Part shown: one piece after another, positions 1-43,478 of the stretch | Layout of the letters: every line of letters starts with the position of its first letter | Numbering within the stretch: the first letter of the stretch is position 1 | NCBI GenBank assembly: GCA_009927815.1 | Contig: RFMI01000065.1 | Span: 1-43,478, forward strand | Origin: Betaproteobacteria bacterium | Lineage (GTDB): Bacteria; Pseudomonadota; Gammaproteobacteria; Burkholderiales; UBA3065 | Reading direction: 5' to 3' | DNA: 43,478 nucleotides | Program-made: the position numbers and the translations under genes | Notes under the pieces: generated by a model | What the model saw: only the letters and a program-made list of their open reading frames with translations | Database searches by the model: none | What the model was told of the DNA's origin: nothing

Positions 1-632
1 TGAAACGCATCGTCGTCCTCATCTCCGGGCGCGGCAGCAACCTGCGCGCACTGGTCGAGGCGCGCTTGCCACTCACTGTCGCTGCGGTGATCAGCAACCG
101 CCCGGAGGCTGCCGGACTGGCTTTTGCGGCTGAGCACGGCATCGCCACCCAGGTCATGGACCACACCAGCTATGTCGGGCGTGAGGCGTTCGACGCCGCG
201 CTGGGTGATGCCATCGAGTCCCACGCACCAGATCTGGTCGTCATGGCAGGCTTTATGCGCCTGCTCACGCCAGGCTTTATCGCGCGCTTCGCTGGCCGCA
301 TGCTGAACATCCACCCGGCCCTGCTGCCGGCCTTCACGGGCCTCGACACCCATGCTCGCGCCATCGAGCGCGGTTGCCGCGTCCACGGCTGCACCGTGCA
401 TGGCGTAACCGCCGATATGGACGCCGGACCCATCGTTGCCCAGGCTGCCGTCCCCGTGCTGCCCGACGACACCGAGGCCCAGCTCGCTGCCCGGGTCTTG
501 GCCGAGGAGCACCGCCTCTACCCCGCGGTTCTTCGCGCCTGGTGCGCCGGCCATTGGCAGATGAGCGCAGACCGGGTCGAGTGGACGGTGCCGCTGCAAT
601 GGCCGCCAGCGCAGCATTACCCGGCGAACTGA
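1..632 (+). CDS. purN: Phosphoribosylglycinamide formyltransferase, 5' end clipped by one base
   Basis: PurN transfers the formyl group of 10-formyl-tetrahydrofolate to GAR, the third step of cytoplasmic de novo purine synthesis. The window opens with TG, so the start ATG lost its A to the window edge, and the reading frame runs on from position 3 with MKRIVVLISGRGSNL. The phosphate-binding SGRGSNL loop, the catalytic NIHPALLPAF segment (Asn-His) and the late conserved Asp in ADMDAGPIV are all present. The length, about 210 residues, is normal. The DUF3108 gene begins 27 bases downstream on the same strand, and the purN, DUF3108, rsmB order is one I associate with betaproteobacteria. Product assignment is secure. 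Confidence 0.95.
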   Translation, partial: KRIVVLISGRGSNLRALVEARLPLTVAAVISNRPEAAGLAFAAEHGIATQVMDHTSYVGREAFDAALGDAIESHAPDLVVMAGFMRLLTPGFIARFAGRMLNIHPALLPAFTGLDTHARAIERGCRVHGCTVHGVTADMDAGPIVAQAAVPVLPDDTEAQLAARVLAEEHRLYPAVLRAWCAGHWQMSADRVEWTVPLQWPPAQHYPAN

Positions 633-659
633 CATGCCCCGCCAACCGTCTAAGCCGGC

Positions 660-1694
660 ATGGAACCGGGAACCCGCCTGATGGCCGCGGCCGCGGTCGC
701 TTCGGTGCTGGCGCATCTGGCGCTGGTCACGCTGGTGCCGGCACCCGGCGTGCCGGTCGCGGACGACACCCCGCTGGCGGTAGAGCTGCGCGAGGAGTCC
801 CCGCCACCAGCGGCGATCCCGCCGCGCCGTCTGCCGCCCAAAGCCAAAGCGGTGCGAGCGGCACCACCACCCAGCGCGCCGGCGAATCGCGAAACCCCGA
901 CAGCAGCGCTGCCTGACAGCGGCGAGGCCCCGACAGCGCCGGCCGAGCCACCCGCGGCCGATTCGCAAGCTGGGCCCGCCGCCGCAGCCCCGCCCGCCGA
1001 GACCAACGAAACCCCAACCGCCGAAGTCCCCGCAGACGAAGCACCGGCCCTACTGGCAGTCAAGGGTCTGGCGAAATCGGCCGACCTGCGCTTCAACCTC
1101 ATCCGCGGCGAGGGTAAGGTCGGCGAGGTGGCGTGGAAGTGGCGCCTGGACAGCAACCGCTACAGCATCGAGACCATCGGTACCGCCAGCGGGCTGGCAG
1201 CGATGTTTGTCGGTGGCGAGTACCGTCAGACCAGCGAAGGCACGGTCGGCGCCAACGGCCTGCAACCGCAGCGCTACCGATTCGAAAAAGGCAGCGCTGA
1301 AAAGACCGATACGGTCGAGTTCGACTGGGCTTCGGGTAAAGCCACCAGCACCGATGCCAAGGGCAAAGTGCGACAACTCGAACTGGTGCCCGGCACTCAA
1401 GACCTGATGAGCTTCTTGCACCAACTGCCGCTGCTGCCGGCCGACGCCATCTCGATCCCGCTGGCGACCATCAAAAAGTTGAAGGACTACAGCTTCAGTG
1501 CGCCGAAAACGGTCAAAGTGACGGTGCCGGCTGGCGAACTCGACGCGTATTACTACCAGCGCATCGGCGCCGAGACCGAAGCTGAGGTCTGGCTGCAGCA
1601 TCAGCCACCCTACCTGCCGATCCGCATTCGCCTGTTCGACAAACTGGGCAACAAGTTCGAGCAGGTGCTGACCCACATCGAGTACCAGCCATGA
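660..1694 (+). CDS. DUF3108 domain protein with N-terminal membrane anchor
   Basis: The protein has 344 residues. Near the N-terminus is one hydrophobic stretch (about residues 8-28, AAAAVASVLAHLALVTLVPA), followed by a long linker rich in Pro, Ala and Glu (about 35-130). The C-terminal half resembles DUF3108, beginning near SADLRFNLIRGEGKVGEV and including the repeated beta-rich pattern GEYRQTSEGTV and YRFEKGSAEK. The layout suggests an inner-membrane-anchored periplasmic or envelope protein, somewhat like a TonB-type linker with a lipocalin-like end domain. The molecular function of the family is not known to me. ATG 660 is the only good start, although no strong ribosome-binding site precedes it. 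It is probably co-transcribed with purN and the methyltransferase gene 13 bases downstream. Confidence 0.8.
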   Translation: MEPGTRLMAAAAVASVLAHLALVTLVPAPGVPVADDTPLAVELREESPPPAAIPPRRLPPKAKAVRAAPPPSAPANRETPTAALPDSGEAPTAPAEPPAADSQAGPAAAAPPAETNETPTAEVPADEAPALLAVKGLAKSADLRFNLIRGEGKVGEVAWKWRLDSNRYSIETIGTASGLAAMFVGGEYRQTSEGTVGANGLQPQRYRFEKGSAEKTDTVEFDWASGKATSTDAKGKVRQLELVPGTQDLMSFLHQLPLLPADAISIPLATIKKLKDYSFSAPKTVKVTVPAGELDAYYYQRIGAETEAEVWLQHQPPYLPIRIRLFDKLGNKFEQVLTHIEYQP

Positions 1695-1707
1695 CGCGGC
1701 ACACGCA

Positions 1708-2979
1708 ATGACACCCACCCCCGCCCAGTTCGAACAGATGGTGCTGGTGATGCGCGAGGTGCTGCGCTTCGAGCACCCTGCCGATCGCGTCCTGCGCCAC
1801 TACTTCCAGCGCAACCCGAGCCTTGGTCAGCGCGACCGCGGCCTGATTGCCGAGACCGTGTTTGCGACGCTGCGTCGTCTGTTGTGGTTGCGCTGGGTGG
1901 CCGAGGACGACGCGGTCAACGCCCGCAGGCTGCTGGCACTGTCGCTGCAGCGCCTGCAAGGCTTGTCGGCGCGGACTCTGGAGCCGCTGCTCAAGGCCGC
2001 CGACCGCGACTGGCTGGCCAGCCGACAGGGCCGCGATGCGCCACCCGACTCGGTGGCCGCCGATCTGCCGGACTGGGCCTGGCAACGGCTGGTGGCCGAA
2101 CGCGGGGCGGACTGGGTGCGCGACTTCGGCCGCGCCTTGCAGCAGCCGGCGCCACTGGACCTGCGCGTCAATGTGCACAAGCTCAAGCGCGAGGCGGCGC
2201 TCGAGGCGCTGGCCGCGACCGGCATCGAGGCCACGCCCACGCCGCTGTCGCCGATCGGCATCCGCCTTGCCAACAAGGTCACGCTGCAGAACCACCCGCT
2301 GTTCCAGGACGGCAGCGTCGAGGTGCAGGACGAGGGGAGCCAGCTTCTGGGCCTGCTGGTGGGCGCCAAGCGCGGTGACCGGGTGGGCGACTTCTGCGCG
2401 GGCGCTGGGGGCAAGACCCTGCTGCTGGCCGCTCAGATGCGCGACAGCGGTCAGGTGTACGCATTCGACGTCTCTGAGAAGCGACTCGCGCAGTTCTCGC
2501 CGCGACTCAAACGCGCTGGCGTCAGCAATGTGCAGCCGCAGCGCATCGAGGACGAGAACGACCCGAAGCTCGCCAAGCTGACCGCCAAACTCAACCGTGT
2601 ACTCGTGGACGCGCCGTGCAGCGGCTTTGGCACGCTGCGCCGCAATCCCGACCTCAAGTGCCGGCAGTCGGAAGCCGCGCTGGCCGAACTCACCGCCAAG
2701 CAGGGGCGCATCCTTGATGCCGCAGCCCGATTGGTGCAGCCCGGCGGCGTGTTGGTCTACGGCACCTGCAGCCCGCTGGCCGACGAAAACCGAGCCATCG
2801 TCGACGCGTTTCTGGCGGCTCACCCCGAGTTCAGCATCGACCCAGCCGGCGCCGCACTGACCGCCCAAGGCGCGACCCTGCCCGATTCGCTGAACAATGC
2901 CGAAATGCTGCAACTGTCACCGCACGAGCACGGCACCGATGGCTTCTTTGGCGCGCGTCTGCTGCGTCGCAAGGCGTAA
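1708..2979 (+). CDS. rsmB: RsmB/Nop2-family rRNA (cytosine-5) methyltransferase
   Basis: This is a SAM-dependent RNA m5C methyltransferase of the Sun/Fmu/Nop2 family; the best match is RsmB, which methylates C967 of 16S rRNA. The 423 residues include an N-terminal helical NusB-like part (about 1-140) and a Rossmann methyltransferase domain with the SAM-binding segment VGDFCAGAGGKTLLLA. Both family cysteines are visible, in VDAPCSGFGTLRRNPD and in YGTCSPLADEN. Length is close to E. coli RsmB. It follows the DUF3108 gene by 13 bases and lolA starts 4 bases after its stop, so it belongs to the same operon. The family is certain; the exact rRNA target is inferred from length and the NusB-like N-terminus. 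Confidence 0.87.
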   Translation: MTPTPAQFEQMVLVMREVLRFEHPADRVLRHYFQRNPSLGQRDRGLIAETVFATLRRLLWLRWVAEDDAVNARRLLALSLQRLQGLSARTLEPLLKAADRDWLASRQGRDAPPDSVAADLPDWAWQRLVAERGADWVRDFGRALQQPAPLDLRVNVHKLKREAALEALAATGIEATPTPLSPIGIRLANKVTLQNHPLFQDGSVEVQDEGSQLLGLLVGAKRGDRVGDFCAGAGGKTLLLAAQMRDSGQVYAFDVSEKRLAQFSPRLKRAGVSNVQPQRIEDENDPKLAKLTAKLNRVLVDAPCSGFGTLRRNPDLKCRQSEAALAELTAKQGRILDAAARLVQPGGVLVYGTCSPLADENRAIVDAFLAAHPEFSIDPAGAALTAQGATLPDSLNNAEMLQLSPHEHGTDGFFGARLLRRKA

Positions 2980-2983
2980 GCCC

Positions 2984-3640
2984 ATGCAACAGACCGCATG
3001 CTCCCGTTCGTTGCGTGGTCTGCGTTCAGTGCTGATCGGGCTGGCGCTGCTCGGATGTGGGAGCGCCCTGCCCGCCCACGCCGATGCGATCGCCAGCTTG
3101 CGCGCCTTCAACGCGGCCACCCGCAGCGTCACCGCCGAATTCACCCAGCGTGTGCTCAACGAACGCCTGAAAGAAGTGCAGAACAACACGGGCTACCTGG
3201 CGATCGAGCGACCTGGACGCTTCCGCTGGGTCTACAAGACGCCCAACGAGCAGATTCTGGTCAGTGACGGCAAGCTGCTGTGGCTCTACGACCCGGAGCT
3301 CAAGCAGGTGACGCGACGCGGCATCGGTGGCGCGATGTCGGGCACGCCGGCGGCCCTGCTGGCCGGCAACGCCGAGGTCGAGGCGGCCTACAAGCTCAGC
3401 AACATCGGCCAACAGAACGGACTCGACTGGCTTGAAGCCCGGCCCAAACGTCAGGACAGCGGATTTGTGCGGATTCGCATTGGCATGACCGCCGACGGCG
3501 AGCCGGGCGCCATGGAGCTGACCGACAGCTTCGGCCAGACCATCCTGCTGCGTTTTTCCAAGGTCCAGCGCAATCCGAAGCTGATTCCCGAGGCATTCCG
3601 CTTCGATCCGCCACCCGGCGTCGACGTGCTTAGCGAATAA
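2984..3640 (+). CDS. lolA: Outer-membrane lipoprotein carrier protein LolA
   Basis: LolA shuttles lipoproteins across the periplasm from LolCDE to LolB. ATG 2984 gives 218 residues; an earlier in-frame position (2897) lies inside rsmB and was rejected. The first 34 residues form a signal peptide (basic start, hydrophobic core SVLIGLALLGCGSALP, likely signal peptidase I site after AHA). The mature part shows the LolA pattern: FTQRVLNERLKEVQNNTGYLAI, RPGRFRWVYKTPNEQILVSDG and KLLWLYDPELKQV. The core contains LLGC, which resembles a lipobox; I favour signal peptidase I cleavage because LolA proteins are soluble. The gene sits 4 bases after rsmB and 3 bases before rarA. The lolA-rarA-serS order is widely conserved in proteobacteria, there preceded by ftsK, which is absent here. 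Confidence 0.93.
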   Translation: MQQTACSRSLRGLRSVLIGLALLGCGSALPAHADAIASLRAFNAATRSVTAEFTQRVLNERLKEVQNNTGYLAIERPGRFRWVYKTPNEQILVSDGKLLWLYDPELKQVTRRGIGGAMSGTPAALLAGNAEVEAAYKLSNIGQQNGLDWLEARPKRQDSGFVRIRIGMTADGEPGAMELTDSFGQTILLRFSKVQRNPKLIPEAFRFDPPPGVDVLSE

Positions 3641-3643
3641 GGC

Positions 3644-4945
3644 ATGGCTGCGCCAGGACTGTTCGACGACGCCCCCGGCCGCGTACCGCTGGCCGAACGG
3701 TTACGACCGCGGTCGCTCGACGACATTGTCGGGCAGACGGCAGTGCTGGGGCCGGGCACACCGCTGCGGCGGGCCTTTGACGAGGGCATCGCCCACTCGA
3801 TGATCCTGTGGGGTCCACCCGGCACCGGCAAGACCACGCTCGCCCGACTGGCTGCAGCGGCCTTTGATGCCGAGATGATCGCCATCTCGGCTGTGCTGGG
3901 CGGCGTCAAGGAGATCCGCGAGGCCGTCGAGCAGGCGCAGGCCCATCGCGCGCGCGGTCGCCACACCGTCCTCTTTGTCGACGAGGTGCACCGCTTTAAC
4001 AAAGCGCAGCAGGACGCCTTCCTGCCACATGTCGAGTCGGGGCTGTTCACCTTTGTCGGCGCCACCACCGAGAATCCGTCGTTCGAGGTCAACCGCGCGC
4101 TGCTGTCACGCGCCACCGTCTACGTGTTGGCCAGCCTCGACACCGAGGCCCTGCGCGGACTGGCCCAGCGCGGTGCCAATGCAATGGACTGCACGCTGGC
4201 CGCCGACGCTTGCGACGCCTTGGTGGCGTGGGCCGACGGCGACGCCCGCCGCCTGCTCAACACCGTCGAGCAGGTGTGCAGCGGCCGCAGCGGCGAGATC
4301 GACCTGGCCGCGGTCAAGGCTGCGCTGGGCACCGCCATGCGCCGCTTCGACAAGGGCGGCGACGCCTTCTACGACCAGATCTCGGCCTTGCACAAGTCGG
4401 TACGCGGCTCCGACCCGGATGCCTCGCTCTACTGGCTGATGCGCATGCTCGATGGCGGCACCGACCCGGAGTACCTGGCGCGGCGGCTGGTGCGCATCGC
4501 CATCGAGGACATCGGCCTCGCCGACCCGCGGGCGTGGCGCGTGGCGCTCGACGCCGCCGACACCTACGCGCGGCTGGGCAGCCCCGAGGGCGAGCTGGGC
4601 CTGGCGCAGGCGGTGCTGTATCTGGCCATCGCACCGAAAAGCAATGCCGGCTACGTCGCCTTCAAGGCCGCGCGCGCTGCCGTTGAACAGCACGGTTCAG
4701 CGCCGGTGCCGCCGCACCTGCGCAACGCGCCGACGCAGCTCATGAAGGACCTCGGCCACGGGCATGCCTACCGCTACGCCCATGACGAGCCCAATGCCTA
4801 CGCTGCGGGCGAAAACTACTTCCCTGAGGGCATGCCGCAGCAGCGTTTCTATCAGCCCACCCCACGTGGACTGGAAACCAAGATCGCCGAGAAACTCGCC
4901 TGGCTGGCGCAGCAGGACGCATCCGCGCGAGACAACGCAGACTGA
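3644..4945 (+). CDS. rarA: Replication-associated recombination protein A (RarA/MgsA AAA+ ATPase)
   Basis: RarA is a clamp-loader-related AAA+ ATPase acting at stalled replication forks. The 433-residue protein starts at ATG 3644 and carries LAERLRPRSLDDIVGQ, the Walker A loop GPPGTGKTTLARLAA, the Walker B segment VLFVDEVHRFNKAQQDAFLP, sensor 1 in FVGATTENPSFEVN and the arginine-finger-like ALLSRATVY. The C-terminal MgsA tetramerisation part includes DAFYDQISALHKSVRGSDPDA and YWLMRMLDGGTDPEYLARRL. Length is normal for the family. It lies between lolA (3 bases upstream) and serS (75 bases downstream). Confidence 0.95.
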   Translation: MAAPGLFDDAPGRVPLAERLRPRSLDDIVGQTAVLGPGTPLRRAFDEGIAHSMILWGPPGTGKTTLARLAAAAFDAEMIAISAVLGGVKEIREAVEQAQAHRARGRHTVLFVDEVHRFNKAQQDAFLPHVESGLFTFVGATTENPSFEVNRALLSRATVYVLASLDTEALRGLAQRGANAMDCTLAADACDALVAWADGDARRLLNTVEQVCSGRSGEIDLAAVKAALGTAMRRFDKGGDAFYDQISALHKSVRGSDPDASLYWLMRMLDGGTDPEYLARRLVRIAIEDIGLADPRAWRVALDAADTYARLGSPEGELGLAQAVLYLAIAPKSNAGYVAFKAARAAVEQHGSAPVPPHLRNAPTQLMKDLGHGHAYRYAHDEPNAYAAGENYFPEGMPQQRFYQPTPRGLETKIAEKLAWLAQQDASARDNAD

Positions 4946-4972
4946 GCCCGAACGCGAGCGTACGGCCGGCGC

Positions 4973-6313
<1,341 letters not shown>

Positions 6314-6331
6314 GCCGGCGCGAACCGACTG

Positions 6332-7759
6332 TCACCAGATGATCGGATCGGCAGCGACGGGGGGCGTGCGATAGAACTCGAAGCGGCTGCGCCGTGTCAG
6401 CGGACTCGACTCGGCGGCGCTTAGCACCTCGTAGTAGCTGCGCACGTTCTCGACCAGGATCACCGCCTCGCCACCGCGCGCCGGCCCCGACACCAACCGC
6501 GCAGCGATGTCAGGTCGTGCAAGCTCGGGGAGTGCGCGCTTGACGCCGGCCCAGGTGTCGGGGTCAAGGTGCATCGCCGCAGCCAAGCGGCGGCCAGCAC
6601 GCAGATGCCCCTCGCCAAGGTTGTACCCCGCCAGCGCCATCGACAGACGATCCTCAAGCTGGATACTGGCTGGCAGGCTCTCGACGATGCCCGCCAGGTA
6701 GCGCGCCCCGGCGAAGATGCTCTGGCGCGGGTCGAGGCGGTTGTTGACGCCCATCTGCTCGGCGGTGGACTCGGTCAGCATCATGATGCCGCGCACATTG
6801 GTGTAGGACGTCGCTTGCGGGTCCCACTTGGACTCCTGGTAGGCCAAGGCGGCCAACCAGTGCCAGTCGATGCCACTGATCTGACCGGCTTGACGGAACA
6901 ACTCGCGGTACTGCGGCAGGCGACTGAGCCGAAACTCGAGCATCTGATCGATGTCGCTGCTTTCGAGGCGCTGCAAATGTCCGAAGTGGCGGTCATAGAC
7001 CGACAACAAGGTGCCGTCGGTGCGCGCGCGCCGCAGAAACTCCTCGGCTGCAGCAAACAGGGCTTGGTCGCCATAGCGCGGGAACGCCCATGCAACCGGC
7101 CGCTCACCAGGCAGCACAAAGGCCTGCTCGAGGTTGATGAGCCAGTGCCGCATGCGCGCCAGCAGCAGCGAATCGACCACGGCGAAGTCGCGTTCGCCGT
7201 CGTTGACCTGCTGCAAGGCATCGACTGCACCCGAGGCATCGGCCACCACCAGGCGACCGTCCCGCTGCTCGCCATTAGCTTGCAACTGGCGAAGCTGCGG
7301 TGCATCGGCGGCGATCCAGCCGCGCCGCGTCGCCAGCTCGCTCAATCGGTCCGCCGGACGCGGATCGTCGCGGCGCACCGCCACCACTTGTCGGCGCTGC
7401 TGGTACGGCGTACCGAAGCGGGCCACAGTACGCGCCGCTTCGGTCACTGTTAGCCCCGACGCCGCCATGTGCGCCTGCCCGTGGTCGAGCGCCTCCAGCA
7501 CCTGTCGGTCGCGCTCAAAGAACACACAGCGCAGGCGGAAGCCCTGCCACGCAGCAAACGCGCTGACCAGTTCGTAATCGGGCCCAGCGAGTTCGCCGCT
7601 GGAGTCGCGGTAAACCGTGGTCGGCGACAGCCGCATGGCCACCACCAGCTCGCCAGACTGCTGCGGCAACGGGATCGGCGCCGGCTGACGCGTGCAGCTG
7701 GACAGCATCAGCGCCAATAGCAAGGCCACCCCGACCACGTGCTTATACGCACTATGCAT
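6332..7759 (-). CDS. mltF: Membrane-bound lytic murein transglycosylase F
   Basis: MltF cleaves peptidoglycan glycan strands to 1,6-anhydromuropeptides at the outer membrane. I chose the ATG at 7759 because it gives a lipoprotein signal, MHSAYKHVVGVALLLALML then SSC, with the lipid-bearing Cys near residue 22, and because AGGTGA lies at the right distance upstream. A longer reading to 7813 would add a non-signal-like tail. Residues about 35-260 match the periplasmic amino-acid-binding (SBP_bac_3) regulatory domain; residues about 290-420 are the SLT catalytic domain with the catalytic Glu in AYQESKWDPQATSYTNVRG and the following GIMMLTESTAEQMGV. Total is 475 residues. It is divergent from fpr across about 80 bases. 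Confidence 0.93.
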   Translation of the reverse strand: MHSAYKHVVGVALLLALMLSSCTRQPAPIPLPQQSGELVVAMRLSPTTVYRDSSGELAGPDYELVSAFAAWQGFRLRCVFFERDRQVLEALDHGQAHMAASGLTVTEAARTVARFGTPYQQRRQVVAVRRDDPRPADRLSELATRRGWIAADAPQLRQLQANGEQRDGRLVVADASGAVDALQQVNDGERDFAVVDSLLLARMRHWLINLEQAFVLPGERPVAWAFPRYGDQALFAAAEEFLRRARTDGTLLSVYDRHFGHLQRLESSDIDQMLEFRLSRLPQYRELFRQAGQISGIDWHWLAALAYQESKWDPQATSYTNVRGIMMLTESTAEQMGVNNRLDPRQSIFAGARYLAGIVESLPASIQLEDRLSMALAGYNLGEGHLRAGRRLAAAMHLDPDTWAGVKRALPELARPDIAARLVSGPARGGEAVILVENVRSYYEVLSAAESSPLTRRSRFEFYRTPPVAADPIIW

Positions 7760-7838
7760 AAACAAATTCACCTGGAAGCCTAAACGGCACGTCACACATT
7801 TGTTATCTTCCACGCACTTATCATGATTGGAGTCATTT

Positions 7839-8591
7839 GTGCCCTACTCAGAAGAGACCGTCCAAACGGTACGCACCTGGTCAGACAAGACCTTCAGCTT
7901 CACCACCACCCGTCCCGAAGGGTTCAGCTTCGAGAACGGCGAATTCGTGACCATCGGCCTCAAGCCCGAGGGCAAGCTGATTGCGCGCGCCTATTCGATT
8001 GTGTCGACCAACGACCAACCTCACCTCGAATTCCTCAGCATCCACGTGCCTGATGGGCCGCTCACCAGCCGGCTGGTGCACGTCAAACCGGGTGACTCGG
8101 TGTGGGTCAACAGCAAGGCCACAGGTTCGCTCACCCTCAACTACTTGCAACCGGGTCGGGTCATGTACCTGCTGGCCACCGGCACCGGCCTCGCCCCGTT
8201 CATGTGCCTGATCCGTGATCCGGCGGTCTTCCAAGCCTACGAAAAAGTCGTTCTGATCCATACCGTGCGGACGGTACCCGAGTTGGCTTACAAAGCCGAT
8301 ATCGAAGCGCTGTGCCAGGCCAACCCGCAACTGCACTACCTGCCGACCGTCACGCGCGAGCCGTTCGAACGCTCGATGCGTTGCTCGGAGATGCTGCTCA
8401 CCGGTGCTGCCGCTCGGGAGCTCGGCCTGCCGGAACCGGACAAGGCGCACGACCGCGTCATGCTCTGCGGCAACCCAGAGATGAACAAGCAGGTCACCGA
8501 CACACTGGAAGAACACGGTTGGGTGATGACCAGCCACCGCGGTGTGGGCAATTTCACGGTGGAGAAGGCGTTCGTCGTCCATCACGCCTAA
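7839..8591 (+). CDS. fpr: Ferredoxin/flavodoxin-NADP(+) reductase
   Basis: FAD enzyme that exchanges electrons between NADPH and ferredoxin or flavodoxin, used in redox balance and oxidative-stress responses. I chose the GTG at 7839 (MPYSEETVQTVRTWSDKTFSF, 250 residues) because GGAG at 7829-7832 is six bases upstream; a TTG at 7827 would overlap that site. Visible motifs are the FAD-binding ARAYSIVSTND, the pyrophosphate-binding PDGPLTSRL, the NADP-binding LLATGTGLAPFMCLIRD and LCGNPEMNKQV, and the C-terminal FTVEKAFVVHHA, which is the bacterial subclass ending. It is followed by a strong terminator shared with the convergent helicase gene. Confidence 0.93.
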   Translation: MPYSEETVQTVRTWSDKTFSFTTTRPEGFSFENGEFVTIGLKPEGKLIARAYSIVSTNDQPHLEFLSIHVPDGPLTSRLVHVKPGDSVWVNSKATGSLTLNYLQPGRVMYLLATGTGLAPFMCLIRDPAVFQAYEKVVLIHTVRTVPELAYKADIEALCQANPQLHYLPTVTREPFERSMRCSEMLLTGAAARELGLPEPDKAHDRVMLCGNPEMNKQVTDTLEEHGWVMTSHRGVGNFTVEKAFVVHHA

Positions 8592-8608
8592 TCGGCAGCA
8601 CACCTCAG

Positions 8609-8636
8609 CAAAAAGGCCGCTCACGCGGCCTTTTTG
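8609..8636. terminator. Bidirectional Rho-independent terminator (fpr / RhlE-type helicase)
   Basis: AAAAAGGCCGC, TCAC, GCGGCCTTTTT forms a GC-rich stem with a four-base loop, flanked by an A-run and a T-run, so it can stop transcription from both sides. It lies 18 bases after the fpr stop and 17 bases before the end of the convergent helicase gene. Confidence 0.92.
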
Positions 8637-8652
8637 CATTGCGTGTGTCGAC

Positions 8653-10065
8653 TCAGCGGAACGACTTGCCGCGCCCTTCGCTGCTGCGGCCACCGCCGCC
8701 GCCGAAGCTGCGCGCGTCACCACCGGCCGACGAACGACCGCCGCCACCACCGAAGCCACCGCGACCAGCTCCCGGCGCACCGTGACGCTTCTGGCCAAAG
8801 CCGGGCTTGCGCGCCGGACGGTCGCTGCGCGGGCTGTCGTTGGCCGGACGGCGCGACTCCAGACCGGGGATTACCAGCGCGTCGACTTTGCGGTCGATGT
8901 AGCGCTCGATGCGCTTGACCACACCGATGTCGGCGGGACCGGCAAACGAGATGGCCGTGCCCTTGGCACCGGCACGGCCGGTGCGGCCGATGCGGTGCAC
9001 GTAGTCCTCGGCGGCGCGCGGCAGGTCGTAGTTGATCACGTGGGACAAACCCGGCACGTCGATGCCACGGGCGGCGACATCGGTCGCCACCAGCACCTGC
9101 ACACGGCCTTGGCGCAGCTGATTGAGCGTCCAGTTGCGGCTGCGCTGTTCCATGTCGCCGTGCATTGCCGCCACCGAGAAGCCCTCGTCACCCAACTCTT
9201 GCGCGATGCGGTCGCAATCACGCTTGGTGGCGAGGAACACCACCGCCTGCGTGACGTCGGGTTGGAGCAGGATGTGGCGCATCAGCTTGTTCTTGTGCGC
9301 CATGTCGTCGGCGCGAATGAAGTGCTGAGCGATGTTGTCGTTGCGCGTCTGCGGCGTGCTGATCTCGATGCGGCTGGGTTCGCGCAGCAGGTTGCGAGCC
9401 AAACTGGCGATGCGGCCCTCCAGCGTCGCCGAGAACAACAAGGTTTGGCGGCTGGCAGGCGTCGCGGCGGCGATCGCCTCGACTGGCTCGATGAAACCCA
9501 TGTCGAGCATGCGGTCGGCCTCGTCCAACACCAGCATCTCGACACCGGAGAGGTCGATGCGACCGCGCTCGAGCTGGTCAATCAGGCGGCCCGGTGTGGC
9601 GACCAGAATCTCGTAGGGCTTGGCCAGCATCGCGTTCTGCACGCGATACGGCATTCCGCCGAGGATGCTGACCACGCGCATGCGCTGGAACGGCTGGCAA
9701 AACTGCTCGGCAGCCTTGGTGATCTGGGTGGCCAGCTCGCGGGTCGGCGACAGCACCAGCAGACGCGGGCCACGGGCACCGGGCGAGCGTTGGGCGCGGG
9801 TCATGCGCTCGATCGCCGGCAGCATAAAGGCGGCAGTTTTGCCGGAGCCGGTCTGCGAGCAGACCATCAGGTCGCGGCCTTCGATAACCGCCGGAATGGC
9901 TTGCGCCTGCACCGGGGTCGGCGTGGTGTAACCGGCGTCAAGCACGGCCTTGAGGAGCTGCGGCGACAAGCCGAGCGCGTCAAACGCGCTGGACGGTGCT
10001 GCAGCTTGGGTGTTGGTGTTGGTTGTGGCTTGGTTGTCGCCCATGGCAACGGTCTGTTCAGACAT
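8653..10065 (-). CDS. rhlE: DEAD-box RNA helicase, RhlE-like
   Basis: ATP-dependent RNA helicase for ribosome assembly or RNA turnover. ATG 10065 (MSEQTVAMGDNQA) is preceded by CAGGG and gives 470 residues; an in-frame extension to 10098 looks untranslated. After a Thr/Gln-rich lead (about 1-30) come the Q motif (FDALGLSPQLLKAVLDAGY, TPTPVQAQAIP), motif I CSQTGSGKTAAF, PTRELA, motif II VLDEADRMLDMGF, motif III SATLEG and motif VI HRIGRTGRAG. The tail (about 390-470) is basic and Gly-rich with GRGGFGGGGGR-like repeats, typical of RhlE-type betaproteobacterial helicases. DEAD-box identity is certain; RhlE rather than another DEAD paralogue is likely. Confidence 0.88.
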   Translation of the reverse strand: MSEQTVAMGDNQATTNTNTQAAAPSSAFDALGLSPQLLKAVLDAGYTTPTPVQAQAIPAVIEGRDLMVCSQTGSGKTAAFMLPAIERMTRAQRSPGARGPRLLVLSPTRELATQITKAAEQFCQPFQRMRVVSILGGMPYRVQNAMLAKPYEILVATPGRLIDQLERGRIDLSGVEMLVLDEADRMLDMGFIEPVEAIAAATPASRQTLLFSATLEGRIASLARNLLREPSRIEISTPQTRNDNIAQHFIRADDMAHKNKLMRHILLQPDVTQAVVFLATKRDCDRIAQELGDEGFSVAAMHGDMEQRSRNWTLNQLRQGRVQVLVATDVAARGIDVPGLSHVINYDLPRAAEDYVHRIGRTGRAGAKGTAISFAGPADIGVVKRIERYIDRKVDALVIPGLESRRPANDSPRSDRPARKPGFGQKRHGAPGAGRGGFGGGGGRSSAGGDARSFGGGGGRSSEGRGKSFR

Positions 10066-10308
10066 GGTGAATCCCTGTTTCGGAATGACGCAGCACATCG
10101 TGCATCACGCCGGCAACAGCCGACGGGCACGAAAATCAACGGAGAGCGCTGCGAGAGCCAGCCGCCGGGTCGAGTCGCTAACCGGTCAGTGGCTGTCCGG
10201 GGATTCGGAACAGGCGGGGGGTCAGGGACTAGTCCTTGGTGAGAGCGTCTTGATGCGACGCAACATCACCGTGGCGCGCATGCTACAGATTTGCGCCCAA
10301 AGTGCAAG

Positions 10309-10737
10309 TCATTTCGGCACACCAGAGTCGTTGGACGGCGCGTTGCCACACGCCAACCCGTGGATGGCGATGAACATCGGCGCATGATGCCCATAGGCCG
10401 CGAGGAAGCTACGCTGGGTGGCGTAGGCTTCGCGTTCTTTGTCGATGGCAGCGCTGCAGTCGTTGCCAAAACGGCCCGACTCGCGTTGCAGGTAGTGCAC
10501 CAGTTCGTGCAGCAACACCGACGAGTCCATGGTGTCGTTGACCGGATCGAGCCGGTCGTCGAGGTAGATGCGCTGGCCGGGCGGCAACCAGCCGCGCACA
10601 TTGCAGGCGACGCCACCGCAGGCCTGCGCGACCAACCACGCGTGGCTCACCGGCTCGACCTCGGGCACGCTCGCCGGCGCCGGGTAGCCGCTCAGCTGCA
10701 CCGCCCAGGACATCAGCACCGCGACCAGTTCACCCAT
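10309..10737 (-). CDS. Small HExxH protein, possible metalloprotease-like
   Basis: A protein of 142 residues if started at ATG 10737 (MGELVAVLMSWAVQLSGYP). The clearest feature is LLHELVHYLQRESGRFGNDCSAAIDKEREAYATQ (quoted in parts: LLHELVHYLQ, then ESGRFGNDC, then KEREAYATQ), that is an HExxH zinc-ligand pattern followed about 20 residues later by a Glu-rich helix, as in minigluzincin-type peptidases. Three cysteines (ACGGVAC and FGNDC) might pair in an oxidising compartment, but no clear signal peptide is visible. It begins 17 bases after dnaQ and is probably co-transcribed with it. I do not recognise a characterised family member; peptidase activity is not shown. Confidence 0.65.
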   Translation of the reverse strand: MGELVAVLMSWAVQLSGYPAPASVPEVEPVSHAWLVAQACGGVACNVRGWLPPGQRIYLDDRLDPVNDTMDSSVLLHELVHYLQRESGRFGNDCSAAIDKEREAYATQRSFLAAYGHHAPMFIAIHGLACGNAPSNDSGVPK

Positions 10738-10754
10738 GCTGCCAGCCGCTGCGG

Positions 10755-11471
10755 TCAGTGTGTGGTGGCATCGAGCGGCTCCAGCACGGTCCACAGGGCG
10801 GGCGCCTTGCCGGCCATTCCCGCCAGCATGGCAGCGTGTGCCGCCAGTTCGTCGGCGGTGGGTGGCAATACATAGAGGTCGAGGCCCAGAAGGCCGCTAT
10901 CGCCGTCGTCGCCCGATCGATGCGCCTCACCGGGGGTCGGCATGGCCAGCGACTCCTGCCCTCGCGTCATCGCCAAATAGACGCCGGCCAGCAGCTCTGC
11001 ATCCAGCAGCGCGCCGTGCAGTTGGCGACCGCTGTTGTCGACGGCGTAGCGCTCGCACAGGGCGTCAAGGTTGTTGCGCTTGCCAGGATGCAGCTCGCGA
11101 GCCATCGCCAAGGTATCGAGCACATCGTCCAGCACTGCCGACGAGTCTGGATGCGCCACGCGGTCGAACTCGACCCGCAAGAAACCGACGTCGAAGGCCG
11201 CGTTGTGAATGATCAGCTGGGCGCCGCGCAAAAAGTCGACCAGCTCGTCGGCAATGTCAGCAAACAAGGGTTTGTCAGCGAGGAAGGCCTCGTCGAGTCC
11301 GTGCACGCGCAGCGCCCCCTCGTCGACCGAACGCTGCGGGTTGATGTAGCGGTGGAAATGGCGACCGGAGAGTCGACGGTCGAGCAGCTCGACCGCAGCG
11401 ACTTCGACGATGCGATGGCCCTGACCGACCTCGAGGCCGGTGGTCTCGGTGTCGAGCACGATCTGCCTCAT
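10755..11471 (-). CDS. dnaQ: DNA polymerase III epsilon subunit, 3'-5' proofreading exonuclease
   Basis: Epsilon is the proofreading subunit of the replicative polymerase core. The 238-residue protein shows Exo[24 protein letters not shown], where the DxE metal ligands lie near residues 7-9, Exo[16 protein letters not shown] and Exo[18 protein letters not shown] with the catalytic His-Asp. Its ATG overlaps the stop of rnhA by the four bases ATGA (11468-11471), implying translational coupling. The rnhA-dnaQ pairing is classical in proteobacteria, although in E. coli the two are divergent and here they run in the same direction. Confidence 0.95.
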
Positions 11472-11944
11472 GCCACACCGTGCCCGGCCAGGACACTGTC
11501 GACGCCGCGATTGGCCAGTGCATCAGCACGCTCGTTGCCATCGTGGCCGTTGTGTCCGCGCACCCAAATCCACTCGATGCGGTGTCGTGCAGCAGCAGCA
11601 TCGAGGGTCTGCCAGAGGTCGGCATTCTTCACCGCGGCACCGGCTGAGGTGCGCCAGTTCTTGCGCTTCCAGCCGGCGATCCACTCGGTCATGCCCTTTT
11701 GCACATACTGCGAGTCGGTGTGGACGCGCACCTGGCAGGGCTTGGTCAGCGCGCCCAGCGCCTCGATCACCGCCTGCAACTCCATACGGTTGTTGGTGGT
11801 GTCCAAGGCACCGCCATGCAGTTCTTTTTCGCGCTCGCCAAAGCGCAGCCAAACCCCCCAACCGCCCGGTCCGGGATTGCCTTTGCAGGCCCCGTCGGTG
11901 AAGGCGTCGACCCAGACCGGCGAGTCGGAACTGGGGCCGCTCAC
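11468..11944 (-). CDS. rnhA: Ribonuclease HI
   Basis: RNase HI cuts the RNA strand of RNA:DNA hybrids. The frame is open far upstream, but the GTG at 11944 is the likely start: it is preceded by GGGGAGG, overlaps the stop of the upstream methyltransferase gene as GTGA, and yields the normal 158 residues. The catalytic set is visible: Asp in [19 protein letters not shown], Glu in [13 protein letters not shown], Asp in [16 protein letters not shown], and His/Asp in [19 protein letters not shown]. Its stop overlaps the dnaQ start by four bases. Confidence 0.95.
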
Positions 11945-12663
11945 CCCGCCTCCCCGTCGCCCACGCGCTGTTGATTGCGGCCGGTGGCCACCAGGACCGG
12001 CTTGGCGAAACTCCGCCGCAGCGGCTGGCCCTGCAGCACGCGAAGTCCGCGCACACGTTTGACCGCCTGCAACAGATAGACGCCGCCGGCCATCGGCCAC
12101 CAGCGGTCGCCGGCCTTCTCCATGAAGGCCCAGCGGTTCAAAGCCAGCGGGCTCTGCAAGGGCGGCGTGTAAGCGGTATAGCGCCCGCCAGTGGTCTCGA
12201 GATCGAGTAGCTGCAGCCAGTCATGCAAACGCGGCACGGCGATGTAGCGCCCGCCCCAGGGGTAACCGCGACCGAGAAAATGCTGCAATCCCCACAGGCT
12301 GAACGGGTTGAAGCCCAAGATGATGAGTCGCCCCTCGGGCATCAGCACGCGATTGGCCTCGCGCAGCACAGCGTGCGGGTTGCCCGAGAATTCGAGGACG
12401 TGCGGCAGCAGCAGCAAGTCGATGCTGCGATCAGCGAACGGCAACTGATCGGGGCGCGCCCGCACTTCACCGCCTTCAGGTCCTACGACGGCGCGCTTCT
12501 GGATGCGGCTTTCGCGCAGCAGATCGAACTCCGGCAAGCCCAGTTGCACGGCGTGGTAGCCAAACACGTCGTGCACCACCGGGTCGAGCAGCGCCCGCTC
12601 CTGTTCGAGCAGATGCTGCCCCAGCGGGCTGTCCCACCACTGTGACGCATGGCTCATCGGCAT
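11941..12663 (-). CDS. YafS-like class I SAM methyltransferase-fold protein
   Basis: About 240 residues, similar in pattern and position to E. coli YafS, which also lies between gloB and rnhA. Recognisable parts are [21 protein letters not shown] and [21 protein letters not shown], the motif IV to post-motif region of Methyltransf_11 proteins. The usual Gly-rich SAM-binding motif I (GxGxG) is not evident; the corresponding N-terminal region reads [15 protein letters not shown]. Catalytic function is therefore uncertain and the substrate is unknown. Start is ATG 12663 or ATG 12657 (MSHASQWW). The stop overlaps rnhA by GTGA. It is divergent from gloB with only 17-23 bases between start codons. 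Confidence 0.8.
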
Positions 12664-12680
12664 CCGCTACTCTCCCACCC

Positions 12681-13445
12681 ATGATCAACGTGCACGCCAT
12701 ACCCGCTTTCGAAGACAACTACCTCTGGCTGATTCATGACAATCGCCACGCCGTGGTGGTTGATCCTGGCGATGCCACGCCGGTGCTGGGTGCCCTTGCG
12801 ACGCGGCAGCTGCAGCTCGTGGCGATTCTGGTCACGCACAGCCACGCCGACCATATCGGCGGCATCGAGGCGCTGCTGCGCCACGCCGCGGTGCCGGTGT
12901 ATGGCCCGGCACGCGAACCGGTTCCCGGACTCACCCATGCCGTCGGCGATGGCAGCGTCGTACAAATACCCGCGCTCGGGCTCGCGCTGGAGGTGCTGGA
13001 TGTGCCGGGGCATACCAAAGGTCATGTAGCCTATTATGGACACAAGCGGCTGTTTTGCGGCGACACGCTGTTCGCCGCTGGCTGCGGGCGCATCGACCAG
13101 CCACCTGCCGTGATGTACGCCTCGCTCGAACGCTTGGCGGCACTGCCCGGCGACACACTGGTGTACTGCACGCACGAGTACACCGCTGCAAACATCCGCT
13201 TCGCGCTGACGGTGGACGGGGACAATCCCGCTTTGCGTGAGCGCGCATCAACCGTTGCCGAATTGCGCGCCGGTGGACACATCACACTGCCCTCAACCAT
13301 TGCCCTGGAGCGCGCGACCAACCCCTTTTTGCGGTGCCGCGAACCGGCGTTGCAGCGTGCGGCGGCCGACCCAGACGCTAAGGACATGGACCCAGTGGCT
13401 GTATTTGCCATGCTGCGAAACTTGAAAAATCGTTTTAACGGCTGA
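12681..13445 (+). CDS. gloB: Hydroxyacylglutathione hydrolase (glyoxalase II)
   Basis: GloB hydrolyses S-D-lactoylglutathione to D-lactate and glutathione, completing methylglyoxal detoxification in the cytoplasm. ATG 12681 gives MINVHAIPAFEDNYLWLIHD, the family start, and 254 residues. The metallo-beta-lactamase metal site is present as VTHSHADHIGGIEALL, with later ligands in VPGHTKGHVAYY, FCGDTLFAAGCGRI and YCTHEYTAANIRFAL. The C-terminal HAGH domain ends with NPFLRCREP and VFAMLRNLKNRFNG. No clear ribosome-binding site is seen; the leader is very short because the divergent methyltransferase starts just upstream. Confidence 0.95.
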   Translation: MINVHAIPAFEDNYLWLIHDNRHAVVVDPGDATPVLGALATRQLQLVAILVTHSHADHIGGIEALLRHAAVPVYGPAREPVPGLTHAVGDGSVVQIPALGLALEVLDVPGHTKGHVAYYGHKRLFCGDTLFAAGCGRIDQPPAVMYASLERLAALPGDTLVYCTHEYTAANIRFALTVDGDNPALRERASTVAELRAGGHITLPSTIALERATNPFLRCREPALQRAAADPDAKDMDPVAVFAMLRNLKNRFNG

Positions 13446-13474
13446 TTTGCTGGATTTGTTTAAACGCGTACACG

Positions 13475-13493
13475 TGTGCAAATCAATGTGCAA
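13475..13493. repeat. Pair of direct TGTGCAA repeats upstream of the winged-helix gene
   Basis: TGTGCAA occurs at 13475-13481 and again at 13487-13493, twelve bases apart, next to the palindrome ACACGTGT (13470-13477). The region is upstream of the regulator gene at 13536 and AT-richer than its surroundings. Spacing near one helical turn is compatible with a protein-binding site, but this is only a pattern. Confidence 0.3.
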
Positions 13494-13535
13494 TAGGAGT
13501 ACAGTCTTAGATTGATTCTTAATTCGGATAGCGCC

Positions 13536-13916
13536 ATGGAACATAACGCCTACGTGCGTTTCCTCAGCCTAATGCGGGCAATTTACAAGGACGACGTCGA
13601 TGCACTACGCGTCGATGATCTTTTGGCCTATCTCTACGAACTGGCACAGGCCGGTCGTCATCCGAACATGACTGAATTGGTTCGCCAAGATAGCTTCGGC
13701 ACCTTGCAAACCCTGACCAAGTATTTGCGGCAGATGGAACGAGACAAGCTGGTGACACTCGCTCCGGGCGACGATCGGCGGGCTAACGTCGTGCGGCTGA
13801 CCGAGACCGGCTGCGACCGCCTGCGACAACGTGAAATGCTGCTGCTTGGCTCGGCGATGCCCAAGGCCAGTCTGATCCGACGGCTTAAACGTCTGACGAT
13901 CCACCGCCGCCTCTGA
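13536..13916 (+). CDS. MarR-like winged-helix transcription regulator
   Basis: Small basic protein of 126 residues from ATG 13536. A helical N-terminus (YVRFLSLMRAIYKDDVDALRVDDLLAYLYE) is followed by a winged helix-turn-helix at about residues 45-100: NMTELVRQDSFGTLQTLTKYL, then RQMERDKLVTLAPGDDRRANVVRLTETG, which has the MarR-type DDRR wing. The C-terminus is basic (ASLIRRLKRLTIHRRL). No close named family is recognised. Its 3' end overlaps the convergent membrane-protein gene by 32 bases. It may regulate itself or that neighbour; the local base composition is less GC-rich than the flanking genes. Confidence 0.72.
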   Translation: MEHNAYVRFLSLMRAIYKDDVDALRVDDLLAYLYELAQAGRHPNMTELVRQDSFGTLQTLTKYLRQMERDKLVTLAPGDDRRANVVRLTETGCDRLRQREMLLLGSAMPKASLIRRLKRLTIHRRL

Positions 13917-14463
13917 GGTGCCGCTGCAAGCGCCAGACCAGGGCTACGCCAAGAATCAAGATCATCGAACCGGCGACATCGGCGGTCAGCCCAACCAGCA
14001 GGTCGGAGATCTGAGGGGTTTGTCCCTGAACAAAGCCTGCGACCGCGGCACGCCCAGCAGTCCCTAGCAGACCTTGAACTAATACCAGAGCAACCAAAGC
14101 CTGCATCGACAGGTTGAGAAGATGGTTGTCGAGGTGCAATACGCTACGCAGCACGCGCAAGGACAGCAGGGGCGCGAACGCCGTCACCATCGCCTGCAAG
14201 AGGCCACTTGCGTCGAGCGCACAGCGAGCATCGTCAGACACCACGATCAGAGTGCCCAGGAAGACCCCCAGCACGCCAAGCTTGTCGAACAGGAGCACAG
14301 CCAGAGTCTCCACTCCCGCCGGCAACCGCGGCACATCAAAGCCCGGAGGCAGCCACTCCAGAATGTGTACTTCCACGCCAACCAGCAGTCTCAGCCCGAG
14401 TATCACGCCAATAAGAGCCAAAATCGCGGCCAACACATCACTCCAGATATACAACAAGCCCAA
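13885..14463 (-). CDS. Hypothetical integral membrane protein
   Basis: Up to 192 residues with about four hydrophobic segments: ILALIGVILGLRLLVGV, LGVLGVFLGTLIVV, ALVALVLVQGLLGTA and VAGSMILILGVALVW, ending in a Gly-rich basic tail. I do not recognise the family. The start is unsure because no in-frame ATG exists near the N-terminus: TTG 14463 or 14457, or GTG 14436, which has GGAG four bases upstream. It is convergent with and overlaps the winged-helix gene, and a dyad (14483-14499) lies just upstream. The region from 13900 to 14540 looks more AT-rich than the housekeeping genes on either side. Confidence 0.6.
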   Translation of the reverse strand: MGLLYIWSDVLAAILALIGVILGLRLLVGVEVHILEWLPPGFDVPRLPAGVETLAVLLFDKLGVLGVFLGTLIVVSDDARCALDASGLLQAMVTAFAPLLSLRVLRSVLHLDNHLLNLSMQALVALVLVQGLLGTAGRAAVAGFVQGQTPQISDLLVGLTADVAGSMILILGVALVWRLQRHLRGGGGSSDV

Positions 14464-14482
14464 TATTGAGCGGACGGGTTGA

Positions 14483-14499
14483 GATTATTACCAATAATC
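14483..14499. promoter_or_regulatory. Perfect 7-bp inverted repeat upstream of membrane-protein gene (possible operator)
   Basis: GATTATT, ACC, AATAATC is a perfect dyad with seven-base arms, 20 bases upstream of the TTG at 14463. Its AT-rich form and length resemble operators for small winged-helix repressors, and such a regulator is encoded next door. Binding is not shown. Confidence 0.35.
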
Positions 14500-14542
14500 G
14501 TCCATAACCTCTGTACAGATTTGTTTAGTTTTTATTTCATAG

Positions 14543-14573
14543 AAAAAAGCCCGCTCAAGGCGGGCTTTTTAAA
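14543..14573 (-). terminator. Rho-independent terminator ending the serine-cycle cluster
   Basis: On the minus strand, AGCCCGC, a five-base loop and GCGGGCT are followed by a run of six T. It lies 34 bases after the mclA stop. The A/T flanks on both sides mean it may also stop plus-strand transcripts. Confidence 0.9.
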
Positions 14574-14607
14574 GTGGGCTTATGAGCGCCCACCTGGCGA
14601 TGCGAGG

Positions 14608-15582
14608 TCAAGCAGCTGCGATCTGGTCCGCCTTGGCGATTAGGGCCTCGGCCATGCGAATCGAGGCGATGTCGATCAAGCGACCGTCCAGCGAGACGGC
14701 GCCCTTGCCTTCCTTGGCGGCCTGCGCCATGGCTTCGATGATGCGACGCGCCTTGGTGACTTCGGCAGCCGACGGCGTGTAGACCTGATTGGCCAGTTCG
14801 ATCTGGCTGGGGTGAATCGCCCACTTGCCTTCGTAACCGAGTACCGCACAGCGGTTGGCGGCCGAAATGTAACCGTCCGGATCGTTGAAGTCGCCGAACG
14901 GGCCGTCGATCGGGCGCAAACCATAGGCGCGGCAAGCGACCATCATGCGGGTCTGTGCGGCGTGCCAGGGGTCGGTCCAGAAGGCGTCGCGGTTGCCCTG
15001 CTCGTCCTTGTCGGTCAGCACCACGCTGTCCTTGTTGACGCCACCGATGACGGTGGTGCGGGCGCGAGTCGAGGCGGCGTAGTCTGCGACACCGAAGCTC
15101 ATGGCTTCGAGACGCTTGCTCGACTGCGCAATCGCTTCGACGTTGGCCATACCGAGCGCGGTCTCGATCAGCACTTCAAAGCCGATGCGCTTGGTGCGCT
15201 TCTTGGCGGTCTCGATCTGGGTGACCATCATGTCGATGGCGTAGACGTCCTGCGGCACCCCAACCTTGGGGATGAGGATCATGTCCAGACGCGGACAGGC
15301 TTCGACGATGTCAACCACGTCGCGGTACATGTAGTGGGTGTCCAGGCCATTGATGCGAACCATCATGGTCTTGCTGCCCCAGTCGATGTCGTTCAGGCCT
15401 TGGATAATGTTTTTCCGGGCCTGCTCCTTATCGTCCGGCGCAACGGCGTCCTCGCAATCGAGGAACACCACGTCGGCCTTGCTGGCAGCGGCCTTCTCGA
15501 ACATCGACGGGTTGGAGCCGGGCACGGCCAGTTCCGAACGGTGCAGGCGCGGCGTGGCCTGCTCAACAGCGTAAAAACTCAT
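14608..15582 (-). CDS. mclA: L-malyl-CoA lyase of the serine cycle
   Basis: Splits L-malyl-CoA into glyoxylate and acetyl-CoA, the last step of the serine cycle, with Mg2+. ATG 15582 (MSFYAVEQATPRLHRSELAVPG) is preceded by GGGAGAGG and gives 324 residues, the usual length. HpcH/HpaI (CitE-like) features are VVFLDCEDAVAPDDKEQARKN is seen in pieces: the metal-ligand region LDCEDAVAPDDK, MMVRINGLDTHYMYRDVVDI with the CoA-facing Arg, IGFEVLIETALGMANVEAI with catalytic Glu, SFGVADYAAST, and KWAIHPSQIELANQVYTP. The sequence is strikingly like MclA of Methylorubrum as I recall it. A strong hairpin separates it from mtkB, so it may have its own promoter. Confidence 0.95.
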   Translation of the reverse strand: MSFYAVEQATPRLHRSELAVPGSNPSMFEKAAASKADVVFLDCEDAVAPDDKEQARKNIIQGLNDIDWGSKTMMVRINGLDTHYMYRDVVDIVEACPRLDMILIPKVGVPQDVYAIDMMVTQIETAKKRTKRIGFEVLIETALGMANVEAIAQSSKRLEAMSFGVADYAASTRARTTVIGGVNKDSVVLTDKDEQGNRDAFWTDPWHAAQTRMMVACRAYGLRPIDGPFGDFNDPDGYISAANRCAVLGYEGKWAIHPSQIELANQVYTPSAAEVTKARRIIEAMAQAAKEGKGAVSLDGRLIDIASIRMAEALIAKADQIAAA

Positions 15583-15640
15583 CTCACCTCTCCCTGACAA
15601 AACACCGGCCCGGCGGGCGCGGCGATGTAGCACTGATATA

Positions 15641-15669
15641 AAAAGAACAGGGGGCCATGGCCCCCTGTT
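15641..15669 (-). terminator. Strong palindromic hairpin between mtkB and mclA
   Basis: Positions 15646-15669 form a perfect 24-bp palindrome centred on CCATGG, with GC-rich arms (AACAGGGGGCCA and its complement). On the minus strand it is followed by TTCTTTTT. It starts 7 bases after the mtkB stop. This has the form of an intrinsic terminator, perhaps partial, that lowers or uncouples mclA transcription. It could also stabilise the 3' end of the upstream mRNA. Confidence 0.8.
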
Positions 15670-15675
15670 TGCCGA

Positions 15676-16569
15676 TTAGGCAGCCTTGCGCTTGAGCGCT
15701 TCCAGCACAGTCTTGCCGAAGTCATTGGCACTGGGGGCGACCAGCAGACCGAAAGACTTCATGATCTCCGACTTTTCGGCAGCCGAGTCGCCGGTTGCCG
15801 AGATGATGGCGCCGGCGTGGCCCATGCGACGGCCCTTAGGCGCCGTCAGACCGGCCACGTAGCCGACCACCGGCTTGCTCATGTTCTTGCTGACCCACTC
15901 GGCGGCTTCGGCTTCTTGCGGCCCGCCGATTTCGCCGATCATGATCACGGCCTCGGTCTCGGGGTCGTTCTCGAAGCGGACCAGGTGATCAAGGAAGCTT
16001 GAGCCGTTGATCGGGTCACCGCCGATGCCCACCGAGGTGGTCACGCCGAGACCGACGTCGCGCAGCTGCTCGGCGGCTTCGTAACCCAGTGTGCCCGAAC
16101 GCGACACGATGCCGATGGTGCCACGCTTGTAGATGTGCCCCGGCATGATGCCCAACATAGCCTTGCCAGCCGAGATGATGCCGGCGCAGTTGGGGCCGAC
16201 GATGGTGGTGCGCTTGTCCTTCGGATAGCGCATCAGGTAGCGCTTGACGCGCATCATGTCCTGAGCCGGGATGCCATCGGTGATGATGCACACCAAGTCG
16301 AGGCCAGCGTCGGCGGCTTCCATCAGCGCGTCAGCAGCAAACGGCGGCGGCACGAAGGCCAGGCTGGCGCGGGCGCCGGTGGCGTCCACCGCGGCCTTGA
16401 CGGTGTTGAACACCGGGCGGTCGAGGTGCTTTTGGCCGCCCTTGCCCGGGGTCACGCCGCCGACCACGTTGGTGCCGTACTCGATCATTTCCTTCGCGTG
16501 GAAGGTTGCCTTGTCGCCGGTGAAGCCCTGCACGATCACCGGGGTCTTTTCGTCAATCAGAATGCTCAT
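15676..16569 (-). CDS. mtkB: Malate-CoA ligase (malate thiokinase) alpha subunit
   Basis: With MtkA it forms L-malyl-CoA from malate, CoA and ATP. ATG 16569 (MSILIDEKTPVIVQGFTG) follows an AAGGA site and gives 297 residues. The fold matches the CoA-binding subunit of the succinyl-CoA synthetase superfamily: GFTGDKATFHAKEMIEYGT, VVGGVTPGKGGQKHLDRPVFN, GPNCAGIISAGKAMLGIMPG, IGIVSRSGTLGYEAAEQLR, and the phosphorylated His in RRMGHAGAIIS. Distinguishing it from SucD relies on gene context and the close resemblance to methylotroph MtkB. It starts 26 bases after mtkA. Confidence 0.93.
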   Translation of the reverse strand: MSILIDEKTPVIVQGFTGDKATFHAKEMIEYGTNVVGGVTPGKGGQKHLDRPVFNTVKAAVDATGARASLAFVPPPFAADALMEAADAGLDLVCIITDGIPAQDMMRVKRYLMRYPKDKRTTIVGPNCAGIISAGKAMLGIMPGHIYKRGTIGIVSRSGTLGYEAAEQLRDVGLGVTTSVGIGGDPINGSSFLDHLVRFENDPETEAVIMIGEIGGPQEAEAAEWVSKNMSKPVVGYVAGLTAPKGRRMGHAGAIISATGDSAAEKSEIMKSFGLLVAPSANDFGKTVLEALKRKAA

Positions 16570-16595
16570 GGTTGGGTGTCCTTGGTGTCCGGTGA

Positions 16596-17774
16596 TCACA
16601 TACCGTGCTTGGCACGGTGCTCTTTGGCGGCTGCGACCGACTTCTCGCAGGCCTCGAGCAGCGTTTCGGCGCTGATGATCGGCAAGCCGGAGTTCTCAAT
16701 GATCTTGCGACCTTCGATGTAGTTGGTGCCGACCAGACGCACAATCAACGGGACGCGCAGGCCTTTGGCTGCCGCCACCACGCCTTCAGCAATCCAGTCG
16801 CAGCGGTTGATCCCAGCAAAAATGTTAACGAGGATGGCCGACACGTTCGGGTCCGACAGCACCAGCTTGAACGCCACCGCCACGCGCTCGGGGCTGGCGC
16901 CACCGCCAACGTCGAGGAAGTTTGCGGGCTCGCCACCGGCGTACTTAATGGTGTCCATGGTGGCCATGGCCAGACCGGCGCCGTTGATGATGCAACCAAT
17001 GTCGCCATCAAGGCCGACGTAGTTGAGGTTGTGCTGGCTGGCTTCGGCCTCGCGCGGATCTTCCTGGGCCAGGTCACGCATCTCGGCGATATCCGGCAGG
17101 CGGAACATCGCGTTGTCGTCAAAGCTCATTTTGGCGTCGAGCGCGATCACGCGGTCGTCTTTGGTGACCACCAGCGGGTTGATCTCGAGCATGGTCGCGT
17201 CCTTGTCACGGAAGGCGCGGTAGCAGCCCATGATGATCGACGTGGCGCGGCTCACCTGCTTGATGTTGAGACCCATGCCAAAGGCAATCTCACGCGCTTG
17301 GAACGGCTGCAAGCCCACGGCCGGCTCGACGATCACCTGCAGAATCTTCTCGGGTGCGGTCTGCGCGAGCTCCTCAATCTCCATGCCCCCCTCAGCCGAG
17401 GCGATCACGCGGATGCGTTCGGCCTTGCGGTCGAGCACGAAGCCCAGGTACAGCTCCTTCTCGAAGGCTTCGGCGACCTCGATGTAGACGCGCTCGCAGA
17501 GCTTGCCTTCAGGGCCGGTCTGGTGCGTCACCAGACGCTTGCCGATCATGCCGGCAGCGGCCTCCTGAACATCGTGGTAGGTCTTGCACAGCTTCACGCC
17601 GCCAGCCTTGCCGCGGGCGCCCGAATGGATCTGCGCCTTGACGGCCCAGTGCCAGCCACCCAGCTCGGTGGCGGCAAATGCCGCTTGTTCCGGCGTGTAG
17701 GCGACACGGCCGGGCTGAATGGCTACTCCGTACTTCGACAGCACATCCTTGGCTTGATACTCGTGGATATCCAC
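16596..17774 (-). CDS. mtkA: Malate-CoA ligase (malate thiokinase) beta subunit
   Basis: ATP-grasp subunit of malate thiokinase. The start codon is GTG at 17774, preceded by AAGGAGAG, and the protein begins [18 protein letters not shown]; 392 residues. Visible are the ATP-grasp region ([40 protein letters not shown]), the metal-binding [20 protein letters not shown], the CoA-ligase part [20 protein letters not shown] then [15 protein letters not shown], and [36 protein letters not shown] and [19 protein letters not shown] match methylotroph MtkA better than SucC. It lies 86 bases after fhs. Confidence 0.94.
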
Positions 17775-17860
17775 AGCTTCTCTCCTTCAGTCTGGAAAAC
17801 GGTGGGGCCGCGGCGCCCGCGTCTTGGCACGGGCTTGCTCGGGCCGGGTCACAACAACGG

Positions 17861-19531
17861 TCAGAACAGTCCGACTACCTTGCCGTTGTCGTCAATGTCG
17901 ATTTTCTCGGCGCTGGGCACCTTGGGCAGGCCCGGCATGGTCATGATGTCGCCACAAATCATGACGATGAACTGCGCACCCGCCGCCAGCCGCACTTCGC
18001 GGATGTTGACCATGTGGCCACTGGGGGCGCCACGCACGGTGGCGTCGGTGCTGAACGAGCTTTGCGTCTTGGCCACGCAAATCGGGTAGCTGCCGTAGCC
18101 AGCATCCTGCCAAGCCTGGATCTGCTGCTTGACCTTGGCCGGCGCGCTGATGTCGGCGGCGCCGTAGATCTTGGTGGCGACCTTCTTCATCTTGTCCCAG
18201 AGGCTGTCGCTGTCTTCGTAGACGAAGGTCGGCGAGCTCTTGCCTTCGGCGAGACGCACCACCTCGTGCGCCAGGTTCTCGGCGCCTGCACCACCCTTGG
18301 CCCAATGCTCGGCCAGCACCACGTTGGCACCCAGCGCCTTCATGCGCTCGGTGACCATGGCGATCTCGGCATCGGTGTCGAAGGTGAAGCGATTGATCGA
18401 CACCACACACGGCAGGCCGTAGTTGGTGGTGACGTTGTGGACGTGGCGCTCGAGGTTGACGAGACCCTTGCCGAGAGCGTCGAGATCCTCGGTGTTGAGG
18501 GCTTTGACGTCCTTGCCACCGTGGTATTTGAGTGCGCGCACCGTCGCTACAACGACGCAGGCTGACGGCATCAGGCCGGTCTTGCGGCACTTGATGTCGA
18601 GGAATTTCTCAGCGCCCAAGTCGGCGCCAAAGCCGGCTTCAGTCACCACGTACTCGCCGAGCTTTAGCGCGCTCTGCGTGGCGATCACCGAGTTGCAACC
18701 GTGGGCGATGTTGGCGAAGGGGCCGCCGTGGACGAAGGCCGGGTTGTTCTCCAGCGTCTGCACCAGGTTGGGCTTGAGCGCATCCTTGAGCAGCACGGTC
18801 ATCGCACCGTGGGCGTTGAGGTCGCGCGCGTGAACCGGCTTCTGGTCGCGGGTGTACCCGATGACGATGTCGCCGAGCCGCTCTTTGAGGTCCTTGACCG
18901 AGGTTGCCAGACAGAAAATGGCCATGACTTCGGAGGCCACCACAATGTCGAAGCCGTCCTGACGAACAAAACCGTTGGCGGTGCCGCCAATGCCGATGAC
19001 GATGTCGCGCAGGGCACGGTCGTTCATGTCGACGACGCGCTTCCAAGTGATGCGGCGCGGGTCGATGTCGAGCGTGTTGCCGTGGTTGATGTGGTTGTCG
19101 ATCATCGCCGACAGCAGGTTGTTGGCCAGCGCGATGGCCGAGAAGTCACCCGTAAAGTGCAGGTTGATGTCTTCCATCGGCACGATCTGCGCGTAGCCGC
19201 CGCCGGCCGCGCCGCCCTTCACACCGAACACCGGGCCGAGCGAGGGCTCGCGCAGGCAGATCACGGTCTTCTTACCGATGCGGTTGAGTGCGTCACCCAG
19301 ACCCACGGTGGTGGTGGTTTTGCCTTCGCCGGCCGGGGTCGGGCTAATGGCCGTAACCAGAATCAGCTTGCCGTTGGGCTTGCCCTTTAGGGAGTCGACG
19401 TAGTCAAGCGAGACCTTGGCCTTGAAATGACCGTACGGTTCCAGATGCTCGTCCGCGATGCCGAGCTTGGCGGCCACCTCGGTGATGCGCTTCATCGTCG
19501 CTTTCTGTGCAATCTCGATATCGCTGGCCAT
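17861..19531 (-). CDS. fhs: Formate-tetrahydrofolate ligase
   Basis: Also called FtfL. It makes 10-formyl-H4F from formate, ATP and H4F, the entry of formate carbon into the assimilatory folate branch. ATG 19531 ([20 protein letters not shown]) follows AAGGAG and gives 556 residues, the family norm. Key parts are the P-loop [59 protein letters not shown], and [19 protein letters not shown]. In serine-cycle methylotrophs this enzyme sets the flow of formate into biomass. It lies downstream of gckA by 39 bases. Confidence 0.96.
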
Positions 19532-19570
19532 GCCGGTCTCCTTCAGAGTTTTGGATTTGTTTTGACTGCT

Positions 19571-20848
19571 CTAGCGGGTCAACAGAATGACCCGGTAATC
19601 ATTGACATTGGTGCGCGTCGGGCCGGTGACGATGAGATCGTCGAGCGCGTCAAAAAAGCTGTACGCGTCATTGTTCTCAAGAAAGGCCAGTGGCTTGGGC
19701 AAACCCTTGGCGGCTGCACGGGCGAGGCTATCCGGCCCCAGATAGGCACCGGCATTGTCTTCCGAGCCATCGATGCCGTCCGTGTCAGCGGCCAGGGCGT
19801 ACATGTCCGGCGCACCCTCAAGGTCGATGCACAAGGACATCAGGAACTCGGCGCACCGCCCGCCGCGGCCTTTGCCCTTAACCGTCACCGTGCACTCACC
19901 ACCGCTGATCAGTGCAATGGGCGCCGTGAACGGACGCTGATGCGCGCGCACCTCGCGAGCCAGCGCGCCGTAGACCTTAGCCACCTCGCGCGCCTCGCCA
20001 GTGACCGAGTCACCCAGAACCGCGCTGGCGATGCCGTGCTTGGCAAAAAACTCGGCGGCGGCGGTGAGCATGCCGGTGGCGGTGCCGATGACACGATTCT
20101 CGCAGCGCGCGAAGACTGCGTCGCCCGGCTTGGGCGTCTCGGCTCGGACGCCGCGCACGCCTTCGTCCAAAACTTTCGCCACACTCGCGGGCGGTGTGAC
20201 CTCCCAGCGCTTGAGGATGGCTACCGCATCGGCGTAGGTGGTCGGGTCCGGCGCGCAGGGGCCGGAGGCGATGTGAGTGGCTTCGTCGCCAGTGACATCC
20301 GAGATCACCAGCGCCAGCACTTGCGCCTTGCACGCGGCGGTCAGACGTCCACCTTGGATGAGCGACAGGTGCTTGCGGACAGTGTTCATGTCCTGAATCG
20401 GGGCGCCGCTCTTGAGCAGGTCTTTTGTGACTTGCTTGAGTTCGGCCATCGAAATGCCCTCGACCGGCAAGCTGAGCAGGCTCGAGCCACCACCGGAGAC
20501 CAATGCTAGCAAGAGGTCGTCCGGGCCCAGCTGCTGAACCGCAGCGAGGATCTCGCGCGCCGCAGCCTCTCCGTTCTCGTCCGGCACCGGGTGACCGGCC
20601 TCGACCACGCGGATGCGGTGGGTCGACATGCCATGCTCGTAGCGAGTGATCACCACGCCCTCGAGGGGGGCGTCGGCCGGCCAGTGGCGTTCCACCGCAG
20701 CGGCCATTGAGGCAGCCGCCTTGCCGGCACCGATCACCAGGGTGCGACCCTTCGGCGGCTGAGGCAGGTGCTGCGGCAGGATGACCAGCGGGTCGACGGC
20801 AGCCACGGCCGCCTTGTACGAATCAATCAGCAGGCTGCGAGGATCCAT
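19571..20848 (-). CDS. gckA: Glycerate 2-kinase (MOFRL family)
   Basis: Phosphorylates D-glycerate to 2-phosphoglycerate in the serine cycle. The 425-residue protein starts at ATG 20848, nine bases after the fchA stop, so translation is likely coupled. Family marks are TLVIGAGKAAASMAAAVE, AGHPVPDENGEAAAREIL, the glycine-rich ALVSGGGSSLLSLPVEGIS, MNTVRKHLSLIQGGRL, LVISDVTGDEATHIASGPCA, and the MOFRL C-terminal ALISGGECTVTVKGKGRGGR with LAADTDGIDGSEDNAGAY. The 2-phosphate specificity is inferred from family and context. Confidence 0.93.
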   Translation of the reverse strand: MDPRSLLIDSYKAAVAAVDPLVILPQHLPQPPKGRTLVIGAGKAAASMAAAVERHWPADAPLEGVVITRYEHGMSTHRIRVVEAGHPVPDENGEAAAREILAAVQQLGPDDLLLALVSGGGSSLLSLPVEGISMAELKQVTKDLLKSGAPIQDMNTVRKHLSLIQGGRLTAACKAQVLALVISDVTGDEATHIASGPCAPDPTTYADAVAILKRWEVTPPASVAKVLDEGVRGVRAETPKPGDAVFARCENRVIGTATGMLTAAAEFFAKHGIASAVLGDSVTGEAREVAKVYGALAREVRAHQRPFTAPIALISGGECTVTVKGKGRGGRCAEFLMSLCIDLEGAPDMYALAADTDGIDGSEDNAGAYLGPDSLARAAAKGLPKPLAFLENNDAYSFFDALDDLIVTGPTRTNVNDYRVILLTR

Positions 20849-20857
20849 AGCAACCGT

Positions 20858-21493
20858 TCAGTGGCCGAGGATGGTCTGCTTGACCAGCCCAAAGACCTTG
20901 GCGTCCATCGCTGCACCTTCGGCCATCAGACGCTCGGCCTCGTCCATGCGCGGCTGAGCGAAGGACTTGTCCTCGATCGCGGCAGCGTTGACAAACACAT
21001 TCAGCACCGCGCTGCGCAGCGCAGCCTGGGCCGCCAGTACAGCGACGCCAGCATCCGAAATGATGTTGACGTTGCCGATCTCGGCGATGCGCAAGGTCAG
21101 CGGCAGCACTTGGTGCGCCAGACGCGCGCAGTGCAGTGGCGCCTCGGTGGCCTCCTTCAGCGCGACTTGAATGGCGGCGCTGCGGGCGGCCTTCTGTTCG
21201 TCCGAGTCCTTGGGCAAGCCGTAGGCGGCCATCACTGTGTCGAACGCAGCCACGTCTTCCTGCAGGGCGGCGGTCAACTGGGCTCGGAGCTTCTCGCTCT
21301 CGGCCAGCACGTCCTTGACCTGCGGCTCGACCTCGGCGTACTTCTTTTTGCCGACCGTGAGGTTGGCGACCATCGACACCAGCGCGGCGCCCATGGCACC
21401 CATCACGGCAGCGGCAGAGCCGCCGCCCGGGGTCGGTTGTGCAGAGGCCAATTGGTCGAGAAAGCCCTCGACCGGGAGTTGCTTCATCGTCAT
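20858..21493 (-). CDS. fchA: Methenyl-tetrahydrofolate cyclohydrolase
   Basis: FchA interconverts 10-formyl-H4F and 5,10-methenyl-H4F. The frame is open well upstream through mtdA, but the ATG at 21493 (MTMKQLPVEGFLDQLASAQP) fits the family start, and an in-phase ATG follows at 21487. The protein has 211 residues, typical of the cyclodeaminase/cyclohydrolase (FTCD_C) family, and shows TPGGGSAAAVMGAMGAALVSM, VGKKKYAEVEP, EDVAAFDTVMAAYGLPKDSD and GNVNIISDAGVAVLAAQAAL. It lies 10 bases after mtdA and 9 bases before gckA. Confidence 0.94.
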   Translation of the reverse strand: MTMKQLPVEGFLDQLASAQPTPGGGSAAAVMGAMGAALVSMVANLTVGKKKYAEVEPQVKDVLAESEKLRAQLTAALQEDVAAFDTVMAAYGLPKDSDEQKAARSAAIQVALKEATEAPLHCARLAHQVLPLTLRIAEIGNVNIISDAGVAVLAAQAALRSAVLNVFVNAAAIEDKSFAQPRMDEAERLMAEGAAMDAKVFGLVKQTILGH

Positions 21494-21503
21494 CTCGGTG
21501 TCC

Positions 21504-22358
21504 TTAGACCATGCCCTTGGCGACGGCGTAGACCTGCTCGGCGTCGAACACCTGGTCGGCAGCCTCGAACAGCTTACCGACGCAGGCGCGGTGCACAGCC
21601 AGCTTGAGGTTGCCGAAGCCGAGCGCGCCGTAGACGATCTTGCCGTGCTTCTCGACCGCCTTGTCGCCCATGCCAATGCCGGCAATGCCGAGCGGCGGGG
21701 TGGCGTTGGCGTCGCAGAGGACCTCCAGCGTCGGGCTGGTGGCCCAGTCGTCTTCGCGCAGAAGTTCACTGCTGGCGGCGCCAGCCGAGAAGATGAGATG
21801 CGCGCCCTGGATGGCGGCGAGGCGCTCCTCCGGCGTGCCACCGGCAGCGGCGATGCAGTCGAAACCGAAGCGCGCCTTAATGTCATTACAGGCGGCCTGC
21901 GCCTTGTCGACGGTGCGCGAGGTGATCACCACCTGCGCGCCCTCGCCCGCCAGCATGGCGGCGGCACGCTGGCCGACCGGACCGGTGCCGGCGAGGATGA
22001 CGGCGCGCTTGCCCTTGGCGCTGGTGTGCTTGGTCAAGCACGCCACGCCGGCGGCGGCCGTGGTGTTCGAGCCGTTGGAGTCGAGCATCACCGACACGCG
22101 GAACTTGGCAAAGAACTTCTTTTGCACCGCTGCAAACAGCTCCTGGCCAGCGGCGAGGTTGCTGCCGCCCACGAAGATGGCGGTGTTTTGCTTCTCGCCG
22201 CGGGTGAAGATGCAGCCGTCGACAAGGAAGCCGACGTTCTGGGGGGTGATGCCACCGTGCACGATCACGTGATCGGCACCGCCGTCGTAAGCAACAACGG
22301 TGTCAAAACTGTTGCCGAGCGCGTCGGTGTCCAGTTGGAACAAAAGTTTCTTAGTCAT
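21504..22358 (-). CDS. mtdA: NADP-dependent methylene-H4F / methylene-H4MPT dehydrogenase
   Basis: MtdA reduces methenyl-H4F to methylene-H4F for the serine cycle, and in methylotrophs may also act on the methanopterin cofactor. The 284 residues begin MTKKLLFQLDTDALGNSFDTV. Matches to MtdA include TRGEKQNTAIFVGGSNLAAGQ, FRVSVMLDSNGSNTTAAAGVA, the Rossmann loop ILAGTGPVGQRAAAMLAGEG followed by VVITSRTVDKAQAAC, and DANATPPLGIAGIG. This type is unrelated in sequence to FolD and is a reliable marker of methylotrophy-type C1 metabolism. It lies 34 bases after hprA. Confidence 0.95.
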   Translation of the reverse strand: MTKKLLFQLDTDALGNSFDTVVAYDGGADHVIVHGGITPQNVGFLVDGCIFTRGEKQNTAIFVGGSNLAAGQELFAAVQKKFFAKFRVSVMLDSNGSNTTAAAGVACLTKHTSAKGKRAVILAGTGPVGQRAAAMLAGEGAQVVITSRTVDKAQAACNDIKARFGFDCIAAAGGTPEERLAAIQGAHLIFSAGAASSELLREDDWATSPTLEVLCDANATPPLGIAGIGMGDKAVEKHGKIVYGALGFGNLKLAVHRACVGKLFEAADQVFDAEQVYAVAKGMV

Positions 22359-22392
22359 TGGTTTGATCTCAGATTCAGTTACGCAGCCGGTT

Positions 22393-23340
22393 TTAGGTCA
22401 CCAAGTGCTGCGGCTTGCCAGCGATGTAGGCCTCGACGTTGTCGATCAGCTGGTCGGCCAGGAACTGCATGGCGCCGTCCGAAGCCCACGCCACATGCGG
22501 CGTCAGGATGAAATTGGGGGTTTTGATGTCGAGCAGCGGATTGCCGTCTTTCGGCGGCTCCTTGGTCAGCACGTCAAAACCGGCACCGGCGATGAGACCG
22601 GTCTCTAGGGCTTCTTTGAGCGCCGCCTCGTCCACCAACCCGCCGCGAGCGGTATTGATGAGGATGGCGGTGCGCTTCATCTTGCGGAACTGCTCGAGCC
22701 CGATGAAGTTGCGCGACTCGGGCGTCAGCGGACAGTGCAGCGAAATGATGTCGGACTCGGCGAGAACGGTGTCCGGGTCGGTGAACTCGACATCTGGTGC
22801 CTTGGGCGGCGGATGGTCGGCAAACAGCACGCGCATGCCCAGAGCTCGCGCGATTTTAGCCGTACCCTGACCTAGAGCGCCTTCACCGAAGATGCCCAGC
22901 GTACTGCCGTACAGGTCGCTGATGCTGTGGTCAAAAAAGCAGAACTGGTCCTGCGCTTGCCAGCGACCGCGCAGCACATCGTCGCGGTAGGCGATGATGT
23001 TGCGACGCAAGGCAAAAATCAGCGCGAAGCTGTGCTCCGGCACGGTGTGCACGGCGTAGTTGCGGATGTTGGCCACCCCCACGCCGCGCTCACGGCACGC
23101 AGCCACATCGATCACGTCGTATCCAGTGGCGGCTACCGCAATCATTTTCAGATTCGGCAGCTGTTCCAGTGTCGCCTTACGGATGGGCACCTTGTTGGTG
23201 ATGGCCACCGTGGCGTTCTTCAGTCGCGTGACAACATCGGCCTCGAGCGTCTGGACATGCTCCTCCCAGGTGTGCTCGAACGACGGCCGACGGACGTTCG
23301 CTTTCAGCGACTGCCGGTCCAGGAATACAACGTGCTCCAT
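22393..23340 (-). CDS. hprA: NADH-dependent hydroxypyruvate reductase (glycerate dehydrogenase)
   Basis: Reduces hydroxypyruvate to D-glycerate in the serine cycle. ATG 23340 (MEHVVFLDRQSLKANVRRPS) follows GGGGGAGG and gives 315 residues. D-2-hydroxyacid dehydrogenase features: KMIAVAATGYDVIDVAACRE, the NAD-binding segment LGIFGEGALGQGTAKIARAL (GxGxxG variant), the catalytic Arg in LINTARGGLVDEAALKEAL, Glu in AGAGFDVLTKEPPK and His in LTPHVAWASDGAMQFLADQL. It lies 25 bases after sgaA. Substrate assignment rests on context plus close similarity to methylotroph HprA. Confidence 0.94.
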   Translation of the reverse strand: MEHVVFLDRQSLKANVRRPSFEHTWEEHVQTLEADVVTRLKNATVAITNKVPIRKATLEQLPNLKMIAVAATGYDVIDVAACRERGVGVANIRNYAVHTVPEHSFALIFALRRNIIAYRDDVLRGRWQAQDQFCFFDHSISDLYGSTLGIFGEGALGQGTAKIARALGMRVLFADHPPPKAPDVEFTDPDTVLAESDIISLHCPLTPESRNFIGLEQFRKMKRTAILINTARGGLVDEAALKEALETGLIAGAGFDVLTKEPPKDGNPLLDIKTPNFILTPHVAWASDGAMQFLADQLIDNVEAYIAGKPQHLVT

Positions 23341-23365
23341 GGGTCCTCCCCCTTCGTTATTCTTG

Positions 23366-24559
23366 TTAGCGCTTCAACAGACCCGACGGCGGCTGGTTGT
23401 TGCGCCAGTACTCGCTGGCCGCAGCGATGCCACTGCCCGGCTGCACCTTGATGCCGCAATCGAGCATGGCCATCTCGGCACCAGCGATGCCGGCCGAGAG
23501 GTGGACTTCGTTGAGGTCGCCGAGGTGGCCAATGCGGAACAGCTTGCCGGCAACCTTGGACAGACCGGCACCCAGCGACACGTTGTAACGGTGGTAGGCA
23601 CGCGCGATGACCTCAGCGCCGTTGATGCCTTCCGGCACCATGACAGCGGAAACGGTATCCGAATACCACTTCGGCTCCTTGGCGCACAGCTGCAGGCCCC
23701 AACCCTTCTGCACGGCAGCGCGGGCGCCTTCGGCGAGGTAGTGGTGACGGGCGATGATGTTGTCCAGGCCTTCTTCTTCGATGGCCTTGAGTGCTTCAAT
23801 CAGGCCATAGAACAGCGGCAGTGCCGGGGTGTAGGGGAAATAGCCGCTGGCGTTGGCGTTAATCATGTCGCCAAGATCGAAATAGCAGCGCTTCATCTGA
23901 GCGGTTGAGCGCAGGTCGAGAGCCTTCTGGCTGGCGCAGAGCACACCCAGACCAGCCGGCAGCATCATGCCCTTCTGCGAACCGGACACCGCCATGTCGA
24001 CGCCCCAGTCGTCAAAGCGGAAGTCGATCGAGCCCAGACCCGAGACGGTGTCGACGAACAGGAGTGCCGGGTGCTTGGCATCGTTCAGAGCCTTGCGCAC
24101 CGCGCCAATGTCCGAGGACACGCCGGTGGCCGTCTCGTTGTGGCAAGCCAGCACGGCCTTGATCTGGTGGCCGGTGTCGGCCTTCAGACGCTCGGCGTAC
24201 TGCTCGACCGGCACGCCAGTGCCCCACTCGACGTCGATGACCTCGACGTCCAGACCGAGGCGGCTGCACATGTCAATCCACAGGTGGCTGAACTGACCAA
24301 AGCGCGAGGCAAGGATCTTGTCGCCCGGGCTCAGGGTGTTGGTCACCGCGGCTTCCCAGCAACCGGTGCCCGACGACGGGAACACGAACGGGGTGCCACT
24401 GGTGGTGCGGAACAGCTTCTTCAAGCCGGGGACAATCTGCTCCCACAGCGACGGGAATTTCGGCGAACGGTGGTCTTCCATCGACACAACCATTGCACGC
24501 AGGACACGGTCGGGCACGTTGGACGGACCCGGAACGAACAGGAAATTACGACCAGCCAC
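23366..24559 (-). CDS. sgaA: Serine-glyoxylate aminotransferase
   Basis: PLP enzyme that converts serine plus glyoxylate to hydroxypyruvate plus glycine, the link that regenerates glycine for GlyA. Start is GTG 24559 with GAGGAG seven bases upstream, giving MAGRNFLFVPGPSNVPDRVL and 397 residues. Class V aminotransferase parts: VFPSSGTGCWEAAVTNTLSP, ACHNETATGVSSDIGAVRKA, LLFVDTVSGLGSIDFRFDDW with the PLP-contacting Asp, and the Schiff-base Lys in AVSGSQKGMMLPAGLG. A GC-rich hairpin lies between glyA and this gene, so it may mark a new transcript or an mRNA processing point. Confidence 0.95.
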   Translation of the reverse strand: MAGRNFLFVPGPSNVPDRVLRAMVVSMEDHRSPKFPSLWEQIVPGLKKLFRTTSGTPFVFPSSGTGCWEAAVTNTLSPGDKILASRFGQFSHLWIDMCSRLGLDVEVIDVEWGTGVPVEQYAERLKADTGHQIKAVLACHNETATGVSSDIGAVRKALNDAKHPALLFVDTVSGLGSIDFRFDDWGVDMAVSGSQKGMMLPAGLGVLCASQKALDLRSTAQMKRCYFDLGDMINANASGYFPYTPALPLFYGLIEALKAIEEEGLDNIIARHHYLAEGARAAVQKGWGLQLCAKEPKWYSDTVSAVMVPEGINGAEVIARAYHRYNVSLGAGLSKVAGKLFRIGHLGDLNEVHLSAGIAGAEMAMLDCGIKVQPGSGIAAASEYWRNNQPPSGLLKR

Positions 24560-24632
24560 GTTAATTCTCCTCGAAAGTTATAGCGCCGCCTGACCGGCGG
24601 GCCACATTATGAATTGGCAGGGGAAACAGGAT

Positions 24633-24658
24633 TGACGGGGGCCGAACGACCCCCGTCA
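24633..24658 (-). terminator. Hairpin after glyA (weak terminator or mRNA 3' structure)
   Basis: TGACGGGGG and CCCCCGTCA form a nine-base-pair stem with an eight-base loop, 7 bases after the glyA stop on the minus strand. The following minus-strand sequence (AATCCTGTTTCCCC) has only a poor T-run, so this is either a weak terminator or an mRNA-stabilising structure between glyA and sgaA. Confidence 0.55.
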
Positions 24659-24665
24659 GATGCGA

Positions 24666-25949
<1,284 letters not shown>

Positions 25950-25961
25950 GACTCAAGTCTC

Positions 25962-26020
25962 CTAGGTTTAGTGTTTTTAAGGTCTGGACGCGAAAGCTTA
26001 GACCGCCGCCCTTAACCTAG
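25962..26020 (-). promoter_or_regulatory. Structured leader candidate upstream of glyA
   Basis: On the minus strand CTAGGTT (26020-26014) can pair over seven bases with AACCTAG (25968-25962), the latter overlapping the first bases of the glyA ribosome-binding site TAGGAG. Inside this stem GGTCT (26004-26000) can pair with AGACC (25985-25981), or alternatively TTAAGG (26015-26010) with CCTTAA (25982-25977), giving mutually exclusive folds. A weak sigma-70-like pair (TTTGCT at 26019-26024, TAAGCT at 25995-26000) lies in the same place, so this may instead be promoter or operator DNA. It matches no riboswitch class I know. Confidence 0.3.
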
Positions 26021-26113
26021 CAAACTTGCAACATTTCACGCGGCCGCGCAATCGCAAGAACTTATGACCCCCATATAGAGTTGCCGGGCGTCACGGGCAG
26101 CGGACCCGATCGA

Positions 26114-26911
26114 TCAGGCAACGCCACCCTCGATCAGCGCGTATGCCGAATGGTTATGGATTGACTCGAAGTTCTCCGACTCGACCACGAAGCGGCCAAT
26201 GCGGTGGTCGGCCTTGAGCGCGCCGGCCACGTCGCGCACCATGTCCTCGACGAACTTGGGGTTCTCGTAGGCGCGCTCGGTGACGTACTTCTCATCCGGT
26301 CGCTTGAGCAGGCCGAACAGTTCACAGGAGGCCTGCGCCTCTACAGTCTGGATGACGTCCTCGATCCAGACGAAGTCGCGCGTCTCAACCGTGACCGTCA
26401 CGTGCGAGCGCTGGTTGTGCGCGCCATAGTCGGAAATGTTCTTTGAGCACGGGCAGAGGCTGGTCACCGGCACCAGCACCTTCATCTGGAAGCGGTAGTG
26501 GCCCTCACGAACCTCGCCGATGAATGTGACTTCGTAGTCGAGCAGGCTTTCGACACCGGAAATGGGCGCCTTCTTGTTGACGAAGTACGGGAACTTCATC
26601 TCGATGTAGCCGGCTTCAGCCTCGAGACGGGCCACCATCTCGCGCACCAGCGGCTCGAACGACTCGACCGAGATCTCGCGGTCGCCACTGTTGAGGATCT
26701 CAACGAAGCGGCTCATGTGCGTGCCTTTAAAGTTGTGCGGCAGGTGCACGTACATGTTGAAGTTGGCGACGGTGTGTTGCACCCCACCCGAGCGATCAAG
26801 CACCTTGGCGGGATGGCGGATGTCCTTGATGCCAACCTTATCGATGGCCAGCTGGCGGGTGTCGGGGGTGCCCTGAACGTCAGGGATTTGTACGGGTTCG
26901 TTGGGGTGCAT
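26114..26911 (-). CDS. folE2: GTP cyclohydrolase I, type IB (FolE2)
   Basis: Makes 7,8-dihydroneopterin triphosphate from GTP, the first step toward folate and other pterins, using a metal site different from FolE. ATG 26911 ([20 protein letters not shown]) gives 265 residues; the longer open frame reaches into ispA and was rejected. Conserved parts are [19 protein letters not shown], the Cys-containing [20 protein letters not shown], and [14 protein letters not shown]. In many betaproteobacteria folE2 follows ispA-dxs; dxs is absent here. Its position beside the serine-cycle genes could support the high folate need of that pathway, but this is inference. Confidence 0.95.
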
Positions 26912-26975
26912 GGGCGACCTCTTCAATGATTGTCGTGTTCTGGGTTGTCGCTGAGTATACGACGGCACGTGTAAT

Positions 26976-26996
26976 GTCCGACCAAAGCAGTCGGAC
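26976..26996 (-). terminator. Hairpin downstream of ispA
   Basis: GTCCGAC and GTCGGAC form a seven-base-pair stem with a seven-base loop; a second partly overlapping GACGC/GCGTC hairpin lies at about 27006-27019. Both are in the gap between ispA and folE2. There is no clear T-run, so termination is only possible. The repeated GTCCGAC core is notable. Confidence 0.4.
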
Positions 26997-27041
26997 TTTG
27001 GTTCCGACGCGCCAGCGTCCGACACAACGCCCTGGCAACGA

Positions 27042-27950
27042 TCAGGCGCCCCGACGCAGCAAGGTCTGAGCCAACTGCCGCAATCGCGTGGTGTCGCCGT
27101 CGATGTCGTCGAGGGCGCCAAGCGCACGCGCGTGCAAGGTCTGAGCCAGTTCTCGGGCCGGCGTGATGCCGAGCATGCTGACGTAGGTCGGTTTATTGGC
27201 GGCCTCATCCTTGCCGGCGGTCTTGCCGAGTTCGGCAGTGCTGGCCTCGGCGTCGAGGATGTCGTCGACCACTTGAAACGCGAGCCCCACCGCCATCGCG
27301 TAACGGTCCAGCGCCGTTGCTGCGGGCGTGCCGAGGGCGCCGCCGCAGCCAACGCCCAGATTGACCGCGGCGCGAATCAGCGCGCCGGTCTTGTGCATGT
27401 GCATGTGCTCGAGTTGCGGCACGCTCAGCTCGACGCCGACGCTGTCAAGGTCGATGGCCTGGCCGCCGGCCATGCCGCGTGAACCGGACGCCACGGCCAG
27501 CTGATGAGCCATGGCCAGCTGCGCGGCCGGGTCGGCCAGCAGCCCTGGCGCCGACAGCAGTGCAAAGGCCAGCGACTGCAGGCTGTCGCCGACCAGCATG
27601 GCGGTGGCCTCGTCGAAAGCGATGTGGACGGTCGGCTTGCCGCGACGCAGGTCGTCGTCGTCCATGCACGGCAGATCGTCGTGCACCAGCGAGTAGGCGT
27701 GAATCAGCTCGACAGCACACGCGGCCTGGTCGAGCGCAGTCGCGGGCGCTGCGAACACCGCTCCGGCAGCGCAGGTGAGCAACGGTCGCACCCGCTTGCC
27801 ACCGCCGAGCACCGCGTAGCGCATCGCCTGATGCAAGCGCTGCGGCACCAAGGCCGATTCCGGCAAAGCCTGCTCAAGTGCACGCTCGACGCGGTTGCGA
27901 ACAGCGTCAGCCCAATCGGCGAACGGTGCATCGGCGGCAACGACACTCAT
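27042..27950 (-). CDS. ispA: Farnesyl diphosphate synthase (geranyltranstransferase)
   Basis: Condenses IPP with DMAPP and GPP to make farnesyl diphosphate for ubiquinone and undecaprenyl lipids. The 302 residues start [35 protein letters not shown], the first Asp-rich motif [20 protein letters not shown] and the second, [13 protein letters not shown], are intact. Its ATG overlaps the xseB stop by ATGA (27947-27950), as is typical of xseB-ispA pairs. Confidence 0.95.
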
Positions 27951-28183
27951 GCGTTATCCCCGCCGTCGAAGGCGCGCAGCACTTCGCCATCCACAATCTG
28001 CACCTGCTGACGCACCGCCTCGAGGCGACCGCGACAGGCGATCAACAACTGACTGCCGCGCTGGTAGGCGGCCAATGCGGCATCCAGCGCCAAGTCACCG
28101 CGTTCGAGCTGGCCGACCAGGGTTTCGAGTTCGCGGATGGCGGCCTCAAAATCAAATTCGGCAGCGGACGGGTTTTCGCTCAC
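27947..28183 (-). CDS. xseB: Exodeoxyribonuclease VII small subunit
   Basis: Small subunit of Exo VII, which degrades single-stranded DNA to oligonucleotides. The 78-residue protein starts at GTG 28183, with GAGGAG eight bases upstream, and reads MSENPSAAEFDFEAAIRELE, then TLVGQLERGDLALDAALAAY and RGSQLLIACRGRLEAVRQQV, the family helix pattern. The longer open frame to 28369 is panB sequence. The GTG overlaps the TGA that would end the frame-restored panB (GTGA at 28180-28183), and the xseB stop overlaps ispA. Confidence 0.93.
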   Translation of the reverse strand: MSENPSAAEFDFEAAIRELETLVGQLERGDLALDAALAAYQRGSQLLIACRGRLEAVRQQVQIVDGEVLRAFDGGDNA

Positions 28184-28973
28184 GGATAGCACTCCTCGGG
28201 CGACGGGAAACGGCGCTCGCGCACCGCCTGAACGTAACTCGTGACGGCCGCACCCACGCTCTCGGCACCGCGGTGAAATCGCGAACAAAGCGCGGTAGCG
28301 GCGGCGGCGTGATGCCCAGCATGTCGTGCAACACCAGCACCTGGCCGTCGCAGTCGGGTCCAGCTCCACAGCCGATCAGCGGGATGGTCAGCGCCTCACG
28401 CAGAGCGCGGCCCACTGGGGCTGGCACCGTCTCGAGCACCAGCATTCGCGCACCCGCCGCCTCCAGCGCCAGGGCGTCGGCGACGAGCTGCGCCACCGCC
28501 GCTTCGTCGCGGCCTTGTACCCGATAACCGCCCAGCTGGTGCACCGACTGCGGCGTCAGGCCAATGTGGCCGCACACCGGCACCCCGCGCTGCGAGAGGA
28601 ACGCGACCGTCGGCGCCATCACCGTGCCGCCCTCGAGTTTGACCATATGCGCGCCGGCCGACATCAGCTTGGCGGCAGCCGCAAACGCCGACTCGGCGCT
28701 GCCCTGGTAGCTGCCGAACGGCAGATCGGCCAGCACCAACGCCGATCCCGATGCCGCCGCCACGCAGGCGACATGGTAGGCAGTGTCGGCAACGCTCACG
28801 CCCAAAGTCGAGTCGCGGCCCTGCACCACCATGCCCAGCGAATCGCCGACCAACAGCACGTCGACGCCGGCGGCGGCCAGCAGCCGGGCGAAGCTGGCGT
28901 CGTAGCAGGTCAGCGCGACAATCGGCGTGCCGGCATCGCGCAGCGCCTGCAAGCGGTGAACAGTGACTCGCAC
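28152..28973 (-). CDS. panB: 3-methyl-2-oxobutanoate hydroxymethyltransferase, C-terminus shifted out of frame
   Basis: PanB transfers a hydroxymethyl group from methylene-H4F to 2-oxoisovalerate in pantothenate synthesis. Start is probably GTG 28973 (MRVTVHRLQALRDAGTPIVA), just after the dgk stop; GTG 28982 is an alternative. Family motifs are intact: LTCYDASFARLLAAAGVDVL, VGDSLGMVVQGRDSTLGVS, KLEGGTVMAP and PVCGHIGLTPQSVHQLGGY. After VRDFTA (about position 28272) the read-through frame becomes Arg-rich and unlike PanB. One added base near 28268-28272 restores GAESVGAAVTSYVQAVRERR and FPSPEECYP, ending at TGA 28180, which overlaps the xseB GTG, and gives the usual 264 residues. The sequence as given therefore carries a one-base deletion, probably an error. 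Confidence 0.9.
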   Translation of the reverse strand: MRVTVHRLQALRDAGTPIVALTCYDASFARLLAAAGVDVLLVGDSLGMVVQGRDSTLGVSVADTAYHVACVAAASGSALVLADLPFGSYQGSAESAFAAAAKLMSAGAHMVKLEGGTVMAPTVAFLSQRGVPVCGHIGLTPQSVHQLGGYRVQGRDEAAVAQLVADALALEAAGARMLVLETVPAPVGRALREALTIPLIGCGAGPDCDGQVLVLHDMLGITPPPLPRFVRDFTAVPRAWVRPSRVTFRRCASAVSRRPRSAIRERKPVRCRI

Positions 28974-28974
28974 C

Positions 28975-29613
28975 TCAGCCACGACTAAAGAACTCGCGCT
29001 GGCCGCGCATCTGCGTGATGCGCTGGAGCAGCATGGCAAAGGCTTCGTCGTCTTCGACGAAATTGAGCTTTGTGCTATTGACGATCAGCACGGGTGCCGC
29101 CTCGTAGGCGTGGAAGAAGCGGCTGTAGGCCTCGGCGAGGCGGGCCAGATACTCGGCCTGCATGCCTTGCTCGTAGCCCACGCCGCGCCGGCGCACGCGG
29201 TCGGTGAGGGCCTGCACCGGCGCCTGCAAGTAGATGACGAGGTCCGGCGGTGGCGTGTCGGGGGCGAGCTTGTCGAACACCGTCTGGTAGAGCTCGAACT
29301 CGGCATCGTCCAGGTTCAGGCGGGCGAACAGCGGGTCCTTGTCCAGCAAAAAGTCGCAGACCGTGAGCGGGCTGAACAAGCCGGGCTGCGAGAGCCCTTT
29401 GAGTTGCTCAGCGCGCTGGAACAAAAAGCTCAACTGGGTGGGCAGCGCATAGCGTCGCATGTCCTTGTAGAACAGCGGCAGAAACGGATTCTCAGACGGC
29501 TCCTCGAGCAGCAGCTCGCCGCCCCACGTGTCGGCAAGACGACGGGCGAGCGAAGTCTTGCCAGCTCCGATCGGGCCTTCCACCACCACATGACGAAACG
29601 CCGGTGCAGTCAC
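28975..29613 (-). CDS. Deoxynucleoside kinase family protein
   Basis: A 212-residue P-loop kinase of the deoxyadenosine/deoxyguanosine kinase family, for salvage of deoxynucleosides. It shows HVVVEGPIGAGKTSLARRLA, LLEEPSENPFLPLFYKDMRR, a DFLLDKDPLFARLNLDDAEF segment, PPDLVIYLQAPVQALTDRVR and the lid-like RRRGVGYEQGM. In betaproteobacteria this gene sits between folK and panB, as here. The ATG overlaps the folK stop by ATGA, and panB begins within a few bases of its own stop. Substrate preference cannot be read from the sequence. Confidence 0.9.
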   Translation of the reverse strand: MTAPAFRHVVVEGPIGAGKTSLARRLADTWGGELLLEEPSENPFLPLFYKDMRRYALPTQLSFLFQRAEQLKGLSQPGLFSPLTVCDFLLDKDPLFARLNLDDAEFELYQTVFDKLAPDTPPPDLVIYLQAPVQALTDRVRRRGVGYEQGMQAEYLARLAEAYSRFFHAYEAAPVLIVNSTKLNFVEDDEAFAMLLQRITQMRGQREFFSRG

Positions 29614-30092
29614 GACGGCATCACCTCGAGTCGCTGATCGGCCACACCCGGCAGCAGGTCACGCAGCGGGCCATGGCCTGGAATGCTGAGGTCCGGCGCG
29701 AGTTCGTGCAAGGGCAAGAGGACGAACGCACGCTCGTGCATGCGCGGATGCGGCACCGTCAGTGTCGGCGTGTCAATGCGCCGCTCGCCGTAGAGCGCGA
29801 TGTCAAGGTCGAGGGTACGCGGAGCATTGGCGAACTCGCGAACCCGGCCGTGGCGGCGCTCAATCTCCAGCAACTGTTCGAGCAGCGCCTCTGGCTCAAG
29901 TGTGGTGTCGACCTCGGCCACGGCATTGACGAAGTCCGGTTGATCCAGGTAACCGACGGGCGCCGAGCGCCACAGCGACGAGCGCCCCAGCAGACGGGTC
30001 TGCGGCAGACGACCAATCTCGTCGCAGGCGGCGGCCAGTTGCGCAACCGGGTCGGCGAGGTTGCTGCCGAGCGCGACAAACACGCGGGTCAC
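29610..30092 (-). CDS. folK: 2-amino-4-hydroxy-6-hydroxymethyldihydropteridine diphosphokinase
   Basis: HPPK transfers pyrophosphate from ATP to hydroxymethyl-dihydropterin in folate synthesis. GTG 30092, with GGAGGC immediately upstream and overlapping the pcnB stop as GTGA, gives MTRVFVALGSNLADPVAQLA and 160 residues; the longer open frame is pcnB C-terminal sequence. Family motifs are APVGYLDQPDFVNAVAEVDT, LEIERRHGRVREFANAPRTL, DLDIALYGERRIDTP and VPHPRMHERAFVLLPLHELA. Confidence 0.95.
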   Translation of the reverse strand: MTRVFVALGSNLADPVAQLAAACDEIGRLPQTRLLGRSSLWRSAPVGYLDQPDFVNAVAEVDTTLEPEALLEQLLEIERRHGRVREFANAPRTLDLDIALYGERRIDTPTLTVPHPRMHERAFVLLPLHELAPDLSIPGHGPLRDLLPGVADQRLEVMPS

Positions 30093-31429
30093 GCCTCCGC
30101 TCCGGCACCGGGCGCACGCCGCGGACCGCGACGGCGGCGGCGCTTGCGCGGCGCGCCTTCGGCGGCGGGCTCGCGCACCAGCAGAGCCTCGCGGTCGACC
30201 GGATTGGCGTGCTGAAAGTCCTCCCACCAATCGGCGATGGCGATGTCGAGCTCACCCGATTCGCAGCGCAGCCGAAAGAAATCGTAGCCGGCGCGAAACC
30301 GCGGGTTCTCAAGCAGACGGAACGGCCGCTGCCCGGTGCGCTGCAAAAAGCGCGGCTGCATCAGCCAGATCTCCTTCATACCGGCGTCGAAGCGGCGGGG
30401 AATGGCCAAGCGCTTGGCTTGGCCGTCGAGCGCGGCCTGCATCGCTTCGAGTAGCGCCGGCACCGGCTTCTCGCCGCGCGCTTCGGCGGCCTGCCAGGTC
30501 CGCAGGACATCGCCCCAGAGCAGGGCCGACAGCAGAAACGTCGGCGACACCGGCTTGTCTTCAAGGATGCGAGCGTCGGTATTGGCCAGCGCCGCCATGA
30601 CGAAGCGCTCAGCGACCGGGTCGCGCAGAGCGGCATCAAGCGTCGGCAGCAGGTCTCGGTCGAGGCCCTCGGCATGCAACGCACGCACACAGCGTTCGGC
30701 CTGCCCCGACATCAGCAGCTTGACCAGCTCGTCGAACAGCCGCGCCTCGGGCACGTTGCGCAGCAAGGACGCCAGCTCGCGGATCGGTGCGCGGGTGCCA
30801 CGCTCAATGTCGAGGCCAAGCTTGGCCGACAGGCGGGCGGCGCGGAGCATCCGCACCGGATCTTCGCGGTAGCGCTTGACCGGATCGCCAATCATGCGCA
30901 GCTTGCGCACGCGCAAGTCGTTGACTCCGCCATGCCAATCCCACACCTCCTCGCGCTGCGGATCGAAGAACAAGGCGTTGACGGTGAAGTCGCGGCGCCG
31001 CGCGTCTTCCTCTTGGGTGCCCCAAACGTTGTCGCGGAGGATGCGACCATGCTCGTCGGTGCCGGCGTTCTCGTCGTGACCGCCACGGAAGGTGCTGACC
31101 TCGATGGTCTCGCCACCGAACATCACGTGCACCAGCCGAAAGCGCCGGCCGATGATGCGCGAGCGGCGGAACAGCGCGTGCACCTGCTCCGGCGTGGCGT
31201 TGGTGGCGACATCGAAATCCTTGGGCTGCACGCCGAGCAGCAGGTCGCGCACCGCGCCACCCACCACAAAGGCCAGATAGCCATGTTCCTGCAAGGTGGC
31301 GGTGGTGCGCCGCGCCGCCTGGCTGATCTGCTCGTGGCGAATGTTGTGGCTGCCCTTGCCGACCACGGTGGGCGGACGCCCCAGCGCGTGGGCACGACGG
31401 AAGACCTTGTTCAGCAAGCGGGTGATCAT
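30089..31429 (-). CDS. pcnB: Poly(A) polymerase I
   Basis: Adds poly(A) tails to RNA 3' ends, which promotes decay, in the cytoplasm. The 446 residues include a basic N-terminus, the nucleotidyltransferase signature FVVGGAVRDLLLGVQPKDFD and VATNATPEQV with the two catalytic Asp of FDV, the RRRDFTVNALFFDP motif, and YREDPVRMLRAARLSAKLG. The C-terminus is strongly basic (RKRRRRRGPRR), as in poly(A) polymerases rather than CCA-adding enzymes, which supports the assignment. It is the head of the overlapping six-gene stack that continues to ispA. Confidence 0.95.
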   Translation of the reverse strand: MITRLLNKVFRRAHALGRPPTVVGKGSHNIRHEQISQAARRTTATLQEHGYLAFVVGGAVRDLLLGVQPKDFDVATNATPEQVHALFRRSRIIGRRFRLVHVMFGGETIEVSTFRGGHDENAGTDEHGRILRDNVWGTQEEDARRRDFTVNALFFDPQREEVWDWHGGVNDLRVRKLRMIGDPVKRYREDPVRMLRAARLSAKLGLDIERGTRAPIRELASLLRNVPEARLFDELVKLLMSGQAERCVRALHAEGLDRDLLPTLDAALRDPVAERFVMAALANTDARILEDKPVSPTFLLSALLWGDVLRTWQAAEARGEKPVPALLEAMQAALDGQAKRLAIPRRFDAGMKEIWLMQPRFLQRTGQRPFRLLENPRFRAGYDFFRLRCESGELDIAIADWWEDFQHANPVDREALLVREPAAEGAPRKRRRRRGPRRAPGAGAEA

Positions 31430-31433
31430 GCGC

Positions 31434-32099
31434 CTAGTGTCTCAGACTGATGACCGGCCAGCGACGCTGGTGCGCGATCGATTCGAGGATCGGATCGGGG
31501 TCGACTGCAACCGGATGGGTGACGCGCTCAAGCAGCGGCAGATCGTTCTGCGAGTCGCTGTAGAACCAGCTTTCGCGGACATCGTCGAGTGACGCCCCCT
31601 GCCCCGCGAGCCACTGCTCAAGCCGCGTGACTTTGCCCTCGCGAAAACTCGGCGTCCCGGCATAGCGACCGGTGTAGCGGCCTTCGACCTCTTCCGGCAG
31701 GGTCGCGATGAGGTTGTCGATGCCGAACTCGCGGGCGATTGGTGCGGTGACGAAGGCATTGGTCGCTGTGACGATGAGCAGCGTGTGGCCAGCCTCGCGG
31801 TGCTGCTGCACCAGCTTGCGGGCGCTGCGGCCAATGCTGGGCAGGATCTTTTCGCGCATGAACCGCTGGTGCCAAGCGTCGAGCGTGGCGCGCGGGTGCT
31901 CGGCCAGCGGTGCCAATTGGAACGCGAGAAAGGCGTCGATGTCGAGCCGGCCGGCTTGGTAGTCCGCGTAAAAGCGCTGGTTGGCGGCCTCGTGCTGTTC
32001 GCGATCACGCACGCCAGCCTCGATCAGGAACTGGCCCCACTGGTAGTCGCTGTCGGTGGCGAGGAGGGTATTGTCGAGGTCGAAACAGGCCAGCTGCAC
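31434..32099 (-). CDS. HAD-superfamily phosphatase (subfamily IB, SerB-like)
   Basis: A 221-residue hydrolase with motif 1 ACFDLDNTLLATDSDYQWG (nucleophile Asp), motif 2 in LLIVTATNAFVTAPIAREFG, motif 3 Lys in SFREGKVTRLEQWLAGQG and motif 4 FYSDSQNDLPLLERVTHPVA. This type sits beside pcnB and hda in many betaproteobacteria and resembles phosphoserine phosphatase and related histidinol-phosphate-type enzymes. The substrate is unknown. Its stop lies 4 bases before the pcnB start, so the two are co-transcribed. Confidence 0.88.
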   Translation of the reverse strand: MQLACFDLDNTLLATDSDYQWGQFLIEAGVRDREQHEAANQRFYADYQAGRLDIDAFLAFQLAPLAEHPRATLDAWHQRFMREKILPSIGRSARKLVQQHREAGHTLLIVTATNAFVTAPIAREFGIDNLIATLPEEVEGRYTGRYAGTPSFREGKVTRLEQWLAGQGASLDDVRESWFYSDSQNDLPLLERVTHPVAVDPDPILESIAHQRRWPVISLRH

Positions 32100-32142
32100 A
32101 GAAGGGTCACTCGCGCCGGAAGGCGCCTAGAAAGGCAACCAC

Positions 32143-32148
32143 TATAAT
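32143..32148 (+). promoter_or_regulatory. Perfect -10 hexamer upstream of the CbiM-like gene
   Basis: TATAAT lies 22 bases before the ATG at 32170, so transcription would start only about 15 bases before the start codon. No good -35 box was found. The short leader leaves no room for a cobalamin riboswitch. Confidence 0.5.
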
Positions 32149-32169
32149 GGAGTTACGCCTCCCCTCGCC

Positions 32170-32832
32170 ATGCCACCACACCTCGAACCCGGAACTCCGG
32201 CGCTGATTGCCGGCAGCTTGCTTGCCCTGCTCTGTTTCGCCAGGGCTGCCCGCGGCGTGGACTGGCGTGGCTTGTCGACGAGCGGGCGTCTCAACCTGTG
32301 GCTGGGCACCACGGCGGCGCTGATGGTGCTGTGGCGACTCCGGGCTGGCGCACACCCTGGCCTGGACGTCCATCTGATTGGCGCCACTGTGGTCTACCTG
32401 ATGTTCGGCACACGTCTGGCCGTCGTATCGCTGGCAATCGCCGCGCTGGGTGCCGGACTGGCTGCACACGAGCCACTGGAGGTCATCGGTCTGCATTGGC
32501 TGTTGTGGGCGGGTGTGCCGCTACTGGCCTCAGCGTCGGCCGTACCGTGGGCTGAGCGGCGGTTGCCGGCGCATCCCTTCGTGTTCCTCTGGGGCTACGG
32601 CTTTGTCGTATCGGGACTGGCAGTGGGTGCCAGCGGCCTTGCTCAGGTGCTGGTGTACGGCGTCTTGCAAGCCCTGCCGTGGCCTGTGCTGACCGACGAC
32701 TACCTGCCCTTCTTCCTGCTGCTGGGCTGGTCCGAGGCGTTCACCGCAGGCGCGCTGCTGACGCTGATGGTCGTGTGGCAACCAGGATGGGTCGAGCGCT
32801 TCGACGACGCCGTCTACCTGCGGCGGCGCTAG
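32170..32832 (+). CDS. CbiM-like energy-coupling-factor membrane protein
   Basis: A 220-residue integral membrane protein with about six hydrophobic segments. It matches the CbiM/PF01891-type pattern (COG3235-like): GAHPGLDVHLIGATVVYLMF, GLHWLLWAGVPLLASASA, PFFLLLGWSEAFTAGALLTL and VWQPGWVERFDDAVYL. True cobalt transporters have an N-terminal Met-His-Ile metal site; this protein starts MPPHLEPGTPALIAG and lacks it. No CbiN, CbiQ or CbiO partner lies nearby. It is alone on the plus strand between two minus-strand genes that are neighbours in related genomes. Metal transport is therefore uncertain. Confidence 0.75.
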   Translation: MPPHLEPGTPALIAGSLLALLCFARAARGVDWRGLSTSGRLNLWLGTTAALMVLWRLRAGAHPGLDVHLIGATVVYLMFGTRLAVVSLAIAALGAGLAAHEPLEVIGLHWLLWAGVPLLASASAVPWAERRLPAHPFVFLWGYGFVVSGLAVGASGLAQVLVYGVLQALPWPVLTDDYLPFFLLLGWSEAFTAGALLTLMVVWQPGWVERFDDAVYLRRR

Positions 32833-32844
32833 GCGCGTGGCCGG

Positions 32845-33540
32845 TCAGATCTCGCAGAACAGATCGGCCGAATACAGCACATCGTGCGCCAGCCGCACAC
32901 TCACCGGGCGCTGGTCGCGCAGCGAGACCTCGTCGATGGCTTGCACCACCGCGAGCAGCGTGCCGAGGTCGCGCCGACCATGGCGCAGCAGGTAGGACGT
33001 CACGTCATTCGGCAAGGCAAAGCCCAGTTGCGCGGCGTATGCCGACATCGCCTCGGTCTTGTCGGTATCGCTCAGATGCTGCAGATGCAGCACAAGGCCC
33101 TGCGCCAATCGCGAGCTGAGCTCCCCACGCAGGGCGAGTTGCACCGGCGCACAGGGGCCCGAGATCAGCATCAGCCAATCATCGCGATGGCCGCGGTTGA
33201 TGGCGTCGAACAGCCGCACCTGAGCGGCTGGCGCCAAACGATCGACGTCGTCGACCACCAACACTGGCCCCTGCGGCAACCAGTCACCGTCCACCGTCGC
33301 CGCCTCAACCACCCGCGCCGTCGCCGCGAATCCGCTGCACCCGGCGGCGAAGCCCTGCAACAGATGACTGCGGCCACTGCCGGCATCGCCCCACAGGTAG
33401 ACCAAACCGCCCGACTGGTTGGGCGAGAGCAGGTTGCGCACCGCGGCCAGTGCCTCGGCATTGGGTCCGGCGACAAACGTGGCCAAGTCGGGCTGCGGTC
33501 GCCGCAGCAAGGGCAGCAGGATCTGCCGGGGTGCACTCAT
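32845..33540 (-). CDS. hda: DnaA regulatory inactivator Hda
   Basis: Hda, a DnaA-like AAA+ protein that works with the beta clamp to hydrolyse DnaA-bound ATP and prevent over-initiation. The 231-residue protein starts MSAPRQILLPLLRRPQPDLA; its N-terminal QILLPLL resembles the clamp-binding motif. Walker A is WGDAGSGRSHLLQGF (an Arg in the usual Lys position, common in Hda) and Walker B is VLVVDDVDRLAP. It lacks the DnaA DNA-binding domain. Its ATG overlaps the hrpA stop by four bases. Confidence 0.93.
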   Translation of the reverse strand: MSAPRQILLPLLRRPQPDLATFVAGPNAEALAAVRNLLSPNQSGGLVYLWGDAGSGRSHLLQGFAAGCSGFAATARVVEAATVDGDWLPQGPVLVVDDVDRLAPAAQVRLFDAINRGHRDDWLMLISGPCAPVQLALRGELSSRLAQGLVLHLQHLSDTDKTEAMSAYAAQLGFALPNDVTSYLLRHGRRDLGTLLAVVQAIDEVSLRDQRPVSVRLAHDVLYSADLFCEI

Positions 33541-36500
33541 GGTCTGACCTGACTCCAGTGTTTCTCGAGGCGCTTGTACGACACCGGGAAGGGTGTGCGC
33601 AGCTCCTGCGCAAACAGGCTCACCCGCAACTCTTCGAGCAGCCAGCGGTATTCGGTGAGCGCAGTATCGTTGATGCCGGCCTTACGATGGCGGGCCAAGC
33701 GCTGCTCGTAGTGGCTCCAGAGCGCAGCGATAGCGCTGCGGTGCTGCTCGTCGCGGGCGGCGTTCTGGTGGACGCGCTCAAGACGCCGCGAAATGGCCTT
33801 GAGGTAGCGCGGCAGGTGCTGCAGATGAGCCCAAGGTGTCGAGCCGAGGAAGCCCTTGCAGACCAGTCGCTGTAACTGCGCCTGCACGTCAGCCTTGAGG
33901 GGCTGCGGCAAGGGCCGTGACACAGCCGACTGGATGGTTTGCCACTCGCTGATGCAGGCCACCGCCACGCGGCTCACCGCGTCCACCACCGCTGGCAGAC
34001 GGGTACGACCACGCTGCTTCTGCTCGGCGAAATCACGCTGCGTGCGCGGCGGCTCGTCGTCGCCGAGCAAAGCCCGGTCGGCGATCGCGGCCAACCAGTC
34101 GTCACGCAGGGTGTCGGCGTCGCACAGCAGACGCGCCTGCAGCGCGGCCTGGGTGAACCCCGGCAGACTCTTCTCCCACTGCTTAAAGGCGTCTTTGAGC
34201 TCTAGCCGCAACAAGCGGCAGACACCGGCACGGTGTGCGAGCCCCGCGGCATCCGGCGTGTCGAACAGGCGTAGCGCAACGGCATCGCCTTCGTCGACCA
34301 GGGCCGGGTAGCCGACCAGCTTGCGGCCATCGCGACTGAAACCGATCTCCGCGGGCAAATCACCAAAGTCCCAACTGCGGATGCCGCTGCGCTCCATCGC
34401 CGGCTCGTCGGCTTTTGCAAACGTGAGCCGTGCCGCCTCGGCAAGTTGCGAGCGCAACACGGGCAGCTCGCGACCGTCGGCGAGTTCGCGGCCCTTGTCG
34501 TCGACCACCCGATAGCGCAAGCGCAGGTGTGCCGGCAACTCGATGCCGGCGAAGGTGTCCTCGGGCACGTCGACCCGGTAAGTCTTGGCGAGGTGAGCCG
34601 CTAGCCGTGCCGCGAGGTCGCCTTGCCCGTCATCCAAGGCTTCGAGTGCGCCGGTAACACAGTCCGGCACCGGCACGCAGACCCGGCGCAGCGCCTTCGG
34701 CAATCCTTTGATCCAGTGCGTGAGTTTCTCGCGCAACAGGCCCGGCACCAGCCACTCGCCCTGGTGCGGATCGATGCGGTTGAGCAGGTGCAGCGGCAGC
34801 GTGAGCGTGACACCGTCGGTCGGATGGCCCGGCTCGAAGCGGTAGTCGTAGCGGCACTCGACGCCATCAACTCGCAGCGACTTGGGGAACAGCTGTTCGG
34901 TCACCGCCGCCGCGGTGTGGCGCATCAGCGTCTCGCGCTGCAGGAACAAGGCTCGCGGGTCTTTCTGCTCGACGTCCTTGCGCCAGCGCTCGAACGAACG
35001 GGCGTCGCACACAGTCTTGGGCACCAGACGGGCGAAGTGCGCGTGCACGGCGTCGTCGTCGACCAGCACGTCGACGCGGCGGCTCATGTGCTCGAGCTCC
35101 TCCAGCTCTTGGCGCAACGCAGCGTTGTGCCGCAAAAAACTGCCGTGCGTCTCGAGATTGCCGGCCACCAGCGCCTGCCGCAAAAAAATCTCGTGCGCCT
35201 CAGTCGGGTTGACCGGTCCGTAGCGGGCCTTGCGCCGGTTGACCAGCGTCAGGCCAAACAGCGTGACGCGCTCCCAAGCCATCACTTCACCGCGCTCGGC
35301 GTCCCAGTGCGGCTCAATGTACTGGCGCTTGAGCAGCGGACCAGCGACCTGCTCGATCCACTCCGGCTGAATGGTGGCGACGCCACGCGCGTAGAGCTTG
35401 CTGGTTTCGACCAATTCAGCTGCGACCACCCACTTGCCGCCCTTTTTGTGCAGCGCCGAGCCGGGGAAGATCCAGAACTTGTTGGCGCGCGCGCCCTGGT
35501 ACTCGCCGGGGGTGTCGGTCTTGACGCCGATGTTGCCGAGCAGGCCCGCCAGCAACGCGCGGTGGATCTGCTCGAAGCTGCCCGGCTGCTGGTTCTCGCG
35601 CAGGCCGGTCTCGGCGAGCATGGCGTGCAGCTGGCCGTGGATATCGCGCCACTCCCGGAGGCGGAGCGGGCTCAGGAAGCGCTCCTTGCAGTCGTTGGTG
35701 AGCTGGCGGTTCGACTTTTTGTGCTGGAGCTTCTCCTCGTACCAGTTCCAAAGCTTGAGCAGGCCCATGAAATCGGAGCGCTCGTCGGCAAAGGCGCGGT
35801 GGGCATCGTCAGCGGCGTTGGCACGGTCACTCGGCCGCTCGCGCGGGTCCTGCACCGACAGCGCGCTGGCGATGATCAGCACCTCCTTCAGACACTGCTC
35901 GTCACGCGCGGCCAAGATGAGCCGGCTGATCGCCGGGTCGAGCGGGAAGCGCGCCATTTCCTCGCCCAGCGGCGTGATCTGGCGCGACTCGTCGACCGCG
36001 CCAAGCTCCTGCAGCTGCTGGTAGCCGTCGTGGATGGCGCGGCTGGAGGGCGCCTCAAGAAACGGGAAAGCATCGATGTCGCCGAGCCGCAGCGCGGCCA
36101 TGCGCAGGATCACCGAAGCCAGCGACGAGCGCGCGATCTCGGGATCGGTAAAGGGTGGGCGCGACTGATAGTCGTCTTCGTCGTAGAGACGGATGCACAC
36201 GCCTGCCGCCACCCGCCCGCACCGGCCAGCGCGCTGGTTGGCCGACGCCTGACTGACGCGCTCGGTGAGCAGCATCTCGACCTTGGTGCGGTAGCTGTAG
36301 CGGTTGACCCGCGCCAGACCGGGGTCGACCACATAGCGCACCCCCGGCACGGTGAGCGAGGTCTCGGCGACGTTGGTCGAGAGCACGATGCGCCGCGCCC
36401 CACCCGGCTGGAACACGCGGTTCTGCTCAGCGGCCGAGAGTCGTGCATAGAGCGGCAAAATCTCGGCGCCGGGCGGATGGTGCTTGCGCAGCGCCTCGGC

Positions 36501-37289
36501 GGTCTCGCGGATCTCGCGCTCGCCGGGGAGGAAGACCAGCACATCGCCATTGCCGACGCGGGCGAGTTCGTCCACCGCGTCGACGATGCCCTCGATGACC
36601 GCCTCGGCGCTGTCCTCCGAATCCTTGGGCAGCGGCCGGTAGCGCACTTCAACCGGGTACGTCCGGCCCGAGACTTCGATCACCGGTGCGCCGTCGAAGT
36701 GCTTGCTGAAACGCTCGGCATCAATGGTCGCCGACGTAACAATCACCTTGAGGTCTGGCCGGCGCTGGCACAAGCGCTTCAGATACCCCAGCAGAAAATC
36801 GATGTTGAGGCTGCGCTCGTGCGCCTCGTCGATGAGCAGCGTGCTGTAGGCGCGCAGGTCAGGGTCGGAGCGCGTCTCGGCCAGCAAGATACCGTCGGTC
36901 ATCACCTTGAGCCGCGCACCGGGCTTGCTGGTGTCGGTGAAGCGCACCTTGAAGCCGACCAGATCGGGATTCTTCAGCTCGACACCGAGGCGACTGGCGA
37001 TGGTGCGCGCGGCAATGCGGCGTGGCTGGGTGCAGCCGATCAGGCGTGGCCGACGCGGGCCGCGATCGCCTGCCGGTTGGCGGTTGGACGACTGCGCGGC
37101 TCTGGCCACCTCCCGCTCCAAGGCCACCTGCAGCGCCATCTTGGGCAGCTGCGTGGTCTTGCCGGAGCCGGTCTCACCGCAGACGATCACCACCTGCCGC
37201 TGGCGCAGCGCGGCGAGGATCTCGTCGCGGCGCTGGGAGACCGGGAGGTCTTCGGGGTAATCGATGGAGACAGAAGCGGGTTCGACCAT
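33537..37289 (-). CDS. hrpA: ATP-dependent RNA helicase HrpA
   Basis: A DEAH-box helicase of 1250 residues linked to mRNA processing and rescue of stalled or collided ribosomes. The start at 37289 gives MVEPASVSIDYPEDLPVSQR. Motifs: Walker A VIVCGETGSGKTTQLPKMAL, DEAH box LLIDEAHERSLNIDFLLGYL, SATIDAERFSKHF, STNVAETSLTVPGVRYVVD and QRAGRCGRVAAGVC. The long C-terminal region (about 620-1250) matches OB-fold and DUF3418 parts of HrpA. It is slightly shorter at the N-terminus than E. coli HrpA. The hda-hrpA overlap suggests one transcript. Confidence 0.95.
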   Translation of the reverse strand: MVEPASVSIDYPEDLPVSQRRDEILAALRQRQVVIVCGETGSGKTTQLPKMALQVALEREVARAAQSSNRQPAGDRGPRRPRLIGCTQPRRIAARTIASRLGVELKNPDLVGFKVRFTDTSKPGARLKVMTDGILLAETRSDPDLRAYSTLLIDEAHERSLNIDFLLGYLKRLCQRRPDLKVIVTSATIDAERFSKHFDGAPVIEVSGRTYPVEVRYRPLPKDSEDSAEAVIEGIVDAVDELARVGNGDVLVFLPGEREIRETAEALRKHHPPGAEILPLYARLSAAEQNRVFQPGGARRIVLSTNVAETSLTVPGVRYVVDPGLARVNRYSYRTKVEMLLTERVSQASANQRAGRCGRVAAGVCIRLYDEDDYQSRPPFTDPEIARSSLASVILRMAALRLGDIDAFPFLEAPSSRAIHDGYQQLQELGAVDESRQITPLGEEMARFPLDPAISRLILAARDEQCLKEVLIIASALSVQDPRERPSDRANAADDAHRAFADERSDFMGLLKLWNWYEEKLQHKKSNRQLTNDCKERFLSPLRLREWRDIHGQLHAMLAETGLRENQQPGSFEQIHRALLAGLLGNIGVKTDTPGEYQGARANKFWIFPGSALHKKGGKWVVAAELVETSKLYARGVATIQPEWIEQVAGPLLKRQYIEPHWDAERGEVMAWERVTLFGLTLVNRRKARYGPVNPTEAHEIFLRQALVAGNLETHGSFLRHNAALRQELEELEHMSRRVDVLVDDDAVHAHFARLVPKTVCDARSFERWRKDVEQKDPRALFLQRETLMRHTAAAVTEQLFPKSLRVDGVECRYDYRFEPGHPTDGVTLTLPLHLLNRIDPHQGEWLVPGLLREKLTHWIKGLPKALRRVCVPVPDCVTGALEALDDGQGDLAARLAAHLAKTYRVDVPEDTFAGIELPAHLRLRYRVVDDKGRELADGRELPVLRSQLAEAARLTFAKADEPAMERSGIRSWDFGDLPAEIGFSRDGRKLVGYPALVDEGDAVALRLFDTPDAAGLAHRAGVCRLLRLELKDAFKQWEKSLPGFTQAALQARLLCDADTLRDDWLAAIADRALLGDDEPPRTQRDFAEQKQRGRTRLPAVVDAVSRVAVACISEWQTIQSAVSRPLPQPLKADVQAQLQRLVCKGFLGSTPWAHLQHLPRYLKAISRRLERVHQNAARDEQHRSAIAALWSHYEQRLARHRKAGINDTALTEYRWLLEELRVSLFAQELRTPFPVSYKRLEKHWSQVRP

Positions 37290-37440
37290 GGGCAGGCGGA
37301 GTCCGGCGCGATGGCACGGGGCGCTAAGTATAGGCGTGCTCGCAATTCATGATTTTCTTGAGCATTTGGAACCGACTGCACCGCGACAGGATTTGATACC
37401 CTCCGCCCGGCCGAAAATAACGCTTATCAAAAGACTTTTC

Positions 37441-39563
37441 ATGAAAAACAAAATTTTGCACAACAGCCTGTTGGCTGCTGCCGTCGCTGCCGCCTTTCCC
37501 GCTGTCGCCAACGCCAACGAAACCTCGCCAGTCGTGGTGACCGCCACCCGCGAGGCGCGCTCGAGTTTTGATCTGCCCGTGTCGATTGACGTTATCGACG
37601 CCGAAAATATTCAGTTCGGCCAACCGCAGGTGAACGCCTCCGAGAGCCTGATCCGCATTCCGGGCATCACCGCCAACAACCGCAACAACTACGCACAGGA
37701 CCCGCAAATCCAGACTCGCGGATTCGGTGCACGGTCGCAGTTCGGTGTGCGCGGCATCCGCATCTACCAAGACGGGATCCCGCTGTCGACGCCGGATGGC
37801 CAAGGTCAGACATCGACGTTCAACCTGTCGTCAGCCAAATCAATCGAAGTCATGCGCGGTCCCTTTAGCGCCTTGTATGGCAACAGCTCGGGCGGCGTAG
37901 TGCAGATCTTCACCAAAGACGGCCCGGCGCAACCTACGCTAAGCACGGGCGCCTGGTACGGCACTTACGGGACACACCGCGAAAATGTTCAGCTCGGCGG
38001 CACCGCCGGCATGCTCAACTACACGGTTGACGCAGCCCATTTCGAATCCAATGGATACCGGCAAAACAGTGCGGTCCGGCGCGACACGTTCAACACCAAG
38101 TTTTCGCTGCAGTTGGCTGAAAAAACCCGCCTGACCTGGACCGTAGCCGGCCTTGACCAGCCCGAGTCCATCGACCCACAAGGTCTGACCTTGGGCGAGT
38201 ACCGCAGCAACCGCAAGGCCGCCTCGCCGGATTCAATCACGTACCGCACGCGGGTGCAGCGTAGCCAGTACCAGACTGGCCTGGTGCTCGACCACCAATT
38301 CGACAATGGTGACAGCCTGCGCGCACTGACCTACTACGGCACGCGTGAGAACCTGCAGTTCCTCGCCGGCAACGCCTTCAACCTGCTGCCGGGCGCGAGT
38401 CAGATTCAGCGCGAATTTGGGGGCGTCGATCTGCGCTATACCCACCGCAATGACATTGCCGGTATGCCGCTTCGCGTTACCAGCGGTTTTAGTTACGAAC
38501 AAGCACTAGACAACCGCACCAGCCTAGCGACCAACGCCGCTCGTGAACTCGCCGGCGGTCTTGCCAATTTGACTGGGGCGGCAAGCACACGCGCCCGCGC
38601 CCGCAACGAAGAGAACAACTCGCGCTCGGCCGATCTCTACGCGCAAGCAGAACTCGAAGCCACGCAGCGCCTGAGCTTCCACATGGGAGCGCGTTACAGC
38701 CAGGTGCGGGTGCAGTTTGTCGACAAAATTCCGGCCACCGTGAATCCGGTCGGCAGCGGCACCAACTCCTACGAAAAAACTACGCCGGTTGCAGGCGTGG
38801 TGTTCAAGCTGACACCTGCGCTCAACTGGTACGCCAATGCCGGCATGGGTTTTGAGACGCCGACGAGTATCGAGCTGGCCTACACGGCCCAGAGCGCCTC
38901 TGTCGTCAACGGCAGCGGCCCGAACCTAGGTCTGCGTCCGGCCCAAAGTCGTAACTACGAGACCGGTCTCAAAGCCTTTCTCAACAGCGATACGCGTGCC
39001 ACGCTGGCCCTGTTCAAGACTGATACGCGTGATGAGATCGTGGTTGCCGGTACTCAATCGGGCCGCACTGCCTACGCCAACGGCGGTCGCACCGTCGCGA
39101 AGGCGTCGAACTGTCCCTCGACAGCCGCATCAACGACTATTTCAATGCGTACGCCGCATACACGTATCTAGACGCCACTTACCGCGACGACTTTGGTGAT
39201 GCCACGGTGAGCGAAACTGGCAAGCGTTTGCCCGGAACGTCGCGAAACATCCTCTACGGCGAATTGGCGTTCAACTACCCGGCCCTGGGCTTCAACGCGG
39301 CTCTCGAAGGCCGCTATGCGTCGCGGGTGTTCGCCAACGACGCGAACACGGCGCAGGCTTCTGGCTACACGGTGGCCAACCTCCGGGCCGGGTTCACGCA
39401 ACGCAGCGGCGGCTGGACGGTCAGCGAGTTTGCGCGCGTAGACAACATCTTCGACCGCCAGTATGTTGGTGCTGTGCGCGTCAATGACGGTAGCAGCCGG
39501 TTTTACGAAGCGGCTCCCACCCGTTTCGGCATGGTCGGGGTCAACGCCAGTTACGCGTTCTGA
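37441..39563 (+). CDS. TonB-dependent receptor, YncD/PqqU-like, interrupted by one base
   Basis: Outer-membrane beta-barrel transporter. ATG 37441 gives a signal peptide (MKNKILHNSLLAAAVAAAFP, cleavage near ANA). The plug domain reads SPVVVTATREARSSFDLPVS, QDPQIQTRGFGARSQFGVRG, IRIYQDGIPLSTPDGQGQTS and IEVMRGPFSALYGNSSGGVV, closely like E. coli YncD, which is reported to import PQQ. Barrel segments such as GFETPTSIELAY and DTRDEIVVAGTQSGRTAYAN agree. After GGRT (39093) the frame ends early at about 39171. Adding one base restores RREGVELSLDSRINDYFNAY and continues to VRVNDGSSRFYEAAPTRFGM and a terminal Phe at TGA 39563; the restored length is 707 residues. The ligand is inferred. Confidence 0.85.
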
Positions 39564-40169
39564 CCAACACCCCAACCCAGACGCTGGCGCAGTGCCCCCC
39601 ACTGCGCAGCGTCGGGCTCGCCCAAACGGCGGCGCACTGACGCCATATGTTTGAGCACCGTTTCGCGCGACAAGCCAATCACCTCCGCACAACCCCTGCC
39701 GTGCGCCCTGCATCCAGAGGCGCAACACCTCGAACTCGCGATCGGTGAGTCGCTGCAAGGCAGTCACCTCCGGATCGCTAGTGGCTGCCAGCACGCTGGG
39801 CACCAGGTCGCGGTCCAGCATCACTTTGCCTTGCGCCGCTGCCAACACGGCTTCAGCCAAGGTCTGAGCAGCTGCGGGTTTCAACAGGTAGCCGCTCGCG
39901 CCGAGGCTGCGCGCGCGCAACCAGAACAGCGGATGGCTGAGCCGGCTGTAGACCAGCACACGTGTGCGGGGCAGTCGGCGCCGCGCTAATCGCATCAAAG
40001 TCAGTCCGCTGAGTCCGGGCAACTCGATGTCGACGAGCAACAGATCAGGCCGGCTGCGAATGGCACTTGCCATTGCAGACGCGTGATCCGCGGCATGTTC
40101 CAGGTCGTGGGAGTCCAGCGCCTGACTCGCCGCCAACGCCTCGTCCGGCTGAACGATCAGCACTCGCAT
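39551..40169 (-). CDS. NarL/FixJ-type response regulator, interrupted by one extra base
   Basis: ATG 40169 (MRVLIVQPDEALAASQALDS) starts a receiver domain with the phosphoacceptor Asp in LLLVDIELPGLSGLTLMRLA, Ser in VLVYSRLSHP and Lys in GYLLKPAAAQTL. The LuxR-type helix-turn-helix begins LTDREFEVLRLWMQGARQG, then the frame breaks in a GGGG run (minus strand; 39693-39696). Removing one G restores CAEVIGLSRETVLKHMASVR and RRLGEPDAAQWGALRQ, ending at TAA 39551-39553, total 205 residues. The uncorrected frame runs on antisense to the receptor to 39168. No histidine kinase lies directly beside it; it converges on the receptor gene with a 13-base overlap. Confidence 0.8.
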
Positions 40170-40384
40170 TCGCCTCTCCGACCCGGTCCAGACAACGGCC
40201 CTGTCAATCATAAGAAGCTAGGTGAATCCGGCCTGCCAACTCAGTGAATGGCTCCCGCGCTATGGGGGAATATCTCCCGCCAAGGGTGATCAAATGGGTC
40301 TAGTTCTTAATAGGGCAATTTTTTATGCCCCAATCAATGGCATGCCGGGAATTTTTCCTGTGTAGCGATGGACTATAGGTCCGT

Positions 40385-40418
40385 GGCTCGACGACGCATC
40401 GTCTTCGGCCCTTTTTTT
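40385..40418 (+). promoter_or_regulatory. Hairpin plus U-run in the PepSY gene leader (possible attenuator)
   Basis: GACGA, CGCA, TCGTC forms a short hairpin, extendable by GGC/GCC with an internal loop, followed after one base by seven T. It lies only 20 bases before the PepSY start codon and on the same strand, where a terminator would cut expression unless relieved. The stem is weak, so this is tentative. Confidence 0.35.
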
Positions 40419-40437
40419 ATCACTCGGAGATTCTGTA

Positions 40438-40935
40438 ATGACCCATCGTATTTTGATTGCTGCAACCGCACTCGCCTTTGCTCCGCTCGCCGCGCAAGCC
40501 CACGACGAGATCGTCGCTTGCACCAACGCCGTACTGAAAGCCTACCCGGGCACCGTGGTCAAGCTCGAAGTCAAGACTGAAAACAAGGCCACCGTGTACG
40601 AATTCGACGTGCAAAAGGCCGACGGCAGCGCTTGGGACATCGAGTGTGACGCCGCAACGGCCAAGGTGAGCGAAGTCGAACAGGAAGTCAGCCCGACCGA
40701 CGCAAAGTGGACGTCCAAGGTGAAGGTCTCGGAAGCGGATGCCAAGGCGACCGCCCTCAAGGCTTTCCCGGGCACTGTGGTCGAAACCGAATACGAGATC
40801 GAACCGAACGGCGCCCTGTCGTACGAATTCGACATCAAGGGCAACGACGGCAAGGAATACAAGGTTGAAGTTGACGCCGTCACCGGTAAGGTGGTCGAAA
40901 GCTCGGTCGAGATGGCGCAAATCGGCCAGGGCTAA
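40438..40935 (+). CDS. Periplasmic protein with two PepSY-like repeats
   Basis: A 165-residue secreted protein with signal peptide [21 protein letters not shown] and cleavage near AQA. The mature part consists of two similar repeats: [20 protein letters not shown] followed by [20 protein letters not shown], and [20 protein letters not shown] followed by [20 protein letters not shown], each ending ATAKVSE or VTGKVVE. This is the PepSY pattern, often linked to metal-dependent peptidase inhibition or redox/membrane proteins. It is acidic overall. GGAG lies eight bases before the ATG. A strong terminator follows, so it is a single-gene unit. No function is assigned. Confidence 0.87.
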
Positions 40936-40953
40936 ACGCTCTGCCTAGCTTCG

Positions 40954-40982
40954 AAAAAGCCCCGCTCTGCGGGGCTTTTTTT
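40954..40982 (+). terminator. Rho-independent terminator after the PepSY gene
   Basis: AGCCCCGC, TCT, GCGGGGCT gives an eight-base-pair stem followed by six T on the plus strand, 23 bases after the stop. An A-run on the other side makes it possibly bidirectional. Confidence 0.93.
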
Positions 40983-41058
40983 ACGCCGGGAAACAGTCCC
41001 GATGCCGACGGGAAGAATGCTCTGGGGATGACGCGGTTGCCGGCTTCAGACTCACGAT

Positions 41059-41643
41059 GTGAAGCCGTGTCCGATTGCCCCTCGCCGAGTACTTGCCAGT
41101 CTGGCAATCACGCTGACCGCTGTCTCGCCCGCACTGGCCGTGCCCTCCGGACCCTACTTGATGTCTGCAGACGGCCATACACAGTTTGTTATCGATGAGG
41201 CAGTGGGTCGCATACGAGCGATCGACCGCTCGACCCACCAGATGCGCTGGGAAGTGACAGTCGCCAGCGGCCTGCGCGGTACCGCGCTGTCCCTGGACGG
41301 GCGGCAAATCTTGGCTTGCAGCGGGCGGGCGGGCGAAATCACCGTCATCGACATCGCGGAGGCGCGCATCGTCGGGCACCTGCGCATGAACAGCGCTGCA
41401 CCACGCCACTGCGTGTTCTCACCGGACCGGCGCTGGGTGGTCGTCTCACCGGCAACCCAAACAACGCTCGAAGTAGTCGAACTCGACAGTGGACGTGTAC
41501 GCCATCGCATCCCCTTGCCCGCAGCTCCGAGCAAACTGGTGTTCGACAAACACCAGCTGCGGGTGGCGTTCCCTGATGTCGGCAGAGTCGAAGTGATCGA
41601 CACGCGCGGTTGGCACCGCCGACACGGGGTGGTCGGGCCATGA
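41059..41643 (+). CDS. Secreted beta-propeller-like (YVTN-type) protein coupled to a kinase
   Basis: A 194-residue protein from GTG 41059. The N-terminus is a signal peptide (MKPCPIAPRRVLASLAITLT, cleavage near ALA). The remainder has repeated beta-strand patterns of the YVTN/WD-like kind: GRIRAIDRSTHQMRWEVTVA, GTALSLDGRQILACSGRAGE, ITVIDIAEARIVGHLRMN, CVFSPDRRWVVVSPATQTTL and EVVELDSGRVRHRIPLP. That is three to four blades, too few for a closed propeller, so it may oligomerise or be a half-propeller. The stop overlaps the ATG of the histidine kinase gene as ATGA (41640-41643). A role in sensing for the kinase is inferred from this coupling. Confidence 0.75.
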   Translation: MKPCPIAPRRVLASLAITLTAVSPALAVPSGPYLMSADGHTQFVIDEAVGRIRAIDRSTHQMRWEVTVASGLRGTALSLDGRQILACSGRAGEITVIDIAEARIVGHLRMNSAAPRHCVFSPDRRWVVVSPATQTTLEVVELDSGRVRHRIPLPAAPSKLVFDKHQLRVAFPDVGRVEVIDTRGWHRRHGVVGP

Positions 41644-42631
41644 AGCAGCGGCATAATCCGGCCATGCACATTCCCAAACCGAACCTCGCGCTTCCGGACT
41701 ATCCGTCGCGCAGCTTGCGCGACCTGCGGCAGTGGTGCTGTTCACGGCGGCCGCGTTTTGGATTGCTGCATGGCTGGAGCTCAACGAGCGCATCAACCGC
41801 TGGACTGCCAGCGGCGAGTTCTGGCAGGCCGACGAATTGCGCACCACGCTACTGGCGCTGGCACTCGCGCTCGGCTGGTTCTCCTGGCGACGCTGGCGCG
41901 AACTCAAAGCGGAGCTGACGCTGCGCACGCAGCTGCAGGGCGAACTCGCGCGCGCGCTCGCCGCAAACCGGCAATTGACGCGGCGTAGCTTGGAGTTGCA
42001 GGAGACCGAGCGTAAGCACATTGCGCACGAACTCCACGATGAGCTGGGTCAGTATCTCAACGCCATCGAGATCGAGGCGGTGTCCTTGCGCAGCGAACTG
42101 GCGAGCGCACCCGCGATTCAGGTGGAGTCGGTCGAGCGCATCCGTGTGCTAGCACGCCACGTGTACGACGTCGCCCGCACCCTGATGCGACGACTGCGGC
42201 CCGTGGGGCTGGACGAACTGGGCTTGGAGGCTGCGCTCCAGCAGTTACTCGAACACTGGCGAGTCCGCCGCACCGAGGTGCACTGCGCGCTGCAGGTGGA
42301 CCCGCGCATTCCGACCTTGCACGAGGACCTCAACGTCGCGATCTTCCGCATGGTGCAAGAGGCACTCAACAACATCGCCCGACACGCTCAAGCTACGCAA
42401 GTTGACGTGCAGCTGACCGCCAGCGACGCCGAGTGGCTGCAACTGGTGGTGTCGGACAACGGCGTGGGCATGGCTGCAAAGGCTCCGGCCGGACTCGGAC
42501 TGACCGGCATTCGCGAACGCGCCGAGCTGCTCGGCGGCAGCTGCACCATCGAATCTGGCAATGGCGTACGGCTGACGCTGCGCCTGCCACTCAGCCCCGT
42601 GCCACTCCCTGAGGACCCTGACGATGATTGA
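41640..42631 (+). CDS. NarX/DegS-type sensor histidine kinase, interrupted by one base
   Basis: Start at ATG 41640 overlaps the upstream stop and reads MKQRHNPAMHIPKPNLALPD, then YPSRSLRDLR; the frame then breaks at about 41730. Adding one base joins it to VVLFTAAAFWIAAWLELNER (first membrane helix), a second helix LLALALALGWFSW, a HisKA_3 domain with the phospho-His in TERKHIAHELHDELGQYLNA, and a HATPase_c domain with EALNNIARHAQATQVDVQL, VVSDNGVGM and GLGLTGIRERAELLGGSC. Restored length is 330 residues. As given, translation could begin only at GTG 41732. There is no sizeable periplasmic sensor domain, only a loop of about 35 residues. The 3' end overlaps the response regulator gene by eight bases. 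Confidence 0.88.
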
Positions 42632-43277
42632 CGTGTTGCTGGTTGACGACCACGCCGTGGTGCGCGAGGGCTACCGTCGTCTGCTCGAACGCACCGAAGA
42701 CATCCGTGTGGTGGCCGAGGCTGGCAGTGGCGAGGAGGCCTATCGGCTGTTCTGCGAATTGCGACCGAGCCTGGTGATTATGGACATCTCGCTGCCCAAG
42801 ATGAGCGGCATCGAGGTGACGCGGCGAATCATCGCGCGCGAGCCGAACGCGCGCGTGCTGGTGTTCAGCATGCATGAGGACGTGGTGTTTTCCAGCCGGG
42901 CGCTGGCCGCCGGCGCCAAGGGCTACATCGCCAAATCGGCGGCGCCATCGGTGCTGATCGAGGCGGTGCGCAAGATCGCCAGCGGCCAGGCCTACGTCGA
43001 CCACCCGCTGGCGCAAAAACTCGCGCTGCAATCGTTCGAGGCCGAGGGCGCGCTGGCCAGCCTGACCGAGCGCGAATTCGAGGTGTTTCGCCTGCTGGCG
43101 CAAGGCAAGTCGGTGGCCGACATTGCCGGCATCCTCAACCTGACGCAAAAGACCGTCGCCAACCACCAGTCGGCACTGCGGCAGAAGTTGGGCATCGACA
43201 ACGCCGCGCAACTGGTGCGACTGGCAGCGAGGCACGGGCTGGTGGAGGAATTCACCTTTAGAGACGCCGGCGATTGA
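42624..43277 (+). CDS. NarL/LuxR-family response regulator
   Basis: Cognate regulator of the upstream kinase; 217 residues. Receiver domain: acidic pair in VLLVDDHAVVREGYRRLLER, phosphoacceptor Asp in SLVIMDISLPKMSGIEVTRR, Ser in VLVFSMHEDVVFSS and Lys in AKGYIAKSAAPSVL. LuxR-type helix-turn-helix: LTEREFEVFRLLAQGKSVAD, IAGILNLTQKTVANHQSALR and QKLGIDNAAQLVRLAARHGL. Its targets are unknown; nearby secreted proteins and the PQQ-receptor-like gene are possible but unproven. Confidence 0.94.
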   Translation: MIDVLLVDDHAVVREGYRRLLERTEDIRVVAEAGSGEEAYRLFCELRPSLVIMDISLPKMSGIEVTRRIIAREPNARVLVFSMHEDVVFSSRALAAGAKGYIAKSAAPSVLIEAVRKIASGQAYVDHPLAQKLALQSFEAEGALASLTEREFEVFRLLAQGKSVADIAGILNLTQKTVANHQSALRQKLGIDNAAQLVRLAARHGLVEEFTFRDAGD

Positions 43278-43286
43278 GCGGTGACG

Positions 43287-43311
43287 AAAAAAGACCCGCC
43301 GAAGCGGGTCT
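43287..43311 (-). terminator. Rho-independent terminator for the partial RTX-type gene
   Basis: AGACCCGC, CGAA, GCGGGTCT forms an eight-base-pair stem with a tetraloop. The A-run at 43287-43292 is a T-run on the minus strand, so it serves the minus-strand gene that ends at 43357. The plus-strand side has no T-run. Confidence 0.85.
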
Positions 43312-43356
43312 CAAAGTTAGGGGCATGTGGACCACACGCCCCCGTGAGGAAAACGC

Positions 43357-43478
43357 TCAGAAACCCTGCACCGCCTCGACGCGGAAGTCGCTGACACCCA
43401 CCGTTGAAATGTTGGTCAGAGTGGCGATTAGAACGGCCGCGCCCGCACCGCTGCCGTCGGCGTCGTAGTAGACCTTGG
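43357..43478 (-). CDS. C-terminus of a probable RTX/calcium-binding secreted protein (partial)
   Basis: Only the last 39 residues are inside the window; the gene enters from the right edge. Reading the minus strand gives KVYYDADGSGAGAAVLIATL then TNISTVGVSDFRVEAVQGF and a TGA at 43357-43359. The YYDADGSGAGAAVLIATL pattern is typical of the tail of large Asp/Gly-rich calcium-binding repeat proteins exported by type I secretion. A terminator follows. The rest of the protein, and so its function, cannot be seen. Confidence 0.7.
   Translation of the reverse strand, partial: KVYYDADGSGAGAAVLIATLTNISTVGVSDFRVEAVQGF

Follow-up and report, generated by a model that had tools for sequence, protein, structure and literature searches.

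The window, a 43,478-nucleotide stretch of DNA, constitutes contig C63 (RFMI01000065.1) of a 1.76-Mb assembly that consists of 140 contigs and is 94% complete. Near its end lies a gene for a TonB-dependent receptor of the PqqU (YncD) family, which occupies positions 37441-39563 and is split over two reading frames. The N-terminal part (37441..39098, +) encodes the signal peptide, a TonB-box-like stretch, PVVVTA, at about 37,528-37,545, the plug and most of the barrel, and the last barrel strands, comprising ~155 residues, are encoded in a different frame by the C-terminal part (39087..39563, +). Read from 37,441 (+), the first frame runs into a stop at 39,171; the loss of frame falls within 39085..39110 (+), a site for which two genomes of the genus have intact copies. 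Both the plug and the barrel were matched in the Pfam profile search, and in the NCBIfam profile search the TonB_rec_PqqU model was the best one for both parts, at the consecutive model positions 2-522 (416 bits; next family, 118 bits) and 520-675 (151 bits). These results uphold the initial annotation of a TonB-dependent receptor starting at 37,441 (+), as well as its coordinates, but not its single reading frame, the break having gone unnoticed.

The receptor gene is located between hrpA and a block comprising a lone regulator, a PepSY protein, a propeller, a kinase and a regulator, and this neighbourhood is conserved, with the same gene order, in the three genomes of the genus that have the receptor. 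The lone response regulator (39168..40211, -) loses its frame before the DNA-binding helix. The small, exported PepSY-domain protein (40438..40935, +) has two PepSY matches, is 72-76% identical in the sister genomes and is more conserved among them than the adjacent YVTN-type beta-propeller protein (41059..41643, +), which is shortened to 194 aa compared to 351 and 346 aa in the sister genomes. The histidine kinase of the HisKA_3, UhpB/NarX type (41732..42631, +), with its N-terminus in another frame, is followed by its partner, a NarL/GacA-type response regulator (42624..43277, +). Of the two regulatory systems previously described next to the receptor, this kinase/regulator pair was recovered, whereas the other proved to be the lone regulator and no second system; the neighbouring beta-propeller-like protein was confirmed, albeit in shortened form. 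In the sister genome G002, the kinase/regulator pair is followed by a gene (L025:181-645, -) for a 154-aa exported-looking protein that matched neither NCBIfam nor Pfam models under the thresholds applied.

A propeller gene, yncE, also lies beside pqqU in E. coli, and its product is likewise an exported YVTN-type propeller with seven blades (3vgz), but the identity between YncE and the window-type propeller is about 31% over 161 aa. We rejected the assignment of the latter as a YncE orthologue, as the intact sister protein scored 47.3 bits against the NF052280 cut-off of 400. The propeller fold matched many 7-bladed propellers, and YncE was absent among the 50 matches listed. Published xoxF3 clusters also include genes labelled as a YncE-type protein and as a TonB receptor (PMC10875860).

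A phmmer search with the receptor retrieved E. coli YncD (6v81) with an E-value of 4.8e-104 and PqqU (9c4o) with 2.2e-102, followed by a next best match of 1e-14, so that these solved relatives lead by about 90 orders of magnitude and the closeness to YncD noted earlier is borne out. The identity to E. coli PqqU amounted to 203/526 aligned residues in the N-terminal part and 61/154 in the C-terminal part (39-40% over both parts). PqqU has been defined by Y/F/W99, R304, and R365 (Munder et al., 2025; PMC12124388), and the window receptor has phenylalanine at the PQQ-stacking position of E. coli Y99 (37741..37743, +) together with R304 and R365. It also shares R536, Q84, and Q308 with E. coli K-12 PqqU, which is likewise a 22-strand TonB-dependent receptor. 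The three-residue signature was present in 118/118 PqqU rows, counted after 3/121 receptor loci with open frames under 600 aa had been dropped, and in 0/24 other receptors. Two further pocket residues, K274 and R536, are important in E. coli PqqU without being part of the authors' filter, and the replacement of K274 by glutamate harmed import (PMC12124388). Of the PQQ-binding residues proposed for inspection, F99, R304, R365, and R536 are thus kept, but K274 is not: the window receptor has valine at this position and an arginine two residues on, at the position of E. coli I276 (38254..38262, +), so that a basic residue appears relocated. Unlike E. coli PqqU, moreover, the window receptor has an interrupted frame and belongs to a host that makes PQQ, of which E. 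coli has no synthesis of its own (PMC12124388).

As for the phylogeny suggested in the initial annotation, a 64-row tree from a quick, short search, with long outgroup branches, placed the receptor inside PqqU together with the E. coli protein (SH-aLRT 93) and away from six other receptors, namely FhuA, BtuB, CirA, and three from the same order. The structure predicted for the intact sister protein, with a mean pLDDT of 70.8, had 9c4o and 6v81 as its top fold matches (TMt 0.89 and 0.91), the highest other value among the matches listed being 0.84. The siderophore receptor model TIGR01783 remained below its cut-off of 223.5 bits for both parts (117.9 and 57.2). The 1200-bit cut-off of the NF041535 equivalog, an NCBI naming threshold that lies outside the published PqqU definition, was not reached by the window receptor (416 + 151) or the intact sister (548). 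Based on these results, we concluded that the gene is pqqU, a member of an ordinary family of known kind.

The genome that contains the window encodes both the synthesis of PQQ and enzymes that use it. A pqqABCDE operon is present on contig C55, along with a second pqqA elsewhere; pqqC is in two frames, and pqqB, pqqD, and pqqE have whole frames. The operon is also kept in the sister genome G002. A TonB protein is encoded as well, as are two methanol dehydrogenases that scored above the family cut-off and contain the WDFD motif, which was read in loci L030, L032, and L037 only, the other 10 dehydrogenase loci having given no motif, most of them in the wrong frame. The extra aspartate in WDFD is a mark of lanthanide-dependent XoxF enzymes, and by this motif the two methanol dehydrogenases are probably lanthanide-dependent. 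The attribution of the DNA to a serine-cycle organism is supported by genes in the window itself, namely those for malate-CoA ligase beta (16,596-17,774), formate-THF ligase (17,861-19,531), and glyA (24,666-25,949); an aminotransferase of the BhcA/serine-glyoxylate type (23,366-24,559) scored below its family cut-off. The search for pqqA-E thus had an outcome contrary to the premise of absent biosynthesis, and scavenging for lack of synthesis was rejected in view of pqqABCDE in the same genome. Support of methylotrophy by the receptor, as proposed earlier, remains plausible as recapture of PQQ but not as a replacement for its synthesis.

The pqqA gene was found in all five genomes of the genus examined, and pqqB or pqqE was not detected in G001 (82% complete), G003 (79% complete), and G004. 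We rejected gene loss as the reading of the latter result, given the presence of pqqA in all five: assembly gaps explain it equally well, because the G001 and G004 contigs begin inside the proline-rich tonB and G003 and G001 have the completeness stated above. Stand-alone extra copies of pqqA away from the operon were observed in the window's own genome, after a typA/bipA-like gene (L023:8491-8547, contig C136), in G002 (C2:11482 and C1:33309), and in G004, which has three copies. The database record of the sister genome at L072 (CAMDGF010000004.1) bears the title Klebsiella pneumoniae. This name must be wrong, as the genome belongs to the window's genus and the order includes Methylovorus.

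We further surveyed 120 genomes of the order that are at least 90% complete. The survey detected pqqU in 42, pqqB in 28, and both in 21 genomes; pqqU was thus present in 21/28 genomes with pqqB compared to 21/92 without it (Fisher p 1.6e-6, in which independence is overstated because the genomes of the order are related). The half of the pqqU genomes that have no pqqB (21/42) would be scavengers. Within the genus, pqqU was not detected in two of the five genomes, G003 and G004, both of which have methanol dehydrogenases and pqqA. The absence is likely real in G004, which is 91% complete, and the receptor appears to be dispensable for the lifestyle, since it was not found in these two genomes, one of them only 79% complete.

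The distance between pqqU and pqqB is 2.6-6.1 kb in 11 of the 21 genomes that have both genes. In eight of these close pairs (L232, L234-L237, L239-L241), the receptor is separated from pqqBCDE by genes for a response regulator, a histidine kinase, a prolyl aminopeptidase, and a TonB protein (in L241, the last was found by tblastn only), which run opposite to pqqBCDE; in the remaining three, the receptor has the same direction as pqqBCDE. Previously, pqqU was described as generally non-syntenic with the pqq operon, apart from four cases in Burkholderiales, in which the orientation is the same (PMC12124388). The receptors of the eight clusters belong to the same family as the window receptor, and the window's genus has homologues of the regulator, kinase, aminopeptidase, and TonB genes next to its pqq operon, but its receptor sits elsewhere on the chromosome. 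In G002, a TonB gene (L190:6441-7223, -) is divergent from pqqA and is followed by a zinc hydrolase, the aminopeptidase, the kinase, and the regulator; in the window's genome, contig C55 ends with the N-terminus of TonB (L024:3352-3918), and C54 contains the remaining block. Many genomes of the order have comparable TonB genes next to pqqU or a pqq operon, and our literature search found no paper on a TonB gene divergent from pqqA or adjoining pqq operons.

PQQ-type neighbours (pqqB/E, zinc hydrolase, PQQ dehydrogenase, or propeller) were present at 16/40 and 27/79 pqqU loci and at 0/20 control receptor loci. The loci compared were 3-22 kb long and the controls about 19 kb (one 14.7 kb), and the TonB limit of 60 bits in the neighbour count was set after the scores had been seen, so that control TonB matches of 31-58 bits (3/20) fall below it. 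The 79 named loci are the best 80 of 585 relatives minus L072, which is the sister genome itself, and the conservation seen among them is in part a result of this selection; three loci are common to the named and order sets. In loci of the Methylophilaceae type (L073, L075, L077, L083, L087, L088, L098, L256, and L257), genes for a quinoprotein-relay zinc hydrolase and for TonB lie next to pqqU, and nine propellers were found at the 79 named loci, all within 3.1 kb of the receptor.

These data bear on what the receptor transports and on whether the gene is functional. That it is a receptor for a siderophore or another substrate and merely resembles PqqU is highly improbable: overall identity alone cannot tell the substrates of TonB-dependent receptors apart (PMC12124388) and one pocket residue differs from PqqU, but the signature that is kept occurs in none of the other receptors, the tree groups the protein with PqqU, and homologous loci adjoin PQQ genes, which the other receptor loci do not. 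The interrupted frame admits the reading that the locus is decaying in this strain, with true pseudogenes for the receptor, the lone regulator, the propeller, and the kinase. Four genes are disturbed inside 5 kb, the propeller is without about 100 C-terminal residues (its last blades) with no space for them before the kinase, and among the 33 window genes compared with the sister the receptor alone was called frame-broken. However, 7/95 genes of the window's assembly have frame changes relative to G002, compared to 1/96 in the reverse comparison, and the broken genes include pqqC and aminopeptidase N, both of high identity. An earlier comparison that included an antisense shadow frame gave 7/81, with a slightly different list of broken genes from the 7/95 set. 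The two receptor parts are each 66-73% identical to the sister protein and retain all signature residues, and intact copies exist in congeneric genomes as open frames of 728 aa (G002, 73% identity) and 719 aa (G001, 69%). Decay of the locus is therefore somewhat unlikely, and the loss of frame appears likelier to be an assembly fault, because the same assembly breaks so many more genes than its sister, the high-identity pqqC included.

The source of the PQQ taken up was weighed in the same way. The receptor might mainly serve to scavenge PQQ from outside sources, as E. coli PqqU does, while the strain's own synthesis would be minor, silent, or lost: the split pqqC could impair synthesis, half of the order's pqqU genomes are without pqqB, and high affinity fits dilute PQQ (PMC12124388). 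We consider this quite unlikely, since the frames of pqqB, pqqD, and pqqE are whole, the sister genome keeps pqqABCDE, and pqqC is 95 and 98% identical to the sister's gene on either side of its break, as would fit an assembly fault, and 7/95 genes of this assembly are broken. Recapture is most likely the main role, because the host synthesizes PQQ itself, although the pqqU gene of the genus is not beside the pqq operon. We thus hold it to be quite probable that the receptor is a PqqU that takes up PQQ, mainly recapturing what has leaked from this PQQ-making methylotroph or was made by neighbours and not replacing synthesis. Both the loss of PQQ by diffusion and its recapture by producers have been raised before (PMC12124388). 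The earlier proposal of a candidate PQQ importer accordingly stands on homology, tree, and signature, whereas the need to scavenge does not.

By analogy with E. coli PqqU, from which substrate, affinity, and TonB-driven transport are extrapolated, the outer-membrane receptor would bind nanomolar PQQ in a basic pocket that the plug closes off; once TonB moves the plug, PQQ would be pulled into the periplasm. PQQ made by the host that leaks out, or PQQ from neighbours, would be brought back in this way. An inner-membrane carrier would not be needed, because methanol dehydrogenases use PQQ in the periplasm.

The relocated basic residue is a property of a whole group of receptors. In 26 receptor rows, the window included, position 274 is valine in 25 and alanine in one, and position 276 is arginine in 25 and lysine in one. 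In contrast, the other 93 rows have K, R, or E at position 274 and a basic residue at 276 in 0/93. The alignment of the adjacent TR and Q278 is free of gaps, and therefore the charge has moved two residues along the barrel strand; on such a strand, the side chains of residues i and i+2, here 274 and 276, would be expected to point in the same direction. The 25 V274-type rows in the 64-row tree form one clade with full support (100 SH-aLRT), which unites the window's genus with most of the Methylophilaceae detected and with a small number of other genomes. Among the named genomes, pqqB was detected in 18/19 with the V274 pocket compared to 7/24 without it, a link confined to a single clade and thus amounting to about one event, and methanol/ethanol-type PQQ dehydrogenases (E <= 1e-100) were detected in 16/19 and 16/24, respectively. 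The premise of absent PQQ synthesis is thus also at odds with the genomes that share the pocket. The Methylophilaceae receptors (Methylobacillus, Methylovorus, Methylophilus, and Methylotenera) have the same V274/R276 pocket, and their hosts have pqqB and mostly methanol dehydrogenases; there, however, the gene is often beside the quinoprotein-relay zinc hydrolase and a TonB gene, whereas in the window it lies between hrpA and the PepSY/propeller/kinase block.

In the E. coli complex, K274 occupies the spot where PQQ holds the metal in dehydrogenases, and the main text of the same article makes no mention of the valine or of I276 (PMC12124388). As V274 would open this metal spot, uptake of metal-loaded PQQ is conceivable. 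On this basis we put forward, as a speculative and rather improbable possibility, that V274/R276 receptors take up PQQ still bound to its calcium or lanthanide, or else in another charge state, through a recapture route that is dedicated to it and served by a TonB of its own. If true, this would represent a TonB-dependent path for a metal-loaded cofactor in lanthanide users.

PQQ import has been viewed mainly as a scavenger trait that is generally without linkage to the synthesis operon (PMC12124388); in the order studied here, it is enriched in PQQ makers. In half of the genomes with both, the importer gene is found close to those for synthesis, and a TonB gene and a two-component system often occupy the interval. 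Why a producer would import its own cofactor thereby becomes a testable question, with pocket positions 274 and 276 as the named targets.
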